In this document: positions 1-64,000 of the stretch, piece by piece
Layout: the number at the start of each line of letters is the position of its first letter
Position numbering within the stretch: position 1 is the stretch's first letter
Source of the DNA: Clostridia bacterium
GTDB lineage: Bacteria > Bacillota > Clostridia > Oscillospirales > Acutalibacteraceae
Direction: 5' to 3'
NCBI GenBank assembly: GCA_017451425.1
Contig: JAFSPP010000006.1
Location: 1 to 64,000, forward strand
Length of the DNA stretch: 64,000 bases
Position numbers and translations under genes: made by a program
Notes under the pieces: generated by a model
Seen by the model: only the letters and a program-made list of their open reading frames with translations
Told to the model about the DNA's origin: nothing
Databases searched by the model: none

Positions 1-102
1 AAACTTATTGATGAATACGTGCAATATTTCAACAATGAGCGTTATTCAACCAAGTGCAAAGGAAAATCCCCAGTTCAGTATCGAACCGAACTGGGGTATT
101 AG
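1..102 (+). CDS. IS3-family transposase, C-terminal fragment (cut by window edge)
   Basis: Only the last 33 codons are visible; the reading frame enters from the left edge and stops at TAG 100-102. The peptide carries NNERYSTKCKGKSPVQYR, the characteristic tail of the integrase-core (DDE) transposase OrfB of IS3-family elements. The catalytic DDE residues lie outside the window, so intactness cannot be judged. It sits immediately inside a terminal inverted repeat, as expected for the right end of such an element. The family call rests on recognising this conserved tail; the IS150-like subgroup is a guess. Confidence 0.8.
   Translation, partial: KLIDEYVQYFNNERYSTKCKGKSPVQYRTELGY
68..96 (+). 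terminator. Hairpin within the 3' end of the transposase gene
   Basis: CCCCAGTTC (68-76) and GAACTGGGG (88-96) form a perfect 9-bp stem that overlaps the last transposase codons. A T-rich run follows at 107-112 after a short gap. Such hairpins at the end of IS transposase genes can terminate transcription leaving the element; here that role is an inference from structure. Confidence 0.45.
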
Positions 103-140
103 GACCTTTTTTAGTGTCTACTTTTAGTTGACAACTTCAA

Positions 141-161
141 GATGCACGGCTTTTTTTATTT
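141..161. other. Orphaned half of an intrinsic terminator next to the IS boundary
   Basis: On the plus strand GATGCACGGC is followed by seven T residues, which is the descending arm plus U tract of a Rho-independent terminator. On the minus strand this is an A-tract and ascending arm directly after the gap stop codon. No matching arm is present before the IS end at 133. The simplest reading is that the IS landed in the loop of a bidirectional hairpin that ended gap. Confidence 0.4.
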
Positions 162-164
162 GCT

Positions 165-1172
165 TTATGAGTGGTCGTGGATGTACTTTACGAGGTCTAC
201 GACCTTGCTGGAATAACCCCACTCGTTGTCGTACCAGGCGAGGAGTTTGACGAAGTGGTCGTTGAGCATGATGCCCTCTTTTGCGTCGAAGATACAGGTC
301 TCCTTGTGGCCGCGAAGGTCTGAGGAGACAACCTCCTCGTCGAGGTAGTCGATGATGCCCTTGAACTCGCCTTCGGAAGCCTCTTTCATGACCTTGCAGA
401 TCTCCTCGTATGTGGTCGGAGTGTCGAGGAGGACAGTGAGGTCGACGATGGATACATCGTTTACCGGTACACGGAATGACATACCCGTAAGTTTGCCCTT
501 GAGCTCCGGAATTACGAGGCCGCAGGCCTTGGCCGCGCCTGTTGTCGAGGGGATGATATTGTTTATGAGGGAACGGCCGGTTCTCCAGTCGCGGCCCGCT
601 CTTGCGTCAACCGGTTTCTGCTTGGAAGTCGCAGAGTGGATGGTTGACATGAGGCCCTCTTTTATGCCGAATTTGTCATTCAAAACCTTTGCCATAGGGG
701 CAAGGCAGTTCGTCGTACAGGACGCATTTGAGACCACGTCGAATGACGGGTCATAGGTCTCGTTGTTGACACCCATGACGAAGGTCGGCATGTCGTCTTT
801 CGCGGGCGCCGTCAGAACGACCTTTTTGGCGCCGCCCTTAAGGTGCTGACCCGCGGTCTCCGTCGTGAGGAACGCGCCCGTGGATTCGATGATATACTCC
901 GCGCCGCAGTCACTCCAGGGGATTTCAGCGAGATCGCTGAAACTGTAAACCGTAATCTTCTTTCCGTTGACGAGGAGACCTCCGTCAACCGCTTCTATTG
1001 TGCCGGGGAAGTTGCCGAAAATACTGTCGTACTTTACGAGGTAGACCATATAGTCAAGATCGGCGTTTCTGAGGTTGATTCCGCAAATTTCAAACTCGTC
1101 AGCGCGCTCGCAGAGAATTCTGAAAACAACTCTGCCTATACGGCCGAAACCGTTAATGCCTACTTTAATCAA
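165..1172 (-). CDS. gap: Glyceraldehyde-3-phosphate dehydrogenase, type I
   Basis: Glycolytic/gluconeogenic enzyme that oxidises glyceraldehyde 3-phosphate to 1,3-bisphosphoglycerate in the cytosol. At 335 aa it has normal length. The Rossmann motif INGFGRIGR is at residues 6-14, the catalytic Cys152 in [12 protein letters not shown], His179 in STIHSAT, and the substrate-site segment DWRTGR follows. The start is TTG (1170-1172) preceded by GGGAG about 8 nt upstream; no ATG fits. Unusual point: where NAD-specific enzymes read IND, this one reads INLRN (32-36), so the Asp that selects NAD over NADP is missing. It is monocistronic by spacing, and its own terminator seems interrupted by the IS. 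Confidence 0.95.
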
Positions 1173-1203
1173 GTCGCATCGCTCCCTTTCTTTTTACGGC
1201 TTG

Positions 1204-1209
1204 ATTATA
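1204..1209 (-). promoter_or_regulatory. Possible -10 box of gap
   Basis: The minus strand reads TATAAT about 30 nt before the TTG start of gap, giving a short leader. No convincing -35 hexamer is found at 16-18 nt spacing, so the assignment rests on the perfect -10 and its position. Confidence 0.35.
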
Positions 1210-1270
1210 ACCCCTTTATGAGAGCAATTCCATAATAGTTTGAAAGTTATCAAAGACTGTTAATTTAAAG

Positions 1271-1306
1271 TCAAAAATACGAAGGCCCGCCTGTCGGCGG
1301 GCCTTC
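1271..1306 (-). terminator. Intrinsic terminator of the small minus-strand genes
   Basis: GAAGGCCCGCC (1281-1291) pairs perfectly with GGCGGGCCTTC (1296-1306) around a TGTC loop. On the minus strand the stem is followed by GTATTTTTGA. It separates the 74-aa gene from gap, so gap needs its own promoter. Confidence 0.75.
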
Positions 1307-1332
1307 TTTATGGGGGAGACGGAGGAGACGAC

Positions 1333-1557
1333 TTAAACGTCGGTGAAGTTGGCTGTTTTCTGGACATTCTTCATGTCCTGTGCGGCTTTCAGGTTGAGCA
1401 CGGTCGTCACAATCGTTGTGAGGAAGTATCCGATGTCATCTACCTGGAGACCGGTCATTATGTCTACGGGGCTTACGAAAAGCAGTGCGCTTATGACGGC
1501 GAGAATGCCGAAGAGGTTTTTCTTTGTCTTGAAATCGTTGTTCATATTGTTATTCAT
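1333..1557 (-). CDS. Small YkvA-like (DUF1232-like) membrane protein
   Basis: A 74-aa protein with a hydrophilic Asn/Lys N-terminus, a first hydrophobic helix (about residues 15-29) and the signature SPVDIMTGLQVDDIGYF leading into a second hydrophobic segment. The SP-D-I/L...DD-GY pattern matches the DUF1232/YkvA family of small membrane proteins, whose biochemical role is unknown. The ATG has a clear AAGGAG 8 nt upstream. It overlaps the end of the preceding 41-aa ORF by 8 nt, suggesting translational coupling, and ends before a strong terminator. Family assignment is by motif only. Confidence 0.65.
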   Translation of the reverse strand: MNNNMNNDFKTKKNLFGILAVISALLFVSPVDIMTGLQVDDIGYFLTTIVTTVLNLKAAQDMKNVQKTANFTDV

Positions 1558-1675
1558 GAGTTTTATCTCCTTTTAATTTCGATTTATCCTTGAGAGCCAG
1601 CTTTCTGCTGTACTCGATCTGTCGGTTCATTTTGTCTAACATTTTTATTGTATCAATTCTCTTTTGTGCATCCAT
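1550..1675 (-). CDS. Short basic ORF upstream of the YkvA-like gene
   Basis: A 41-codon ORF rich in Lys, Asp and Arg (KMLDKMNRQIEYSRKLALK in its centre) that would form an amphipathic helix. It starts at ATG 1675-1673, 16 nt after an AAAGGAGG; that spacing is long, so an internal Met is possible. Its stop codon lies inside the start region of the 74-aa membrane protein, an arrangement typical of coupled genes. No family is recognised. The coupling, the upstream GGAGG and the non-random composition are the only support. Confidence 0.4.
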   Translation of the reverse strand: MDAQKRIDTIKMLDKMNRQIEYSRKLALKDKSKLKGDKTHE

Positions 1676-1777
1676 ACATTGCCTGACGCTTCCTCCTTTC
1701 CCTTTGCAACTACAGTGTAACCCCGTTTTCGGGAAAAATAACGGCCTGTGTCGGCGGAATATTATTTCTTATTCCGT

Positions 1778-1806
1778 TTGAAATGGGGGAATAAGTGCTG
1801 TATAAT
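1778..1806 (+). promoter_or_regulatory. Promoter of the HTH operon
   Basis: TTGAAA (1778-1783), 17-nt spacer and TATAAT (1801-1806) make a near-consensus SigA-type promoter. The start codon of the HTH gene follows 38 nt after the -10, with GGAGGTG just before it. Confidence 0.8.
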
Positions 1807-1844
1807 GTAGTTATTATTTATCGCGCGCGTGCGGAGGTGAAACA

Positions 1845-2312
1845 ATGGGTAAACGTTCCGTAAAAGAGGATAAGACGATTTATCAGGAGACACGTGAGGA
1901 GTGCGGCCTGTCGCGGGCAGCGGCAGCGGAACTGCTCGAGTGTATCTCCGAGAGCCGCATTGAAAAGATTGAGCTCTCCGGTTCGCTGCCGCATCCGGAC
2001 GAGGTTCTCGTGATGGCGAAGAAGTACAAGAAGCCGTCACTCTGCAACTACTATTGTTCGCGCGAGTGTCCCATAGGACAGGAATATGTGCCCGCTGTGG
2101 AGGTGACAGACCTCCCGACGGTGACGCTTGAGATACTTCGTCTTCTCGGCAGGCTTGACGCCGAGAAGGAACGTCTCATAGAAATAAGCGTCGACGGCAC
2201 GATAAGTGAAGATGAACGAGCCGATTTTGAAAAGATAAAGGATGAACTCGACAAGATGTCCCTTGCCGTTGATTCACTGAAAGCATGGTTTGACGAAAAG
2301 ATCGGCGAATGA
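1845..2312 (+). CDS. Helix-turn-helix protein with a Cys cluster
   Basis: 155 aa. Residues about 10-65 form an XRE-like DNA-binding domain (YQETREECGLSRAAAAELL ... SRIEKIE) followed by a Cys-rich joint CNYYCSRECPIGQEYVP, and then a charged helical C-terminus that should form a coiled coil. Proteins with this HTH plus CNYYC..ECPIG..YVP layout are common in clostridial genomes and mobile elements; that recollection cannot be checked here. The Cys residues could bind a metal. It is first in an operon with the 84-aa gene (ATGA overlap) and the L,D-transpeptidase, and has its own strong promoter. Targets are unknown. Confidence 0.75.
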   Translation: MGKRSVKEDKTIYQETREECGLSRAAAAELLECISESRIEKIELSGSLPHPDEVLVMAKKYKKPSLCNYYCSRECPIGQEYVPAVEVTDLPTVTLEILRLLGRLDAEKERLIEISVDGTISEDERADFEKIKDELDKMSLAVDSLKAWFDEKIGE

Positions 2313-2563
2313 CGGAGGTAAGAAACTTGAAGGCGAGAATCTTAAACAATCTGAAGGTGTTTGCAAAGCTCCTCATTGACATATTCAGAGAAGTTTCAAT
2401 GGCCAACTGGCGCTTTATTGAGATGTATGCCCATGCGAGAGCACAGGGCAAGCGCTTTGACTGGTCAAAACTCCTGCCCCCGCAACCTTCATACTACAAG
2501 ATAGGAATAGACATGAATCTCCTGCAGTTTTTAATGGACTGGGCGGGAAATAATGACGATTGA
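2309..2563 (+). CDS. Hypothetical protein, 84 aa
   Basis: Starts inside the stop of the HTH gene (ATGA overlap), so its translation is coupled. The N-terminal half (NLKARILNNLKVFAKLLIDIF) is an amphipathic basic helix; the C-terminus is acidic and aromatic (FDWSKLLPPQPSYYK ... FLMDWAGNNDD). There is no signal peptide or clear membrane span. I do not recognise a family. A partner role for the HTH protein is suggested only by the coupling. Confidence 0.7.
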   Translation: MTEVRNLKARILNNLKVFAKLLIDIFREVSMANWRFIEMYAHARAQGKRFDWSKLLPPQPSYYKIGIDMNLLQFLMDWAGNNDD

Positions 2564-2571
2564 GGAAGAAT

Positions 2572-3474
2572 ATGCCGGAAATAAAACATGCCGATGAGGC
2601 ACAGGTAAAAAAGATAAAGAAGCGCAATACTCTGATTGCCGTTGCGGCGGCAGTGATTGTCATTGCCGTCCTGGCGACTGTCGTGACCGTCAAGGCTGTC
2701 GCGAAGAAGAAGGCGGCAGCGGCTGCGAAGACTACCAAGGCGCCGGTCACGACCGAGGCGACCACTGAGCCGACAACCGAGGCTGAGACCGAGGAGTCCA
2801 CGACTGAGGAGACCACGACGGCGACACCGACCACGACTGCCGCGCCCGCCACAACCACGGCGGCGCCCGCAGCGAATACGGCGTCCGTTGATTCCTCAGG
2901 TAAGGTTACCTTCGTCACGAGCGCGGACTACGCCGCGAGCCACCGCTACTGTGTGGGTGTAAACCGCCAGATGCACACGGTGACCGTCTACGGCAAGGAT
3001 GACAGCAACAACTACACGAAACCCGTCATTGCTTTTGCCTGCTCCTGCGGCAAGCCCGGACATGAGACCCCTGCGGGTACATTCTTTGCCGGAGCGAACA
3101 CCAGAACGGACTGGAAATACACCTGGCTTACCATGGTGGACAGTTCATACGGCCAGTACACCACGCAGATTACCGGAGCCATCTGGTTCCACTCCGTGTG
3201 CTACACGCAAAACGGCAACAAGGGCACACTTGAGTACGAAGAGTACAACAAGCTCGGAGGACCTGCATCGCTCGGCTGCGTAAGGCTCTGTGTACGCGAT
3301 GCAAAATGGGTCTACGAGAATGTTTCCGACAGAGGAACATTAGTCTTTATCTACGACAGTTCGGTTCCTGGACCGCTCGGCAAACCCGAGGCTCCGAGAG
3401 TTGACGTGAACAGTCCGAACAGGGGCTGGGATCCGACCGATCCGGACCCCGCAAACCCGTGGAAAACGAGTTAA
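2572..3474 (+). CDS. Membrane-anchored L,D-transpeptidase (YkuD domain)
   Basis: Peptidoglycan cross-linking or modifying enzyme acting outside the membrane. Residues 20-43 are a single N-terminal membrane anchor, 50-105 a Thr/Glu/Ala/Pro linker across the wall, and about 112-275 the YkuD domain with His207 (WFHSV) and the catalytic motif SLGCVRL containing Cys236. An ATG at 2572 preceded by GAGGAAG is preferred; a TTG at 2560 overlapping the previous stop would add four residues. It is the last gene before the two-component system, and the shared envelope theme suggests a stress-response block. Confidence 0.9.
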   Translation: MPEIKHADEAQVKKIKKRNTLIAVAAAVIVIAVLATVVTVKAVAKKKAAAAAKTTKAPVTTEATTEPTTEAETEESTTEETTTATPTTTAAPATTTAAPAANTASVDSSGKVTFVTSADYAASHRYCVGVNRQMHTVTVYGKDDSNNYTKPVIAFACSCGKPGHETPAGTFFAGANTRTDWKYTWLTMVDSSYGQYTTQITGAIWFHSVCYTQNGNKGTLEYEEYNKLGGPASLGCVRLCVRDAKWVYENVSDRGTLVFIYDSSVPGPLGKPEAPRVDVNSPNRGWDPTDPDPANPWKTS

Positions 3475-3521
3475 GAGTATTTTAAGATTCAAGGTTATTA
3501 TCTGTTTTTTAGGAGGCCAAA

Positions 3522-4211
3522 ATGAGCATAGGAAAGATACTGGTAGTGGACGATGATCCCAATATCTGTGAACTGCTTCGGCTGTATATGGAAAAGGACG
3601 GCTATACCGTCGCCATAGCGAATGACGGCGAGACCGCCGTGAAGGTCTTTGACGAGACGAAGCCGGACATAGTCCTGCTCGATATCATGCTGCCAAGAAT
3701 GGACGGCTGGCAGGTCTGTCGTGAGATAAGAAAGACATCCGACACTCCGATAATAATGGTTACGGCAAAGGGCGAGACCTTTGACAAGGTGCTGGGACTT
3801 GAACTCGGCGCTGACGACTATGTCGTAAAGCCCTTTGACACCAAAGAAATAATGGCCCGTATAAAGGCCGTGCTCCGCCGCACCGCAACGGTTGTGGAGG
3901 AGACAGTGAAACAGGTCGATTACGAGGACCTCTCCATCAATCTCACAAACTACGAGATGAAGGTAAAGGGCGAGGTGATAAGCACACCTCCGAAAGAGCT
4001 TGAGCTTATCTATCATCTCGCGTCAAACCCGAACCGCGTATTTACGCGCGACCAGCTCCTCGATGAGGTCTGGGGATTTGATTACTACGGTGACTCGAGA
4101 ACGGTTGACGTACATGTAAAACGTCTGCGCGAGAAACTCGAGAACATCTCCGACAAGTGGGCCCTGAAGACAGTCTGGGGCGTAGGATACAAATTTGAAA
4201 CGAAGGACTAG
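3522..4211 (+). CDS. OmpR-family response regulator
   Basis: 229 aa, cytosolic transcription regulator. The receiver domain (4-120) has the acidic DDD at 10-12, phospho-acceptor Asp54 in VLLDIMLPRMDG, Thr81 and Lys103 in VVKPFD. The C-terminal winged helix (about 135-227) includes ELELIYHLASNPNRVFTR and SRTVDVHVKRLREKL. The start has an AGGAGG 6 nt upstream. The histidine kinase follows after 5 nt, so they form a pair; the HtrA-type protease overlapping the kinase gene is a likely part of the same response. The ligand or stress sensed is unknown. Confidence 0.95.
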   Translation: MSIGKILVVDDDPNICELLRLYMEKDGYTVAIANDGETAVKVFDETKPDIVLLDIMLPRMDGWQVCREIRKTSDTPIIMVTAKGETFDKVLGLELGADDYVVKPFDTKEIMARIKAVLRRTATVVEETVKQVDYEDLSINLTNYEMKVKGEVISTPPKELELIYHLASNPNRVFTRDQLLDEVWGFDYYGDSRTVDVHVKRLREKLENISDKWALKTVWGVGYKFETKD

Positions 4212-4216
4212 TTGAT

Positions 4217-5758
4217 ATGTCTCAGGAAAAGGCAAAGAAGTCGAGACGCAGCACCCTGTTTTTCAAGTACTTCATGGTCACGTTCTCAATTCTCCTGGTT
4301 TCAACTCTGGCCTTCGGTGTCGTCTCCACCATCTTTATGATGAACTACTGGAATTCCAGCAATATGGAGATGCTCAGGAGAAATGTAGACTCACTTGTTG
4401 CGGATATACAGGTGATGGATCAGAAGGGTGACTTCTCGAGAACAAGCGGCGAGGCAAATGTCACGCTGTTCATTGACTTTCATACTACCTCGGATGCTAC
4501 GGGAGCGGACTTTTTCATGACCGACCTCTCGGGCAATGTAATCGTCTGCCGCGACCTCATAACGGATGAACTCCAGGTGCTCCACAACACCGCGAAGTTC
4601 TGTACGCGTCACGGCGGCACGAGGATAAGTGAGGAAATACTGAAAAAGACCACGGACAAGGGTTACAACAGCACACAGAACTTCACGGGCCTTCGGGAGG
4701 ACATGAGCCTTCTGGTCGGCAAACAGGTGCTTGATGCTGACGGTAATCCTCTGGGTTATGTCTTCGGCACACTGCCGATTTTCGAGAACCTGAATCTGTA
4801 CGTCAGGAACCTTCTGAGACTCTTTGCGGGAGCCGCGGTGGTATCGCTGGTATTTGCGATAATCCTGGTTTACATCTTCAGTGACAAGATGACACAGCCT
4901 CTCCGTGAGATGTCTAAAATTACGAAACTCTATGCGCGCGGTGATTTTCAGCAGCGCATTCCCATAAAAGGAAACGATGAGCTCTCAGACCTCTGTGAGA
5001 AACTGAACTCAATGGCGGACTCACTCGAGGTGCTCGACAAGTCGAGGAGCTCGTTCGTCGCGAACGTGTCACATGAACTTAAGACGCCGATGACATCCAT
5101 AGGCGGCTTCATTGACGGAATTCTCGACGGCACCATACCGCAGAGTGAGGAGAAAAAGTATCTGAGAATAGTGAGCGACGAGGTCAAACGTCTCTCATCG
5201 CTTGTTCAGACCATGCTCACGCTCTCGAAAATCGAGGCGGGCGAGGAAAAACTGAACCCCGGAGAGACCGAACTGAAGGAACTCCTGTTCAATGCATTGC
5301 TGGGCTTTGAAAAGCCCATAGAGGACGCAGGTATAGAGATTCTCGGCTTCGAGGACATGAAGGAATGCACCGTCTTCGCTGACGAGAAGATGCTTTACCA
5401 GGTCATCTACAACCTCTATGACAATGCCGTCAAGTTTACGAACGAGGGCGGAAAGATTTATGTTGAACTGCTCGATGAGGCCGACAAGGCCACCATCACC
5501 GTGGCAAACACCGGTGAGGGTATAAAGGATCAGGAACTCCTGCATATTTTCGAGCGTTTCTACAAAGTCGACCAGTCACGCAGTGAATATGTCAAGGGAG
5601 TAGGCCTCGGCCTCAACCTTGCTAAGAATATTGTGGAGCTCCACGGCGGAGAAATCTCTGCGGTTTCAAAACCGGGAGTGCTTACGAGCTTCAGTTTCTG
5701 GATTCCGAAAACAAATAATACGGGAAGTGATAATCGTGGAAGAAACAACCACCAATAA
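4217..5758 (+). CDS. Sensor histidine kinase
   Basis: 513 aa. Membrane helix 1 (14-43), extracytoplasmic sensor (45-198), membrane helix 2 (199-222), HAMP (223-276), HisKA with phospho-acceptor His286 in NVSHELKTP, and an ATPase domain with N box YDNAVKF, G1 NTGEGI, F box ERFYKVD and G2 GVGLGLNL. All kinase residues are present. The gene follows the response regulator directly and its 3' end overlaps the protease gene by 23 nt, which indicates one transcription unit. The extracellular domain resembles a small PAS-like sensor by size only. Confidence 0.95.
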   Translation: MSQEKAKKSRRSTLFFKYFMVTFSILLVSTLAFGVVSTIFMMNYWNSSNMEMLRRNVDSLVADIQVMDQKGDFSRTSGEANVTLFIDFHTTSDATGADFFMTDLSGNVIVCRDLITDELQVLHNTAKFCTRHGGTRISEEILKKTTDKGYNSTQNFTGLREDMSLLVGKQVLDADGNPLGYVFGTLPIFENLNLYVRNLLRLFAGAAVVSLVFAIILVYIFSDKMTQPLREMSKITKLYARGDFQQRIPIKGNDELSDLCEKLNSMADSLEVLDKSRSSFVANVSHELKTPMTSIGGFIDGILDGTIPQSEEKKYLRIVSDEVKRLSSLVQTMLTLSKIEAGEEKLNPGETELKELLFNALLGFEKPIEDAGIEILGFEDMKECTVFADEKMLYQVIYNLYDNAVKFTNEGGKIYVELLDEADKATITVANTGEGIKDQELLHIFERFYKVDQSRSEYVKGVGLGLNLAKNIVELHGGEISAVSKPGVLTSFSFWIPKTNNTGSDNRGRNNHQ

Positions 5759-6971
5759 AAAGACCGGAAAAGCGGGCCGCACGTTTTTCATAATCATGCT
5801 TGTGGCCATAGTGCTCATAGCGGGTATTGCCGCAATATCAATAATCCTTTCCGGCAAGAGCGCCGATAAGGAGAGGAAGCGTCAGGCAAATGCGGACATG
5901 ACCGCATCTGTTGAGATTGCGGACGCAAAGGAATACAACGAGAAGGGTTCGGGCGATACCCTGAGCCCCGTTGAAATAGCCGAAAAGGTACAGCCTTCTG
6001 TTATGGCCGTAATCACTTACAGAGGCAGCGAGAACGTGGGTGAGGGCTCAGGCATCTTTATGAGCGAGGATATCACGGGTACATATACCTATGTCCTGAC
6101 CTGTGCTCATATCGTTGATGCTACGGGCATTACGACGAAAATCGAACTTGAGAACGGTACTCAGTATGACGCTGAAGTAGTCGGTTTTGATACCAGAACC
6201 GATGTAGCTGTCCTTCGTGTAAAGGCTACGGGCTTTACACTTGCCGAGTTCGGTGACTCGTCAGTGCTCAAAGTCGGAGAACCCGTATATGCGATAGGTA
6301 ACCCGGGAGGCACTGCCTACTACGGTTCCTTCACAGGCGGCTATGTCTCCGCGATAAGCAGACCTATGACAACTTCATCATCAAGATACACGATGACATG
6401 CATCCAGCATGATGCCGCAATCAACCCCGGTAACTCCGGCGGTGCGCTCATAAACAGCTACGGACAGGTTATCGGCATGAACTCTTCGAAGATTGCCGAT
6501 GAGGAGTACGAGGGTATGGGATTTGCCGTACCGAGCAGCGTCTTCAAGGACGTCGCCGATGACATCCTTACCTCCGGCTATGTCAAGGACAGAGCGAAAC
6601 TCGGCATAAGTTATATGACCTGCAGCCAGAACCTGACTTATGCAAAGATCGTAAATGACAACGATCTTCCCGCAGGTACGATAATCATCGCCGAAATCGA
6701 CCCGTCAAGCTCCCTTTACGACACTGAAGTTGTCGCGGGCGACATGATAATTGCCGCAAACGGCAAGGACATGGACAAGGTTGATGTCCTTCTGAGCATA
6801 ATCGAGAAGGCAAAGCCGGGCGATAAGCTTCAGCTGACTATCGCGCATGTCAACAGAGACTACTCCATAGAAAAATTCAAAATCACCTGTGAACTCGTCG
6901 AGGACACCGGTACTGCGGCGACAGCTGCCGAATCGGATGACGGCGGTTTTGAAAATCCTTTCGGAGATTAA
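5736..6971 (+). CDS. HtrA/DegP-type serine protease with PDZ domain
   Basis: 411 aa, anchored outside the membrane by one N-terminal helix (16-40). The trypsin-like domain contains His125 (TCAHIVD), Asp156 (RTDVAVL) and Ser234 (NPGNSGGALIN); one PDZ domain fills about 288-390. It degrades or refolds damaged envelope proteins. The start is GTG 5736, with GGGAAGTG just upstream; GTG 5727 is an alternative. It overlaps the 3' end of the kinase gene by 23 nt, so the two-component system probably controls it, as for CssRS/HtrA in Bacillus (comparison from knowledge, not shown here). A terminator follows. Confidence 0.9.
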   Translation: MEETTTNKKTGKAGRTFFIIMLVAIVLIAGIAAISIILSGKSADKERKRQANADMTASVEIADAKEYNEKGSGDTLSPVEIAEKVQPSVMAVITYRGSENVGEGSGIFMSEDITGTYTYVLTCAHIVDATGITTKIELENGTQYDAEVVGFDTRTDVAVLRVKATGFTLAEFGDSSVLKVGEPVYAIGNPGGTAYYGSFTGGYVSAISRPMTTSSSRYTMTCIQHDAAINPGNSGGALINSYGQVIGMNSSKIADEEYEGMGFAVPSSVFKDVADDILTSGYVKDRAKLGISYMTCSQNLTYAKIVNDNDLPAGTIIIAEIDPSSSLYDTEVVAGDMIIAANGKDMDKVDVLLSIIEKAKPGDKLQLTIAHVNRDYSIEKFKITCELVEDTGTAATAAESDDGGFENPFGD

Positions 6972-6983
6972 ACAGGCAGCTTC

Positions 6984-7014
6984 AAGGGCAATGCATTTTT
7001 GCATTGCCCTTTTT
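6984..7014 (+). terminator. Intrinsic terminator after the HtrA-type gene
   Basis: AAGGGCAATGC (6984-6994) pairs with GCATTGCCCTT (7001-7011), followed by TTTT. It closes the two-component/protease operon; the next promoter begins inside its descending arm. Confidence 0.85.
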
Positions 7015-7032
7015 AACTATCTATGGTATAAT
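7004..7032 (+). promoter_or_regulatory. Promoter of rny, overlapping the preceding terminator
   Basis: TTGCCC (7004-7009) and TATAAT (7027-7032) are separated by 17 nt. The -35 lies in the 3' arm of the terminator hairpin. The leader to the TTG start is about 75 nt. Confidence 0.65.
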
Positions 7033-7111
7033 TATATAGTTAATGTGGTGTTATGTTTATAATTAAACTTCACATATTACGCAATATAAAGAAACAGGAG
7101 GTGAATTATCT

Positions 7112-8665
7112 TTGAAACTTGCAGTTGCGATTCTGCTCATTATCGTAGCGGCTGTCGTATTTGCCATAATAGGCTTCATAGCGGGTGGGGAACACAGAAA
7201 AAAGACCGCTGAGGCCGCAATCGGTTCGGCAAACCAGGAAGCTACGAGAATCATAAACCAGGCCATGACTACGGCCGAGCAGAAGAAAAAAGAAGCAATT
7301 CTGGAAGCAAAAGATGAAATTCACAAACAACGTTCAGAGACTGAAAAGGACCTGCGCGAACGCCGCGCTGAAGTACAGCGCCAGGAGCACAGATTAATCC
7401 AGAAAGAGGAAAACCTCGATAAGAAAATTGACGCAATAGAGAAGAAGGAGGATATCCTCTCCGAAAAAATCAAAGTCGCTGAAGCGAAAATTTCAGAAGT
7501 TGAAACCATGAAGAAGAGTCAGCTCGAGATGCTTGAAAAGATCTCCGGCTACTCAAAGGAACAGGCCAAGGCTTATCTTCTTGAACAGCTTGAAGATGCA
7601 CTTGACCACGAAAAGGCAGTAAGAATTCTCGATTACAAAGAGAAGATGAAGGACGAGGCCGACGCCCTGGCGCGCGAGTATATCGTCACCGCCATCCAGC
7701 GCTGCGCGGCAGACCACGCCGCAGAGGCCACCGTATCGGTAGTAAGCCTTCCGAATGACGAGATGAAGGGCCGTATAATCGGCCGCGAGGGCCGTAACAT
7801 ACGCGCCATCGAAACCATCACGGGTGTTGACCTCATCATTGACGACACGCCCGAAGCCATCACCGTTTCCTGCTTTGACCCCGTACGCCGTGAGATCGCG
7901 CGCCTTACTCTTGAGCGCCTTATCGCGGACGGCCGTATCCATCCGGCACGCATCGAGGAGACAGTTGAGAAATGCCGCCGCGAGGTTGAGCAGACTATCA
8001 AGCAGACAGGTGAGCGCGCCGTTGTCGACGCAGGCGTCGGCAATCTTCATCCCGAGCTCGTCAAACTTCTCGGACGCCTCCGCTACCGCACGAGCTACGG
8101 TCAGAACGTCCTCAATCACTCGCTCGAGGTATCCTTTATCTCAGGCCTCCTTGCCGAGGAACTCGGCGCTGACGTAAAACTTGCGAAGCGCGCCGGTCTC
8201 CTTCACGACATAGGAAAGGCGATTGACCACGAGTATGAGGGCACACACGTCCAGCTCGGTGTTGAGTTCGCGAAGAAGTACAAGGAGAACGAACAGGTTA
8301 TCCACGCTATCCAGGCGCATCACGGCGATGTTGAACCGAAGACGGTTGTCGCCTTTATAGTCCAGGCTGCGGACGCCATCTCGGCGGCACGCCCGGGCGC
8401 ACGCAGGGAGAACATCGAAAACTATATCAAGCGTCTTGAGAAACTCGAAGAGATCGCGACATCGTTCGACGGCGTCGACACATCCTTCGCAATCCAGGCG
8501 GGCCGCGAGGTCAGAATCCTCGTCAAGCCCGAGCAGGTATCTGACGACAAGATGGTTATCCTTGCTCATGACATAGCACAGAAGATTGAGTCCGAACTTG
8601 AGTATCCGGGCCAGATCAAAGTAAATGTTGTACGCGAAAGCCGTGCCACGGATTTCGCGAAATAA
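7112..8665 (+). CDS. rny: Ribonuclease Y
   Basis: Membrane-tethered endoribonuclease that initiates mRNA decay in Bacillota. 517 aa, the usual length. An N-terminal membrane helix (1-25) is followed by a long coiled coil (about 40-190), a KH RNA-binding domain ([15 protein letters not shown]) and an HD domain with the catalytic LLHDIGKA. The start is TTG 7112, about 10 nt after AGGAGGTG. Its neighbour ymdB is a conserved partner in this phylum. All expected domains are complete. Confidence 0.97.
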
Positions 8666-8685
8666 GACAGAAAGAAGGCGAAGCA

Positions 8686-9462
8686 GTGAAAGTACTCATG
8701 GTGGGCGATGTAGTCGGCAGCACAGGACTTGAGATGCTTCGCCGTTCGCTGCCTTCCCTCAAGCGTGAGGAAGGCATAGATATCTGTATTGTGAACGGGG
8801 AGAACTCGGCAGACGGAAACGGTATAACCGTGGTGTCCGCCGAGCATATCTTTACTTCGGGCGCCGATGTCATAACGACGGGCAACCACGCTTTCAGGCG
8901 CCGCGAAGCCTACTCGTTCTTTGAGGATACGGATTGTCTTCTCCGACCTGCCAACTATCTTTCGGATGTCCCCGGACACGGCTACTGTGTCCTGGACAAG
9001 GGAAGGGTGCAGGTCGGCGTAATAAATCTTATGGGTACCATGTATATGGACCCGCTTGAAAATCCTTTCAATCTCATCGACGGCATACTGGAGGAGCTTC
9101 GGGACTGCAAAATCAAAATCGTTGATTTTCACGCAGAGACCACTTCGGAAAAACGCGCCATGGGATTCTATCTCGACGGCAGAGTCTCAGTCCTCGCCGG
9201 AACGCACACCCATGTGCAGACGGCTGACGAGCAGATACTCGAAAACGGCACGGGCTATATCACCGACCTCGGCATGACCGGAACGCGTGACTCCGTGCTC
9301 GGCGTTGATCCCGAAATTGTCATAAACAAGTTCAAACTCAATATGCCTGCAAGATTTGACTGGAAGAAGGGCAGGGCCGGACTCGACGCCTGCCTGTTTG
9401 AAATTGACGACAAGAGCGGCCGGACCACATCCGTCCGCCGCATTCAGCTTAAGGAGGACTGA
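8686..9462 (+). CDS. ymdB: YmdB-family metallophosphoesterase
   Basis: 258 aa. Metal-binding motifs GDVVGSTG near the N-terminus, NGENSADGNG, TGNHAF, DFHAETTSEK and AGTHTHVQT cover the family's dinuclear centre. In Bacillus YmdB hydrolyses 2',3'-cyclic nucleotides and influences RNase Y. The start is GTG 8686 with GAAGG 8 nt upstream. It follows rny by 20 nt and precedes the SBP gene by 2 nt, so it is inside one operon. Confidence 0.93.
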   Translation: MKVLMVGDVVGSTGLEMLRRSLPSLKREEGIDICIVNGENSADGNGITVVSAEHIFTSGADVITTGNHAFRRREAYSFFEDTDCLLRPANYLSDVPGHGYCVLDKGRVQVGVINLMGTMYMDPLENPFNLIDGILEELRDCKIKIVDFHAETTSEKRAMGFYLDGRVSVLAGTHTHVQTADEQILENGTGYITDLGMTGTRDSVLGVDPEIVINKFKLNMPARFDWKKGRAGLDACLFEIDDKSGRTTSVRRIQLKED

Positions 9463-9464
9463 GC

Positions 9465-10880
9465 TTGAAGAGAGCAATATGCCTTTTATTCTCCATAGTT
9501 TTCATTCTCTCATTCTGTGCCTGTCACAGGGACGGAAAGGGAAACCTTGACAATAAAGGCGGTTCAGAGGTCTCTTCAAAGCCCATAAACATCCCCTACT
9601 CGAGGGAAGAGGGACTTAATCCTTTCACCTGCAGAAGCCTCATAAACTACTGTATTATGCCGCTGCTTTATGACAGCCTCTACAAGATTGACAAGTCCTA
9701 CTATCCCACGCCGAGCCTCGCGGTCTCATATGAGCAGGTCAACCTGACTTTCAATGTCAAGATAGACACTTCACGGAAGTTCTCAAACGGCCAGTTCATA
9801 ACGCCGGAAGATGTAGTCTACAGCTTCCGTGCCGCGAAACAGTCCAGGTACTACGGTTCAATGCTCAGAAACGTATCAACCTGCGTCACATTGTCTGAGG
9901 ATGAGGTACAGTTTGTCACTACATCGCCGAATACCTATGCGGCGGCCGACCTCATTTTCCCGATAATTCCCGACGGCTCGGACGATATCCCCGCAAGTTC
10001 GGGTCCGTACATCTACAAGACGACGACGGATGGCGGCACCCTTACGAGAAATAAATACTATCCCGGCAGTGATTATGCCACGACCACAATCAACCTCATC
10101 AACACCACCGACACCTCGAGCCTGAACATGGGACTCGTAATCGGTACGATTGATGCCTGGTATGATGAGATGCCGACCGGCGAGAGCAAGAGAATCGCCT
10201 CCGGCGCCGCGCAGGTCGACCTGAACAACCTGGTCTACCTCGCCTTCAACCAGGCCAACTATTTCGGCAACGAAAAACTCCGCCAGGCCATTGCCATAGC
10301 TCTCGACAAGCAGCAGCTTCTCGAGTCGGGCTATGAGGGCTACGGCCAGGCCACAAACGTGCCGTTCAATCCTCAGTGGTATGCCGCGGACGGAGTAGCC
10401 TGGGAGGCACCGATGTCCGTGGATGAGGCGAAGGAATACATCACTTCCACACTGGATAAGTACACAGTCACAATTCTGATAACGTCCGGAAACGGATTCC
10501 GTCTGAAGTGTGCACAGAGAATAGGCGATCAGCTCGCAGAGCTTGGTATAAATTCAAAAGTCGACGTAGCGGACAGGGAACTCTTTGACGAGGCTCTTGA
10601 GAACGGCCGGTACGATATGTACATAGGCGAGTACAAGATGAGCAACGACATGAACTTCGCCCCGCTGCTGTGGATTGATGAATATGTACAGGCAAGAGCT
10701 TTCAATATGCTTGCCGGCGCTGCCACCCCGTCCGAGTTCATGGTGGACTTCACGGCCACACAGCCGTTTGTCCCGATCTGTATAAGATACGGCGTGGTAA
10801 GCTACGCAAAGAGCCTTCAGGGCGGCGTTGAGCCGCTTCCCAATATACCGTTTGCGAATCTTCCGCAATGGTACAAGTAA
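9465..10880 (+). CDS. Orphan family-5 extracellular solute-binding lipoprotein
   Basis: 471 aa. The N-terminus is a lipoprotein signal ending in FCAC, with the lipid-bearing Cys at about residue 20. The rest matches SBP_bac_5 (peptide/nickel type): LNPFTCRSLINYCIMPLLYDSL, LTFNVKIDTSRKFSNG, TPEDVVYSFRAAK, and the late KLRQAIAIALDKQQL segment. Family function is ligand delivery to an ABC importer, but no permease or ATPase is nearby. It starts with TTG only 2 nt after ymdB, so it is co-transcribed with rny. Substrate is unknown; a sensing role is as likely as transport. Confidence 0.85.
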   Translation: MKRAICLLFSIVFILSFCACHRDGKGNLDNKGGSEVSSKPINIPYSREEGLNPFTCRSLINYCIMPLLYDSLYKIDKSYYPTPSLAVSYEQVNLTFNVKIDTSRKFSNGQFITPEDVVYSFRAAKQSRYYGSMLRNVSTCVTLSEDEVQFVTTSPNTYAAADLIFPIIPDGSDDIPASSGPYIYKTTTDGGTLTRNKYYPGSDYATTTINLINTTDTSSLNMGLVIGTIDAWYDEMPTGESKRIASGAAQVDLNNLVYLAFNQANYFGNEKLRQAIAIALDKQQLLESGYEGYGQATNVPFNPQWYAADGVAWEAPMSVDEAKEYITSTLDKYTVTILITSGNGFRLKCAQRIGDQLAELGINSKVDVADRELFDEALENGRYDMYIGEYKMSNDMNFAPLLWIDEYVQARAFNMLAGAATPSEFMVDFTATQPFVPICIRYGVVSYAKSLQGGVEPLPNIPFANLPQWYK

Positions 10881-10893
10881 AGGAGAGTGTTTT

Positions 10894-11247
10894 ATGGTTA
10901 AATGTGAAAACGCACTCGGAAAAATTGAAATCTCCGAACAGTATTTCTCACAGCTGCTCGGCAGTGTCGTTCCGACCTGCTTCGGCGTTGTCGGCATGGC
11001 CAACAGCGGATTCTCACAGTATATCCGCTCGTTCTTCCACAGAACAAAGTATTATCTTGACAGAGGTGTAAATGTCGTCATGGACGATGACGGACTTGTA
11101 ATCGAGCTCCATATCATCGTGACCTATGGCGTAAACATCTCCACCATAGTAGACAGCATAGTAAATAAGGTGCGCTATACAATCGAGGATGCGACCGGCC
11201 TTTCAGTCAAAGAGGTTAATGTCTACGTGGATTCAATGATTTCCTGA
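10894..11247 (+). CDS. Asp23/Gls24 family protein (YloU-like)
   Basis: 117 aa, DUF322 family; small cytosolic protein often membrane-associated in Bacillota. The segments FFHRTKYYLDRGVNVVMDDDGLVIELHI are split by the family's typical alternating hydrophobic pattern, and the C-terminus VKEVNVYVDSM is the usual end. The ATG has AGGAG 7 nt upstream; an upstream in-frame extension lacks a ribosome site. Its position before the FakA-like gene is the standard yloU-yloV order. Confidence 0.88.
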   Translation: MVKCENALGKIEISEQYFSQLLGSVVPTCFGVVGMANSGFSQYIRSFFHRTKYYLDRGVNVVMDDDGLVIELHIIVTYGVNISTIVDSIVNKVRYTIEDATGLSVKEVNVYVDSMIS

Positions 11248-11260
11248 GAGGTGCGCTAAA

Positions 11261-12898
11261 TTGATAACAGGTGCAGTTTTGCGTGATGCTATTATTTCGG
11301 CATCTAACAATATAACGAACCACAGACAGGAAGTGGACTCGCTCAACGTCTTCCCCGTACCGGACGGAGATACGGGCACGAACATGTGCATGACCATGGA
11401 TTCGGCCGCCCGTGAGCTTGCAGTACTTCCTGATGATGTGACTATATCCGCGGTGGCGAAGACCACTTCTTCCGCCATGCTCCGCGGTGCGAGAGGTAAC
11501 TCGGGTGTTATTCTCTCACTTATTTTCCGAGGAATATCAAAGGGCCTTAAGGGCAAGGACGAGGCTGAGCCCCGCGACCTGCTTCTGGCTCTTTCATACG
11601 GCGTCGAATCCGCCTACAAGGCGGTAATGAAGCCGACAGAGGGTACAATCCTGACCGTAGTACGTCTCGCTGCCCGCGACGGAGCCGCATACGGATCCGA
11701 GCACAAGGAAGCGGACATTGCGGAGGTCTGGGAGGCCGTCTGCATCGGCGCGGAAGAAGCCCTTGAGACAACACCGGAACTTCTCCCGGTCCTTAAAAAG
11801 GCCGGTGTTATAGATTCCGGCGGAAAGGGTCTCTGCTACGCCTTCCGCGGCATGCTCTCCGTATTTGAAGGCAACGGTATAATCGCCAATGAAGCAGACG
11901 GCGATGCAGCCAAGAAGAAGGACGATCTTCCCGAGGAAGAAGTCATAAAGAAATACGACTACAGACTTGAGTACAAAATCAAGCGCAACGAGAACAAGAA
12001 TGTTCCGACCCTTAAAGCCTATCTCAAGTCCGTGGGCGCAAATGTCAAAGTAAAAGAGAAAGACGGAATCATGACGGTGGCACTCGCAACAGACGAGCCG
12101 GGCCCCGTTATGGTCGAGGCCATGAAACTCGGCACGCTCATAGGCTCTGAAATCGAGAACTTAAACCTCATGCGTGAAGAGGAGAGAAAGGCCGAGATAA
12201 ACGCCAAGGCGGGCGACAGGCATGAGCCTGTTGAGCCGGTGAATGAAATCGGATTTGTCGCAGTCGCCGCAGGCGACGGATTAAAGCAGATGTTTGAGGA
12301 AATCGGCGCCGACCTCGTCGTATCGGGCGGCCAGACGATGAACCCCTCCACAGAGGACATCTTAAACGCCGTCGAAGCCACTCCGGCGAAGACGGTATTC
12401 GTCCTTCCGAACAACAAGAACATAATTATGGCCGCCGAACAGTCGGCGCCTCTCTCTTCGAGAAACGTCATAGTTCTTCCCACTATGTCCGTACCTCAGG
12501 GTATTACGGCCATGATGAATTATGACCCCGATATGTCGATAGATGACAACCATCTCGCCATGAAAAAGGCGATAGACAACGTCGGTACCGCTCAGGTCAC
12601 CTTTGCGGCGCGCGACAGCCTCATTGACGGCAAGGCAGTAAAGCAGGGCCAGATTCTCGGTATGGAGAACGGCTCTATCACCGTCATCGAGGACGACATT
12701 GTCGATGCAGCCTTCAAGACAACCAAGCACCTCTGCAAGAAGGCAACTGAGTATATTACCATCTTCTACGGCGAAGGCGCGACCGAAGAGGACGCAGCAA
12801 AGCTTGAAGAGATGATAAAGGACAAATACAAGGATATCGAAGTAACGGTTCTTCCCGGCGGACAACCGGTTTACCACTTTATCATTTCCGTAGAATAA
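11261..12898 (+). CDS. DAK2-domain protein, FakA/YloV-like fatty acid kinase
   Basis: 545 aa, the normal length for YloV/FakA. The DhaL-like N-terminal domain includes NVFPVPDGDTGTNM (ATP/Mg site) and RGARGNSGVI; a middle domain and a DegV-related C-terminal domain follow. FakA phosphorylates fatty acids bound by a FakB protein to form acyl-phosphate. No FakB/DegV gene is in this window. The start is TTG 11261, with GAGAGGTG upstream. It lies between the Asp23-like gene and recG, an order common in Bacillota. Confidence 0.9.
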   Translation: MITGAVLRDAIISASNNITNHRQEVDSLNVFPVPDGDTGTNMCMTMDSAARELAVLPDDVTISAVAKTTSSAMLRGARGNSGVILSLIFRGISKGLKGKDEAEPRDLLLALSYGVESAYKAVMKPTEGTILTVVRLAARDGAAYGSEHKEADIAEVWEAVCIGAEEALETTPELLPVLKKAGVIDSGGKGLCYAFRGMLSVFEGNGIIANEADGDAAKKKDDLPEEEVIKKYDYRLEYKIKRNENKNVPTLKAYLKSVGANVKVKEKDGIMTVALATDEPGPVMVEAMKLGTLIGSEIENLNLMREEERKAEINAKAGDRHEPVEPVNEIGFVAVAAGDGLKQMFEEIGADLVVSGGQTMNPSTEDILNAVEATPAKTVFVLPNNKNIIMAAEQSAPLSSRNVIVLPTMSVPQGITAMMNYDPDMSIDDNHLAMKKAIDNVGTAQVTFAARDSLIDGKAVKQGQILGMENGSITVIEDDIVDAAFKTTKHLCKKATEYITIFYGEGATEEDAAKLEEMIKDKYKDIEVTVLPGGQPVYHFIISVE

Positions 12899-12913
12899 TC
12901 CACGAGGTAGTCT

Positions 12914-14947
12914 ATGCTTCCGGACACAAGGATTAAATTTTTAAAGGGCGTTGGTGAAAAACGCGCCGAGCAGTTTCGCGCGCTCGGCGTTTCCACCGTT
13001 GACGCCCTTTTGCGTTTTTATCCTCGTGCCTATGAGGACTGGAGCAGCCCCATAAACATTGAGGGCGCCGAGTGGGAGGACCGCTGCTGCATCAAGGCGG
13101 TCGTCGGCAGCGAGGTCAAGCGCCACAAGGCGAAGAGCGGTGTCATGGTTTTCGAATGCGAGGCATTCGACGACACCGCAGCCGTGCATATTCTGATTTT
13201 CAACAATAAGTATGCCGCGGCAAAACTCGTGACGGGAAAAGAGATGCTCTTTTTCGGCCAGGTGACGATAAATCACGGCAGAAGGCAGATGCTCTCGCCG
13301 AGCATAGAGGAACCCGGCACAAAACAGCGCATAAGACCTATCTACCGCAGATCGGGTTCGATGACATCAAACTATATCGAGAAGTGTGTCGGTGAGGCCC
13401 TGCATCAGTACGGAGCCTCCATTGAAGACCCTCTTCCCGCGGATATCAGGCAGAAGTACGGCCTGATGTCCCTTAAAGAAGCAATTTCGGAAATTCACTT
13501 CCCCTCATCCATGAGTCGCATGTACGAGGCGAGGGGCAGATTCATATTTGAGGAGCTCTTTGAACTCCAGCTCGGCCTCAAGATGAGGAAGGTCGAGAAC
13601 AAGGTCAGGACAGACATTGTTGCGGCGAAGGACTGCACCGGCGAATTCCTGGCCACACTTCCGTTTGAGCCCACGGGCGCGCAGCGAAAGTGCATAGAGG
13701 CGGCCGTCAAGGACATGCAGAGCGGCTTTGCCATGAACAGACTGCTCCAGGGCGATGTAGGCTCGGGCAAGACGATGGTTGCCGCCGCGCTCATGTATAA
13801 CTGTGCGAAAAACGGCTTCCAGAGCGCCATGATGGCACCTACTGAAATCCTTGCGATGCAGCACTTTGAGACACTTGAAAAGTTCTTTAAGGGCACAAGT
13901 GTAAAGGTTAAAGCCTTAACAGGCGCTATGTCAGCCGCTGAAAAGAGGTCCGTATACGATGGACTGATAAGCGGTGAAATCGACGTAGTTGTGGGAACAC
14001 ATGCCATTATTTCAGACGGTGTTGAGTTCCTGAAACTGGGCCTTGCCATAACCGATGAGCAGCACCGTTTCGGTGTCCGCCAGAGAGCGAAACTCCAGGA
14101 GAAGACCGCGGGCGTGCATGTGCTCGTCATGTCGGCCACTCCCATACCCAGGACACTGGCCTGGTCAATCTACGGCGACCTCGATGTCTCCGTAATCGAT
14201 GAATTGCCGAAGGGCCGCATTCCAATTGAGACCTACAAGATAAACAGCGGTATCAGGGAGCGGGCCTGGAATTACATAAAGAAGCACCTCGACGAGGGCA
14301 GACAGGGTTATATTGTCTGTCCGCTTGTTGAGGAGGGCGAACTTGAAGGTGTACTCTCTGCGACCGAGTACTACAACGCCATAAAGGACGGCGCTTTCAA
14401 AGGCTATCGTCTGGGCCTTCTTCACGGCCAGATGAAACCCGCCGAAAAGGCCGCTGTTATGGAAAAATTCCAGAGCGGGGAGATTCAGCTCCTTGTCTCT
14501 ACGGTCGTCATAGAGGTGGGCGTTGATGTACCGAATGCGGTTATCATGCTCATTGAGAATGCGGAGCGTTTCGGCCTCTCGCAGCTGCATCAGCTGCGCG
14601 GCCGTGTCGGACGCGGCTCGTTTAAGTCGACCTGTATTCTGCTCACCGACAATATGTCGGAGCAGACTACCGAGAGGCTCAAGGTAATGACGGAGACAAA
14701 CGACGGATTCCTAATTGCGCAGCGAGACCTCGAGCTGCGCGGCACGGGTGACTTCTACGGCACCCGCCAGCACGGTTTCCAGCCGGTCTACGTCAGCGAC
14801 ATGATTCACAATCCGGTCGCCCTCGAGAAGGCGACGGCTGCCGCAGACGCCCTGCTGGCGGAGGACGGCAATCTCACCCGTCCCGAACACCTCGCGCTGC
14901 GCGCGGAGGTTGACTCACTGTTTGAGAGGATAGAAACTGCAAGTTAG
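12914..14947 (+). CDS. recG: ATP-dependent DNA helicase RecG
   Basis: 677 aa, full length. The N-terminal wedge/OB domain (about 50-170) precedes helicase motifs: Q-motif FEPTGAQRK, Walker A GDVGSGKT, Walker B DEQHRFG, MSATPIPRT, and motif VI QLRGRVGRG. The TRG-like tail NDGFLIAQRDLELRGTGDFYG is present. RecG remodels stalled forks and Holliday junctions. It ends the rny operon; no hairpin follows, but a new promoter lies 13 nt after its stop. Confidence 0.97.
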   Translation: MLPDTRIKFLKGVGEKRAEQFRALGVSTVDALLRFYPRAYEDWSSPINIEGAEWEDRCCIKAVVGSEVKRHKAKSGVMVFECEAFDDTAAVHILIFNNKYAAAKLVTGKEMLFFGQVTINHGRRQMLSPSIEEPGTKQRIRPIYRRSGSMTSNYIEKCVGEALHQYGASIEDPLPADIRQKYGLMSLKEAISEIHFPSSMSRMYEARGRFIFEELFELQLGLKMRKVENKVRTDIVAAKDCTGEFLATLPFEPTGAQRKCIEAAVKDMQSGFAMNRLLQGDVGSGKTMVAAALMYNCAKNGFQSAMMAPTEILAMQHFETLEKFFKGTSVKVKALTGAMSAAEKRSVYDGLISGEIDVVVGTHAIISDGVEFLKLGLAITDEQHRFGVRQRAKLQEKTAGVHVLVMSATPIPRTLAWSIYGDLDVSVIDELPKGRIPIETYKINSGIRERAWNYIKKHLDEGRQGYIVCPLVEEGELEGVLSATEYYNAIKDGAFKGYRLGLLHGQMKPAEKAAVMEKFQSGEIQLLVSTVVIEVGVDVPNAVIMLIENAERFGLSQLHQLRGRVGRGSFKSTCILLTDNMSEQTTERLKVMTETNDGFLIAQRDLELRGTGDFYGTRQHGFQPVYVSDMIHNPVALEKATAAADALLAEDGNLTRPEHLALRAEVDSLFERIETAS

Positions 14948-14959
14948 ATCTTACCTTAT

Positions 14960-14987
14960 TTGACTTTTCATATTAAAAGAGTATAAT
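14960..14987 (+). promoter_or_regulatory. Promoter of the M23 peptidase gene
   Basis: TTGACT (14960-14965), 16-nt spacer and TATAAT (14982-14987). A small palindrome AAATTGTAACAATTT sits just downstream near the expected transcription start and could bind a regulator. Confidence 0.75.
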
Positions 14988-15022
14988 TATTACAAATTGT
15001 AACAATTTTCGGAGGCAGAATT

Positions 15023-16813
15023 TTGAGCAGAGAAAGTCTTGGAATGGAATATTCGGACATATACTCGTCCTCACAGCAGGAGCCTGAGCAGGCCCCTGTT
15101 ACTGAGCCTGAGTATAACTCTTTCGCTGAGACGATAGGTGAGATGGTAGGCGGATTCTTCGTCACCGTCTTCTCCTTCATCTTCGGCGCTTTTGCCGATC
15201 TCTTCAGACTGATAGGCACAGGTATAAAGTATGTTGTCAACTACCTGCGTGACACTATCGGTTACAGTATCCGTGACTTCTTTGACGAGCTATCCGATTA
15301 CAGATATGAACGCAAAGAGGCCAAGCGGGCCATAAGGCAGGAATTCCGTCAGCATCCCACGAAGATTTTCTCAATTATGAATTCCTACAGGAAGGCGCTC
15401 TCCGACGCGCATCCGGGCCTTGTCCCCAACATCGTAAACACTATTCTGCCGCTTGCGGGACTTGCGGTCCTCATTATCACAATCACCCACTTCAGCTCTT
15501 CCACATTTGCAATTGAGGTTGAGTCGAGCGGACAGAAGGTCGGATATGTCGTTGACGAGACTGTCTACAACGACGCCCAGAACCTAGTTAAAGAGCGATT
15601 TAGCACTGACCTCTCCGACGACAGCAACTTAAAGAGCCTCAACACAACTTTCAAGATTGCCGAGGTCAATCCCGCAGAGCTCACCGACTCACAGACAATC
15701 AGTGACGGTATAGTAGAGAGCACCAATGCGGATTCAACCTATGCCTGCGGTGTCTACATCGACGGAGAGTTCATATGCGCTCTCAAGACCGAGACAGATG
15801 CAATGCAGGTCTTCAACAATATAATCGACAGCTATGAGAAAGAGTCCGAGACGGACGTTGTCGGCTTTGTACAGGATGTACAGTTCGTACAGGGTATCTA
15901 CGCCAACAACTCCGACACAATCTGGGACTCACAGCAGCTCGCTGATGCGCTGACTAAGACGCGTTATCAGGAGAAGCACTACACGGTTGTTGAGGGCGAT
16001 ACGCTTTCGAAGATCGCCTACTCGAACGGCCTGAGCGTAACCGAACTCATAGAGCTCAACCCCGAACTTGCAAAAGAGATTCACGTAGGTGACGATGTCC
16101 TTGTTGCGGGCGAGGTCAACTACATCACCATGAAGGTCGTAAAGACGGTCGTACAGAATGTTGAGACGCCGTACCAGACCATCAAGACAAACAGCGACAA
16201 GTACTACAAGGGCACGACGAAGACCACACAGAAGGGCCGCGTCGGTATCGACCAGGTAACCTACCTCGTAACTTATGTTGACGGACAGCAGGTAAGCACG
16301 CAGGAGGTCAACCGCACAACCGTACGTCAGCCTCAGGATGAGAAGATACTCGTCGGTACAAAGGCTGTTGTCGTTCAGAAGACATCATACGGCGCATACA
16401 CGCCGAGCACATATATCCGCGGCTACGGCAAACTCATCTGGCCGGTTGTCGGCGTCTACACCGTATCCTCCGGCTACGGCCCGAGATGGGGCTCGTTCCA
16501 CGGCGGTATGGATATTTCAAACGGTATTGCGGGCTACACGATAGTCGCTGCCGCAAGCGGTACCGTAACTGTCGCCTCAAACGGCAATGTAGGTTACGGC
16601 TGTCACGTAATGATTGACCACGGCAACGGCATGGCCACTCTTTACGGTCACATGCTCTACGGTTCCATCTGCGTAAGCGTCGGACAGTATGTAAGCGGCG
16701 GCCAACCTCTGGGCAAGGTAGGTTCAACCGGTAACTCGACCGGACCTCACTGCCACTTCGAGGTCAGAATCAACGGTACAAAAGTAAATCCGGCACCGTA
16801 TATCGGAGCCTGA
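15023..16813 (+). CDS. Membrane-anchored M23 peptidase with LysM and G5 domains
   Basis: 596 aa wall hydrolase. A cytosolic N-terminal 135 residues with an amphipathic region (41-75) leads to a membrane helix (136-157); outside are an unassigned domain, LysM (319-362, YTVVEGDTLSKIAYSNG), G5 (about 366-447) and LytM/M23 endopeptidase (about 470-595). Zinc ligands His493 and Asp497 (HGGMD) and the HCHFEV motif with His576/His578 are all present, so it should be active, unlike EnvC-type cofactors. Start is TTG 15023 with CGGAGGC 9 nt upstream. Role in cell-wall remodelling during growth is inferred. Confidence 0.92.
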   Translation: MSRESLGMEYSDIYSSSQQEPEQAPVTEPEYNSFAETIGEMVGGFFVTVFSFIFGAFADLFRLIGTGIKYVVNYLRDTIGYSIRDFFDELSDYRYERKEAKRAIRQEFRQHPTKIFSIMNSYRKALSDAHPGLVPNIVNTILPLAGLAVLIITITHFSSSTFAIEVESSGQKVGYVVDETVYNDAQNLVKERFSTDLSDDSNLKSLNTTFKIAEVNPAELTDSQTISDGIVESTNADSTYACGVYIDGEFICALKTETDAMQVFNNIIDSYEKESETDVVGFVQDVQFVQGIYANNSDTIWDSQQLADALTKTRYQEKHYTVVEGDTLSKIAYSNGLSVTELIELNPELAKEIHVGDDVLVAGEVNYITMKVVKTVVQNVETPYQTIKTNSDKYYKGTTKTTQKGRVGIDQVTYLVTYVDGQQVSTQEVNRTTVRQPQDEKILVGTKAVVVQKTSYGAYTPSTYIRGYGKLIWPVVGVYTVSSGYGPRWGSFHGGMDISNGIAGYTIVAAASGTVTVASNGNVGYGCHVMIDHGNGMATLYGHMLYGSICVSVGQYVSGGQPLGKVGSTGNSTGPHCHFEVRINGTKVNPAPYIGA

Positions 16814-16826
16814 GGAGGAACATGAG

Positions 16827-17102
16827 ATGAAAATGCGCGCGATAATAACCGTAATCGGTCAGGATCAGGTGGGTATCTGCGCAAAGGTATCCACACTCTG
16901 CGCTGAACATAACGTAAACATAACGGCGGTTTCACAGAATATCTTTGAAGATTTATTCTGCATGGTAATGCTCGTTGAGACGGACAAACTCGACATAAAC
17001 TTCGGCGAGTTCTCCGAACTCCTGAGCGAGCAGGGCAAGACGATGGGTCTCGACATAAGAGTTATGCACGAAGATATCTTTAATTCAATGCACAGAATCT
17101 GA
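16827..17102 (+). CDS. ACT domain protein (UPF0237)
   Basis: 91 aa, a single ACT domain: [19 protein letters not shown] starts the fold and [20 protein letters not shown] the second strand-helix pair. ACT domains bind amino acids or other small ligands. GAGGAGG precedes the start. The UPF0210 gene follows after 10 nt; this pair is conserved in many bacteria, but its function is not established. Confidence 0.92.
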
Positions 17103-17112
17103 GGAGAAGACG

Positions 17113-18468
17113 ATGCTTGAAATTCGTGATGTACTGGAAACCGTTCAGATGATTGAGAACGAGAACCTGGATATCCGTACGATAACCATGGGTATCTCAC
17201 TTCTCGACTGCTGCGATTCCGACATAAACAAGGCCTGTGACAAGGTGTATGAGAAGATTGTCCGCAAGGCGGAGAACCTTGTATCCACAGGAGAAAAAAT
17301 AGAAAAGAAATACGGTATACCCATCATCAATAAGAGGGTGTCCGTAACCCCGATTTCAATGGTCCTTGCGGCCTCGGGCGGAGATCCTCTGCTCTATGCA
17401 AAGACTTTGGAGAGAGCCGTAAACACGATAGGCGTAAACTTCCTCGGCGGATACTCCGCCCTTGTCCAGAAGGGCTTCGGCCCCGGTGATGAGGCCCTAA
17501 TCCGCAGTATTCCGGAAGCGCTCGACATAACGGACCATATATGCTCCAGTGTCAATATCGGTTCAACAAAGACAGGTATCAACATGGACGCTGTCGCGCT
17601 CATGGGTGAGATAGTAAAACAGTCTGCCGAAGTCACGGCATACAAAAACTGTATAGGACCCGCAAAACTCGTAGTGTTCTGCAATGCCCCCGAGGACAAT
17701 CCTTTCATGGCCGGCGCTTTTCACGGAGCGGGCGAGCCGGATTGCGTCATAAACGTGGGCGTTTCGGGCCCCGGTGTTGTACGTGCGGCAATATCGAAGA
17801 TTCCCGACGCAAACATAACCGAGATTGCGGAGATGGTAAAGCGCACGGCTTTCAAAATAACGAGAGTAGGTCAGCTTGTCGCCAATGAGGCGGCGGAGCG
17901 CCTCGACGTGCCGTTCGGCATCGTCGACCTCTCATTGGCCCCGACTCCGGCCGTCGGCGACTCCGTCGCCCAGGTGCTCGAGGAGATGGGCCTCGAGCAG
18001 TGCGGCTGCGCCGGCACGACGGCCTGCCTCGCACTTTTAAACGATGCCGTCAAGAAGGGCGGCGTCATGGCTTCAAGCTCTGTAGGCGGACTCTCAGGCG
18101 CCTTCATACCGGTCTCTGAAGATGCAGGTATGATAGCGGCTGCGAAGACAGGCTGCCTCAAGATTGAAAAGCTTGAAGCTATGACAGCGGTGTGCTCTGT
18201 GGGCCTTGACATGATAGTCATCCCCGGCGACACCACACCCGCTGTCATATCCGCGATAATCGCGGATGAGGCCGCAATAGGCATGGTGAATTCCAAGACC
18301 ACCGCAGTAAGGGTAATCCCGGCAATCGGAAAGAATGTCGGCGACGAACTTGAATTCGGAGGACTTTTAGGTTCCGGCCCCGTCATGTCGGTTAACACCT
18401 CTTCCCCCGAAAAGTTCATCTCGCGCGGCGGAAGAATTCCCGCCCCGTTGCAGAGCCTTAAGAATTAG
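17113..18468 (+). CDS. PFL-family protein (UPF0210/DUF711)
   Basis: 451 aa, the usual length. Recognised by the family segments [33 protein letters not shown] and [20 protein letters not shown]. The fold is related to the pyruvate formate-lyase barrel, but no glycyl radical motif RVAGY is present and the activity is unknown. It is translationally close to the ACT protein, which probably acts with it. The promoter of the next gene begins inside its last codons. Confidence 0.92.
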
Positions 18469-18476
18469 TGTATAAT
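18448..18476 (+). promoter_or_regulatory. Promoter of the DUF1858 gene
   Basis: TTGCAG (18448-18453), 17-nt spacer and TATAAT (18471-18476). The -35 overlaps the end of the UPF0210 gene. AAAGGAG and the ATG follow within 32 nt of the -10. Confidence 0.75.
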
Positions 18477-18507
18477 TACAACAACAAACAGCAAAGGAGA
18501 ATAAACT

Positions 18508-18693
18508 ATGGAAGTAACAAAAGATATGCTTATAGGCGATCTTCTTGACGCCAAGCCCGATGCAGCTCCTTACCTTCTTGCAATGGGTATGCATTGCCTC
18601 GGCTGTCCCTCAGCACGCGGCGAGACACTTGAACAGGCCTGTATGGTACACGGTGTTGACGTAAACGAGCTTTTAAGTCAGATAAACGGTTAA
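18508..18693 (+). CDS. DUF1858 small redox-type protein
   Basis: 61 aa. The fold is the ScdA N-terminal/hybrid-cluster-associated type, with the hallmark GMHCLGCPSARGETLEQAC: a CxxC pair after a Gly-Met, followed by Leu-Glu-rich helix and VDVNELL. Such proteins are thought to take part in iron-sulfur or disulfide chemistry. It has its own promoter and a following hairpin, so it is monocistronic. Confidence 0.88.
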   Translation: MEVTKDMLIGDLLDAKPDAAPYLLAMGMHCLGCPSARGETLEQACMVHGVDVNELLSQING

Positions 18694-18703
18694 GAGATTC
18701 AGG

Positions 18704-18735
18704 AAGGGTGAAGACGGAAAACGCCTTCACCCTTT
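18704..18735 (+). terminator. Hairpin after the DUF1858 gene
   Basis: AAGGGTGAAG (18704-18713) pairs with CTTCACCCTT (18725-18734). The T tract is only three residues, so termination may be partial. It covers the region where a longer trmK start would lie. Confidence 0.5.
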
Positions 18736-18746
18736 ATGGTGTAATA

Positions 18747-19397
18747 ATGAAACTTGATATGAGACTCCGCATGGTTGCAGGCCTCATAAGGCCCGGCATA
18801 CCGCTGGCGGATATCGGAACGGATCACGCGTACCTTCCGGTTTTCCTTGTTGAAAACGATATTATTCCATGTGCGGTCGCGAGCGATGTAAAAGTCGGCC
18901 CCCTGGAGAACGCGAAGAAAACAATAGGCAAGAGCGGACTGTCTGATAAAGTAACACCGGTACTTTCAGACGGTCTTAAAGAGATTCCTCACGATTTTAC
19001 GGATTTCTGTATTGCCGGCATGGGCGGAGAGCTCATCGCAAGCATACTCGAGGCTTCACCCTGGGTTAAGGTACCCGGAAACCATTTCGTGTTCCAGCCT
19101 CAGACACATGCCGAGGACCTGAGAAAGTTCCTCTATGAAAACGGCTATGAAATCCTTCGTGAAGATGTAGTGAAGGACAGACTCCGCTACTATCTCGCAA
19201 TGGAAGTGACATATACGGGAAATGTCACAGAGCACAGCGAACTTGACTGCTTTATAGGCAGACTTCCCGAAAGCACAAGCATGCATAAGGCAAAATATAT
19301 GCAGCAGATTGCTTCCCGTCTCAGCACCAGGTACAAGGCGACGAGAAGGGACGAGCTGAAAAAACTCATGGATGAAATTCTGGAGGCGGCAAAATGA
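18747..19397 (+). CDS. trmK: tRNA (adenine-22-N1)-methyltransferase
   Basis: 217 aa from ATG 18747. It methylates A22 of tRNAs using S-adenosylmethionine. The SAM motif ADIGTDHAYLP is near residue 20, CAVASDVKVGPLENAK and FCIAGMGGELI follow, and QPQTHAEDLRKFLYENGYEI is typical of TrmK. An upstream GTG (18708) would begin inside the hairpin and lacks spacing to a ribosome site, so the ATG is preferred although its own site is weak. The 4-nt overlap with the Nif3-like gene is the standard trmK-yqfO arrangement. Confidence 0.9.
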   Translation: MKLDMRLRMVAGLIRPGIPLADIGTDHAYLPVFLVENDIIPCAVASDVKVGPLENAKKTIGKSGLSDKVTPVLSDGLKEIPHDFTDFCIAGMGGELIASILEASPWVKVPGNHFVFQPQTHAEDLRKFLYENGYEILREDVVKDRLRYYLAMEVTYTGNVTEHSELDCFIGRLPESTSMHKAKYMQQIASRLSTRYKATRRDELKKLMDEILEAAK

Positions 19398-20152
19398 TTA
19401 CTGCGGGACAGATTTATGATTTCATTGACCAGATAGCACCCTTTGACACACAGTCCGAGTTTGACAACGCAGGACTCCTCGTAGGCGACAGAAGCCGCGA
19501 GGTCACAAAGGTACTTTTCTGCCTGGACGTCACCGAGAAGGCGATTGCCGAGGCGGTTGATTTCGGCGCGGAACTCATAATAAGCCATCACCCCGTAATC
19601 TTTGATTCGCTCATGTTCGTGCCGACAAAATCAATTGTCGCAAAGGCGATAAGAAAGAAACTCACCGTAATCTGCGCGCACACAAACTGGGACAGCGCAG
19701 AGGGCGGCGTCTCCAATATACTTGCCGTACTGCTCGGACTTGAAAATATCAGGAGACTCGCTGAAACGGGCGAGGAGGCCATGGTATATGTAGGCGACCT
19801 GCCGACTGCCATGACTGCGAGAGACCTCGCAAAGCTCGCCTCAGAGGCCCTGGGCACGGTTGTCTCCGTGTCCTTGCCCGACAAGGAGCTTTGCACTGTC
19901 GCTGTCTGCGGCGGAGCGGGCGGAAGCTTCTGGCCGAACCTCATAGGACACAATGTTGATGCCCTCCTCACCGGGGAGGTCAAGCACCACGACTTCGTTG
20001 ATGCGAAACTCGAGGACATAAGTCTTCTCGCTGCCGGCCACTATGAGACCGAGACCATCAGCATGCCCGTTCTCATGAACTTCATTCTCCGGGAATTCCC
20101 CACACTCGAGTGCAGATACATTGAAGAACCGACTGTGGAGTATATAGGTTAA
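19394..20152 (+). CDS. Nif3-like dinuclear metal centre protein
   Basis: 252 aa, short NIF3 form without the inserted PII-like domain seen in longer homologues. Metal ligands are in ELIISHHPVIF, ICAHTNWDSAEGG and the late LLAAGHYETETI. Suggested to be a GTP cyclohydrolase I type 2 or unassigned metal enzyme; the activity is not settled. Start codon overlaps the trmK stop (ATGA). Confidence 0.92.
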   Translation: MITAGQIYDFIDQIAPFDTQSEFDNAGLLVGDRSREVTKVLFCLDVTEKAIAEAVDFGAELIISHHPVIFDSLMFVPTKSIVAKAIRKKLTVICAHTNWDSAEGGVSNILAVLLGLENIRRLAETGEEAMVYVGDLPTAMTARDLAKLASEALGTVVSVSLPDKELCTVAVCGGAGGSFWPNLIGHNVDALLTGEVKHHDFVDAKLEDISLLAAGHYETETISMPVLMNFILREFPTLECRYIEEPTVEYIG

Positions 20153-20187
20153 TTTAAAAGAACTTAACGAAAAGAGGTGAGAAAACC

Positions 20188-21918
20188 GTGTCCCTTGACG
20201 GAATCTTTTTAAACTGTATAAGAGCAGAGCTTGAAAACGCGATAATCGATGCCAGAGTGGACAAGGTTTTCGAACCCTCAAAAGAGGAACTCATAATCAC
20301 ACTCCGGACACGCGGGCAGGGCACAAAGAAGCTGCTTCTCTGTGCCAGGGCAAATTCCCCGCGTGTTTCTTTTACTGAGCACGCCTATGAAAACCCCGCC
20401 TCGCCGCCCATGCTCTGCATGCTGCTGAGGAAGCGGCTCGGCGGCGCTGCCGTCATCGGCGTGCGCCAGGAGGGATGTGACCGTATTCTCTACCTTGACT
20501 TTCTCGCAACAAACGAGATGGGCGAGAAGGAGAAGCTGACCCTCGTCTGTGAGATAATGGCGCAGTACAGCAATGTCATCTTAATTGACGGCGAGCAGAA
20601 TATAATTGATGCCTTAAAGCGTGTCGACTATACAAAGTCCAGTAAGAGACTCATCCTGCCGAACGTGAAGTATGAACTTCCCCCAAAGCAGGACAAGTTT
20701 AATGTGTTTGAGGCGGATGAGAAGGACATAAAGGCACAGCTTCTCGCCCGCGGCGCTGACGACAAGGCCTATATGTCCACCATCATGGGCCTCTCACCGG
20801 TTGTCGCGAGGGAACTTGCACAGACCAATGCCGACAAGGCGATAGAGACACTCAGAAAATATGAAAACGGCAGTGACGGTTTCTGTCTCCTGAGAGACGG
20901 GGACGACAAGCCGTTTGATTTCTCATACATGCCGATTACCCAATACGGCAATGCCGCAAAGACGGAAGTGTACGACAGTGCGTCTGCACTCCTTGATGAC
21001 TACTACGAAATCCGTGAGTCAAGGGAGCGTCTCGCGCACCGCACCTATGATCTGCGCAAGGTCTTACAGAATGCGAAAGAGCGTATTGTCAGGAAACTCG
21101 ACATCCAGAAGACGGAGCTCGACGCCTGCGCTGACCGCGAGACGCTGCGCATCTCCGCGGAGCTCATCAACGCGAACCTCTACCGGCTCGGGAAGGGTGC
21201 TTCCCACTATGACCTCGAGAACTACTACGACAACAACAATATCATCCGCATAAAGGCCGACCCGGCCCTCTCGCCTGCCGAGAACTCCCAGAAGTATTTC
21301 AAGGACTACAAGAAGACCTATACAGCTGAGAAGAAACTGACCGAGCAGATAAAGCAGGGAATGGAGGACCTTGAGTACATTGATTCTGTCCTCGACACTC
21401 TCTCAAGGGCAGAGGGTGAAAAGGACATTGCCCAGATAAGGCAGGAACTCATAGACCAGGGCCTCGTCAAAAACAAGTTTGACGCAAAGGGAAAAATCTC
21501 AAAGAAGGCTCAGAATCAGAAGACGCCTCAGGGCCTGCCTCTGATAGAATATGAAACCACGGACGGTTTCAGGGTGCTCGTCGGCAGAAACAACCTGCAG
21601 AACGACAAACTCTCGATGAAGCAGGCAAACAAACTCGACATGTGGCTCCACACAAAAAACATACCCGGCTCCCACGTCATAATCGAGAACAAAAACGGAG
21701 AGGTCTCCGACAGGGCGATAGAGGAGGCAGCCGTAATAGCCGCTTTCCACAGCACCGCAGGCGATTCCGCCGCAAAGCAAATACCCGTTGACTACACATT
21801 GGTCAAGAACCTGAAGAAACCCGCAGGCGCCAAACCCGGCAAGGTGATCTTCCACGAAAACTGGACCATCTACGTCACTCCGGACGAGGACCTTGTCACC
21901 CGCCTGAAAAAGAAATAA
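20188..21918 (+). CDS. rqcH: Rqc2/RqcH ribosome quality control protein
   Basis: 576 aa NFACT protein. NFACT-N (1-200, with RANSPRVSFTEHAYENP), helix-hairpin-helix region, a coiled coil (about 290-420) and NFACT-R near the C-terminus with DMWLHTKNIPGSHVII. RqcH binds obstructed 50S subunits and adds Ala tails to stalled peptides. The start is GTG 20188 after AGAGGTG. It has no close downstream gene and ends in a strong terminator. Confidence 0.93.
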   Translation: MSLDGIFLNCIRAELENAIIDARVDKVFEPSKEELIITLRTRGQGTKKLLLCARANSPRVSFTEHAYENPASPPMLCMLLRKRLGGAAVIGVRQEGCDRILYLDFLATNEMGEKEKLTLVCEIMAQYSNVILIDGEQNIIDALKRVDYTKSSKRLILPNVKYELPPKQDKFNVFEADEKDIKAQLLARGADDKAYMSTIMGLSPVVARELAQTNADKAIETLRKYENGSDGFCLLRDGDDKPFDFSYMPITQYGNAAKTEVYDSASALLDDYYEIRESRERLAHRTYDLRKVLQNAKERIVRKLDIQKTELDACADRETLRISAELINANLYRLGKGASHYDLENYYDNNNIIRIKADPALSPAENSQKYFKDYKKTYTAEKKLTEQIKQGMEDLEYIDSVLDTLSRAEGEKDIAQIRQELIDQGLVKNKFDAKGKISKKAQNQKTPQGLPLIEYETTDGFRVLVGRNNLQNDKLSMKQANKLDMWLHTKNIPGSHVIIENKNGEVSDRAIEEAAVIAAFHSTAGDSAAKQIPVDYTLVKNLKKPAGAKPGKVIFHENWTIYVTPDEDLVTRLKKK

Positions 21919-21953
21919 AAAAAGACACCGAAGAAACTTCGGTGTCTTTTTTT
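21919..21953 (+). terminator. Intrinsic terminator of rqcH
   Basis: GACACCGAAG (21924-21933) pairs perfectly with CTTCGGTGTC (21937-21946), with A residues before and seven T residues after. The A and T tracts suggest use in both directions. Confidence 0.9.
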
Positions 21954-22134
21954 ATCCATTTAATATTTTTTACAGGAACAAAGAATAAGTCTTATTAACC
22001 GTTCATACACGTTTTTCAACCTTTCATACCTAAATCGAGATTTATGTCCTCCTTACGAGTATAATATTTGTGTAAATGTTGCACTAAATATAGTTGCAAA
22101 ATATATCAAACATGGTTATACTTGAGGAGGAAAT

Positions 22135-22395
22135 ATGAGCCAGAAAGAAAAGCTCATTAAGCGTGTCAGAAGCAACCCGAAGGATTTTACATTTCGGGAA
22201 CTGGAAGTGCTGATGCGTGAACTCGGTTTTCAAAGGACAGACTCGGGAAAAACATCCGGGTCCGCAGTAAAATTCAGCAACGGGGAGAAAGCGCTGTTTC
22301 TGCATAGACCGCATCCCCGAAATGTTTTAAAGCCATATCAGGTTAAAGATCTGATCAATCTCTTGAACGAATTGGAAGGGAAGGGTAAGCAATGA
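22135..22395 (+). CDS. hicA: HicA-family toxin
   Basis: 86 aa predicted mRNA interferase of a type II toxin-antitoxin system. DFTFRELEVLMRELGF and KTSGSAVKF ... FLHRPHPRNVLKPYQV are the double-stranded-RNA-binding-like fold of HicA. In the classic family GSH carries the catalytic His; here it is GSA, and the conserved HRPHP may supply the His, as in a clostridial subgroup. AGGAGG precedes the ATG. The preceding 180 nt are AT-rich, and the pair is less GC-rich than its neighbours, compatible with transfer. Confidence 0.88.
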   Translation: MSQKEKLIKRVRSNPKDFTFRELEVLMRELGFQRTDSGKTSGSAVKFSNGEKALFLHRPHPRNVLKPYQVKDLINLLNELEGKGKQ

Positions 22396-22733
22396 TTCTT
22401 AAAAACACTTTGTCCTATAAAGGTTATAACGGAACAGTTGAGTGCTCTGAAGAGGATGATTGCCTTTTCGGACATGTGATAGGTATAAAGAATTCCAAGA
22501 TTTCTTATGAGGGTCAGACATTCAGGGAACTTGTTGACGGCTTTCACTATATGGTTGATGTATACCTCGATGACTGCAAAGCAAAAGGTATAGAGCCGGA
22601 AGTCCCCTACAAAGGCAGCTTCAACATCCGTATTTCTCCGGAACTTCACAAGAATATTGCAGTCTATGCAATCAATCATAATATCAGCCTTAATAAAGCG
22701 ATTGCCGATGCTTTACAGAGGGAATTCACATAG
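22392..22733 (+). CDS. hicB: HicB-family antitoxin
   Basis: 113 aa. The N-terminal RNase H-like HicB domain (YNGTVECSEEDDCLFGHV) is followed by a ribbon-helix-helix tail (FNIRISPELHKNIAVYAI ... SLNKAIADAL) that binds DNA and should autoregulate the operon. The 4-nt overlap (ATGA) with hicA gives coupled expression. It is the normal toxin-first order of hicAB. Confidence 0.92.
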   Translation: MILKNTLSYKGYNGTVECSEEDDCLFGHVIGIKNSKISYEGQTFRELVDGFHYMVDVYLDDCKAKGIEPEVPYKGSFNIRISPELHKNIAVYAINHNISLNKAIADALQREFT

Positions 22734-22767
22734 GTGATACGGACTCTTTCGGCCTTATAATTAATTA

Positions 22768-22796
22768 TTGCATTTTAAAAGCAATTGTGTTATATT
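22768..22796 (+). promoter_or_regulatory. Promoter of tRNA-Arg
   Basis: TTGCAT (22768-22773), 17-nt spacer and TATATT (22791-22796), 25 nt before the tRNA 5' end. Confidence 0.7.
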
Positions 22797-22820
22797 ATTC
22801 GAGCGGCAAAAACCGCTTGT

Positions 22821-22897
22821 GCGCTGGTAGCTCAGCTGGATAGAGTGTTTGGCTACGAACCAAAAGGTCGGGGGTTCGAGTCCCTTCCAGCGCGCCA
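22821..22897 (+). tRNA. tRNA-Arg (anticodon ACG)
   Basis: 77 nt. Acceptor stem GCGCTGG pairs with CCAGCGC and a 3' CCA is encoded. The D arm is GCTCAGCTGGATAGAGT; the anticodon stem TTTGG/CCAAA closes loop CTACGAA with ACG at 22855-22857; the T arm has GGGTTCGAGTCCC. A34 would be edited to inosine to read CGU, CGC and CGA. It is followed by its own terminator. Confidence 0.97.
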
Positions 22898-22898
22898 C

Positions 22899-22926
22899 AG
22901 GAGTCCCATACGGGACTCCTTTTTTA
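22899..22926 (+). terminator. Terminator of tRNA-Arg
   Basis: AGGAGTCCC (22899-22907) and GGGACTCCT (22912-22920) with six following T residues, 1 nt after the tRNA. Confidence 0.9.
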
Positions 22927-22941
22927 TTTGTTGATTGTATT

Positions 22942-22969
22942 TTGCACAACTTAATTTTTATGGTATAAT
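22942..22969 (+). promoter_or_regulatory. Promoter of the aldo/keto reductase operon
   Basis: TTGCAC (22942-22947), 16-nt spacer and TATAAT (22964-22969), 43 nt before the ATG. Confidence 0.75.
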
Positions 22970-23012
22970 ACATCGGTAAGTTATAAACCGGGTAAAGAAA
23001 AAAGGTGGTTAT

Positions 23013-24098
23013 ATGGCAATTGATACTACGGGAAACAAGAAACTCGGCTTCGGTCTCATGAGACTTCCGAAGGTGGGTCCCATTATCAATGTGGAGAAAA
23101 CGAAAGAAATGGTGGACCTCTTTATGGAGGCCGGCTTTACTTATTTTGACACGGCATTTGTCTATCCGGGTTCGGAGACAGCCATCAGGAAGGCTCTGGT
23201 TGAGCGCTATCCGCGCGAGTCATACACACTTGCCACAAAACTCAATACTCTTGTGGCGCCGACTGAGAAACTAGCGAAGAGAGAGTTCGAGACCAGCCTT
23301 GAGCGTACGGGTGCGGGATATTTTGACTACTATCTTCTGCACACGCTCTCAAAGAAGAACGCAGATAAGTATGAGAACTTCAATCTCTGGGATTTCGTAA
23401 ACGAGAAGAAGGAGCAGGGCCTCATAAAGCATGTGGGATTCTCATTCCACGACACTCCCGACCTTCTTGAAGAACTTCTTACGGCTCATCCCGAGGTTGA
23501 CTTTGTACAGCTTCAGATCAACTATGCGGACTGGGAGAACCCGAAGGTCTGCTCAAGAGAGAACTACGAGGTTGCCAGAAAGCACAACATTCCGATAGTT
23601 GTCATGGAACCCGTAAAGGGCGGCACGCTTGCCAACCCGCCGAAGAAGGTAAAGGAACTCTTTGACGAGGCCAATCCGGGCGCTTCATACGCCTCCTGGG
23701 CAATCCGCTATGTCGCATCTCTTGACGGTATCCTGTCTGTACTCTCAGGCATGTCAACCGTTGAGCAGATGAAGGATAACCTCTCATTCATGAAGGACTT
23801 CAAGCCCCTGACTGAAGATGAGCAGAGGATTATAAAAGTGGCTCGTCAGATTATTGAAAATGACGATACAATTCCCTGCACAGCCTGCTGCTATTGTGTA
23901 GAGGGCTGCCCGCAGCAGATCAACATTCCCGAAATCTTTGCCGCCATGAACGCAAATGACGCGGAAGCGTACAAGAAGGTCACGGCAGAAGGCGGCAAAG
24001 CCTCAGACTGTATCGGCTGCGGCCAGTGCGAAAACGCCTGCCCTCAGCAGCTTCCCATTATTGAGAATCTCAAGAAGGCAGCGGCCAAGTTTGAATAA
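23013..24098 (+). CDS. Aldo/keto reductase with C-terminal 4Fe-4S domain
   Basis: 361 aa. The TIM-barrel AKR domain (about 5-270) has FDTAFVYPGSE (catalytic Asp/Tyr), ATKLNT (Lys) and HVGFSFHDT (His). The C-terminal 85 residues carry two ferredoxin-like Cys sets: CTACCYCVEGCPQ and CIGCGQCENACPQ. This clostridial type probably transfers electrons between an NAD(P)H or flavin partner and the clusters; substrate unknown. AAAGGTGG precedes the ATG. It heads an operon with the 54-aa protein and the flavodoxin-ferredoxin protein. Confidence 0.92.
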   Translation: MAIDTTGNKKLGFGLMRLPKVGPIINVEKTKEMVDLFMEAGFTYFDTAFVYPGSETAIRKALVERYPRESYTLATKLNTLVAPTEKLAKREFETSLERTGAGYFDYYLLHTLSKKNADKYENFNLWDFVNEKKEQGLIKHVGFSFHDTPDLLEELLTAHPEVDFVQLQINYADWENPKVCSRENYEVARKHNIPIVVMEPVKGGTLANPPKKVKELFDEANPGASYASWAIRYVASLDGILSVLSGMSTVEQMKDNLSFMKDFKPLTEDEQRIIKVARQIIENDDTIPCTACCYCVEGCPQQINIPEIFAAMNANDAEAYKKVTAEGGKASDCIGCGQCENACPQQLPIIENLKKAAAKFE

Positions 24099-24119
24099 AT
24101 CGCCAAAGAGGTGTGGTTT

Positions 24120-24284
24120 ATGGGTATTTTAAACTGGTTGAGCAAAGCCATGGGTGAACCGGATGAGAACGGTACCTTCCGCGATGAGGACGGTAACGTA
24201 CAGCATCTGTTTGATGAGCCCATGTTCGATGAAGAGGCGGATTGGGTGGACGAACTCAATATCCTCGATATGCTTGATGACTAA
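24120..24284 (+). CDS. Small acidic protein, 54 aa
   Basis: Starts at ATG 24120 with AGAGGTG 6 nt upstream and ends 17 nt before the next gene, so it fills the gap in this operon exactly. The N-terminus GILNWLSKAMG is hydrophobic/amphipathic; the rest is very acidic (about 19 Asp/Glu) and ends LNILDMLDD. No known family is recognised. Its tight position between two Fe-S proteins suggests a partner or maturation role, which is inference. Confidence 0.65.
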   Translation: MGILNWLSKAMGEPDENGTFRDEDGNVQHLFDEPMFDEEADWVDELNILDMLDD

Positions 24285-24301
24285 ACTGAAAGGAAAAATA
24301 T

Positions 24302-25030
24302 ATGATTTACTGTTTTTCAGGTACGGGTAACTCAAAATGGGTTGCCGAGAGAATTGCCGATGAACTCGGTGATAAGGTTGAGATGATCCCTACATTGCAG
24401 GTAAGCGATGATAAGTGTATTGGTATCGTGACACCCACATACGCATGGGGTGTTCCCGGACCGGTTGCTGATTTTCTGAAAGCTGCGAAGTTTTCAAAGG
24501 ATCAGTACGTCTACCTTGTTGCTGTATGCGGCGCAAACTGCGGTATACTCGACAAGCAGGCGGCAAAGCTTTTAGGCCATCCGATTGCGGCCGCAATCTC
24601 ACTCGCACTGCCGAACAACTGTATTCAGCTCGGCGATTGCGACACAAAAGAGGACGCGAAGAGAATGTTTGCCGCCGCCACACCCAAACTCACAAACTTC
24701 ATTGAGAAGATAAAGAACGGTGAGAAATATTCCGACGTAACCCGCGGCTTCGCTCCGGTTGTTCTTACAAAGGTTGTTCACCCGATGTTTATGAAATTTG
24801 CCACAAGCGACAAGCCGTTTTCCGTCGACGCCGGAAAATGCGTTTCCTGCGGCGCCTGTGAGAGCAGATGTCCCGTCGGAAACATCAAGCTTGTCGACGG
24901 AAAACCTACCTGGAACGGCAATTGCGCGCAGTGCACTGCATGCATCAACGGATGCCCTACACAGGCCATTCAGTACGGCAAACGCAGTGCCGGAAGGGTG
25001 CGTTATTTCTTCTCGGAGGAGAATCTGTAA
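24302..25030 (+). CDS. EFR1-type flavodoxin-ferredoxin fusion protein
   Basis: 242 aa. The N-terminal flavodoxin-like domain begins with the FMN phosphate loop FSGTGNSKWVAE and includes TPTYAWGVPGP. The C-terminus has two 4Fe-4S motifs, CVSCGACESRCPV and CAQCTACINGCPT. It can move electrons between FMN and two clusters. The neighbouring AKR also carries two clusters, so a short redox chain is plausible. An AAAGG lies 9 nt before the ATG. Confidence 0.92.
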   Translation: MIYCFSGTGNSKWVAERIADELGDKVEMIPTLQVSDDKCIGIVTPTYAWGVPGPVADFLKAAKFSKDQYVYLVAVCGANCGILDKQAAKLLGHPIAAAISLALPNNCIQLGDCDTKEDAKRMFAAATPKLTNFIEKIKNGEKYSDVTRGFAPVVLTKVVHPMFMKFATSDKPFSVDAGKCVSCGACESRCPVGNIKLVDGKPTWNGNCAQCTACINGCPTQAIQYGKRSAGRVRYFFSEENL

Positions 25031-25135
25031 AGTATAATTACTTTACATTTTTACCTTTTAGCAGATTTCTCTTTATTGTAGCCACCATATGTAGTATAAT
25101 ATGTGTGTATTATTACTATAAGTGGTGATTTTTAA

Positions 25136-26743
25136 GTGAAACTCACTTTCTGCGGTGCAGCCCATGAAGTCACGGGCAGCTGCTACTATATTGAAGCGTG
25201 CGGCAAGAAGATGCTCGTGGACTACGGTCTCGAACAGGGCGCCGACATTTACGAATCCGGAGATCTTCCGGTCGGCGCCAGCGAGATAGACTATGTCTTT
25301 CTGACGCACGCTCACATTGACCATTCCGGTAAACTCCCGCTGCTTGCAGCGCAGGGGTTTAACGGGACGGTTTTTTGTACCCAGGCGACATATAACCTGT
25401 GTACGATAATGCTCCGCGACTCCGCCCACATCCAGGAGTTCGAAGCGGAGTGGAAAAATGTCAAGGCAAAGCGCGCTGGTAAGGAGGAGGTTCTGCCTCT
25501 CTATACCATTGAGGACGCAATCGCCGCTTTGCACTGCTTTGAATCACACTCATACAATGAACTTATAGATGTAGCTGACGGTATCCAGATAAGGTTCATT
25601 GACGCCGGACATCTTTTGGGTTCATCTTCAATAGAGGTTTTCCTGACAGAGAACGGCATCTCAAAGAAGCTTGTATTCTCAGGCGATATCGGAAATACCG
25701 ATCAGCCTCTCATAAAGGATCCGACCTACATCACCCGTGCGGATTATGTCATAACGGAATCCACCTACGGTGACAGGGCACACGGTGCGAAGCCGGACTA
25801 TGCGGCTTCGCTCGCGAGCATCATCCAGCGCACTTTCGACCGCGGCGGAAACGTCGTAATTCCGTCGTTTGCGGTCGGACGCACACAGGAGATGCTCTAC
25901 TTTATCAGGCAGATAAAGGAGCGCGGACTGGTCACCGGACACGGCGATTTCAAGATTTACATAGACAGCCCCCTGGCTATTGAGGCCACGAATATCTACA
26001 GCAACTGTGACAAGATGTACTTAGACCAGGAAGCGCTGGAACTCATCTCTCAGGGCAAGAACCCGATAGAGGTTTCCGGACTTCGTCTGGCGGTATCGTC
26101 AGAGGAGTCGAAAGCCGTAAACTACGACCTCGACCCCAAGGTTATAATCTCCGCTTCGGGCATGTGCGAGGCCGGCCGTATAAAGCACCACTTAAAGCAT
26201 AATCTGTGGAGACCCGAGTGTACGATTCTCTTTGTCGGCTACCAGGCTGTGGGAACGCTCGGCCGAGCCCTTGTGGACGGAGCCACGACAGTCAAGATCT
26301 TCGGTGAGGAGATTGAGGTTTTAGCGGAGGTCGCAAAGCTTGCCGGTATGTCCGGTCATGCTGACATAAACGGACTTACGAAATGGATTTCAGCCTTTGA
26401 ATTCTCACCCCAGCAGGTATTTGTCTGTCACGGTGATGACGATGTATGTGAGGCCTATACCTCAAAACTCCGCAATGAATTCGGGCTCAACGCATATGCT
26501 CCTTACCCCTATTGCGTGATTGATCTTATCTCGAACAAGATAATCTCTGAGGGTAACAGGACAAAGATTGAAAAGAAACCCGGAGCTGCACCGGTATTCA
26601 AGGCAAACAGCCCTTACGGCAGACTCTTCCTCGCAGGTCAGAGACTCATTCAGACCATTCAGCACAACGAGGGAGGAGCCAACAAGGACCTCGCAAAATT
26701 TGCGGATCAGATTATCGCGCTTTGCGAGAAATGGGACAGATAA
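25136..26743 (+). CDS. MBL-fold/beta-CASP ribonuclease-like protein
   Basis: 535 aa. The metallo-beta-lactamase motif HAHIDHSG and DAGHLLGSSS supply zinc ligands, the beta-CASP domain includes ASGMCEAGRIKHHL, and RMMBL has GMSGHADINGL. This is the CPSF73-like/RNase J-related group that cleaves RNA, but it is shorter than RNase J and lacks its C-terminal dimer domain. Substrate is unknown. The start is GTG 25136, with a weak AGTGGTG upstream; a TATAAT lies at 25095-25100. Confidence 0.9.
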   Translation: MKLTFCGAAHEVTGSCYYIEACGKKMLVDYGLEQGADIYESGDLPVGASEIDYVFLTHAHIDHSGKLPLLAAQGFNGTVFCTQATYNLCTIMLRDSAHIQEFEAEWKNVKAKRAGKEEVLPLYTIEDAIAALHCFESHSYNELIDVADGIQIRFIDAGHLLGSSSIEVFLTENGISKKLVFSGDIGNTDQPLIKDPTYITRADYVITESTYGDRAHGAKPDYAASLASIIQRTFDRGGNVVIPSFAVGRTQEMLYFIRQIKERGLVTGHGDFKIYIDSPLAIEATNIYSNCDKMYLDQEALELISQGKNPIEVSGLRLAVSSEESKAVNYDLDPKVIISASGMCEAGRIKHHLKHNLWRPECTILFVGYQAVGTLGRALVDGATTVKIFGEEIEVLAEVAKLAGMSGHADINGLTKWISAFEFSPQQVFVCHGDDDVCEAYTSKLRNEFGLNAYAPYPYCVIDLISNKIISEGNRTKIEKKPGAAPVFKANSPYGRLFLAGQRLIQTIQHNEGGANKDLAKFADQIIALCEKWDR

Positions 26744-26818
26744 CATACCGTTCGTACGGAAAACCCGGCATTTCGTACCCGGCACGTCCGATTCTCATGC
26801 TTTTTCGACATTATATAT

Positions 26819-26852
26819 AGAGGCGGTTTTAATGCCGCCTCTTATTTTTTTT
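26819..26852 (+). terminator. Terminator between the MBL gene and ssb
   Basis: AGAGGCGG (26819-26826) pairs with CCGCCTCT (26835-26842), followed by a long T-rich run. It lies only 14 nt before the ssb start, so ssb needs read-through or a promoter inside the 120-nt spacer; none is clear. Confidence 0.8.
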
Positions 26853-26866
26853 CAAGGAGGAAAAAC

Positions 26867-27166
26867 ATGAGAAGTATTATCTTAAGCGGTCGTCTCACAA
26901 GAGACCCCGAAATCAGGGAAGTGACCGAGAAGAAAACCAAGGTCGCTGAGTTTACATTGGCCAACAACGACCGTGACAAGGAGAATGCGGAATTCTTCGA
27001 TGTCACCTGCTGGGACACACTTGCAAAGTTCGTTGAAAACTATGTGAAAAAAGGACAGAAGATTGTAGTCTCGGGCTCTTTTGAAAATGAGGCCTATAAG
27101 GATAAGGACGGTAATAACCGCTACCATTTCAGGATCAAGGCAACCAATATTGAGTTTGCCGGATAG
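26867..27166 (+). CDS. ssb: Short single-stranded DNA-binding protein
   Basis: 99 aa comprising just the OB fold: SIILSGRLTRDPEIR, FTLANN, FFDVTCWDTLAKFVENY, KGQKIVVSGSF, and YHFRIKATNIEF. The acidic DDDIPF-like tail of housekeeping SSB is absent and the protein stops at the end of the fold. It is not in the usual rpsF-ssb-rpsR setting, so it is probably a secondary SSB. AAGGAGG precedes the ATG. Confidence 0.9.
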   Translation: MRSIILSGRLTRDPEIREVTEKKTKVAEFTLANNDRDKENAEFFDVTCWDTLAKFVENYVKKGQKIVVSGSFENEAYKDKDGNNRYHFRIKATNIEFAG

Positions 27167-27174
27167 CAGTATGA

Positions 27175-27257
27175 AAGGTGGCTGCAAAAACCATTTCTTT
27201 TCCATGACTGATAACCCCTAATCAATCAATTCCCAATCACACGTTTGCAGCCACCTT
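27175..27257 (+). repeat. 14-bp inverted repeat with a 55-nt loop
   Basis: AAGGTGGCTGCAAA (27175-27188) and TTTGCAGCCACCTT (27244-27257) are perfectly complementary. The repeat begins 8 nt after the ssb stop and ends 24 nt before the next start. No T tract adjoins the right arm (ATAAAAAA follows). It may be a terminator-like stem, a structured leader of the surface protein gene, or an insertion remnant. Confidence 0.7.
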
Positions 27258-27281
27258 CTCATAAAAAAGGAGGAGGAAGGC

Positions 27282-29702
27282 TTGAAGAACAGAAAAATAA
27301 AGAAACGACTCTTGTCGTTTCTTTTCGTTATCACCATATTTGCGTCAATCGGCATTGTCGCCAATGCGGACTGGAAGGACAATGCCGACGTAATATCCGG
27401 AGAGAGGGTAATCGTCAATATGGACGACTACTGCAATCCGGGCGCGGCGGGACCTGAGAAGAGCATGGCTTCGCCGTCATACAACTACACATTTCACAAT
27501 GGCCATACGGCCAACATACACATGGGGTATGTAACGGCGGACTACTATTCTCTGGGAGAGCCGCGCCACGGCTCGGACGGAAATACAATCTGGGCATACT
27601 GTATGGAATTTGATGTTGAAGCGTACGCGGCTGCTGACCGCTACGGTGCCGCCGCTGAAAGCGCCGTGGGAAACCGGGTCTGGTCACGCATGGCGGAGGC
27701 TCAGCGCAAAGGTGTAATGCTCGCGACTCTCTACGGTTTCCCGAAGGTCCAAAACGGACCCACCGCAGCGGACAGCTATGCCGCGACGCAGATTCTTATC
27801 TGGGAGTTTCAGACGGGAGTCAGAAACTCCGTGACAAACAACGCGAGACAGGCCGTAAACTACTCATACAGCTATGGCGGAGAGAGCGGTACGGTCAGTC
27901 TTCCGCAGAACTTTTTCTATAACATAATTGCGGTCAGCCCGGGAGGCATAACCGCATATAACAACCTTGTTGCGAAAATCTATAACCATGAGAAGCAGCC
28001 GAGCTTTGCCTCATCGAGAATTGAACTGGCGTATGACTCGGCAAGCGGTAAGTATACGAAAACCCTGACCGACACTAACGGTGTCTTATCAACATACGAC
28101 GTCACCGCCGACAGCGGAGTTACCGCATCTGTCAGCGGCAACACCCTGACTCTTACGGCAAACAGATATGTAAACGGAGCAAATCTCACGCTGACCAAAA
28201 AAGCGAAGCCGGCTACATCGCAGAGCATGCTCGTACTCTCTGCCACACCGGAAGGACAGAGCATGGTCACGGGACAGAGGCAGGTGCCCGTCTCATACAC
28301 CTACAAGGTCTATGCTTTAAACGGCGCGCTTAAGGTTCAGAAACGCTCAAGTGACGGAGTGGTCTCGGGCATTAAGTTCAATGTTACGGGGCAGGGTATA
28401 AACACCGTCCTCACAACGGATTCCTCAGGCGTCGCAGTGCTGAACAATATTCCTGTCGGCTCATACACTGTGACCGAGCAGGTGCCTGACAGGTATGTCA
28501 ATCAGGCACCGAAGACAGCCACTGTACAGAGCGGACAGACAGTCGTGGCCGCCTTCGGAAACGTCGTGAAAAAGGGTGACCTCATAATCAGAAAGATTGA
28601 CGCGGGTACAGGTAAGGCCGTACCGGGAGCTCAGTTTGAGGTATACGATGAGAAAGACAATCACGTTGCCACAGAAGTCGCAAATGAAAACGGTGAGGCC
28701 GTTTTCAAAGACCTTCTCTACGGCAACTACTATGTCTTCGAAAGCCTCGCGCCCGCGGGATATCTGCTCTCCGAAAAACGCTATGATTTCTCGATTACCG
28801 AGGAGGGACAGGTAATAGAGGAGACCTTTGAGGACGAGAACCTCATGCGCAGATTCTCGCTGTACAAGAAGGGTGAAGTTCTGACCGGTTTTGAGGAGTC
28901 AAAGGACGGTGACAGAACTGTCTTCACTCCGACATATGAGGAACAGTATCTCTCGGGCTGTGTGGTCGGAATCTTCGCCGGGGAGGACATCTACACGTCT
29001 GACGGGACAAGGCGTTTTCAGAAGGATGAACTTGTTGATTCGGTAGTCACAAGCAAGGAAGGCCCCGTATTTACGAAGGACCTCTTTGAGGGTGTCTACT
29101 ATGCAAAGGAGATAGGTGCCCCGAAAGGTTATGCCTTAAACGAAAAGACCACTGAAGTCTGCCTTTTCAGCGATGACTGTGAAGTGACTCTTGAGAATGA
29201 TAGAATCAGGGCAAATCTCATCTTCACAAAGACTATGGCGGACACTATGCCCGAACTCCTGCCGACACTGTATAAGCAGGTGGTCTTCGGTGTGTTTGCC
29301 GGTGAGGAGATTGAGGGGCTGCCCGCAGGCTCGCTTCTTGAGATAATCCGTCCGGATGAAGACGGCAGCTGCCGGATGACAGCTGACCTGCCGTACGGCT
29401 TTAAGTACTACATCAAAGAACTTGAGACCGCCGCCGGCTATACACTCAATGAAAATGAATATACCTTCGATTTCGTGCCGGCGGCCTCTGACCCGGTCTG
29501 TGAAATTGAACTCTGTGAGAATAACGAGATAATCAACAGACCGGACGAGAGTAAACGCGCAATTGAGCGCGCATACTACGGACCGGACACGGCGGACGAA
29601 CTTTCCGAAAACGCGAAGCTCCTGATTATCACCGCGGCCGAGTCAATCGTGCTCACTGCACTAATAATTATAAAAAAGAATAAATTGACTTTATATTACT
29701 AA
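27282..29702 (+). CDS. Surface adhesin/pilin-like protein with thioester and Cna-B domains
   Basis: 806 aa. Signal peptide 1-29; thioester domain about 45-235, with the Cys107 (WAYCMEF) and Gln170 (AATQILIWEF) pair that forms the covalent host-binding bond; four Cna-B/SpaA modules near 350-428, 432-515, 525-640 and 643-750, each with a Lys early and a Glu (399, 487, 610, 713) suited to isopeptide bonds. The tail has YYGPDTADELSE, a hydrophobic stretch (778-796) and KKNK, like a sortase signal but with GPDTA in place of LPxTG. Start is TTG 27282 with AGGAGGAGG upstream. No sortase gene is in the window. Confidence 0.88.
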   Translation: MKNRKIKKRLLSFLFVITIFASIGIVANADWKDNADVISGERVIVNMDDYCNPGAAGPEKSMASPSYNYTFHNGHTANIHMGYVTADYYSLGEPRHGSDGNTIWAYCMEFDVEAYAAADRYGAAAESAVGNRVWSRMAEAQRKGVMLATLYGFPKVQNGPTAADSYAATQILIWEFQTGVRNSVTNNARQAVNYSYSYGGESGTVSLPQNFFYNIIAVSPGGITAYNNLVAKIYNHEKQPSFASSRIELAYDSASGKYTKTLTDTNGVLSTYDVTADSGVTASVSGNTLTLTANRYVNGANLTLTKKAKPATSQSMLVLSATPEGQSMVTGQRQVPVSYTYKVYALNGALKVQKRSSDGVVSGIKFNVTGQGINTVLTTDSSGVAVLNNIPVGSYTVTEQVPDRYVNQAPKTATVQSGQTVVAAFGNVVKKGDLIIRKIDAGTGKAVPGAQFEVYDEKDNHVATEVANENGEAVFKDLLYGNYYVFESLAPAGYLLSEKRYDFSITEEGQVIEETFEDENLMRRFSLYKKGEVLTGFEESKDGDRTVFTPTYEEQYLSGCVVGIFAGEDIYTSDGTRRFQKDELVDSVVTSKEGPVFTKDLFEGVYYAKEIGAPKGYALNEKTTEVCLFSDDCEVTLENDRIRANLIFTKTMADTMPELLPTLYKQVVFGVFAGEEIEGLPAGSLLEIIRPDEDGSCRMTADLPYGFKYYIKELETAAGYTLNENEYTFDFVPAASDPVCEIELCENNEIINRPDESKRAIERAYYGPDTADELSENAKLLIITAAESIVLTALIIIKKNKLTLYY

Positions 29703-29747
29703 GGTTGTAAAATTCTCTTTGACTTAATTTCAAGGGGATTTACGACG

Positions 29748-31532
29748 ATGAAAGTAATTTACAACGATGGACATGTGGCTGAGTGCCCCGAGGAGGAACA
29801 GCTCCACGTCATCCGTCACACGGCTGCTCACATAATGGCACAGGCCATAAAACGCCTCTGGCCGCACGCTGACTTTGCGTACGGACCTGCAAACGAGAGA
29901 GGTTTTTATTACGATGTAGACCTCGGTGACACCAAACTCACCGACGAGGACCTTCAGGCCATTGAGGCTGAGATGAAGAAAATCGTAAAGGAGAACCTTC
30001 CCATCAAGTCCTTCATACTTCCGAGAGAAGAGGCAATAAAGCTCATGGAGGACCGCAAGGAGTCATACAAGGTTGAGCACATAGGCGACCTCCCCGAGGA
30101 TGCCGTAATAAGCTTCTATCAGCAGGGTGAGTACATTGACATGTGCACCGGCCCTCATCTCACATACACAAAAGCGCTCAAGGCTTTCAAGATCACCGGA
30201 CAGTCCGGCGCATACTGGAAGGCTGACAAGAACAATAAGATGCTCACCCGTGTAAACGGTACGGCTTTTGCAACCCAGGAGGAACTTGAAAAGTATCTTC
30301 AGGAGCTTGCAGAGGCAGAGCAGCGCGACCACAGAAAGATAGGCAGGGAGATGGGCCTCTTCATGACCGACAACCTTGTCGGCCGCGGCCTTCCAATGTT
30401 CCTTCCCAAAGGCTATACACTCTGGCAGGAACTTGAGGAGTACATCAAGGAGAAGGAGCGCAGACTTGACTATCAGCATGTCATGACACCCTGTGTAGGC
30501 ACTGTGGACCTCTACAAGACCTCGGGTCACTGGGACCACTACAAGGAGAACATGTTCCCCGCAATGGAAGTTGAGGGTGAGGCATTTGTCCTTCGTCCCA
30601 TGAACTGCCCGCACCACATGCGTATCTACGCCAACAAGCCTCACTCATACCGTGACCTTCCCCTGAGAATAGGCGAGATTGCTCACGACTTCCGTTTTGA
30701 GGCCTCAGGCACACTCAAGGGTATTGAGCGCGCACGTCACTTCTGCCAGAACGACGCACACCTCTTCGTGACACCTGAGCAGATCAAAGATGAAGTCTCC
30801 GCAGTATGCGACCTCATCTTCGAGGCATACAGAGACTTCAAGATTACAGATTACCGCTGCGTTCTCTCACTGAGAGACCCTGCAGATACACAGAAGTACC
30901 ATCCGGATGACGAGATGTGGGAGAAGGCCGAGTCCGCTCTCCGCGAAGTAATGATAGACCTCGGTCTCGACTTCACGGAGGAGATAGGCGAGGCCGCCTT
31001 CTACGGACCGAAGCTCGACGTAAACGTCAAGCCGGCAGTCGGCGGCGAGTACACGCTCTCCACCTGCCAGCTCGACTTCTGCCTTCCGGCGAAGTTCGAA
31101 CTCACCTATGTCGACAAGGACGGTACGGAGAAGACTCCCGTCGTTTTACACCGCGCAATCCTCGGTTCACTTGACCGTTTCATGGCCTACCTCATCGAGG
31201 AGACCAAGGGCAAGTTCCCCGTATGGCTTGCGCCGCTCCAGGTCAAGGTCCTTCCCGTATCGGACAAGACTCTCGACTACTCAAAGGCCATCTATGAGAA
31301 ACTCATGGATCTCGGCATAAGAGTTGAACTCGATGACAGAAACGAGAAGGTCGGCTACAAGATCCGTGAGGCACAGCAGGTTGACCGCGTACCTTATATG
31401 CTCGTCCTCGGCCCTCAGGAGTCCGAAGCGAACACGGTAGCCGTCAGAAGCCGCGACACAGGCGAAACAGAAACAATGTCCTTTGAGGCTTTCGTAGAGA
31501 AGATTACGAAAGAGATTAAAGACAGAGCTTAA
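29748..31532 (+). CDS. thrS: Threonyl-tRNA synthetase lacking the TGS domain
   Basis: 594 aa class II synthetase. The usual N-terminal TGS domain (about 60 aa) is reduced to a 17-residue stub before the editing domain, whose HxxxH (HTAAH) and CTGPH residues are intact. The catalytic core has the zinc Cys in LRPMNCPHHM and His in QNDAHLF and VVLHRAILGS; the anticodon-binding domain is complete. It starts 45 nt after the adhesin gene, leaving no space for a T-box leader. GGGGAT precedes the ATG. Clostridial ThrRS of this short type are known from memory. Confidence 0.95.
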   Translation: MKVIYNDGHVAECPEEEQLHVIRHTAAHIMAQAIKRLWPHADFAYGPANERGFYYDVDLGDTKLTDEDLQAIEAEMKKIVKENLPIKSFILPREEAIKLMEDRKESYKVEHIGDLPEDAVISFYQQGEYIDMCTGPHLTYTKALKAFKITGQSGAYWKADKNNKMLTRVNGTAFATQEELEKYLQELAEAEQRDHRKIGREMGLFMTDNLVGRGLPMFLPKGYTLWQELEEYIKEKERRLDYQHVMTPCVGTVDLYKTSGHWDHYKENMFPAMEVEGEAFVLRPMNCPHHMRIYANKPHSYRDLPLRIGEIAHDFRFEASGTLKGIERARHFCQNDAHLFVTPEQIKDEVSAVCDLIFEAYRDFKITDYRCVLSLRDPADTQKYHPDDEMWEKAESALREVMIDLGLDFTEEIGEAAFYGPKLDVNVKPAVGGEYTLSTCQLDFCLPAKFELTYVDKDGTEKTPVVLHRAILGSLDRFMAYLIEETKGKFPVWLAPLQVKVLPVSDKTLDYSKAIYEKLMDLGIRVELDDRNEKVGYKIREAQQVDRVPYMLVLGPQESEANTVAVRSRDTGETETMSFEAFVEKITKEIKDRA

Positions 31533-31550
31533 CAAAAACGCAAAACAACA

Positions 31551-31597
31551 AAATATTCCGCCCCATATGACAACCATATGGGGCGATATTTTTTCTC
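31551..31597 (+). terminator. Terminator of thrS
   Basis: GCCCCATATG (31560-31569) pairs with CATATGGGGC (31575-31584), extended by AATATT/GATATT, with six T residues after. Confidence 0.85.
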
Positions 31598-31618
31598 TAA
31601 AATGTATTACAAAAAGTA

Positions 31619-31646
31619 TTGCAAAATAGAATACAAAGATTATAAT
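31619..31646 (+). promoter_or_regulatory. Promoter of the BrnA-like gene
   Basis: TTGCAA (31619-31624), 16-nt spacer and TATAAT (31641-31646). Two ribosome-site-like stretches (AAAGGAG and GAGGAGG) lie between it and the ATG. Confidence 0.7.
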
Positions 31647-31684
31647 GAAAGGAGAGACACCTTTGGATGAGGAGGTAAGGTATT

Positions 31685-32002
31685 ATGATAGTAAGAAAAA
31701 CAATTGATTTCAGCAAACCTATAGAACTTACACCTGAACAGGAAAGGATGCTTGATGCACTTAAGGACAGGATACCTGAACCGGATGAAGAAAACCCTGA
31801 ACTCTCTCCCGAGGATTTCGACAGAATGCGTAAGGCGATGGAGGAGCGTCAGGCCAGAAAAAGAAAAGAGGTTGTAACACTTCGCCTTAAACCTCAGACA
31901 ATCAAGAAAGCTAAGTCCCTCGGCAAAGGCTACACAACTCTCATGAGTGACATACTTGAAACTGTCTTCAACAACGACGAACTGCTCAAAACATTCATTT
32001 GA
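31685..32002 (+). CDS. BrnA-like antitoxin without a visible toxin partner
   Basis: 105 aa. A charged N-terminal region with SPEDFDRMRKAMEERQARK leads to a DNA-binding C-terminus VVTLRLKPQTIKKAKSLGKGYTTLMSDIL, matching the BrnA/CopG-like ribbon-helix-helix form VTLRL..GKGYQT. In BrnTA systems the toxin gene brnT comes first; here the preceding region holds only a promoter and no BrnT. GAGGAGG lies 9 nt before the ATG. It may be an orphan regulator or a solitary antitoxin. Confidence 0.75.
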   Translation: MIVRKTIDFSKPIELTPEQERMLDALKDRIPEPDEENPELSPEDFDRMRKAMEERQARKRKEVVTLRLKPQTIKKAKSLGKGYTTLMSDILETVFNNDELLKTFI

Positions 32003-32010
32003 AGGAGAAA

Positions 32011-32045
32011 AAAACGGAGGCTCGGATGAGCCTCCGTTTTATTTT
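32011..32045. terminator. Bidirectional terminator between convergent genes
   Basis: AAAACGGAGGCTC (32011-32023) and GAGCCTCCGTTTT (32028-32040) form a perfect 13-bp stem around GGAT. A residues on one side and T residues on the other serve the BrnA-like gene and the minus-strand lipoprotein gene. Confidence 0.88.
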
Positions 32046-32048
32046 GTT

Positions 32049-32612
32049 TTAGTTGTTGCCGGAGTCTGAGGAGCCGGCGTCTATCTGGGTGGCGATGAAG
32101 TTTGTGCCGTCTTCGAAGAACTGAGGACAGGCGTAGCCTTCAAGGACAAAGGCTTTCTCCATGCCGTTTATGGTGAGGGTCTGCCAGTACTCATCGGGGG
32201 TGAGGACTGCGCCGCTGTTGAAGACGACTGCGCCGTTTTGTGCCTTGCCTGCGCCGAGGATGATGACTCCGTTCTTTTCGTCGAGCTGGTAGGTTACTTC
32301 AAACTCTGCGACTGCGTCCATGAAGTTCATCTGGACATAGGCCTTGTCATCTTTGAAGGTGATCTTGTTTAAGTACTCTTCCTTTTCAATGCCGTAGTCT
32401 TCCTGCTCCGCTGCAACGTACTTGCCCTCTATTACGGGTTTCTTCTCGGTGGGAGCCTCTGTTGTCTCAGGCTCTTCCGTTGTGGTCTCCGGTGCCGCTG
32501 TTGTGGTCTCGGGGGCCTTTGTTGTTGTCGGGGTCTGATCTTTCTTCGGCTTGCAGGCCGCGAAGGTGAGGATGATTGTTGCTGCGAGTATTAAGGTTAT
32601 GACTCTTTTCAT
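32049..32612 (-). CDS. Putative lipoprotein, 187 aa
   Basis: The start is ATG 32612, with AAGGAG 7 nt upstream; a longer in-frame extension would overlap prmA and bury the signal. Signal peptide ends TFAAC, so Cys20 would be lipidated. A Thr/Glu/Pro-rich spacer (about 25-50) leads to a globular domain of about 130 residues with alternating beta-like segments (KAYVQMNFMDAVAEFEVTY, NGVIILGAG). No family is recognised. The same TTT/EP-type spacer is seen in the L,D-transpeptidase at 2572. Confidence 0.82.
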   Translation of the reverse strand: MKRVITLILAATIILTFAACKPKKDQTPTTTKAPETTTAAPETTTEEPETTEAPTEKKPVIEGKYVAAEQEDYGIEKEEYLNKITFKDDKAYVQMNFMDAVAEFEVTYQLDEKNGVIILGAGKAQNGAVVFNSGAVLTPDEYWQTLTINGMEKAFVLEGYACPQFFEDGTNFIATQIDAGSSDSGNN

Positions 32613-32623
32613 GTTATCTCCTT

Positions 32624-33577
32624 TCAGGTGAGGACGAAGCAGAGCCATTCACCGCTCTGATGTCTTTCCTTTATGGTGAAATTATTTTCTTTTATTGATT
32701 TTAGTATATCTTTCTCTCTGGAGTCTATGATTCCGGAGATTATGAATATACCGTCAGGTTTCATGAATTGTCTCGCGTTTTTTAAGAATATTATGAGGAC
32801 GTCGGCTACGATGTTTGTCGTAACTACGTCGAATTTCTCGTGAATTTTCTCAGTCATGTCGCCTAAAACGACCTGAAATTGGCGAGGTGTAAAGGCATTT
32901 AACTTGCCATTCTCGTATGCAGTCTTCACTGCGAGCTCGTCAATGTCCACACCTACGGCGTTTTCGGCGTCCAGGAGGAGGGCGGACAGAGCGAGAATTC
33001 CGGAGCCGCAGCCGAGGTCGAGCAGAGACTCTCCGCCTTTGATGTTCTGCTCCAGAACTTCAAGGCAAAGGCGGGTGGTGTCGTGCGTGCCCGTACCGAA
33101 TGCAAGGCCCGGATCAATCCTGAGGACCTTTCTTCCTTTGGGGTCATAATCAGTAATCCAGGTCGGGCAGATCGCGAGGTTTTCACCCACTTCTATCGGG
33201 TGGAAGTTCTCTTTCCACTTGTTCTGCCAGTCCTCATTTTTGCAGAGAGTCGTGTCTATGGTGTGGTTTATTCTCTCTTTGTTCAGGCATTCCGAGAGGT
33301 ATTGGATGGCCTCCTGCGGGTTCTCGTCGGGTTTTATGTAGATGTGTATTATGCCCAGGCTACGGTCTTTTTCGAGAAGTTCCTCGTCTATGAGGTCTAT
33401 GTGGGCTATGTCCCATGCTTCTTCCTCAAGGGTTCTGTAGTCCTCGATGAAGATACCGTACGGGACGGCCATATTTGCTATGTCTGCCGCGCGGTCAATG
33501 TCGTTCGCGGAAATTTCAATCTTTATTTCGGTCCAGTTTTCATCCGGGCCGAAATTAACATAAGCATTATTGTTCAT
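32624..33577 (-). CDS. prmA: Ribosomal protein L11 methyltransferase
   Basis: 317 aa. Methylates L11 with SAM. The C-terminal methyltransferase domain has the diagnostic DPGLAFGTGTHDTTRLCLE, SAM motif LLDLGCGSGILAL and the catalytic-site NIVADVL. The N-terminal domain for L11 binding (about 1-120) is present. It starts 1 nt after the stop of the YhaM gene, so it is co-transcribed with it; there is no strong ribosome site, implying coupling. Confidence 0.95.
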   Translation of the reverse strand: MNNNAYVNFGPDENWTEIKIEISANDIDRAADIANMAVPYGIFIEDYRTLEEEAWDIAHIDLIDEELLEKDRSLGIIHIYIKPDENPQEAIQYLSECLNKERINHTIDTTLCKNEDWQNKWKENFHPIEVGENLAICPTWITDYDPKGRKVLRIDPGLAFGTGTHDTTRLCLEVLEQNIKGGESLLDLGCGSGILALSALLLDAENAVGVDIDELAVKTAYENGKLNAFTPRQFQVVLGDMTEKIHEKFDVVTTNIVADVLIIFLKNARQFMKPDGIFIISGIIDSREKDILKSIKENNFTIKERHQSGEWLCFVLT

Positions 33578-33578
33578 T

Positions 33579-34577
33579 TCAGTCGTCCAGTATGTTGGCT
33601 CCGGGTTTTACTTCCTTGCGGCCCGGGTTGTAGATTGTTATTCCGTCCAGGGCCCACTGCTTCTGGCTGAAGCTCTTGGGGTCGAGCTCGCTCTCGATTT
33701 CCGAGAACTCGTATACCTTGGCGTCCATATTGTCAATCATATGGAGAAGGTAGGCCTCAAGGAACTTCGGGCGGACGGCGGCACCGAAGTCCGGCTCGCC
33801 GTGGTGCGACAGCAGCATGTGCTCAATGAGACGGAGCTTCTCGTCGTCCGTCTTGAGGCTCGTGCCGACAAAGCGCACTATCATGGCGCCGCGGACCAGG
33901 TGGCCCACAAGATTTCCGTCTGCGGTGTAGTCGCCTGCGACACCGAGGTCATCGGCATCCATCTCGGAAATCTTGCCTATGTCGTGCAGCGCGGCGCCGC
34001 AGATGAGCAGGTCGCGGTCTGCCTGGGGATAGACCTCGCAGATCTTCTCGGCAAGGGTCATGACGCTGAGCGTGTGCATGAGCAGACCGCCGCGGACTGC
34101 GTGGTGCATGCTCTTTGCTGCGGGGTAGTATGAGAGCTTGTCGTGGTATTTCTCGAGGATGGTTGTCGTGAGCTTTTTGAGCTCGTCATCCTTAACTGTC
34201 GAAATCATTGAAATGACTTTCGCAAACATTGCGGTTGTGTCATACGGGGATGCCTTGACATAGTCCTCCTTCTTCGCATCTGCGGGAGGATTTGAGACAT
34301 CGTCAACCGTAACCTGGAAAGCGTTGTTGAAACGTTTTACTTTGCCGACTATGCATACGAAGTCACCGACGGAGAATATCTTCGAAACGCCGGGTTCGTA
34401 GTTGAAGAATTTGCCGGAGATCTCCCCGGTGGAGTCAGAGATTACGAGGTCGACATATTTGCTGCCGCTCTTGGCCTCCCTGACGTCATATTTCTTGAGT
34501 ATTCCGTTTGCCGTGAATTCTGTGAAATCACTGTATGTTTCAGCCTCGCTGAAGGGGTTAAGCACTATATTTGCCAT
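33579..34577 (-). CDS. yhaM: YhaM-type 3'-5' exoribonuclease (OB + HD domains)
   Basis: 332 aa. The N-terminal OB fold (about 15-105) contains KYVDLVISDSTGEISGKFF; the HD domain has HHAVRGGLLMHTLSV, HDIGK and LSHHG metal-binding residues. In Bacillus YhaM is a 3'-5' exonuclease for RNA and ssDNA. GAGGTG precedes the ATG. It leads a minus-strand operon with prmA and the lipoprotein, and shares an intergenic region with the divergent M16 genes. Confidence 0.92.
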   Translation of the reverse strand: MANIVLNPFSEAETYSDFTEFTANGILKKYDVREAKSGSKYVDLVISDSTGEISGKFFNYEPGVSKIFSVGDFVCIVGKVKRFNNAFQVTVDDVSNPPADAKKEDYVKASPYDTTAMFAKVISMISTVKDDELKKLTTTILEKYHDKLSYYPAAKSMHHAVRGGLLMHTLSVMTLAEKICEVYPQADRDLLICGAALHDIGKISEMDADDLGVAGDYTADGNLVGHLVRGAMIVRFVGTSLKTDDEKLRLIEHMLLSHHGEPDFGAAVRPKFLEAYLLHMIDNMDAKVYEFSEIESELDPKSFSQKQWALDGITIYNPGRKEVKPGANILDD

Positions 34578-34596
34578 ATTTTACACCTCGACCGAA

Positions 34597-34625
34597 ATTA
34601 TACCATAAGTCTTTTATAAAAGTAA
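34597..34625 (-). promoter_or_regulatory. Promoter of the yhaM-prmA operon
   Basis: On the minus strand TTACTT (34620-34625), a 17-nt spacer and TATAAT (34597-34602), about 20 nt upstream of the ATG. Confidence 0.6.
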
Positions 34626-34668
34626 TGTTTATGTTAAAATACTTTCATATTTTGAAAAGGAGCTTTTT

Positions 34669-35946
34669 ATGAAAAACTGCTTTGAAACAATCGAGATAGC
34701 GCCCGCTGTCAGACTGTGTTCCTACGAGACTGACAGGTTCACGAACGCGCGAATCGGCATCTCTTTTGCAATGCCGCTCGACAAGGACAGAATCAGCGAT
34801 ATTTCAATGATTCCGTTTCTGCTCTGCCGCTCCTCGGAGGACTATCCGTCTTTTATTGAAGTCAGCAGACGTGCCTATGAACTCTACGGTGCGGATATTC
34901 ATCCCTATGTGACAAAACAGGGTGACAATCACATTGTCGGCATAACTCTTGAACTGCTCAACAACAGATTTGCTCTTGAGGGCGAGGATATTGCATTGGA
35001 AGGCGCGAAGTTCCTCTTTGACATGGTCTTCAGACCGAATCTCAGGGACGGAGGCTTTGTGCCCGAGGAACTTGAAATCCAGCGCAGAATTGCCTCTGAA
35101 AAAGTTATGAGCCTCGTAAATGACAAACGCCTCTATGCGAAGTACCGCCTTGAGAAGGAGATGTTCGCAGGCGAGAACTTTGCCGAGTACATACACGGTA
35201 CGCCGGAGGGCATTGCCGCGGCAACACCGCAGAGCGTATATGCCGCTTACGGCGACATGCTACGCGGAGGCAGGGTTCAGCTCAGCACAGTGGGCTCCGC
35301 TGACCCGAAAGCCATAGCGGACCTGTTTGCCGGCTATCTGGAAGGTATTGAGCGTGAACCTTATATGCTCTTCTCGTCAATTGTCGCAGTTGCGGATGAG
35401 GTGAAGCATGTATCCGAGGATATGCCCGTAAACCAGGGCAAACTCGTCATGGGCTTCAGGCTCGGCATGACGGATCCGGAAGCGGATTACCCGAAGTACA
35501 AGATGATGTGCAGCCTCTTCGGAGCGGGTGTCCACTCGAGGCTCTTCAATGTCGTACGCGAGCAGATGAGTCTCTGCTACTACTGCTCCTCGAGCGTAAA
35601 CCGCAAGAAGGGCTGTATGCTGGTCCAGAGCGGACTTGAGAATGAGAACGCAGAGGTGGCCGAGAAGGAGATCTTAAACCAGCTGCGCTATGTGGCTGAG
35701 TCCTCGACAGAGGATGACCTTGAAAAGGCCAGACTCTCTATTGCCGATGAATACAAGTCAATCTGCGATACACCTGACATGATTGCCGGATGGATTGATT
35801 CCCAGTGCCTCGACGACGAGATTGAGACACCCGAGCAGCATGTGGCATCACTCATGGCCGTAACGCTTGACGATGTAAAATCCGCGGCAGCGGCAGTGAC
35901 ACTTGACACTGTGTATATGCTCCGCGCAGAGGAGGTGCAGTCATGA
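34669..35946 (+). CDS. yfmF: M16-like protein, YfmF type (non-catalytic)
   Basis: 425 aa. Two M16-type halves: ARIGISFAMPLDKD near the N-terminus and GKLVMGFRLGMTDPE in the second half, with VVREQMSLCYYCSSS. The zinc-binding HxxEH is absent, as in YfmF homologues. It pairs with the downstream YfmH, which has the motif. Homologues are linked to EF-P modification in Bacillus; here the partner relation follows from the 4-nt overlap. AAAAGGAG precedes the ATG. Confidence 0.88.
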   Translation: MKNCFETIEIAPAVRLCSYETDRFTNARIGISFAMPLDKDRISDISMIPFLLCRSSEDYPSFIEVSRRAYELYGADIHPYVTKQGDNHIVGITLELLNNRFALEGEDIALEGAKFLFDMVFRPNLRDGGFVPEELEIQRRIASEKVMSLVNDKRLYAKYRLEKEMFAGENFAEYIHGTPEGIAAATPQSVYAAYGDMLRGGRVQLSTVGSADPKAIADLFAGYLEGIEREPYMLFSSIVAVADEVKHVSEDMPVNQGKLVMGFRLGMTDPEADYPKYKMMCSLFGAGVHSRLFNVVREQMSLCYYCSSSVNRKKGCMLVQSGLENENAEVAEKEILNQLRYVAESSTEDDLEKARLSIADEYKSICDTPDMIAGWIDSQCLDDEIETPEQHVASLMAVTLDDVKSAAAAVTLDTVYMLRAEEVQS

Positions 35947-37202
35947 ATATACGTGAAATAAAGAATGACCTCCTGAACGATTCCTACTTTGAGATTGAGC
36001 ACGACTCGGGACTTACGATCTTCGTGTATCCCAAGGCCGGCTACTCAAGTTCCTATGCGATATTCGGAACCGATTACGGTTCAGTGGATGCCGACGGCAT
36101 ACCGAACGGTACAGCGCATTTCCTTGAACACAAGCTCTTCGAGTCCGATGAGCTTGATGCCTTCAAGCGCTTTGCCGAGACGGGCGCGTCGGCCAATGCC
36201 TATACGACGTTCGATCGCACCTGCTACCTTTTCAGCTGCGGTGCGAACTTTAAACAGAATCTCGAAATACTTCTCGACTTCGTAACCCATCCCTATTTCA
36301 CACAGGAGACCGTGGAGAAGGAGCAGGGTATAATCGGTCAGGAGATAAAGATGTACGAGGACGACCCCATGTGGCGCTCTCTCTTCAATCTTCTGAAGGC
36401 GGCCTACAGCAACCATCCGGTTCGCGTAGACCTCGCCGGTACGGTTGAGTCAATTGCCGAGATTACGGCGGACACACTCTATGACTGCTACAACAAGTTT
36501 TACAGCCTCTCAAACATGGCTCTTGCCTGCGTCGGTAACACGACGGTTGAAGAGGTTCTTGAGGTCGCGGACAAGGTGCTGCCCGGCAAGGCGCCGAAGG
36601 GCGAACCCATAAAGCGCAGCTTTGATGAACCCTATGAGGTTAAAGAGAAATATGTCGAGGAGAAGATGAGTGTCGCCATTCCTCAGTTCGCCCTCGGTTT
36701 CAAACTGGCGCAGGGCAGCGACACGGGCGCAAGGCCCGAAGTGAGAGAGAAAATCATCACTGCCGTCGTGCTTGACTGTATCCTCGGTTCAACGACGGAG
36801 TTCTATAACGAACTTCTGCGTGACGGCTACATCTCCCCGAACTTCGGGGCGGAGTTCTTCGCCGGACCGGGTTCAAAGCTTCTGCTATTCATGGGCGACA
36901 GCAGGGATCCGAAATATGTCGCCGAGGTCATAAAGAAAAGGCTCGCAGAGGTTAGGGAGACAGGCATACCGAAGGAGGACTTCGAGCGCACACGCAAGGC
37001 CCACTACGGCCTGGCGGTCATGGACTTCAACGATGTCCAGGGAATCGCGAACATGCTTGTCGTCTCCCGCTTTGAACATGCGAGTATTTATGATGATCTT
37101 GAAGTGTACAGAACACTCACGCTTGAAGAGGTCAATGCTTATCTTAAAGACCGGGTTGACGTTGACAACGCATCCCTGTCGGTCATTCTTCCGAAGGAGT
37201 AA
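35943..37202 (+). CDS. yfmH: M16 zinc peptidase, YfmH type
   Basis: 419 aa. Zinc motif HFLEH is in GTAHFLEHKLFES with the downstream Glu in the EQGIIGQEIKMYEDDP segment. The typical YGSVDADGIPNGTAHF lead is present. It overlaps yfmF by 4 nt (ATGA) and is followed 3 nt later by lgt. Substrate is unknown. Confidence 0.9.
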   Translation: MNIREIKNDLLNDSYFEIEHDSGLTIFVYPKAGYSSSYAIFGTDYGSVDADGIPNGTAHFLEHKLFESDELDAFKRFAETGASANAYTTFDRTCYLFSCGANFKQNLEILLDFVTHPYFTQETVEKEQGIIGQEIKMYEDDPMWRSLFNLLKAAYSNHPVRVDLAGTVESIAEITADTLYDCYNKFYSLSNMALACVGNTTVEEVLEVADKVLPGKAPKGEPIKRSFDEPYEVKEKYVEEKMSVAIPQFALGFKLAQGSDTGARPEVREKIITAVVLDCILGSTTEFYNELLRDGYISPNFGAEFFAGPGSKLLLFMGDSRDPKYVAEVIKKRLAEVRETGIPKEDFERTRKAHYGLAVMDFNDVQGIANMLVVSRFEHASIYDDLEVYRTLTLEEVNAYLKDRVDVDNASLSVILPKE

Positions 37203-37205
37203 CTT

Positions 37206-38150
37206 ATGTCTGATTACACCATAGTATATTTCAATGCGATAAAACGCGGCTTTTCTGTACCGTCCACGCTCGCGGATTTCACCATCGGAAATCTGGAGTT
37301 TACGGTAAAGTGGTACGGTGTGCTTATAGCCACGGGTTATCTTCTCGCCCTGATATTCTGCACGAAACTTGCAAGGCGGGCTAAGATAGATGTAGACGCT
37401 CTCTATGACGCAATCATCTGGGGCACCCTGGGCGGTATTATAGGCGCGAGAGCCTACTATGTGCTCTTCAATCTGCCGTATTATCTCGCCAATCCCTCTC
37501 ATATCCTGCGGATATCGGAGGGCGGCCTCGCCATCTATGGCGGCGTCATAGGAGGCGGTCTCGTGGCTGTTTTGGTCTGCAAGATAAAGAAACTCCACCC
37601 GCTCGACGTCTTGGACCTTGCCGCCGTCGGTTTTCTGATCGGCCAGGGGCTCGGCCGCTGGGGTAATTTCACAAACCAAGAGGCCTTCGGTTACAACACA
37701 TCACTCCCCTGGGGCATGATGAGCGACAAGACCTCGGAATACCTCATTGAGCATCAGGACTTCATGGTGGCGCACGGTATGACCGTGGAGCCGTATGCCG
37801 GCGTTCACCCGACGTTCCTCTACGAGTCACTCTGGTGTATCACAGGCTTCGTCCTTCTCTACTTTATGTTCAGGGACCACAGGAAGTTCCGCGGACAGAT
37901 AGCCCTGTCATATGGTGTATGGTACGGCTTTGAACGCTCCATCGTCGAAGGACTCAGGACAGACAGTCTCTACATCGGTGCAACAAATATACGTGTTTCA
38001 CAGGTATTGTCTATTGCACTTTGTGTGGTATGTTTGGTATTATTAGTTGTGAAATTTGCGAAATACAGGAAGAATCCGACGGAAATCGTCACGGATAAAC
38101 CGGATGAGGAGGAAGTTTCAAATGAGCAAGAGAAAGCAGAAGAAGCTTGA
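37206..38150 (+). CDS. lgt: Prolipoprotein diacylglyceryl transferase
   Basis: 314 aa membrane enzyme that attaches diacylglycerol to the Cys of lipoprotein precursors. Seven predicted helices; diagnostic motifs GGLAIYGGVIGGG, GRWGNFTNQEAFG and HPTFLYES are present. A highly charged tail of about 30 residues (KPDEEEVSNEQEKAEEA at the end) extends past the last helix. The 3' end overlaps the next gene by 29 nt. The window contains lipoproteins that need it. Confidence 0.95.
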   Translation: MSDYTIVYFNAIKRGFSVPSTLADFTIGNLEFTVKWYGVLIATGYLLALIFCTKLARRAKIDVDALYDAIIWGTLGGIIGARAYYVLFNLPYYLANPSHILRISEGGLAIYGGVIGGGLVAVLVCKIKKLHPLDVLDLAAVGFLIGQGLGRWGNFTNQEAFGYNTSLPWGMMSDKTSEYLIEHQDFMVAHGMTVEPYAGVHPTFLYESLWCITGFVLLYFMFRDHRKFRGQIALSYGVWYGFERSIVEGLRTDSLYIGATNIRVSQVLSIALCVVCLVLLVVKFAKYRKNPTEIVTDKPDEEEVSNEQEKAEEA

Positions 38151-38442
38151 AGCACAGAAAGCTCAGGAACTTCGTGAAATGCTCGCGGAGATGACAAAGA
38201 AAGAGCGCAAGGCCTACGAGAAGGAACAGGCAGCCATAGCGAAAAAGAAGGCCGAGGCTGAGAAGGCTGCAGCCGAGAAGGCCGAAAAGAAGGCCGCGAA
38301 GAAGGCGGCGGCTGTCGCGAAGGCGAAGAAGCGCTCAAAGAAGAGAACAAAGCGTACGAACCGCGTAAAGAAGGTTGTAAGAAAGCAGATGTTCTCAAAG
38401 AAGGCCGCAAAAAGAAAGAAAAAAGCACTGGGCAGACTTTAA
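38122..38442 (+). CDS. Lys/Ala/Arg-rich basic protein, 106 aa
   Basis: Starts at ATG 38122 with GAGGAGG about 11 nt upstream, inside the end of lgt. The sequence is nearly all helical and charged: an N-terminal coiled segment (EAQKAQELREMLAEMTKKE), an AEKAAAEKAEKK stretch, and a very basic C-terminus (KKRSKKRTKRTNR, KKAAKRKKKALGRL). It resembles histone H1/HU-tail-like low-complexity proteins and may bind nucleic acid, but no family is recognised. It lies before a terminator and the L21 operon, whose L21 tail has similar composition. Confidence 0.65.
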   Translation: MSKRKQKKLEAQKAQELREMLAEMTKKERKAYEKEQAAIAKKKAEAEKAAAEKAEKKAAKKAAAVAKAKKRSKKRTKRTNRVKKVVRKQMFSKKAAKRKKKALGRL

Positions 38443-38448
38443 GCTCAC

Positions 38449-38478
38449 GGGAGTCAAGTTTTTCTTGACTCCCTTTTT
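38449..38478 (+). terminator. Terminator before the rplU operon
   Basis: GGGAGTCAAG (38449-38458) pairs with CTTGACTCCC (38464-38473), then TTTTT. The next promoter begins in its right arm. Confidence 0.88.
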
Positions 38479-38493
38479 AACGCGTGTTATAAT
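38465..38493 (+). promoter_or_regulatory. Promoter of rplU, overlapping the terminator
   Basis: TTGACT (38465-38470), 17-nt spacer and TATAAT (38488-38493). The -35 is part of the terminator's descending arm. Confidence 0.8.
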
Positions 38494-38495
38494 AC

Positions 38496-38580
38496 ATCTC
38501 GCCGCATATTCCGGGTAGGGCTTGAAAAAGCCCGTAAGTAAAGCAATTTTCACCTGTCGTAGCGAGTCTGAAACAAAGGA
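38496..38580 (+). promoter_or_regulatory. Structured 5' leader of rplU (candidate L21 leader)
   Basis: The leader holds an inner hairpin GGGCTT/AAGCCC with a 4-nt loop (38518-38533) and possible closing pairs between CTCGC near 38498 and GCGAG near 38571. Autoregulatory leaders precede rplU in many Bacillota (Rfam L21_leader); matching to that family is by position and general shape only. Confidence 0.5.
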
Positions 38581-38589
38581 ATGAAAAGA

Positions 38590-39225
38590 ATGTACGCAGT
38601 AGTAGAAACAGGCGGAAAACAGTACAAGGTTTCCGAAGGCGACGTTCTCTACGTTGAGAAGCTCGACGTAAAGGAAGATGCCAAGGTTATTCTTGATAAG
38701 GTTCTCGCCATCGGTACAGAAAAAGGTCTCAAGGTAGGCACTCCTTATGTCAAGGGCGCAGCTGTTGAGGCAAAGGCTTTAAAGAACGGCAAGGCAAAGA
38801 AAATCCTTGTTATGACTTACAAGCCGAAGAAGAACGAAAAACGCAAGATGGGCCACAGACAGCCTTATACGAAACTTGAGATTCTCAAGATTTCCGAGAA
38901 GGCAGCCAAGGCTACAGAAGATAAAGCCGAGAAGCCGGCCGCTGAAAAGAAGGCAGCAGCTCCGAAGGCAGAGGCCGAGAAGAAGGCTCCTGCAAAGAAG
39001 GCGGCAGTTCCGAAGGCAGAGGCTGAGAAGAAGGCTCCTGCAAAGAAGGCGGCAGCTCCGAAGGCAGAGGCCGAGAAGAAGGCTCCTGCAAAGAAGGCGG
39101 CAGCTCCGAAGGCAGAGGCTGAGAAGAAGGCTCCTGCAAAGAAGGCAGCAGCTCCGAAGGCAGCAGCTGAGAAGAAAGCTCCTGCAAAGAAGGCTCCGGC
39201 AAAGAAAGAGACAAAGGCTGAATAA
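38590..39225 (+). CDS. rplU: Ribosomal protein L21 with an Ala/Lys/Pro repeat tail
   Basis: Residues 1-103 are a standard L21 ([14 protein letters not shown] start, [25 protein letters not shown] end). About 108 further residues form a low-complexity tail: a linker, then five copies of a 16-residue unit [15 protein letters not shown]-, and [13 protein letters not shown]21 usually stops near 103. The ATG at 38590 is chosen because AAAGGA is 9 nt upstream; an ATG at 38581 abuts it. The tail should be disordered and basic, facing the solvent or binding RNA/DNA. Confidence 0.95.
38956..39195 (+). repeat. Five tandem 48-bp repeats within rplU
   Basis: Units start at 38956, 39004, 39052, 39100 and 39148; the first four differ by few bases, the fifth has GCA for GAG and other changes. 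Unit length is a multiple of three, so copy number can change without a frameshift, as for VNTR-type coding repeats. Confidence 0.9.
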
Positions 39226-39244
39226 GAAGGGAGTGTAAGTTTCT

Positions 39245-39508
39245 ATGGCACATAAGAAAGGTATGGGTTCTACCCGTAACGGTCGTGACTCCGAAAGCAA
39301 ACGCCTCGGTGTCAAGAGAGCAGACGGTCAGTTTGTTCTTGCAGGCAACGTCCTTGTAACGCAGAGAGGAACACACATCCACCCCGGCAACAATGTCGGC
39401 AAGGGTTCAGATGATACACTCTTCGCCAAGATTGACGGTCGCGTTAAGTTCGAGAGAATGGGCAAAGACCGCAAGAAGGTCTCTGTTTACGCGGTAGAAG
39501 AACAGTAA
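39245..39508 (+). CDS. rpmA: Ribosomal protein L27
   Basis: 87 aa. [19 protein letters not shown] is the mature N-terminus directly after the initiator Met, and [20 protein letters not shown] is the core. Most Bacillota L27 start with a 9-12 residue extension ending FFA that protease Prp removes; none is present here, and no prp gene lies between rplU and rpmA. GAAGGGAG lies 10 nt upstream. It ends at a terminator. Confidence 0.97.
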
Positions 39509-39512
39509 TCAC

Positions 39513-39548
39513 AAAAGAGCAGGTCGGATGACCTGCTCTTTTCTTTAT
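39513..39548 (+). terminator. Terminator of the rplU-rpmA operon
   Basis: AAAAGAGCAGGTC (39513-39525) and GACCTGCTCTTTT (39530-39542) are a perfect 13-bp stem, followed by a T-rich stretch. Confidence 0.88.
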
Positions 39549-39577
39549 TTGACGAAAGGGCATTACAATACTATAAT
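39549..39577 (+). promoter_or_regulatory. Promoter of alr
   Basis: TTGACG (39549-39554), 17-nt spacer, TATAAT (39572-39577); the -35 directly follows the terminator T tract. Confidence 0.8.
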
Positions 39578-39606
39578 TAGGTATCATTTTAAGAGGGAGT
39601 TTATAT

Positions 39607-40728
39607 ATGAATCCTTCAAGAGTATATGTCGGCGTAGACTTGGCTGCCATCTCGGAAAACGTAAAGAATATCAAGGACAAGGTCGGACCGGACGTCAAAG
39701 TCATGGCTGTCATAAAGACTGACGGCTACGGACACGGTGCGGTGGCAATTGCTCATGCCTTAAATGACACGGGCGTGCATTCCTTTGCCGTCGCGACAAT
39801 AGATGAGGCGCGCGAACTGCGCAGCTCGGGTATCAGGAATCCCATTCTGATACTGGGCTATGTATTTCCGAACGACCTTCAGGATGTCATAGATTACAAC
39901 ATCACTTCGACTGTATTTTCCTATGAATCGGCCAAAATGATTTCCGATTATGCCGCTGAGCGTGAAAAGACTGCCAAGATTCACATAAAACTCGATACCG
40001 GCATGGGCCGTATAGGCTTCATTCCATGCAGGGAGTCAGTTGAGGAAATAAAGAGAATATTCAGCCTTCCGAACATTGAGGTAGAGGGCGTATTCTCGCA
40101 TTTCGCAAAAGCCGACGAGGCAGATCTCGCCCCCGCCAGGGAGCAGGCAAAACTCTTTGAGAACTTTGTAAGTGAACTTGAAGCAGAGGGTTGCAAGTTC
40201 GCCATAAAGCATATCTGCAACTCCGCCGGAGTACTTGCCTTAAACGAGAACTATGACAATATGGTAAGGGCCGGAATTATTATTTACGGCCTTTTACCGA
40301 GCGCGGAAGTAAAGTGCGACATAGCTTTGAAGCCTGCGCTTGAGCTGGTTTCACATGTGGCATATGTCAAGGAGGTAGGCGCAGGTTTCACCGTAAGTTA
40401 CGGCTCAACCTATACGACTACCGGCGACACGAAGATAGCGACGATTCCGGTGGGCTACGGCGACGGTTATCCGCGCTCGCTCTCCGGAAAAGGCCGTGTA
40501 ATCATAAACGGCTGCTACGCGCCGATTATCGGCCGCGTATGTATGGACCAGTTTATGGTGGATGTCACGGATGTCCCGGATGTCAGACAGGGCGATGAGG
40601 TCAAACTGATAGGCAGACAGGGAAACTGTGAGATAACGGTGGATGAGATTGCCGGAATCGCCGGCACGATAAATTATGAAATAGTCTGCGGTATCAATAA
40701 GCGCGTACCCAGGATTTACAGATACTGA
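39607..40728 (+). CDS. alr: Alanine racemase
   Basis: 373 aa PLP enzyme that makes D-Ala for peptidoglycan. PLP-Lys37 is in AVIKTDGYGHGA, the second catalytic Tyr is in FTVSYGSTY, and VPRIYRY ends the protein as usual. AGAGGGAG lies 10 nt before the ATG. It is followed 10 nt later by the ABC exporter genes, whose relation to it is not clear. Confidence 0.95.
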   Translation: MNPSRVYVGVDLAAISENVKNIKDKVGPDVKVMAVIKTDGYGHGAVAIAHALNDTGVHSFAVATIDEARELRSSGIRNPILILGYVFPNDLQDVIDYNITSTVFSYESAKMISDYAAEREKTAKIHIKLDTGMGRIGFIPCRESVEEIKRIFSLPNIEVEGVFSHFAKADEADLAPAREQAKLFENFVSELEAEGCKFAIKHICNSAGVLALNENYDNMVRAGIIIYGLLPSAEVKCDIALKPALELVSHVAYVKEVGAGFTVSYGSTYTTTGDTKIATIPVGYGDGYPRSLSGKGRVIINGCYAPIIGRVCMDQFMVDVTDVPDVRQGDEVKLIGRQGNCEITVDEIAGIAGTINYEIVCGINKRVPRIYRY

Positions 40729-40738
40729 GGAGATTTTA

Positions 40739-42475
40739 GTGAGAAGAGTACTGGCATATTTAAAACCATACATTCCTCTGGTAATACTTTCCATTGCGTT
40801 CCTTGTCGGTCAGGTCTATACGGAGCTCTCGCTTCCGAACCTCATGAGCGACATAGTGGACAAGGGAATATTGCTTCAGGGGATTACACCTGAAGAGAGA
40901 AACGGATTTATCAGGTCCATCGGACTTGAGATGCTGGGTGTCTCTCTTCTTTCCATTGCCTGCGCAATAGGTTCAAGTTTCTTTGCAATCCGTATCTCCG
41001 CGGGAGTTTCAAGGAGACTCCGCAGAGATCTGTTTGCCAAGGTGAATGAGTTCTCAAACGCGGAGATAAGCAAATTCTCCACTGCATCACTCATAACCAG
41101 GACAACGAACGATGTAACGCAGGTACAGAACTTCATAACAATGGGACTCATGATGATGCTCTTCGCACCCTTCATGGGTCTCGGTTCGGTTTATATGGCG
41201 CTCACACTTTGTAGGGAACTCTCCTGGACTGTTCTCACCGCGGTAATAGTGATAATAGTCATTCTGGGCATACTCATGGTGGTTGTAATGCCGAAGTTCA
41301 AGGCATTGCAGAAACTCACCGACAGACTCAATCTTGTCTCCCGTGAGGGACTTTCCGGTATGATGGTTATCCGCGCGTTCGGAAATGAGGAACACGAGGC
41401 GGAGCGTTTCCGCGAGGCCAATGAGGACCTCACATTTACGACCAGGTTTGTAATGCGCTCGATGGCCCTCATGGGACCGGTCATGGCACTTATAATGTCC
41501 GGACTTCAGCTCGCAATCGTGTGGTTTGGAGCAAAGCTCATAAACCTGCAGGAACTCCAGCTCGGTGAGATGATGGCGTTCCTTCAGTATGCGCAGCATA
41601 TACTCATATCGTTCCTCTTTGTTTCGGCAATATTTATCATGATACCCCGTGCACAGGTCTCGGCGCAGCGTGTAGCCGAGGTGCTTGACACGGAGATAAG
41701 CATAAAGGACAAGGAAGGCGCGGAGGACTTTGACAATGTCAGAGGCGAGGTCGTGTTCGACCACGTCTCATTCCGTTATCCCGACGCGGAGGAAGACGTT
41801 ATAACCGACGTGTCATTCACGGCGAAACCCGGCGAGACGACGGCCTTTATCGGCTCGACGGGCTCCGGCAAGTCCACACTCATAAACCTCGTCCCGAGGT
41901 TTTATGACGTGACTGCCGGCTCAATAAAAATAGACGGCCGCGACATAAGGGATGTAAAGCTTCACGATCTTCGTGAGGCCATAGGTTATGTCCCGCAGAA
42001 GGCCGTCCTGTTTTCCGGCACGATTGAGTCAAACGTGAAATACGGAAATGACAGCGAAGATATCAGCGAGGCCATAGAAGTCGCGCAGGCGGCAGAGTTC
42101 GTCTATGAGAGGGAGGAGGGCATAGAGGCCCCGATTTCCCAGGGCGCGACCAATGTCTCGGGCGGACAGAAGCAGAGGCTTTCAATCGCCCGCGCTCTTG
42201 CGAAAAAACCGCCGATTTACGTCTTTGACGACAGCTTCTCGGCACTCGATTTCAAAACCGACGCTGCGCTTCGCGCGGCTTTAAAGAAATATACCGGCGC
42301 ATCGACGGTCCTTATCGTCGCACAGCGCGTCTCCACTATCATGAACGCACAGCAGATTATAGTGCTTGATGAGGGAAAAGTGGCAGGCAAGGGAACCCAC
42401 AGGGAACTCCTTGAGACCTGTCCTTATTACAGGGCTATCTGCGAGTCCCAACTTTCAAAGGAGGAGCTCGGCTAA
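40739..42475 (+). CDS. ABC exporter half-transporter with degenerate catalytic site
   Basis: 578 aa: six-helix membrane domain (1-310) and nucleotide-binding domain. Walker A is GSTGSGKST, signature NVSGGQKQRLSIARAL, but Walker B reads FDDSFSALD, with Asp in place of the catalytic Glu. In heterodimeric exporters one subunit has such a degenerate site. GTG start with TGAGGAG upstream. It overlaps the next gene by 1 nt, and the two form one transporter. The substrate (drug or lipid type) is unknown. Confidence 0.92.
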   Translation: MRRVLAYLKPYIPLVILSIAFLVGQVYTELSLPNLMSDIVDKGILLQGITPEERNGFIRSIGLEMLGVSLLSIACAIGSSFFAIRISAGVSRRLRRDLFAKVNEFSNAEISKFSTASLITRTTNDVTQVQNFITMGLMMMLFAPFMGLGSVYMALTLCRELSWTVLTAVIVIIVILGILMVVVMPKFKALQKLTDRLNLVSREGLSGMMVIRAFGNEEHEAERFREANEDLTFTTRFVMRSMALMGPVMALIMSGLQLAIVWFGAKLINLQELQLGEMMAFLQYAQHILISFLFVSAIFIMIPRAQVSAQRVAEVLDTEISIKDKEGAEDFDNVRGEVVFDHVSFRYPDAEEDVITDVSFTAKPGETTAFIGSTGSGKSTLINLVPRFYDVTAGSIKIDGRDIRDVKLHDLREAIGYVPQKAVLFSGTIESNVKYGNDSEDISEAIEVAQAAEFVYEREEGIEAPISQGATNVSGGQKQRLSIARALAKKPPIYVFDDSFSALDFKTDAALRAALKKYTGASTVLIVAQRVSTIMNAQQIIVLDEGKVAGKGTHRELLETCPYYRAICESQLSKEELG

Positions 42476-44334
42476 TGGCACAGGCATCAGAGATTAAAGT
42501 CCAGGCTCGTCCTCAGAGAATGGGACGCGGACCCGGATCGATAATGATGGGCGAGAAGGCCAAGGACTTCAAGGGTACGACAAAGCGTTTCCTGAAGTTT
42601 GTAGCGCCTTACAAGTATAAACTTCTTTTAGTGGTATTTCTCATAGTTGCCGCTACACTTCTTCAGCTCCTCGGACCGAAGATCCTCGCACAGGCCACGG
42701 ACACGGTCGCCGAAGGCGTAAAGAATATTGCCGCGGGCAAAGGCGGAATAGACTTTGAGCGTATAGGACATATTGCGCTCATGGGTATTGCCGTGTTCGG
42801 CACCGGCCTTCTGCTCCAGTATATTCAGGGTTTCATCATCGCGGGCGTCACTGCGAAAATCGCCTTTAACCTCCGTGAGAGTATTGAAAACAAAATCAAC
42901 AGACTTCCCATATCGTTCTTCAACACGACCAGTCTGGGCGATGTATTGTCGCGCATAACAAACGATGTAGATACCATCAACCAGAACTTGAACCGCACCA
43001 TGGCACAGGCTATAGAGTCCATCGTCATGGTTTTGGGCGTATTCGTGATGATGCTGACGATAAGCGTCAGGCTGACACTTGTAATTCTTGTCACGCTGCC
43101 GCTCTCGGGCCTTGTAATGGCCGTTGTCATGAAGGCTTCGCAGAAGCACTTCTTCGCGCATCAGAACTACCTCGGCGCAGTAAACGGACGCGTTGAGGAA
43201 ATCTACGGCGGCCATGTCGCCGTAAAGGCCTTCAACGGCGAGGACGATGCGCTCGAGGCCTTCGACAAGGACAATGACAAGCTCTACGAGGCCGCCTGGA
43301 AGTCCAACTTCATCTCAGGCCTCATGAGGCCGTTCATGGTACTTATAGGTAATATAGGCTATGTCCTTGTCGTCATCTTCGGAGCGCGTATGACGCTATC
43401 CGGCTCGATGACGATAGGCGGCATTCAGGCCTTCATAATGTACGCGCGAAACTTCACACAGCCGATAAGCCAGATAGCGCAGATTTCAAATCAGTTCCAG
43501 ATGCTTATCGCCGCGTATGAGCGCGTGGATATCTTCCTGAATGCCGAGGAGATAAACGACCCCGAGCCGACAATCTCAACAAAGGACATCGATATAAAGG
43601 GCGACATTAAGTTCGATCACGTCCGTTTCGGTTACGAGGATACGGACGAGATAGTCATAAAGGACTTCTCCGCAGACATAAAGGCGGGACAGAAGGTAGC
43701 CATAGTCGGTCCGACCGGAGCGGGCAAGACCACTCTCGTAAAACTCCTTATGCGCTTCCATGACCTGAAGGACGGAGCCATCTATGTCGACGGTCATAAC
43801 ATTACCGAATTTGACAGAAGCGATCTCCGTACCGAATTCGGCATGGTGCTTCAGGACACCTGGCTTTATCGCGCCAGCATACGCGACAACATCCGTTACG
43901 GTGAACTCACCGCCACGGACGAGCAGGTTGTCGCTGCCGCGAAAGCCGCCCAGGTCCACCACTTCATAAAGACCCTTCCGGGCGGTTATGACATGGAGAT
44001 AAACGAAGAGGCGAGCAATATCTCCGCCGGTCAGAAACAGCTTCTGACCATAGCGCGTGCAATCCTGTCAAACGCAAAGGTACTGATTCTCGATGAGGCT
44101 ACATCGTCCGTTGACACGAGGACGGAAGTTCTCATTCAGGAGGCCATGGACAACCTGATGAAGGGACGCACGAGTTTCATCATCGCGCACAGACTTTCAA
44201 CGATTAAGAATGCCGACCTCATCCTCTGCCTCGATGACGGTGATATTGTCGAGCAGGGCACACACGATGAACTCATGGCAAAGAACGGCTTCTACGCAAA
44301 TCTCTACAATTCGCAATTTGAAAACGCAGGTTAA
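42475..44334 (+). CDS. ABC exporter half-transporter with canonical catalytic Glu
   Basis: 619 aa. Cytosolic N-terminal extension of about 50 residues, membrane domain with six helices, and nucleotide-binding domain with Walker A GPTGAGKTT, Walker B LILDEATSSVD and signature NISAGQKQLL, which departs from LSGGQ. Because the partner has a normal signature and an Asp in Walker B, one composite ATP site is canonical and one is degenerate, as in TM287/288-type exporters. The ATG overlaps the stop of the first gene. Confidence 0.92.
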   Translation: MAQASEIKVQARPQRMGRGPGSIMMGEKAKDFKGTTKRFLKFVAPYKYKLLLVVFLIVAATLLQLLGPKILAQATDTVAEGVKNIAAGKGGIDFERIGHIALMGIAVFGTGLLLQYIQGFIIAGVTAKIAFNLRESIENKINRLPISFFNTTSLGDVLSRITNDVDTINQNLNRTMAQAIESIVMVLGVFVMMLTISVRLTLVILVTLPLSGLVMAVVMKASQKHFFAHQNYLGAVNGRVEEIYGGHVAVKAFNGEDDALEAFDKDNDKLYEAAWKSNFISGLMRPFMVLIGNIGYVLVVIFGARMTLSGSMTIGGIQAFIMYARNFTQPISQIAQISNQFQMLIAAYERVDIFLNAEEINDPEPTISTKDIDIKGDIKFDHVRFGYEDTDEIVIKDFSADIKAGQKVAIVGPTGAGKTTLVKLLMRFHDLKDGAIYVDGHNITEFDRSDLRTEFGMVLQDTWLYRASIRDNIRYGELTATDEQVVAAAKAAQVHHFIKTLPGGYDMEINEEASNISAGQKQLLTIARAILSNAKVLILDEATSSVDTRTEVLIQEAMDNLMKGRTSFIIAHRLSTIKNADLILCLDDGDIVEQGTHDELMAKNGFYANLYNSQFENAG

Positions 44335-44337
44335 AGA

Positions 44338-45243
44338 ATGAAAAACAAAGAGCTGACCGGCGTGGTGTTCGTCATCATCGCCGGTATTCTCTGGGGCACG
44401 ACGGGAATCTATGTCAGATACTTCACTGACCTGGGCCTGTCATCACTCCAGATAACGGTATTTAAAATGTTCATAGCGGCCGTGGTGCTTCTTCTCTGGT
44501 GTCTCATCAGGAACAGGGAGGCACTCAAGGTGAAGAAATCAGACATATGGGTCTTTATGTGCACGGGCTTTATAAGTATGGATTTCTTCACGGTCTGCTA
44601 TTTCTCGACAATCCAGCAGGCTGACCTCTCAGTGGCAGCAACGCTCCTCTATGCCGCACCGGCCATAGTACTGCTGCTGTCAATAGTGCTGTTCAAGGAG
44701 AAGTTCTCCCTTCAGAAGGGTGTGGCCTGCGTCATAGCCTTCCTCGGCTGTTTCCTGGTGTCCGGCCTCGTGGGTTCGGGCATGGCAATACCCGGCAGAG
44801 CACTCCTGACCGGCGTGCTCTCGGCCATCGGCTATGCCCTCTACAGTATTTTCGGCCGCATAGCCCTCGACAAGGGATATAATTCGCTTACAATCACGAC
44901 ATATACATTTCTTTTCGCTTTTCTGGGCTCGCTCGTTTTGCTTCGTCCGGCAGAGGTCGCTGCCGCGGCTTCAGTGGCGAAACTTCCCGTATTTATATTC
45001 ATGCTTGTGGCGATAGCGATAAACGTATCACTTCTGCCGTACGTCTTTTATACGAACGGACTCGCCCGCATAAATGCCTCCAAGGCTTCGATAATAGCCT
45101 CAGTCGAACCGGTCACGGCGACGGTTGTGGGAGCTCTGGTATTTAAGGAATATCCGGATATTTACGGATATCTCGGTATAATATGCGTGCTATTTGCAAT
45201 AATTCTCCTAAATATTCGCATAAAAAATAGAAAAAGTGCATAA
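44338..45243 (+). CDS. EamA/DMT-family transporter
   Basis: 301 aa with about ten membrane helices in two EamA halves: GILWGTTGIYVRYF at the start and YALYSIFGRIALDKGY opening the second half, ending in EPVTATVVGALVFKE. The family exports or imports amino acids and metabolites; substrate unknown. It begins 3 nt after the exporter gene, so it belongs to the same transcript. Confidence 0.92.
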   Translation: MKNKELTGVVFVIIAGILWGTTGIYVRYFTDLGLSSLQITVFKMFIAAVVLLLWCLIRNREALKVKKSDIWVFMCTGFISMDFFTVCYFSTIQQADLSVAATLLYAAPAIVLLLSIVLFKEKFSLQKGVACVIAFLGCFLVSGLVGSGMAIPGRALLTGVLSAIGYALYSIFGRIALDKGYNSLTITTYTFLFAFLGSLVLLRPAEVAAAASVAKLPVFIFMLVAIAINVSLLPYVFYTNGLARINASKASIIASVEPVTATVVGALVFKEYPDIYGYLGIICVLFAIILLNIRIKNRKSA

Positions 45244-45258
45244 ATATTCAAAAAGTGC

Positions 45259-45293
45259 TTGCATAATTATAAAAGAGTGTGTATAATTATGCA
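45259..45293 (+). promoter_or_regulatory. Promoter with paired palindromic operators (ArgR-like)
   Basis: TTGCAT (45259-45264), 17-nt spacer and TATAAT (45282-45287). TGCATAATTATA (45260-45271) and TATAATTATGCA (45282-45293) are perfect inverted copies, each with an AATT centre, 20 bp apart, so on the same helix face. They cover both the -35 and -10. The half-sites resemble ARG boxes of ArgR/AhrC. Function as repressor sites for the downstream transporter is inferred. Confidence 0.7.
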
Positions 45294-45336
45294 CATCCAA
45301 ACGAAAACTTTTCAAATTAACCGGGAGGTAATTAAA

Positions 45337-46092
45337 ATGAAAAAATTACTCGCAGTTTTAATGGCACTTACACTCGTATTTGCGTTTGCCGCCTGCACAA
45401 AGCAGCCCGCAGACACAGATGATGCCCAGAAGACACTCATCATGGGTACAAACGCAGCATTCCCGCCCTATGAGTTCGTCGCTGATGACGGCTCATTTGC
45501 AGGAATCGACGTTGAGATTGCTCAGGCAGTAGCCGAGAAGCTCGGCATGAAGCTCGAGATCAAGGACATGGAGTTCAACTCACTTATCTCTGCTGTTCAG
45601 GGCGGCTCAATTGACATCGCGCTTGCAGGCATGACAGTAACCGATGAGCGTAAAGAGAGCGTAAACTTCTCTGACACATACGCAAAGGGCGTACAGGTTG
45701 TTATCGTAAAGGCTGACAGCGCCATTGCCACAGTTGATGATCTCGACGGCAAGACAGTAGGCGTTCAGGCCGGCACAACCGGTGACATCTACTGCACGGA
45801 AGATTACGGCCAGGACAACGTTAAGCAGTTCAACAACGGCGCTCTTGCAATCCAGGCCCTTCTCAATGACCAGGTTGACTGCGTTGTAATCGACAACGAG
45901 CCCGCAAAGGCATTTGTCGCCGCAAACGAAGGACTCAAGATCCTCGACACAAGTTATGCCGATGAGGACTATGCAGCTGCCATAGCCAAGGAGAACACAG
46001 AACTTCTTGACAGCTTCAACAAGGCTCTCGCTGAACTCAAGGCTGACGGCACAATTGACAAAATCGTTGAGAAATACATCAACGCCGACTAA
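45337..46092 (+). CDS. Polar amino acid ABC transporter, substrate-binding lipoprotein
   Basis: 251 aa. Signal ending FAAC lipidates Cys20. The SBP_bac_3 fold has NAAFPPYEFVADDGSFAGIDVEI, GMTVTDERKESVNFSDTY and KTVGVQAGTTGDIY. The start ATG has GGGAGG 8 nt upstream; an upstream ATG at 45259 would lie in the promoter. The ligand is probably Arg, Lys or another polar amino acid, in keeping with the operator type, but not shown. A hairpin follows. Confidence 0.93.
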   Translation: MKKLLAVLMALTLVFAFAACTKQPADTDDAQKTLIMGTNAAFPPYEFVADDGSFAGIDVEIAQAVAEKLGMKLEIKDMEFNSLISAVQGGSIDIALAGMTVTDERKESVNFSDTYAKGVQVVIVKADSAIATVDDLDGKTVGVQAGTTGDIYCTEDYGQDNVKQFNNGALAIQALLNDQVDCVVIDNEPAKAFVAANEGLKILDTSYADEDYAAAIAKENTELLDSFNKALAELKADGTIDKIVEKYINAD

Positions 46093-46117
46093 GATACATT
46101 ATTTGGTTTTCAAAATG

Positions 46118-46152
46118 AGGAGCGGAGTATATCCGCCCCTTGTTTTGTCTTT
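46118..46152 (+). terminator. Attenuating hairpin after the SBP gene
   Basis: AGGAGCGGA (46118-46126) pairs with TCCGCCCCT (46132-46140) with one mismatch, followed by TGTTTTGTCTTT. It probably lets only part of the transcription continue into the permease genes. Confidence 0.55.
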
Positions 46153-46169
46153 ATGAGAGCAGGTTTTTT

Positions 46170-46949
46170 ATGACATTCATGAGCTTTTCTTCCTGGCTTG
46201 AGACCGCTCCCGCATGGGTGCAGGGTCTGCCGGGAGGTCTGCAAAATTTCATATTCCAGCTTTTCCAGACCTTTGTCTTTGCCGACCGCTGGAAGCTGTT
46301 TGCAAACGGACTTAAGATTACCTTTATCGTCACGTTAGGCGCGCTCGCGCTCGGTGTAATCATAGGTCTTGTTCTCGCGATTATCCGTACGCTTTACTGC
46401 AGCTATACTGTCAATAAGCCGCCGTTTATTCTGAGGGTCTTAAACGTGTTTACGGAGACTTATCTGACTGTAATCCGCGGTACTCCCATGATGGTTCAGC
46501 TTCTTATCATGGGCTTTGTAATCTTCGTTCCCAAAACGGAAATCGGATGTATTGTCTGCGGCATACTGACCCTCGGCATAAACTCGGGCGCGTATGTTGC
46601 CGAAATCATCCGTTCCGGCCTTATGTCGATAGACAGGGGACAGACGGAAGCGGGCAGAAGCCTCGGCTTCAACTACGCGCAGACGATGTTCTACATCATA
46701 ATTCCGCAGGCGGTCAAGAATATTCTTCCGGCGCTCGGCAACGAGATGATAACTCTGCTGAAAGATACATCGCTCGTCTCCGTAATCGCGCTGCGTGACG
46801 TGACGAAGCAGGCCCAGAACATACAGAGTCTGACTTACAACGCGCTCGTGCCCTACATCAGTCTTGCGGCAATCTATCTCGTGTTGGTGGTCGGCCTCAC
46901 GAAGCTTCTTGCCGTGTTTGAGAGGAGGCTGAGAAAGAGTGAACACTGA
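46170..46949 (+). CDS. Polar amino acid ABC transporter, permease
   Basis: 259 aa from ATG 46170. HisM/GlnP-type permease with about five helices and the coupling loop [33 protein letters not shown] (read in two parts around 160-192). It forms the membrane channel for the SBP at 45337 and the ATPase that overlaps its end by 11 nt. An upstream in-frame ATG would lie in the hairpin region. Confidence 0.92.
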
Positions 46950-47679
46950 TGATATCGTAATAAAAGTCGAAGGTCTGAAGAAGGCTTTTGGCGATGCAGA
47001 AGTCTTAAAAGGCATAGATCTCGACATTCACTCAGGCGAGGTTGTGGTTGTTATCGGAGCATCCGGCTCGGGCAAATCCACATTCCTGCGCTGCCTCAAC
47101 TGCCTCGAGGATCCGACGGGCGGATGCATTTATTTTGACGGTGTTGACCTCGCCGATGTCTCTGTTGACATAAATATCCACAGACAGAACATGGGCATGG
47201 TGTTCCAGCACTTCAATCTTTTCCCGCATATGACTGTTCTGCGCAATATGACCATTGCGCCGATAAAACTAAAGGGGCTGTCCGAAAAGGAGGCCTCCGA
47301 CAAGGCTTATGAGCTCCTGAAAAGGGTAGGCCTTGAGGACAGGGCAGATGCCTATCCGTCTCAGCTGTCCGGCGGACAGAAGCAGCGTATTGCCATAGTC
47401 AGGGCGCTCGCGATGGAGCCGAAAGTAATGCTCTTCGATGAGCCGACCTCGGCTCTCGACCCCGAGATGGTCGGCGAGGTTCTTGATGTTATGAAGGCCC
47501 TCGCAAATGACGGCATGACTATGGTTGTTGTCACACATGAGATGGGCTTTGCCCGTGAGGTGGGCGACCGTATCTTGTTTATGGACGACGGTGTAATCGG
47601 CGAACAGGGCACACCGGAGGAGGTCTTTGACAATCCTCAGTCCGAGAGGCTCAGGTCTTTCCTTGCGAAGGTTCTTTGA
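46939..47679 (+). CDS. Polar amino acid ABC transporter, ATP-binding protein
   Basis: 246 aa GlnQ-type ATPase: Walker [10 protein letters not shown], signature [15 protein letters not shown], Walker [13 protein letters not shown] and the switch His in [12 protein letters not shown] start inside the end of the permease gene. It powers import by the complex of the two preceding genes. Confidence 0.95.
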
Positions 47680-47759
47680 TTTTCAGTTGTACTTTATTAA
47701 ATAATATGTTAAAGTAAAGTGTATCTGTTTTATTTAAAAATTCGGGAGGAAACGAAAAA

Positions 47760-48815
47760 ATGACACTTGCCGAACTCTTAAAAATCGCGGAAGATAACAA
47801 GGCTTCCGACGTACATATTACCGTAGGTGTACCGCCGCTTATGCGTGTACACGGTGCTATGATGCCCATACCCAACGAGCCCCGTCTTATGGCCGAGGAC
47901 GTTGAGGCGCTTGTAAAGGGTATCATGGGTGAGTTCCAGAAGAGAGCTTTCGCCGAGCGCGGCGAAATCGACTTCTCCTTCGGTCTCGCCGGCATGGGCC
48001 GTTACCGTGTAAACGTATTCCGTCAGCGCGGTACCACGGCTGCCGTTTTCCGTCTTGTAGGTTCCAAGATTCCTAACCCGCATGACCTCGGCGTACCTCA
48101 GGCTGTCATAGACCTCTATGAACTCAAGCAGGGCCTCGTACTCGTAACGGGTCCCACGGGTTCGGGTAAGTCAACAACACTGGCTTCACTCATCGGTCTT
48201 ATCAATGACAACCTGAACGACCACATAATCACTCTTGAAGATCCCATAGAGTATCTTCACAGACACAATAAGTCGATTGTAAACCAGAGAGAGATAGGCG
48301 TTGACACGCGTTCATACGCAGCCGCTCTCCGTGCAGCTCTTCGTGAGGACCCCGATGTTATCCTCGTAGGTGAGATGCGTGACCTTGAGACTATCGCCAC
48401 GGCCGTAACCGCCGCTGAGACAGGTCACTTGGTCTTCTCGACACTTCATACCATCGGCTGCGCTGAGACAATCGACCGTATCATCGACGTATTCCCGACG
48501 GACCAGCAGGACCAGATCAAGGTTCAGCTCTCAATGGTTCTCGAGGCCGTCATTTCACAGAGACTCGTCCCGACAATAGACGGTACCGGACGTGTTGCGG
48601 CATTCGAAGTAATGCTTGCAGACTCCGCTATTCGTAACCTCATCCGTGAAGGTAAGAACTATCTCATTCCTTCAAACATGCAGTCCGGTAAGAAGAAGGG
48701 CATGCAGACAATGGATGACTGTCTTGCTGAGCTCTACGCTTCAGGCCGTATCGCGAGAAAGAACGCTCTTCTTTACGCAACCGATCCTGACGAGATGCAG
48801 AAGAAACTCATGTAA
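47760..48815 (+). CDS. pilT: PilT-type twitching/retraction ATPase
   Basis: 351 aa hexameric ATPase. N-terminal PAS-like domain (1-100), Walker A GPTGSGKST, Asp box LEDPIEYLH, Walker B ILVGEMRDLETI, His box GHLVFSTLHT and the PilT motif AIRNLIREGK. It is nearly identical in plan to canonical PilT, yet no pilB, pilC or pilin gene is in the window. Those genes may be elsewhere. AGGAGG is 11 nt upstream. A terminator follows, so it is monocistronic. Confidence 0.93.
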   Translation: MTLAELLKIAEDNKASDVHITVGVPPLMRVHGAMMPIPNEPRLMAEDVEALVKGIMGEFQKRAFAERGEIDFSFGLAGMGRYRVNVFRQRGTTAAVFRLVGSKIPNPHDLGVPQAVIDLYELKQGLVLVTGPTGSGKSTTLASLIGLINDNLNDHIITLEDPIEYLHRHNKSIVNQREIGVDTRSYAAALRAALREDPDVILVGEMRDLETIATAVTAAETGHLVFSTLHTIGCAETIDRIIDVFPTDQQDQIKVQLSMVLEAVISQRLVPTIDGTGRVAAFEVMLADSAIRNLIREGKNYLIPSNMQSGKKKGMQTMDDCLAELYASGRIARKNALLYATDPDEMQKKLM

Positions 48816-48823
48816 CAGAAACG

Positions 48824-48863
48824 AAGCTCAGCTTGTATTCACAAAGCTGAGCTTTTTGTTTTT
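48824..48863 (+). terminator. Terminator of pilT
   Basis: AAGCTCAGCTT (48824-48834) and AAGCTGAGCTT (48844-48854), followed by T-rich sequence that runs to the next ribosome site. Confidence 0.82.
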
Positions 48864-48874
48864 AAGGACTATTT

Positions 48875-51055
48875 ATGAAAGAATTCAGTAAAAGACTTGG
48901 ACTCATAACCCAGATAACGCTGCTGTTCCTGCTCGGCATGGCCCTGACGGGAGTGGTGACCTATATGTCACAGCGCAACAGATCCGAAGCCTCAGTCAGG
49001 CAGCTGATTGAGCAGAGCGCTGACCAGGTATCTGCAGATGTCATATATGCAATCAAGGAATATCCCGCGTATCACTGGCTTCTCAACTATTGGTATACGA
49101 ATGCCGACAGTCTCGACATTGAATATGATGTGGATTACACCGGCGGCACGAAAACAAAGGAGAAGACGGAACTGTTTTTAGAGCACAATCCGGGCTTTAA
49201 GATGAAATACGCGACAGCGGAGGACATAGCGACTCTCTCCGATGAGGACAAGAAGCTCTATGCTGAGATCACATACTCCTGGCTTATAACCCGCTTAAAC
49301 GAGATAAAGCGTTCATATGGACCGGACTTTGTCTTCTGTGTCATTGCGACTGAAGAATATGACGGACAGTTCTTCCTTGTAAGTGCCGCAGATGAAGGCG
49401 CAAAACGCGGTGAGAAATACGGGGAGGTATACAGGCTCGGCAAGACCGTAACTGTTTCTGAGAGCCAGCAGGAAGCGATGATGCAGGCTTCGAAGTACAC
49501 CAAGCATCTCGCTCCGGCAGGAGTCTATGTCGACTATTACGAGTTTATCACCAAGGTGGCCGGACTTGATCTGTTTGTAGGTCTTACATATGACCTTTCC
49601 GAAATAAATGCTCAGATTGATTCACAGACAAGGAACGGCACAATAGCCGCAGTAATATATCTGATGCTGCTGCTCTTCCTGCTGCTCCTGGTACTACTCT
49701 TCTTCGTTGTACGTCCTCTGAAAGTAATTCAGAAAAACATCGGAACCTACAAGGACACAAAGGACAGCAGCACGGTTGAAGACGGTCTGGAATCAATTAA
49801 GGTACATAACGAAATCGGTGAGCTCTCAGCGGATGTTTTGAGTCTCGCCAAAGAGATGGACTCATACATCGCAAATATCAAGGATATGACCGCTGAGAGT
49901 GAGCGTATCAATGCCGAACTTTCACTCGCAACGCGAATCCAGGCGGATATGCTGCCCAGCATTTATCCGGCATACCCGGACAGAAATGAGTTTGAAATCT
50001 ACGGCTCCATGGACCCCGCGAAGGAGGTCGGAGGAGACTTCTACAACTTCTTCCTCATCGACGATGACCACCTCTGCCTCACAATTGCCGATGTCTCCGG
50101 CAAGGGTGTTCCGGCAGCGCTGTTCATGATGGTCACCGAAATCGTAATCGCGGAAAATGCCCAGGGCGGCAAGACTCCGGCGCAGATCCTCATGGATACG
50201 AACAACGCCATCTGCGAGTACAACCGTGAGGAGATGTTCGTCACCGTCTGGGTCGGAATACTTGAAATCTCAACCGGTAAGATAATCGCTGCCAACGCCG
50301 GACATGAGTATCCGATAATCACCGATGAAAACGGGGATTTCCAGATTTTCAAGGACAAGCACGGCTTTGTCATAGGCGGCATGTCCGAAATTAAATATAC
50401 GGACTATGAGATGCAGCTTAAACCGGGTTCAAAACTTTTCCTCTACACCGACGGTGTTCCGGAGAGTACGAACAAGGAGGACGAACAGTTCGGTCTTGAA
50501 CGCGCCCTTGCGGTTTTAAATAACAATAAAGACTGCACACCGGAAGAACTCAACCGGGCCGTCAGAGCCGCTGTCGAAGAATTCGCCGACGGTGCAGAAC
50601 AGTTCGACGATATAACAATGCTTTGTCTTGAATATAATGGTGGGTCAGATATGGGTATTAAAACTGAAGCAAGCGATGCAAACCTCGACAAAATCCTTGA
50701 CTACGTCAACGCAAAATTCGAGGAGGCCGGTGCCTCCCCGAAGGTGATCACGGAACTTGCCATTGCCGTTGAGGAGATTTACATAAATGTAGCTCACTAC
50801 GCCTACAAGCCTGATACAGGCCCCGCAACGGTAAAAGTCGATATCGACAAGGAAAACAGAGTGGGCACAGTCACCATCTCTGACAACGGAAAACCGTACA
50901 ATCCTCTTGAGAGAGAGGATCCCGACATAACCGCATCCGCCGAGGACAGGCCGATAGGCGGTCTCGGAATCCTCATGACAAAGAAGCTTGTCGATGAGGC
51001 GGTGTACGAGTACAAAGACAATCAGAATGTGATGAAACTCAAAAAAGCATTCTGA
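48875..51055 (+). CDS. Membrane SpoIIE/RsbU-type phosphatase fused to an RsbW-like ATPase
   Basis: 726 aa. Helix 1 (11-30), extracellular Cache-like domain (32-253), helix 2 (255-280), HAMP (281-335), PP2C/SpoIIE phosphatase (about 350-580) with Asp388 (EVGGDFYNFF), Asp406 (IADVSGKG) and TDGVPE; then an HATPase_c domain (590-726) with AVEEIYINVAHYAY, SDNGKPYNP and GGLGILMTKK. RsbU-like phosphatases release an anti-sigma antagonist; RsbW-like kinases do the opposite, so the fusion holds both. ATG 48875, with AAGGAC upstream. The regulated sigma factor is not in the window. Confidence 0.9.
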   Translation: MKEFSKRLGLITQITLLFLLGMALTGVVTYMSQRNRSEASVRQLIEQSADQVSADVIYAIKEYPAYHWLLNYWYTNADSLDIEYDVDYTGGTKTKEKTELFLEHNPGFKMKYATAEDIATLSDEDKKLYAEITYSWLITRLNEIKRSYGPDFVFCVIATEEYDGQFFLVSAADEGAKRGEKYGEVYRLGKTVTVSESQQEAMMQASKYTKHLAPAGVYVDYYEFITKVAGLDLFVGLTYDLSEINAQIDSQTRNGTIAAVIYLMLLLFLLLLVLLFFVVRPLKVIQKNIGTYKDTKDSSTVEDGLESIKVHNEIGELSADVLSLAKEMDSYIANIKDMTAESERINAELSLATRIQADMLPSIYPAYPDRNEFEIYGSMDPAKEVGGDFYNFFLIDDDHLCLTIADVSGKGVPAALFMMVTEIVIAENAQGGKTPAQILMDTNNAICEYNREEMFVTVWVGILEISTGKIIAANAGHEYPIITDENGDFQIFKDKHGFVIGGMSEIKYTDYEMQLKPGSKLFLYTDGVPESTNKEDEQFGLERALAVLNNNKDCTPEELNRAVRAAVEEFADGAEQFDDITMLCLEYNGGSDMGIKTEASDANLDKILDYVNAKFEEAGASPKVITELAIAVEEIYINVAHYAYKPDTGPATVKVDIDKENRVGTVTISDNGKPYNPLEREDPDITASAEDRPIGGLGILMTKKLVDEAVYEYKDNQNVMKLKKAF

Positions 51056-51082
51056 TGATATACATTTCAGTATATGCAAAAA

Positions 51083-51118
51083 AAACAGATTCCGTCTCAA
51101 AACGGAGTCTGTTTTTTT
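51083..51118 (+). terminator. Terminator of the phosphatase/ATPase gene
   Basis: AAACAGATTCCG (51083-51094) pairs with CGGAGTCTGTTT (51103-51114) with G-U pairs, then a run of T. Confidence 0.85.
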
Positions 51119-51177
51119 GCCAAATTAAGACCTGCCGATTTGGTTAATTTGCACAGTTGAATTTACACTTTGATATC

Positions 51178-51207
51178 TTGATTTGTTAATGTTTTATATT
51201 CTATAAT
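51178..51207 (+). promoter_or_regulatory. Promoter of the maltodextrin-type importer operon
   Basis: TTGATT (51178-51183), 18-nt spacer and TATAAT (51202-51207), 46 nt before the ATG of the SBP gene. No clear operator palindrome is seen. Confidence 0.65.
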
Positions 51208-51252
51208 GGGAGTGAGTTATGGGCTGTGAAACTGCCCGGAAGGAGGAAAATT

Positions 51253-52542
51253 ATGAAAAGACTTATCGCAATTTGTTTAGCCCTCGTTCTTGTATTCAGC
51301 CTTGCGGCTTGTACAAAGGGCGGCGGCGGAACAGACGCAAAGAAGGGTTCGGTATACTTCCTTAACTTTAAACCTGAGGCTGATGAGGCATGGCAGGCTA
51401 TCGCCAAGTCCTACACCGAGCAGACAGGCGTACAGGTTAAAATAGTTACGGCTGCATCGGGCGAGTATGACAAGACTCTCGCAGCTGAACTTGATAAGGA
51501 CGCCGCTCCCACAATGTTCCAGGTCGGTAATGTAGGCGCTGTTGAGACATACGGTGACTACTGCTACGACCTCAAGGGTTCAAAGTTTGAAGGCGAGCTT
51601 ACAACAGATGCTTATAACCTTTATGACGCAGACGGAAAACTTTGCTCAATCGGTTATTGCTACGAGTGCTACGGCATTATCGTAAACAAGGCTCTCCTCG
51701 ATACTGCCGGCTACAAAGTAGAGGACATTAAAGACTTCGCTTCTCTTAAGAAGGTAGCTGACGACATCCACGCACGTGCTGCTGAACTCGGTTTCGATGC
51801 ATTCACAAGCGCAGGCCTTGACAGTTCTTCATCATGGAGATTCTCCGGTCACCTTGCCAACATGCCTCTTTACTACGAGTTCGAGAAGGACGGAGTAAAG
51901 GCTCAGCCCGCTGAAATCAAGGGCACATACCTTGATCTCTACAAGAACATCTGGGATCTCTACATCACTGACTCAGCTACAACAGGCGCTGCCGTTGTTA
52001 CAGCTACAGGTGACGAGTCCGAAGCAGAGTTCTATAACGGCAAAGCCGCTTTCTATCAGAACGGTTCCTGGGAATTCGCAAGCCTTACCGAGAAAGGCAT
52101 GAAGGCTGAAGACCTCGCCATGATTCCGATTTACTGCGGAGCTGAAGGCGAAGAGAAGGCCGGCCTCTGCTGCGGAACAGAGAACTGCTGGGCAGTCAAT
52201 GCCACAGCTTCCAAGGCTGACATAGAAGCTACTCTTGACTTCATGTACTGGATGGTAACATCTGAAGAAGGCACAAAGATGATGGCTGAACAGTTCGGCC
52301 CCTGCCCGTTCAAGAAGGCTGCCACACCTGAAAACGTATTCTTTGCTCAGGCAAATGAATACACAGCTGCCGGCAACTATGTTGTAACATGGGCATTTAA
52401 CTGGACCCCTGCAGTTGATGACTGGCGCGCCGGCGTCGTTGACGCTCTCGCTCAGTACACCGCAAAGGGCGGTTCATGGGATAAGGTAAAGGAAGCATTT
52501 GTTGACGGTTGGGCAACACTCTATGCTAAAGACCACGCTTAA
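51253..52542 (+). CDS. Carbohydrate ABC transporter, substrate-binding lipoprotein
   Basis: 429 aa from ATG 51253, which has AAGGAGG 7 nt upstream. Signal ends SLAAC; a glycine run follows. SBP_bac_1 fold with VYFLNFKPEADEAWQAIAKS, GNVGAVETYGDY and WMVTSEEGTKMMAEQFGP. With the permeases, MalQ and MalK-like ATPase, an alpha-glucan/maltodextrin ligand is likely. A hairpin after the gene would keep the SBP more abundant than the permease. Confidence 0.93.
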   Translation: MKRLIAICLALVLVFSLAACTKGGGGTDAKKGSVYFLNFKPEADEAWQAIAKSYTEQTGVQVKIVTAASGEYDKTLAAELDKDAAPTMFQVGNVGAVETYGDYCYDLKGSKFEGELTTDAYNLYDADGKLCSIGYCYECYGIIVNKALLDTAGYKVEDIKDFASLKKVADDIHARAAELGFDAFTSAGLDSSSSWRFSGHLANMPLYYEFEKDGVKAQPAEIKGTYLDLYKNIWDLYITDSATTGAAVVTATGDESEAEFYNGKAAFYQNGSWEFASLTEKGMKAEDLAMIPIYCGAEGEEKAGLCCGTENCWAVNATASKADIEATLDFMYWMVTSEEGTKMMAEQFGPCPFKKAATPENVFFAQANEYTAAGNYVVTWAFNWTPAVDDWRAGVVDALAQYTAKGGSWDKVKEAFVDGWATLYAKDHA

Positions 52543-52567
52543 TCCCTGAGTAATCTTTAAGCTTTCG

Positions 52568-52600
52568 GGGCGGGCGTATTTCGCGCCCGCCCTTATCTTT
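52568..52600 (+). terminator. Attenuating hairpin between the SBP and permease genes
   Basis: GGGCGGGCG (52568-52576) pairs with CGCCCGCCC (52584-52592). The T run is interrupted, TTATCTTTG, so partial read-through is expected. Confidence 0.7.
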
Positions 52601-52613
52601 GTAAAAGGGTGGA

Positions 52614-53510
52614 ATGCATTTGACGGCTTTAAATTCAAAACTTATCAGGCGTCCTATCCAGCGTTACGTCTGGTTGTTCCTGCTTCCGACATTCGCTGCT
52701 TTCTGTATAGGATTCCTTTATCCTTTCTTCAAAGGATTCTACCTGTCTTTCTGTAAATTCAGAATCACTAAAGACGCGACTTTCACGGGCTTTGAAAACT
52801 ACAAGTCGATTTTCCATGATACGAGTTTTCTCCACGCCTTCTGGTACACCGCTCTTTTCGCGGCAGTATCACTCATTTTCATAAATGTCTTTGCATTTAT
52901 AATCGCGTATTTTCTGACCCAGGGTATAAAAGGTGCAAACCTTTTCCGTACGGTATTTTTCATGCCGAACCTCATCGGCGGTATCGTACTCGGATATATT
53001 TGGTCAATGATATTTGACGGTATTCTGATAAGATACAACACTGCCGTTACACTTGAGACAAAGTACGGTTTCTGGGGTCTCATAATTCTCATCTGCTGGC
53101 AGCAGATAGGATATATGATGATTATCTACATCGCCGGTCTTCAGGCTATCCCCGAGGATATGATGGAGGCTGCTGAGATAGACGGAGCTTCAAAGTGGCA
53201 GAAACTCTGGAAGATCACCATTCCCAACATGATGCCTTCCTTCACAATCTGCACATTCCTGTCACTGACGAACGGATTCAAGCTCTATGACCAGAACCTT
53301 GCTCTGACAAACGGCCGTCCCTACATACAGGAGGGCGGTACGGTCATCAAGACCACGCAGATGCTTGCGCTCAACATAGTGGACTCGTTCTACTCAAGCC
53401 TCACAAACAGAGGCCCGGGCCAGGCTAAGGCAGTTGTATTCTTTATTCTTGTTGCGGGCATAAGCATAGCTCAGCTTACCTTTACCCGCAGGAAGGAGGT
53501 ACAGCAATAA
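52614..53510 (+). CDS. Carbohydrate ABC transporter permease (MalF/UgpA-like)
   Basis: 298 aa with six helices and the EAA loop EAAEIDGASKWQKLWKITIPN (around 185-205). Start could be ATG 52614 or TTG 52620; the AGGGTGG at 52605-52611 fits the latter better, so this is unsettled. Its stop overlaps the next start by 1 nt. Forms the channel with the MalG-like subunit. Confidence 0.92.
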   Translation: MHLTALNSKLIRRPIQRYVWLFLLPTFAAFCIGFLYPFFKGFYLSFCKFRITKDATFTGFENYKSIFHDTSFLHAFWYTALFAAVSLIFINVFAFIIAYFLTQGIKGANLFRTVFFMPNLIGGIVLGYIWSMIFDGILIRYNTAVTLETKYGFWGLIILICWQQIGYMMIIYIAGLQAIPEDMMEAAEIDGASKWQKLWKITIPNMMPSFTICTFLSLTNGFKLYDQNLALTNGRPYIQEGGTVIKTTQMLALNIVDSFYSSLTNRGPGQAKAVVFFILVAGISIAQLTFTRRKEVQQ

Positions 53511-54352
53511 TGAAACGAGAAGTACAGAGAAAGCGCATGCTGAGTGTTGCTTTCGCGCTCATTTCGATATTCTACCTCTTTCCCGTTTTCGTTGTTCTGA
53601 TGAACTCATTCAAGTCGAACGGCTCAATCAACACGGAGACGTTTGCTTTCCCGAATGAGAGTTCCTTCATGGGTCTTCAGAACTATATTAAGGGCATGAC
53701 CTTCGGCAACTATCCGTTCTTTAAGTCCGTATTCTTCAGTTTCTTCATAACTGTTGTTTCATCGGCACTTATCCTGCTCTGCTGCTCAATGGCCGCATGG
53801 TATATCGCGAGGGTCGGAGATAAGGCGTGCAATACGGTTTATTACCTCTGCGTTTTCTCCATGGTAGTGCCTTTCCAGATGGTCATGTTTACATTGTCCC
53901 GTACGGCTGACAAGCTCGCGCTTGATACGCCGTGGACGATTCCCGTTGTTTATCTGGGATTCGGAGCGGGCCTCGCGATTTTCATGTTTGTCGGATTCGT
54001 AAAATCGATTCCCCTGGAAATTGAGGAGGCCGCTGCGATAGACGGTTGCGGACCTATCCGTACATTCTTTATGGTGGTTCTTCCGATGCTCAAGCCTACG
54101 CTTATCTCAGTCGGCGTACTTGAGATAATGTGGGTATGGAACGACTACCTTCTTCCTTACCTCGTGCTCGACAGGAATCAGTATATGACAATACCGATTC
54201 ACATCCAGTACCTGAAGGGAAGCTACGGAACGGTGGATATGGGTGCCACAATGGCCCTCATTCTGCTCTCGATTGTTCCTGTAATAATATTCTACTTAAT
54301 CTGCCAGAAGCACATTATCAAGGGTGTCGCGGCAGGTGCAGTAAAGGGTTAA
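53510..54352 (+). CDS. Carbohydrate ABC transporter permease (MalG-like)
   Basis: 280 aa, six helices, EAA loop EAAAIDGCGPIRTFFMVVLP. It starts in the stop of the first permease (taATGa) with AGGAGG upstream, and ends 4 nt before malQ. The MalF/MalG pair and malQ in one operon support maltodextrin uptake. Confidence 0.93.
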   Translation: MKREVQRKRMLSVAFALISIFYLFPVFVVLMNSFKSNGSINTETFAFPNESSFMGLQNYIKGMTFGNYPFFKSVFFSFFITVVSSALILLCCSMAAWYIARVGDKACNTVYYLCVFSMVVPFQMVMFTLSRTADKLALDTPWTIPVVYLGFGAGLAIFMFVGFVKSIPLEIEEAAAIDGCGPIRTFFMVVLPMLKPTLISVGVLEIMWVWNDYLLPYLVLDRNQYMTIPIHIQYLKGSYGTVDMGATMALILLSIVPVIIFYLICQKHIIKGVAAGAVKG

Positions 54353-54356
54353 TGGT

Positions 54357-55874
54357 ATGATTAAAAGAAGCAGCGGTATTCTGATGCCGGTGTCCTCACT
54401 GCCGTCGCCGTACGGAATAGGTACACTGGGTAAAGCCGCTTACGATTTTGTTGATTTTCTCAGCGATGCAAACCAGTCCTGGTGGCAGATGCTGCCGCTC
54501 GGCCCGACAAGTTACGGCGACTCACCCTACCAGAGTTTCTCCACCTTTGCCGGAAATCCGTACTTTGTCGATCTCGATATGCTTGTTGAGGACGGTCTTC
54601 TTCAGAAGAGCGACCTTAAAGGCATGGATTTCGGCACTGAAGAGACCAAGGTTGACTACGCAAAAATCTACAGAAGCAGATTTGACGTACTCAGAAAAGC
54701 GGTCGCGAATTCTACCGGCAGAGACGAAGAGGGCTTTAAGAAATTCTCGGAAGAGAACGCCTGCTGGCTGCACGACTATGCACTCTACATGGCCGTAAAG
54801 TGCAAAAACGACATGAAGTCGTGGCTCGAATGGGATGATGAGGACATACGTCTTCACAGGCCGGAAGCGGTCGCCCGCTATGGCGAAGAACTGAAGGACG
54901 ATGTATTCTTCTACGAATATGTTCAGTACCTCTTCTTTAAACAGTGGGACGCGCTGAGGGCCTATGCCAAGGAGACCGGTATCGGCATAATAGGCGACAT
55001 ACCCATTTACGTCGCCCTCGATTCCGCAGATGTCTGGGCAGATCCGAAGCAGTTTCAGCTCGATGAGAAGAACTGTCCTAAAGAGGTGTCAGGCGTGCCA
55101 CCGGACTATTTCTCGAAGGACGGACAGCTCTGGGGCAACCCCCTCTATGACTGGGACTTCATGAAGTCGGACGGATACGGCTGGTGGATACGCCGCATAG
55201 AGGGCGCGCAGCGCCTCTATGACGTAATCCGTATTGACCATTTCAGAGGCTTTGAAGCCTACTGGGCAGTGCCCTTTGACGCTGAGACGGCCAAGGACGG
55301 CCGTTGGGTCAAAGGCCCCGGAATGGACCTCGTAGGCACTCTGAAGAACTGGTTCTGGAACATTCAGTTCATCGCGGAGGATCTGGGCTTCCTGACTGAC
55401 GAGGTCAGGGATCTCCTGAGAGAATCAACATTCCCCGGAATGAAGATTCTTCAGTTCGCGTTTGATTCACGTGAACCTTCAAACTATCTTCCTCACACAT
55501 ATGATGAGAACTGTGTATGTTACATCGGTACACATGACAACACAACAATCATGGCGTGGAAGGATGAGACGAAGAAGGCGGATCTGAAATTCGCGCAGCA
55601 GTACCTCGGACTAAATAAGGAAGAGGGCCTCGCGTGGGGAATGATACGCGGCGGCATGAGTTCAGTTGCTTCACTCTTCATAACCCAGATGCAGGACTAT
55701 CTGGAACTCGGCGCCGAGGCCCGTATGAACACACCGGGCACGGTCGGCGGAAACTGGCAATGGCGCATGACAAGTAAGCAGATTACAAAAAAGCTGACTG
55801 AAAGAATCGCTGAGACCACAAGAATCTACGGAAGGAGTAACGATAAATGGCTGAAGTCATTTTACGAGACATAA
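54357..55874 (+). CDS. malQ: 4-alpha-glucanotransferase
   Basis: 505 aa glycoside hydrolase family 77 enzyme that disproportionates maltodextrins. Motifs [33 protein letters not shown], nucleophile/acid regions IRIDHFRGF and [16 protein letters not shown], and HDNTTIMAW are present. It is followed by the ATPase gene, which overlaps by 28 nt. It processes imported oligosaccharides to glucose and longer glucans. Confidence 0.95.
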
Positions 55875-57031
55875 AGAAGGTTTACCCTCACTCCGAAACA
55901 AAGAGAACCGGACTTTTCAAAAAGAAGAAGGTAACGGAACAGCACAGGGTAAGTCATCTGAAGATAACCGAAGAGGGTGTAGTTGCCGTTGACAATTTCA
56001 ACCTCGAAATAAAAGATCAGGAATTCATTGTACTCGTCGGCCCGTCAGGATGCGGTAAGTCTACGACTCTCCGCATGATAGCGGGTCTTGAGGACATAAG
56101 CGGCGGTGAGCTCATCATAGACGGCAATGTCATGAATGACGTACCGCCGAAAGAGCGTGACATAGCCATGGTTTTCCAGAACTATGCCCTTTATCCGCAT
56201 ATGACTGTCCGTGAAAACATGGCCTTCTCCCTGAAAATCAAAGGTCTTCCGAAGGAAGAGATAGAAAAGAAGGTTGAGGAGGCTGCCGAGATACTCGATA
56301 TCACACAGTATCTTGACAGAAAGCCTAAGGCCCTCTCGGGCGGCCAGCGCCAGCGTGTCGCCATCGGCCGCGCCATTGTGCGTAATCCCAAGGTTTTCCT
56401 CATGGATGAGCCGCTCTCAAACCTTGATGCGAAACTTCGTAACCAGATGCGCGCAGAGATAATTAAACTCCGTTCGCGTATCAATACAACCTTCATTTAC
56501 GTAACCCACGACCAGACCGAGGCTATGACGCTCGGTGACCGGATAGTTATCATGAAGGACGGAGAAGTCCAGCAGATAGGTACTCCGCAGGAAGTTTTCG
56601 ATCATCCTGCAAACCTCTTTGTTGCCGGATTTATAGGTATGCCGCAGATGAATATGTTCGATGCGGAGCTTGTCAGGGACGGTGATAAGTATTGTGTAAA
56701 GCTCAATGACTTTACAGCAGAGCTCTCCAAGGAGAAAACAGAGCGCCTGCTTGCCAAGGACGTTCAGTCTCAGCCGGTGACATTGGGTGTTCGCCCGGAG
56801 CATGTTGAACTCGCGAAGAAGGGTGTGGACGCCACTGTCGACGTATCCGAGATGATGGGCTCTGAGGTACACCTTCACGTAAATGTTGAGGGTAAGGACG
56901 CCATAATCATCGTACCCACACTTGATCTCGAAAGTTCAGATTTCAAGATGGGCGATAAAGTGACCTTTAATTTCGGAGGCAATGTAGCCCACATCTTCTC
57001 CAAGGAAGACGAGAAGAACTTGGAGTGGTAA
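55847..57031 (+). CDS. MalK/MsmX-type ABC transporter ATP-binding protein
   Basis: 394 aa. Walker [10 protein letters not shown], signature LSGGQRQRV, Walker [12 protein letters not shown]; the TOBE-like C-terminal domain (about 265-385) is present. An insertion near the N-terminus (about residues 12-40, [15 protein letters not shown]) is longer than in MalK. It powers the permeases and may serve other sugar importers. The ATG lies in the end of malQ. Confidence 0.94.
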
Positions 57032-57075
57032 ACCGCGCAGGTACAGGGAAAACAGTCCGATAAAGCAATGAAATG

Positions 57076-57123
57076 ACTTTCGGGGAGCATGGGTTTTTAC
57101 CTGCGCTTCCCGAAAGTTTTAAA
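57076..57123 (+). terminator. Terminator of the maltodextrin operon
   Basis: ACTTTCGGGGAGC (57076-57088) pairs with GCTTCCCGAAAGT (57105-57117), with one G-U pair, then TTTT. Confidence 0.82.
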
Positions 57124-57137
57124 TTAAATATTGAATT

Positions 57138-57166
57138 TTGCACAATTTTATTGTTTAATATCTAAT
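57138..57166 (+). promoter_or_regulatory. Possible promoter of the radical SAM gene
   Basis: TTGCAC (57138-57143), 17-nt spacer and TCTAAT (57161-57166), a one-base deviation from the -10 consensus, 31 nt before the ATG. Confidence 0.5.
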
Positions 57167-57196
57167 GTAAAATGCAAATAGAAAGAGGACTGTCCC

Positions 57197-58309
57197 ATGA
57201 ACACAGCAGGTGAATTCGCAGACATCCAGGATTACATCACCAAAGGTGTCGAAAGAATAGTCGGTGATGCCGTAAAGGCCACCCTTAAAAATCCGCGCGA
57301 GAGCGCATTCATTCTCAAGTTTGCCGAGGCCAGCAGAGCTGCGTCGAAAAAGAGAAGAGCGGCAGAGGATGCCGGCGAGCATATTCCGTCCTTCCTCATT
57401 GCCAGTATCACAAGTCAGTGCAATCTCCATTGTGCAGGCTGTTACTCACGCTGCAACAACGCAACAGTTGACACGGAACCCGTAAGCCAGCTTACGGCAG
57501 AGGAGTGGGGAAGAATCTTTGACGAGGCCGAAGACCTCGGTATAAGCTTCATCCTTCTCGCAGGCGGCGAGCCCATGCTCCGTCGTGACGTAATTGAAGA
57601 GGCCGGCAAGAGGCCGAATCTCATGTTCCCGATTTTCACGAACGGAACATATATGGGCGAGCGCTACTACGACCTTCTCGACAAGTGCCGCAACATTGTC
57701 CCGATTATGAGTATTGAGGGCGAAAAAGAGACTACAGACGAAAGACGCGGTGAGGGCGTATATGACAAGCTCATCAGCAATATGGATGAACTTCAGAAGC
57801 GCGGTCTCATGTACGGTGCTTCCGTCACGGTCACAACAGAGAATATCAAAGAAGTCACATCTGACGAGTTTTTGAACAAACTCTCAGACAGAGGCTGCAA
57901 GATTGTAATCTATATTGAGTATGTTCCCGTCACGGAAGAGGCAACACACCTCGCCCCCGGAGATGAGGAGCGCGAGTATCTCGCAAGTGAAATTGACAGA
58001 ATCCGCAGAGAGGGTAACGACATGGTATTCGTTTCTTTCCCCGGTGACGAGAAGAAGTCCGGCGGCTGCATTGCCGCAGGCAGAGGTTTCTTCCACATCA
58101 ACTCACACGGCGGTGCAGAGCCCTGTCCGTTCTCACCTTACTCAGACGTAAACATCAAGAACACGACGCTGAAAGAGGCTCTCAACTCACCTCTCTTCAT
58201 GGCTCTTCGAAGTGGCGATATACTTCTCGATGACCACGAGGGCGGCTGTGTCCTCTATGAAAAGAGAGAACTCGTTGAGGAACTCATCGCTCAGTATCAG
58301 CACGCATAA
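57197..58309 (+). CDS. Radical SAM protein with SPASM-like C-terminus
   Basis: 370 aa. The cluster motif is CNLHCAGC at about residue 77, followed by AGGEPML, and VTTEN. The C-terminal part has further Cys residues (GGCIAAGRGFFHINSHG, EPCPFSPYSD, GGCVLYEK) that may hold an auxiliary cluster. Substrate unknown; no small peptide substrate gene is adjacent, so a RiPP role is not supported. It is monocistronic between terminators. Confidence 0.9.
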   Translation: MNTAGEFADIQDYITKGVERIVGDAVKATLKNPRESAFILKFAEASRAASKKRRAAEDAGEHIPSFLIASITSQCNLHCAGCYSRCNNATVDTEPVSQLTAEEWGRIFDEAEDLGISFILLAGGEPMLRRDVIEEAGKRPNLMFPIFTNGTYMGERYYDLLDKCRNIVPIMSIEGEKETTDERRGEGVYDKLISNMDELQKRGLMYGASVTVTTENIKEVTSDEFLNKLSDRGCKIVIYIEYVPVTEEATHLAPGDEEREYLASEIDRIRREGNDMVFVSFPGDEKKSGGCIAAGRGFFHINSHGGAEPCPFSPYSDVNIKNTTLKEALNSPLFMALRSGDILLDDHEGGCVLYEKRELVEELIAQYQHA

Positions 58310-58318
58310 GATAAAAAC

Positions 58319-58351
58319 AAAAAGCAGGCTTGGAATCAAGCCTGCTTTTTT
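58319..58351. terminator. Bidirectional terminator, partly coding on the minus strand
   Basis: AAAAAGCAGGCTTG (58319-58332) and CAAGCCTGCTTTTT (58337-58350) with a GAAT loop. It ends the radical SAM gene and also the minus-strand operon, whose last stop codon lies at 58336-58338 in the loop and stem. Confidence 0.88.
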
Positions 58352-59025
58352 ATTGTCAGTTTTAAGACTTCGGTTTCATTGTTTATCCGGGGAATCGGTC
58401 CGCCTGTATTGGCGAGGCCCGTAGTGACGAGGAGGCGGTTGTCGTAGAAGCCTTTTGTGTATTTCGGGAATATGCCCTGTCCGGGTGAGAACAGCCCGCG
58501 GTCCTTTATTCTTATCTGGCCTCCGTGCGCGTGACCTGCGATTATGAGATCGATTTCCGGATGAATGTCCTTTAGGTATTTGCCGTAGTGCTCGGGGCAG
58601 TGGTCAAGCAGTATCGAGAACTGATCGTTGTCTTCAAAATCGCGCAGCCAGTCGATTTCGGTACGCGGCGTCCTGCCGCCTATGATTATGTCCCCGTTGA
58701 AGAGTGACCAGGAATTGTCAAGAAGAGTGACACCTGTATCTGTTATTTCTTTTGCGGAGAGTACCGGATATGAAATCTCGTGGTTTCCGTATGAGAAGAA
58801 GGTCGGAGCGATTTTAACGCATTTCTCAAGGAAGGAGAGGGCTTTGTCGTGCCACTTCCTGTGGCGGTCGACAATGTCCCCGACGACAAATATCGCGTCG
58901 GGTTTTATTTCTCCGGTAAGTTTCAGGGCTTCTTCGTACGGCCTGTTGTGCAGGTCGGACATGACGGCGAAGACATAGTCCTTCTTAACTTCCTTTGTCT
59001 CGAATGTGTACTCAGTTATTTTCAT
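58336..59025 (-). CDS. Calcineurin-like metallophosphoesterase
   Basis: 229 aa. Metal-binding motifs MSDLHNRPY, FVVGDIVDRHRKWHDKAL, SYGNHEISYP and IAGHAHGGQIR make a complete dinuclear site. Substrate unknown. The last coding residues KKQA end within a terminator hairpin. It overlaps hflX by 14 nt, so it is the last gene of the chrA-hflX operon. There is no signal peptide, so it is cytosolic. Confidence 0.92.
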   Translation of the reverse strand: MKITEYTFETKEVKKDYVFAVMSDLHNRPYEEALKLTGEIKPDAIFVVGDIVDRHRKWHDKALSFLEKCVKIAPTFFSYGNHEISYPVLSAKEITDTGVTLLDNSWSLFNGDIIIGGRTPRTEIDWLRDFEDNDQFSILLDHCPEHYGKYLKDIHPEIDLIIAGHAHGGQIRIKDRGLFSPGQGIFPKYTKGFYDNRLLVTTGLANTGGPIPRINNETEVLKLTIKKQA

Positions 59026-60268
59026 GGATGAACTCCCTAAGTCTGTTCACGTATTTTATGCTGCATTCAGCGTCTATCAGGAGACCCTGATCTTCGTACC
59101 GTTCGTTAAACACTTTGCCGTCCTCCCTTACCATGGTTGCCTCTTTCAGGGCATTGTAGGGGAAGAGGTAGGTGTGGCGCTCCCTGTCCTTCGGCAGGGC
59201 ATCCTCAATTGCCCGGAGCAGTTTTTCAATACCATTGCCGCGCAGGGCGGAGATGTAAACCGTGTTGCCTATGGTGGGCACGTCATTTAAGTTGTAGATG
59301 AGGTCACACTTGTTCATGACGTTTACAGTGGGCCTGTCGCCGGCGCCGAGCTCGAGGAGCAGGTCGCGCGTCACGGTCAGGTGCTCGGCGGAGCACGGGT
59401 CTGACGCGTCGCAGACATTTAAGATAACATCGGCGGAGGCGGTCTCTTCAAGCGTGGACTTGAAGGCTTCAACCAGATTGTGCGGAAGCCTGCGGACCAG
59501 ACCGACTGTGTCTATGAGCATTACCTCCCTGCCTGAGGGGAGAGTCAGCGCCTGACTCTTCGGGTCGAGTGTCGCAAAGAGTTTGTTCTCGGCGAGGACA
59601 CCCGCCTGGGTCAGGTGGTTCATCAGTGTGGACTTGCCCGCGTTTGTGTAACCTACGATTACGACGGTCTGAACGCCGTCCTTTTTTCTTCTTGTGCGCT
59701 GATAATTTCTGCGCCTTTCGACATCCTTAAGTTCGCGTTTTATGGCGTCTATTCTGCGGTGGATATGCCGGCGGTCCGATTCGAGTTTGGACTCACCGGG
59801 GCCGCGCGTGCCTATACCGCCGCCGAGCCTTGAGAGTTCGGCGCCCTGTCCGCCGAGGCGCGGCAGCATGTACTGAAGCTGGGCGAGCTCCACCTGGAGC
59901 TTGCCTTCCTTTGACTTCGCATGCTGCGCGAAGATATCGAGTATGAGAGTAGTACGGTCGATTACCTTGAACCTGGTGTACTTCTCTATGTTTCTCTGCT
60001 GTGAGGGGGAGAGCTCGTCATCAAAGATCAGGACGTCTATGTTCTCGTATTGGTAGAAGTCCTTGATTTCATCGAGTTTTCCCGGACCTAAAAAGAGGGC
60101 GGCGTCGGGAGCGGGCCGCGCCTGTATGACAGTCGCGACGACCTCCGCGCCCGCTGTCTTGGCGAGCTCGCGAAGCTCCTCTATGGACACCTCGGCGTCA
60201 AATTCGCCGGTGTCCACGGAGCACAGGATCGCCCGCTCGGGCTTTAAGTTTTCTTCGTTTTCGTACAT
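59012..60268 (-). CDS. hflX: Ribosome-associated GTPase HflX
   Basis: 418 aa. The N-terminal nucleotide-like domain (1-180) ends GTRGPGESKLESDRRHI; the GTPase has GYTNAGKST, DTVGLVRRLP and NKCDL. HflX splits stalled 70S ribosomes under stress. AAGGA precedes the ATG. It is 9 nt downstream of the second chrA gene, and the metallophosphoesterase overlaps its end. Confidence 0.95.
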   Translation of the reverse strand: MYENEENLKPERAILCSVDTGEFDAEVSIEELRELAKTAGAEVVATVIQARPAPDAALFLGPGKLDEIKDFYQYENIDVLIFDDELSPSQQRNIEKYTRFKVIDRTTLILDIFAQHAKSKEGKLQVELAQLQYMLPRLGGQGAELSRLGGGIGTRGPGESKLESDRRHIHRRIDAIKRELKDVERRRNYQRTRRKKDGVQTVVIVGYTNAGKSTLMNHLTQAGVLAENKLFATLDPKSQALTLPSGREVMLIDTVGLVRRLPHNLVEAFKSTLEETASADVILNVCDASDPCSAEHLTVTRDLLLELGAGDRPTVNVMNKCDLIYNLNDVPTIGNTVYISALRGNGIEKLLRAIEDALPKDRERHTYLFPYNALKEATMVREDGKVFNERYEDQGLLIDAECSIKYVNRLREFIHENN

Positions 60269-60277
60269 ACTTTGTCC

Positions 60278-60826
60278 TTAAAGAGGTATTACGATGCCGA
60301 TTACGGCAGCGAGGATAATAAAGAATATCGGGTGGATTTTTTTAATCTTCGGAAGCTGCAGCAGTATGAAGAATACCGCAAAGAGCAGCAGGCAGTGCCA
60401 ATTGAAACCCGTCTCCGGGAAGACAGCGCTCATAAAGACCGTGAAGCAGGCGGAGAGGATGAGACCGAGGCCTGCGGGACGCAGAGCGGCAAATGCCTTC
60501 TGAACCCTGTCGTTCTCCTTGTACTTCTGCCAGAAATTATAGATTATTAGAATACACAGAAATGACGGCAGAATAAGAGACAGGGTTGTGATAATGCCTC
60601 CGAAAACACCCAGTGATTTTACGCCGGCATAGGTCGCGACGTTTACGCCTATGGGGCCCGGAGTGGACTCCGCGACGGCCACCATGGTGGTGAGGTCGTC
60701 GACAGTGAACCAGTCGGGATGAACTTCGGCTATCTTGTGAAGGAAGGGCAGTGTCGCGAGACCTCCGCCCACGGCGAAGAGACCGGTCCTGAAGAAGTTT
60801 AAGCACATAAGGAGAATCTTATTCAT
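60278..60826 (-). CDS. chrA: Chromate transporter, second half-size ChrA
   Basis: 182 aa, about six helices. CHR-family motif FRTGLFAVGGGLATLPFL, followed by ESTPGPIGVNVATYAG, matches the canonical CHR domain. Half-size ChrA proteins form pairs; the other half is the next gene upstream, overlapping by 8 nt. Exports chromate or a related oxyanion; physiological substrate here is not shown. Confidence 0.92.
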   Translation of the reverse strand: MNKILLMCLNFFRTGLFAVGGGLATLPFLHKIAEVHPDWFTVDDLTTMVAVAESTPGPIGVNVATYAGVKSLGVFGGIITTLSLILPSFLCILIIYNFWQKYKENDRVQKAFAALRPAGLGLILSACFTVFMSAVFPETGFNWHCLLLFAVFFILLQLPKIKKIHPIFFIILAAVIGIVIPL

Positions 60827-61379
60827 CGGTGCTTACCCCCTTTTCCTTCGGTCTTGCATCGAAGAGGAAGAGTCCCAGTATGCCGGCAACAACGATGACG
60901 GCAACGGGGGATGAGCCGAGGAATGCGACGGTTACAAAACCGGCAATCAGTATGCCTATCTGTATGGGGCTTTTTACGGCCTTTACTACAAGCCTGTATG
61001 TGGATGTCAGGATGAGGGCCGCGACGGCACAGCGCACGCCGACAAGCGCCCTTATGACATAGGGGTTTTCAGCATAGTTTTTAAAAAGAGTCGCAATCAG
61101 AGTGATGATTATAAGGCTCGGTGCGACAACACCCAGGGTCGCAAATGCGGCACCGAGTATGCCTTTTTCCTTTCTTCCTATGAATGTGGCCGTGTTGACC
61201 GCAATGACACCCGGAGTACACTGGCTCATGGTATAGATGTCGAGCATCTCTTCCTTTGTGACCCAGTGATTGTTGTCTACTGCTTCCTTCTCCATGAGGG
61301 GCAGCATGGCATAGCCGCCGCCTATGGTAAAGAGGCCTATCCGGAAGAAGGAAAAGAAGAGTTTAAAGAGAGTTTTCAT
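60819..61379 (-). CDS. chrA: Chromate transporter, first half-size ChrA
   Basis: 186 aa with six helices. Motifs FRIGLFTIGGGYAMLPLM and QCTPGVIAVNTATFIG parallel the second half. It follows the XRE regulator by 2 nt, with GGAAGG in the regulator's last codons. The two halves are likely inverted in the membrane relative to each other. Confidence 0.92.
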   Translation of the reverse strand: MKTLFKLFFSFFRIGLFTIGGGYAMLPLMEKEAVDNNHWVTKEEMLDIYTMSQCTPGVIAVNTATFIGRKEKGILGAAFATLGVVAPSLIIITLIATLFKNYAENPYVIRALVGVRCAVAALILTSTYRLVVKAVKSPIQIGILIAGFVTVAFLGSSPVAVIVVAGILGLFLFDARPKEKGVSTDE

Positions 61380-61381
61380 AA

Positions 61382-61624
61382 TTACCTTCCCAGGAGTTCG
61401 TCTATTGATACGTCAAGTGTATTTGCTATCGCGAGCAGCTCATAGTCGTTTATGCCTCTGTGCTGCCCCTCAATTTTCGAAAGGCCGGAGCTTGTGATGT
61501 CAACACCCTGAAGGGCCAGAGACTCAATCATCTCGACCTGCTTTATGCCTTTCTCTTTTCTGATTGCTTCAATTCTCGCTCCGGAGATGTTCTTGTCTCC
61601 CCGAAGCTGTTCTCTGATTCTCAA
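61382..61624 (-). CDS. XRE-family regulator of the chrA operon
   Basis: 80 aa from TTG 61622-61624, with AGGGGTG 7 nt upstream. The HTH includes GARIEAIRKEKGIKQVEMIE and SSGLSKIEGQHRGINDYEL, then VSIDELLGR. The longer upstream frame has no ribosome site and runs through the operators, so TTG is preferred. It is the first gene of the operon, and two palindromes in its promoter suggest that it represses itself and the chrA genes. Confidence 0.88.
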   Translation of the reverse strand: MRIREQLRGDKNISGARIEAIRKEKGIKQVEMIESLALQGVDITSSGLSKIEGQHRGINDYELLAIANTLDVSIDELLGR

Positions 61625-61640
61625 ATGAAACACCCCTATA

Positions 61641-61686
61641 TTTCCATTATGGAAAATATTATATTCCAAATTGGAAAATAAATCAA
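61641..61686 (-). promoter_or_regulatory. Promoter with two operator palindromes for the XRE-chrA operon
   Basis: On the minus strand TTGATT (61681-61686), 17-nt spacer and TATAAT (61658-61663). TTTCCATTATGGAAA (61641-61655) lies at the start site and TTCCAAATTGGAA (61664-61676) between -35 and -10. Centres are 22 bp apart. Binding by the XRE protein is inferred from position and symmetry. Confidence 0.75.
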
Positions 61687-61692
61687 CGTTCC

Positions 61693-61721
61693 TTGAATAT
61701 ATATTATTTAAGTGATAAAAT
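61693..61721 (+). promoter_or_regulatory. Promoter of pncB
   Basis: TTGAAT (61693-61698), 17-nt spacer and TAAAAT (61716-61721), diverging from the XRE promoter. Start codon is 32 nt further. Confidence 0.68.
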
Positions 61722-61753
61722 TGTTTTATCTTTTTTGCTGTGGAGGTTTTGTT

Positions 61754-63211
61754 ATGAAAGAGTACTATGACAGCAAACTTAATCTCACCATGCTCACGGA
61801 TTTTTATGAGCTGACCATGGCGAACGGTTATTTCGAGCATGGTCTTGGCGAGAAAATCGGTTACTTCGACATGTTCTACCGCACCATTCCGGACAAGGGC
61901 GGTTTCGTCATCATGTGCGGTGTCGAGCAGGTAATCGACTATATGAAGAAACTTAAGTTCACGGATGAGGATATCGCGTATCTCCGCACCCGCGGATTCA
62001 ACGAGGACTTCCTTACATATCTCAAAAACTTCAAGTTTGAGTGCGATGTATGGGCCATACCCGAAGGCACTCCCGTATTCCCGGGTGAGCCGATTATAAA
62101 GGTCCGCGGACCCATGATCCAGGCACAGTTCCTTGAGACAATGGTCCTCCTCATCATAAATCACCAGAGCCTTATCGCCACCAAGGCGAACAGGGTTGTA
62201 CGTGCGGCCGAGGGCCGCGGCGTAATGGAGTTCGGCTCACGCCGTGCGCAGTCCTCGCAGGCCGCCATCTTCGGCGCCCGCGCCGCGTACATCGGCGGCT
62301 GCATCGGCACGGCCTGCACAATCGACGGCCGCGACTACGAAATCCCGGCCCTCGGCACAATGGCACACAGCTGGGTACAGCTCTTTGATTCTGAGTATGA
62401 TGCCTTCAAGGCATATGCCGAGACATATCCCGACAACTGCACACTGCTTGTCGACACATACAACGTAATCAAGTCCGGTATTCCGAATGCCATCAAGGTC
62501 TTCAATGAGGTTGTCGTACCCGCGGGCTTCCGTCCGAAGGGTATCCGCATAGACAGCGGCGACATTACATACCTCTCCAAGAAGGCCCGCCAGATGCTCG
62601 ACGAGGCAGGTTTCCCTGACTGCGGTATCTGTGCATCCAACTCACTTGACGAATACATCATCCGCGACATGCTTCTTCAGGGCGCGAAGGTTGACTCCTT
62701 CGGCGTAGGCGAGAGACTCATCACCAGCTCCTCGCATCCCGTACTCGACGGTGTATACAAGCTCGTCGCTGTAGAGGAAGACGGCAAGATTATTCCCAAG
62801 ATCAAAATCTCCGAGAACGTATCAAAGATTACGACTCCCTGCAACAAGGAAGTCTACCGTTTCTATGACAAGGCCACGGGCAAGGCTGAGGCTGACGTCC
62901 TCACAATAGCCGGTGAGAAGATAGACGAGTCCAAGCCGTACCTTCTCTTTGACCCGAATTTCACCTGGAAGCAGAAGGAAATCACAAACTATGAGGCGAA
63001 GCCTCTTCTCGTACAGATCTTCAGACACGGTGAGTGCATAGCCGAAGAGCGCAGCGCAAAGGAGATTCAGGAATACTGCAAGGCTCAGCTCGAAACGCTC
63101 TGGGACGAGTGCCTCCGTTTTGAGCACCCGCACCAGTACTGGGTTGACTACTCACAGGCTCTCTATACCGAGAAATACAGACTTCTCAAGGAGTTCAGCT
63201 CAAAAGTATGA
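61754..63211 (+). CDS. pncB: Nicotinate phosphoribosyltransferase
   Basis: 485 aa, from ATG 61754 with GGAGG 8 nt upstream; an earlier ATG lies in the promoter. NAD-salvage enzyme that joins nicotinate and PRPP. Motifs TDFYELTMANGYF, FGSRRAQ (phosphoribosyl binding), GTMAHSWVQ and GIRIDSGDITYLSKKAR are present. The HAD phosphatase gene overlaps its stop by 4 nt, suggesting co-expression. Confidence 0.94.
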   Translation: MKEYYDSKLNLTMLTDFYELTMANGYFEHGLGEKIGYFDMFYRTIPDKGGFVIMCGVEQVIDYMKKLKFTDEDIAYLRTRGFNEDFLTYLKNFKFECDVWAIPEGTPVFPGEPIIKVRGPMIQAQFLETMVLLIINHQSLIATKANRVVRAAEGRGVMEFGSRRAQSSQAAIFGARAAYIGGCIGTACTIDGRDYEIPALGTMAHSWVQLFDSEYDAFKAYAETYPDNCTLLVDTYNVIKSGIPNAIKVFNEVVVPAGFRPKGIRIDSGDITYLSKKARQMLDEAGFPDCGICASNSLDEYIIRDMLLQGAKVDSFGVGERLITSSSHPVLDGVYKLVAVEEDGKIIPKIKISENVSKITTPCNKEVYRFYDKATGKAEADVLTIAGEKIDESKPYLLFDPNFTWKQKEITNYEAKPLLVQIFRHGECIAEERSAKEIQEYCKAQLETLWDECLRFEHPHQYWVDYSQALYTEKYRLLKEFSSKV

Positions 63212-63852
63212 GACAGTACGATACGATAATATGGGACCTCGACGGCACTCTGCTCAACACGCTTGAGGACCTCAAAAATGCCGTCAACTACTCATGTGAA
63301 AAACTCGGTTATGCGACACACAGCCTGGAGGAAATAAGAACCTTCGTCGGCAACGGCGTAAAGCGTCTGATGGAGCTCTCCATACCCGACGGCAGAAATA
63401 ACCCGAACTATGACCTCTCATACGACTATTTCAACGAGTACTACATCGACCACAGTCTCGACAACACGAAACCGTATGAAGGCGTAACAGACACCATTAA
63501 TAAATTAAGAGAAATGGGCGTTAAACAGGCCATAGTCTCAAACAAAATCGACTACGCCGTAAAGACCTTAAATGACAACTTCTTCCAAGTTGACATAGCC
63601 CTCGGCGTAACAGACGACCTGCCCAGAAAACCCGCCCCCGACATGGTTCACAAAGCAATGGACCTTCTCCATGCCAACCCCGAAACGACCGTTTACATAG
63701 GCGATTCGGAAGTCGACCTGAAGACAGCCGAAAACTCAAACCTCGACTGTATTTCCGTCCTCTGGGGCTTCCGCAAGCGTGAAGAAATCGAACTCTTCAA
63801 ACCCATGTGCATGGTTGAAACGCCCGATGAAATCTTAAAGTATATCAAGTAA
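63208..63852 (+). CDS. HAD-family hydrolase (phosphoglycolate phosphatase-like)
   Basis: 214 aa. HAD motifs DLDGTLLNT (nucleophile Asp), IVSNK, PRKPAPD (Lys) and YIGDSEVDLKTAENS are complete, with a Gph-type cap. Substrate could be a small phosphate such as phosphoglycolate or a pyrimidine nucleotide. The ATG overlaps the pncB stop. No membrane or signal segments. Confidence 0.92.
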   Translation: MRQYDTIIWDLDGTLLNTLEDLKNAVNYSCEKLGYATHSLEEIRTFVGNGVKRLMELSIPDGRNNPNYDLSYDYFNEYYIDHSLDNTKPYEGVTDTINKLREMGVKQAIVSNKIDYAVKTLNDNFFQVDIALGVTDDLPRKPAPDMVHKAMDLLHANPETTVYIGDSEVDLKTAENSNLDCISVLWGFRKREEIELFKPMCMVETPDEILKYIK

Positions 63853-63858
63853 CAAAAA

Positions 63859-63886
63859 TTGACAAAATACTGAAAATCAGTATAAT
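63859..63886 (+). promoter_or_regulatory. Near-consensus promoter downstream of the HAD gene
   Basis: TTGACA (63859-63864), 16-nt spacer and TATAAT (63881-63886). No ORF of useful size starts between it and the terminator 45 nt further on. Confidence 0.75.
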
Positions 63887-63892
63887 GAAATT

Positions 63893-63966
63893 ACCAAAAA
63901 GGCGTAGCGCTTATAAGCTATTCCAATCGAAAGCTCCGGAGGGTCGACTCCGGGGCTTTCTTTTTG
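63893..63966 (+). ncRNA. Candidate small RNA
   Basis: A perfect promoter and an intrinsic terminator are separated by about 45 nt, giving a predicted transcript of about 74 nt. The 5' part has GTAGCGCTTATAAGCTATT, which can fold weakly. No known RNA family is recognised. Expression is inferred from the promoter-terminator spacing alone. Confidence 0.4.
63929..63966 (+). terminator. Intrinsic terminator at the end of the small transcript
   Basis: GAAAGCTCCGGA (63929-63940) pairs with TCCGGGGCTTTC (63949-63960), with one T-G pair, followed by TTTTTG. Beyond it GCTTGAC (63966-63972) and GTCAAGC (63994-64000) form another inverted repeat at the window end. Confidence 0.8.
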
Positions 63967-64000
63967 CTTGACTTATCGTCGATCTTGGCCGAGGTCAAGC

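Follow-up and report, generated by a model that had tools for sequence, protein, structure and literature searches.

A probable three-box ArgR operator at an amino-acid ABC uptake promoter of an uncultured gut Clostridia bacterium

The transporter operon and its promoter

The window, as the whole stretch of 64,000 nucleotides that was analysed is called here, is part of the genome (1.48 Mb in 66 contigs, about 95% complete) of an uncultured gut bacterium. An EamA-family transporter gene (positions 44338–45243, forward strand; PF00892) is followed on the same strand by the genes of an amino-acid ABC transporter. The first gene of this operon (45337–46092) encodes a substrate-binding lipoprotein of the SBP_bac_3 family (PF00497, E 2.3e-43), and its start at 45337 is favoured because of the ribosome binding site GGGAGG, seen in the sequence at 45323–45328. 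The second gene (46170–46949) codes for the permease subunit (PF00528, with TIGR01726 over its cut-off) and the third gene (46939–47679) for an ATPase subunit of the GlnQ/ArtP type (PF00005; the best NCBIfam model, GlnQ, is below its cut-off). None of the NCBIfam models listed for the binding protein is over its cut-off, those specific for arginine included. The protein's best NCBIfam model, TIGR01096 (lysine/arginine/ornithine), gives 174 bits (cut-off 256) and the ArtI/ArtJ models give 100–104 bits (cut-offs 510–522), and glutamine binders are among its best PDB matches.

Upstream of the binding-protein gene, two 12-bp arms, TGCATAATTATA (45260–45271) and TATAATTATGCA (45282–45293), are perfect inverted copies of each other, with 10 bp between them and with cores, ATAATTAT, that are 20 bp apart when measured from centre to centre, which is the geometry described in a first-pass annotation of this DNA. 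The repeat spans the -35 and -10 regions, as was also proposed there, the two hexamers being TTGCAT at 45259–45264 and, 17 bp further on, TATAAT at 45282–45287, both on the forward strand. The start of the feature had been placed at 45259, which is right for the -35 hexamer but one base early for the inverted repeat. The term consensus promoter, used for the same site, is only half right: the -10 hexamer is perfect (6/6), but the -35 hexamer matches TTGACA at three of six positions only. The promoter scan of the window uses a threshold of at least 4/6 in the -35 hexamer, and therefore this pair of hexamers is not listed by it. In the related loci L063 and L081 the aligned -35 hexamer is TTGACA.

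In the 64-kb window, 17 inverted pairs of 12-mers with 0–40 bp between the arms are listed, at six places, the mean for 30 shuffles of the whole window being 0.1; in shuffles of the local 160-bp composition one such pair is obtained in 5 of 5000 cases. Further perfect inverted repeats of at least 12 bp with short loops, probably terminators, are present at 6984–7011, 21915–21955, 32011–32040, 39513–39542 and 58319–58350.

Three ArgR-like boxes and their conservation

The paired palindromes are best read as two of three ArgR-like boxes, and not as one palindrome. Each arm of the inverted repeat belongs to a 14-bp near-palindrome of the form TGNATAWWTATNCA, a pattern that was initially derived from the boxes of the window itself; the repeat is perfect because each box is itself near-palindromic. 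Box 1 (TGCATAAATATTCA, 45237–45250) is exact to the pattern and shares bases with the final codons of the EamA gene, box 2 (TGCATAATTATAAA, 45260–45273) has one mismatch and overlaps the -35 hexamer, and box 3 (TGTATAATTATGCA, 45280–45293) is again exact and contains the -10 hexamer. The centres of boxes 1 and 2 are separated by 23 bp and those of boxes 2 and 3 by 20 bp, being about two helical turns in each case. The likeness to ArgR/AhrC operators recognized in the first-pass annotation is retained, but for three boxes instead of two, as the exact box at 45237–45250 had been missed.

The set of related loci used for comparison consists of the best 80 of 568 found, from named assemblies of mostly uncultured Clostridia (with titles such as Ruminococcaceae, Oscillospiraceae and others). 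For each locus 200 bp upstream of the gene was scanned (88 bp for L064), the gene start being estimated from the match when this does not begin at residue 1. Among these best 80 loci the exact box is found upstream of 21 genes and a box with at most one mismatch upstream of 40, whereas both counts are 0 for the reversed pattern and average 0.06 and 1.0, respectively, in shuffles. The 40 loci of this set that lack a box within one mismatch are chiefly the more distant ones; such a box is present in 26 of the first (closer) 40 loci versus 14 of the last 40. Pairs of boxes spaced 20–23 bp occur 24 times in the same best 80 loci versus 2.8 times expected. A second set of 28 loci, partly shared with the first and obtained from 30 loci by dropping L032 (the window) and L048 (where the gene is truncated), has eight exact boxes and eight with one mismatch, the reversed pattern again giving 0 and 0.

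It is conceivable that an AT-rich intergenic promoter just happens to look palindromic, given that the A+T content of the local stretch is 72.5% and that box 3 holds the TATAAT expected in any such promoter. However, when the local 160 bp is shuffled 5000 times, neither two exact boxes nor three boxes with at most one mismatch are ever obtained, and the boxes are conserved in the related loci, where the reversed pattern is absent, such that a chance origin is improbable to the point of being negligible.

The complete three-box layout is kept in L062 (spacings of 24 and 20 bp; protein 96% identical), in L063 (22 and 20 bp; 75%) and in L081 (22 and 20 bp; 70%). In all seven aligned promoters, including those of argG and argH of this same genome, the TTG of the -35 hexamer and TATAATTA of the -10 region are invariant, and the placement with respect to -35 and -10 is common to the transporter promoter and these argG and argH promoters.

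These alignments also bear on the reading of the repeat as one inverted unit, acting either as a cruciform or, in the RNA that reads through from the EamA gene, as a hairpin that would be an attenuator or a terminator. For the local RNA, folding gives a 12-bp hairpin of -12.4 kcal/mol (z -2.1 with respect to shuffles), and no other terminator-like site was found in the scan from the EamA gene to the operator and operon, as the single-unit reading would have it. Against this, the stem is nearly all A-U and is not followed by a run of T, and it is the boxes, not the perfect inverted repeat, that are kept in the aligned relatives: in L062 the repeat has one mismatch, and in L063 and L081 there is no such pairing, although the boxes are retained. 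The hairpin or terminator reading was rejected for this lack of conservation of the perfect repeat, and a single inverted unit is considered very improbable.

ArgR and the box sites of the genome

The genome codes for one canonical ArgR (E 1.7e-21), which is the protein that the proposed operator calls for. It scores 140.6 bits with TIGR01529 (cut-off 130.45), its closest PDB chains are the arginine repressors 1b4a and 1f9n, and the SRDIKE and GDDT stretches are conserved in the alignment. The arginine biosynthesis genes are also present: argG is followed by argC, argJ, argB, argD and argF, and these genes and argH were named by family search. A genome-wide search for the same box near arg genes, as suggested earlier, located boxes at argG (followed by CJBDF), at argH and at the operon that holds argR. 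The genome has four exact TGNATAWWTATNCA sites, two of which are at the transporter promoter, versus none for the reversed pattern. When one mismatch is allowed there are 21 distinct sites versus five, three of them being at the transporter and single ones at argG, at argH and at the argR operon; the remaining 15 are scattered, some being inside genes, and most of them are taken to be chance matches.

For a matrix, 50 training boxes were picked with the pattern TGNATAWWTATNCA from the transporter promoters of genomes other than this one; they were sought in 43 of the best 80 related loci, the nearest relative, L062, being left out. When this matrix is scanned over 246,922 bases (about 247 kb), being the window and the stretches around the 21 sites, the top five sites are, in this order, box 1 of the transporter, the argR operon, box 3 of the transporter, argH and argG, with box 2 being weak at rank 11. 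The one-mismatch site of argG (C48:61609) starts within the argG start codon, and therefore part of this match may be coding. Upstream of it the boxes of the argG promoter have two to three mismatches, but they cover and flank the -35 and -10 hexamers. One exact box, L017:10297–10310 (G000:C4:24296–24309), lies in coding sequence and was discounted as chance, being most likely a coding coincidence; the counterpart gene carries an exact site in two congeners too. A carB gene is found at L177:430–4671 (G000:C48), after a dihydroorotase-like gene. In this genome, about 95% complete, carA was not found, and carA is over cut-off in only three of the 11 genomes of the genus.

In the congeners, exact boxes are also present upstream of argG, argC and the argR operon. 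The 11 genomes of the genus have 49 exact sites versus six for the reversed pattern, and the 60 genomes formed by this one and 59 relatives have 151 versus 33. In five of these 60 genomes there is no ArgR match, only G015 and G026 of these five being more than 90% complete. In G015 the transporter box is absent, the best site having three mismatches, and G026 (99% complete) has four exact sites versus one for the control, none of them near relatives of the arg genes of this genome within the stretches covered. Of the less complete genomes without an ArgR match, G002 (81%) and G003 (55%) have transporter boxes. The two genomes of more than 90% completeness disagree as to a link between the absence of ArgR and that of the box.

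Several regulators bind near-palindromes that are rich in A+T, and the boxes could serve a regulator of amino-acid or nitrogen metabolism other than ArgR, as might also be suggested by the exact boxes of G026, which has no ArgR match. However, boxes of this same kind are present at argG, at argH and at the argR operon, and they resemble published ARG consensus sequences, such as AWTGCATRWWYATGCAWT described for Streptomyces (PMC5291005). Both points argue against another regulator, to which only a slight probability is given.

Proposed regulation and the leader of the argR operon

It is highly probable, judging from the sequence, that the three boxes form an operator of ArgR, an arginine repressor of the AhrC family, on the promoter of the amino-acid uptake operon. 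With arginine in good supply, ArgR hexamers to which it is bound would occupy the three boxes of about 14–18 bp, roughly on one face of the helix. RNA polymerase would be kept off, because both hexamers would then be covered, the -35 by box 2 and the -10 by box 3, and the binding protein–permease–ATPase operon would be off along with argG-C-J-B-D-F and argH. Once arginine is short, the repressor would be released, and uptake and synthesis would go up. Arginine dependence is a known property of the ArgR family, and since the boxes also overlap the promoter, we infer that ArgR binds here, with arginine as the co-repressor and with repression as the effect. As judged from its regulation only, the transporter would carry arginine or a related compound, for example ornithine or lysine.

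Such an arrangement is known from other bacteria, and the three-box feature is real but ordinary. In Clostridium acetobutylicum, ArgR sites are predicted at argGH, argCJ, argBD, argF/I and carA and also at the amino-acid ABC operon CAC3620–CAC3618 (PMC3828012); the present arrangement, with ArgR-type sites at arg genes and at an amino-acid ABC transporter operon, is therefore of a known kind. In the Escherichia coli artJ and artPIQM operons (PMC6640053), ArgR boxes likewise overlap the promoter in front of amino-acid ABC uptake genes, and the position of the present boxes over -35 and -10 points to repression, as at artJ and artP. There, two 18-bp boxes, 3 bp apart, lie over the -35 region, whereas here three boxes with centres 23 and 20 bp apart lie over both -35 and -10, and the operon here, unlike artJ/artPIQM, consists of genes for a binding protein, one permease and an ATPase. 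Three ARG boxes are also present at argC of Bacillus subtilis, and in a model described in PMC3293853 the AhrC hexamer touches all three; in that system one operator is made up of two boxes, with the third inside the gene, whereas here the three are contiguous on the promoter. A narrow literature search on ArgR, Ruminococcaceae and further terms taken together found no paper, and one on ArgR with three ARG boxes found a single paper, by which an absence in print is not implied.

The finding leaves the knowledge of ArgR itself unchanged. It ties a polar-amino-acid transporter that is otherwise unspecific to the arginine regulon in little-studied uncultured gut Clostridia, and it provides a usable ARG-box consensus for that group. 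The most useful addition concerns the argR operon, the leader of which has a conserved box. This operon, asp23-nusB-...-argR-recN, begins with asp23, for which there is no NCBIfam match at the threshold used; the gene names other than nusB and argR (asp23, recN) are presumed from the look of the sequences. The leader box (L018:6853–6866, G000:C48:84852–84865) is an exact ARG-type box between the -10 hexamer and the ribosome binding site of asp23, abutting the latter. Its conservation predicts autoregulation of ArgR, which is reported to be absent in C. acetobutylicum, with no site found at the argR operon there (PMC3828012). A wider generalization is tentative and rather doubtful: the genus-standard ArgR operator could be a contiguous three-box array in the -35/-10 region, where one hexamer uses all three of its pairs of DNA-binding domains, and ArgR could, in addition, limit its own synthesis, along with that of the housekeeping genes of the operon, via a single box between the -10 hexamer and the ribosome binding site. 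Among ten asp23 loci of the genus, this leader box is absent in two, has one mismatch in one and is exact in seven.
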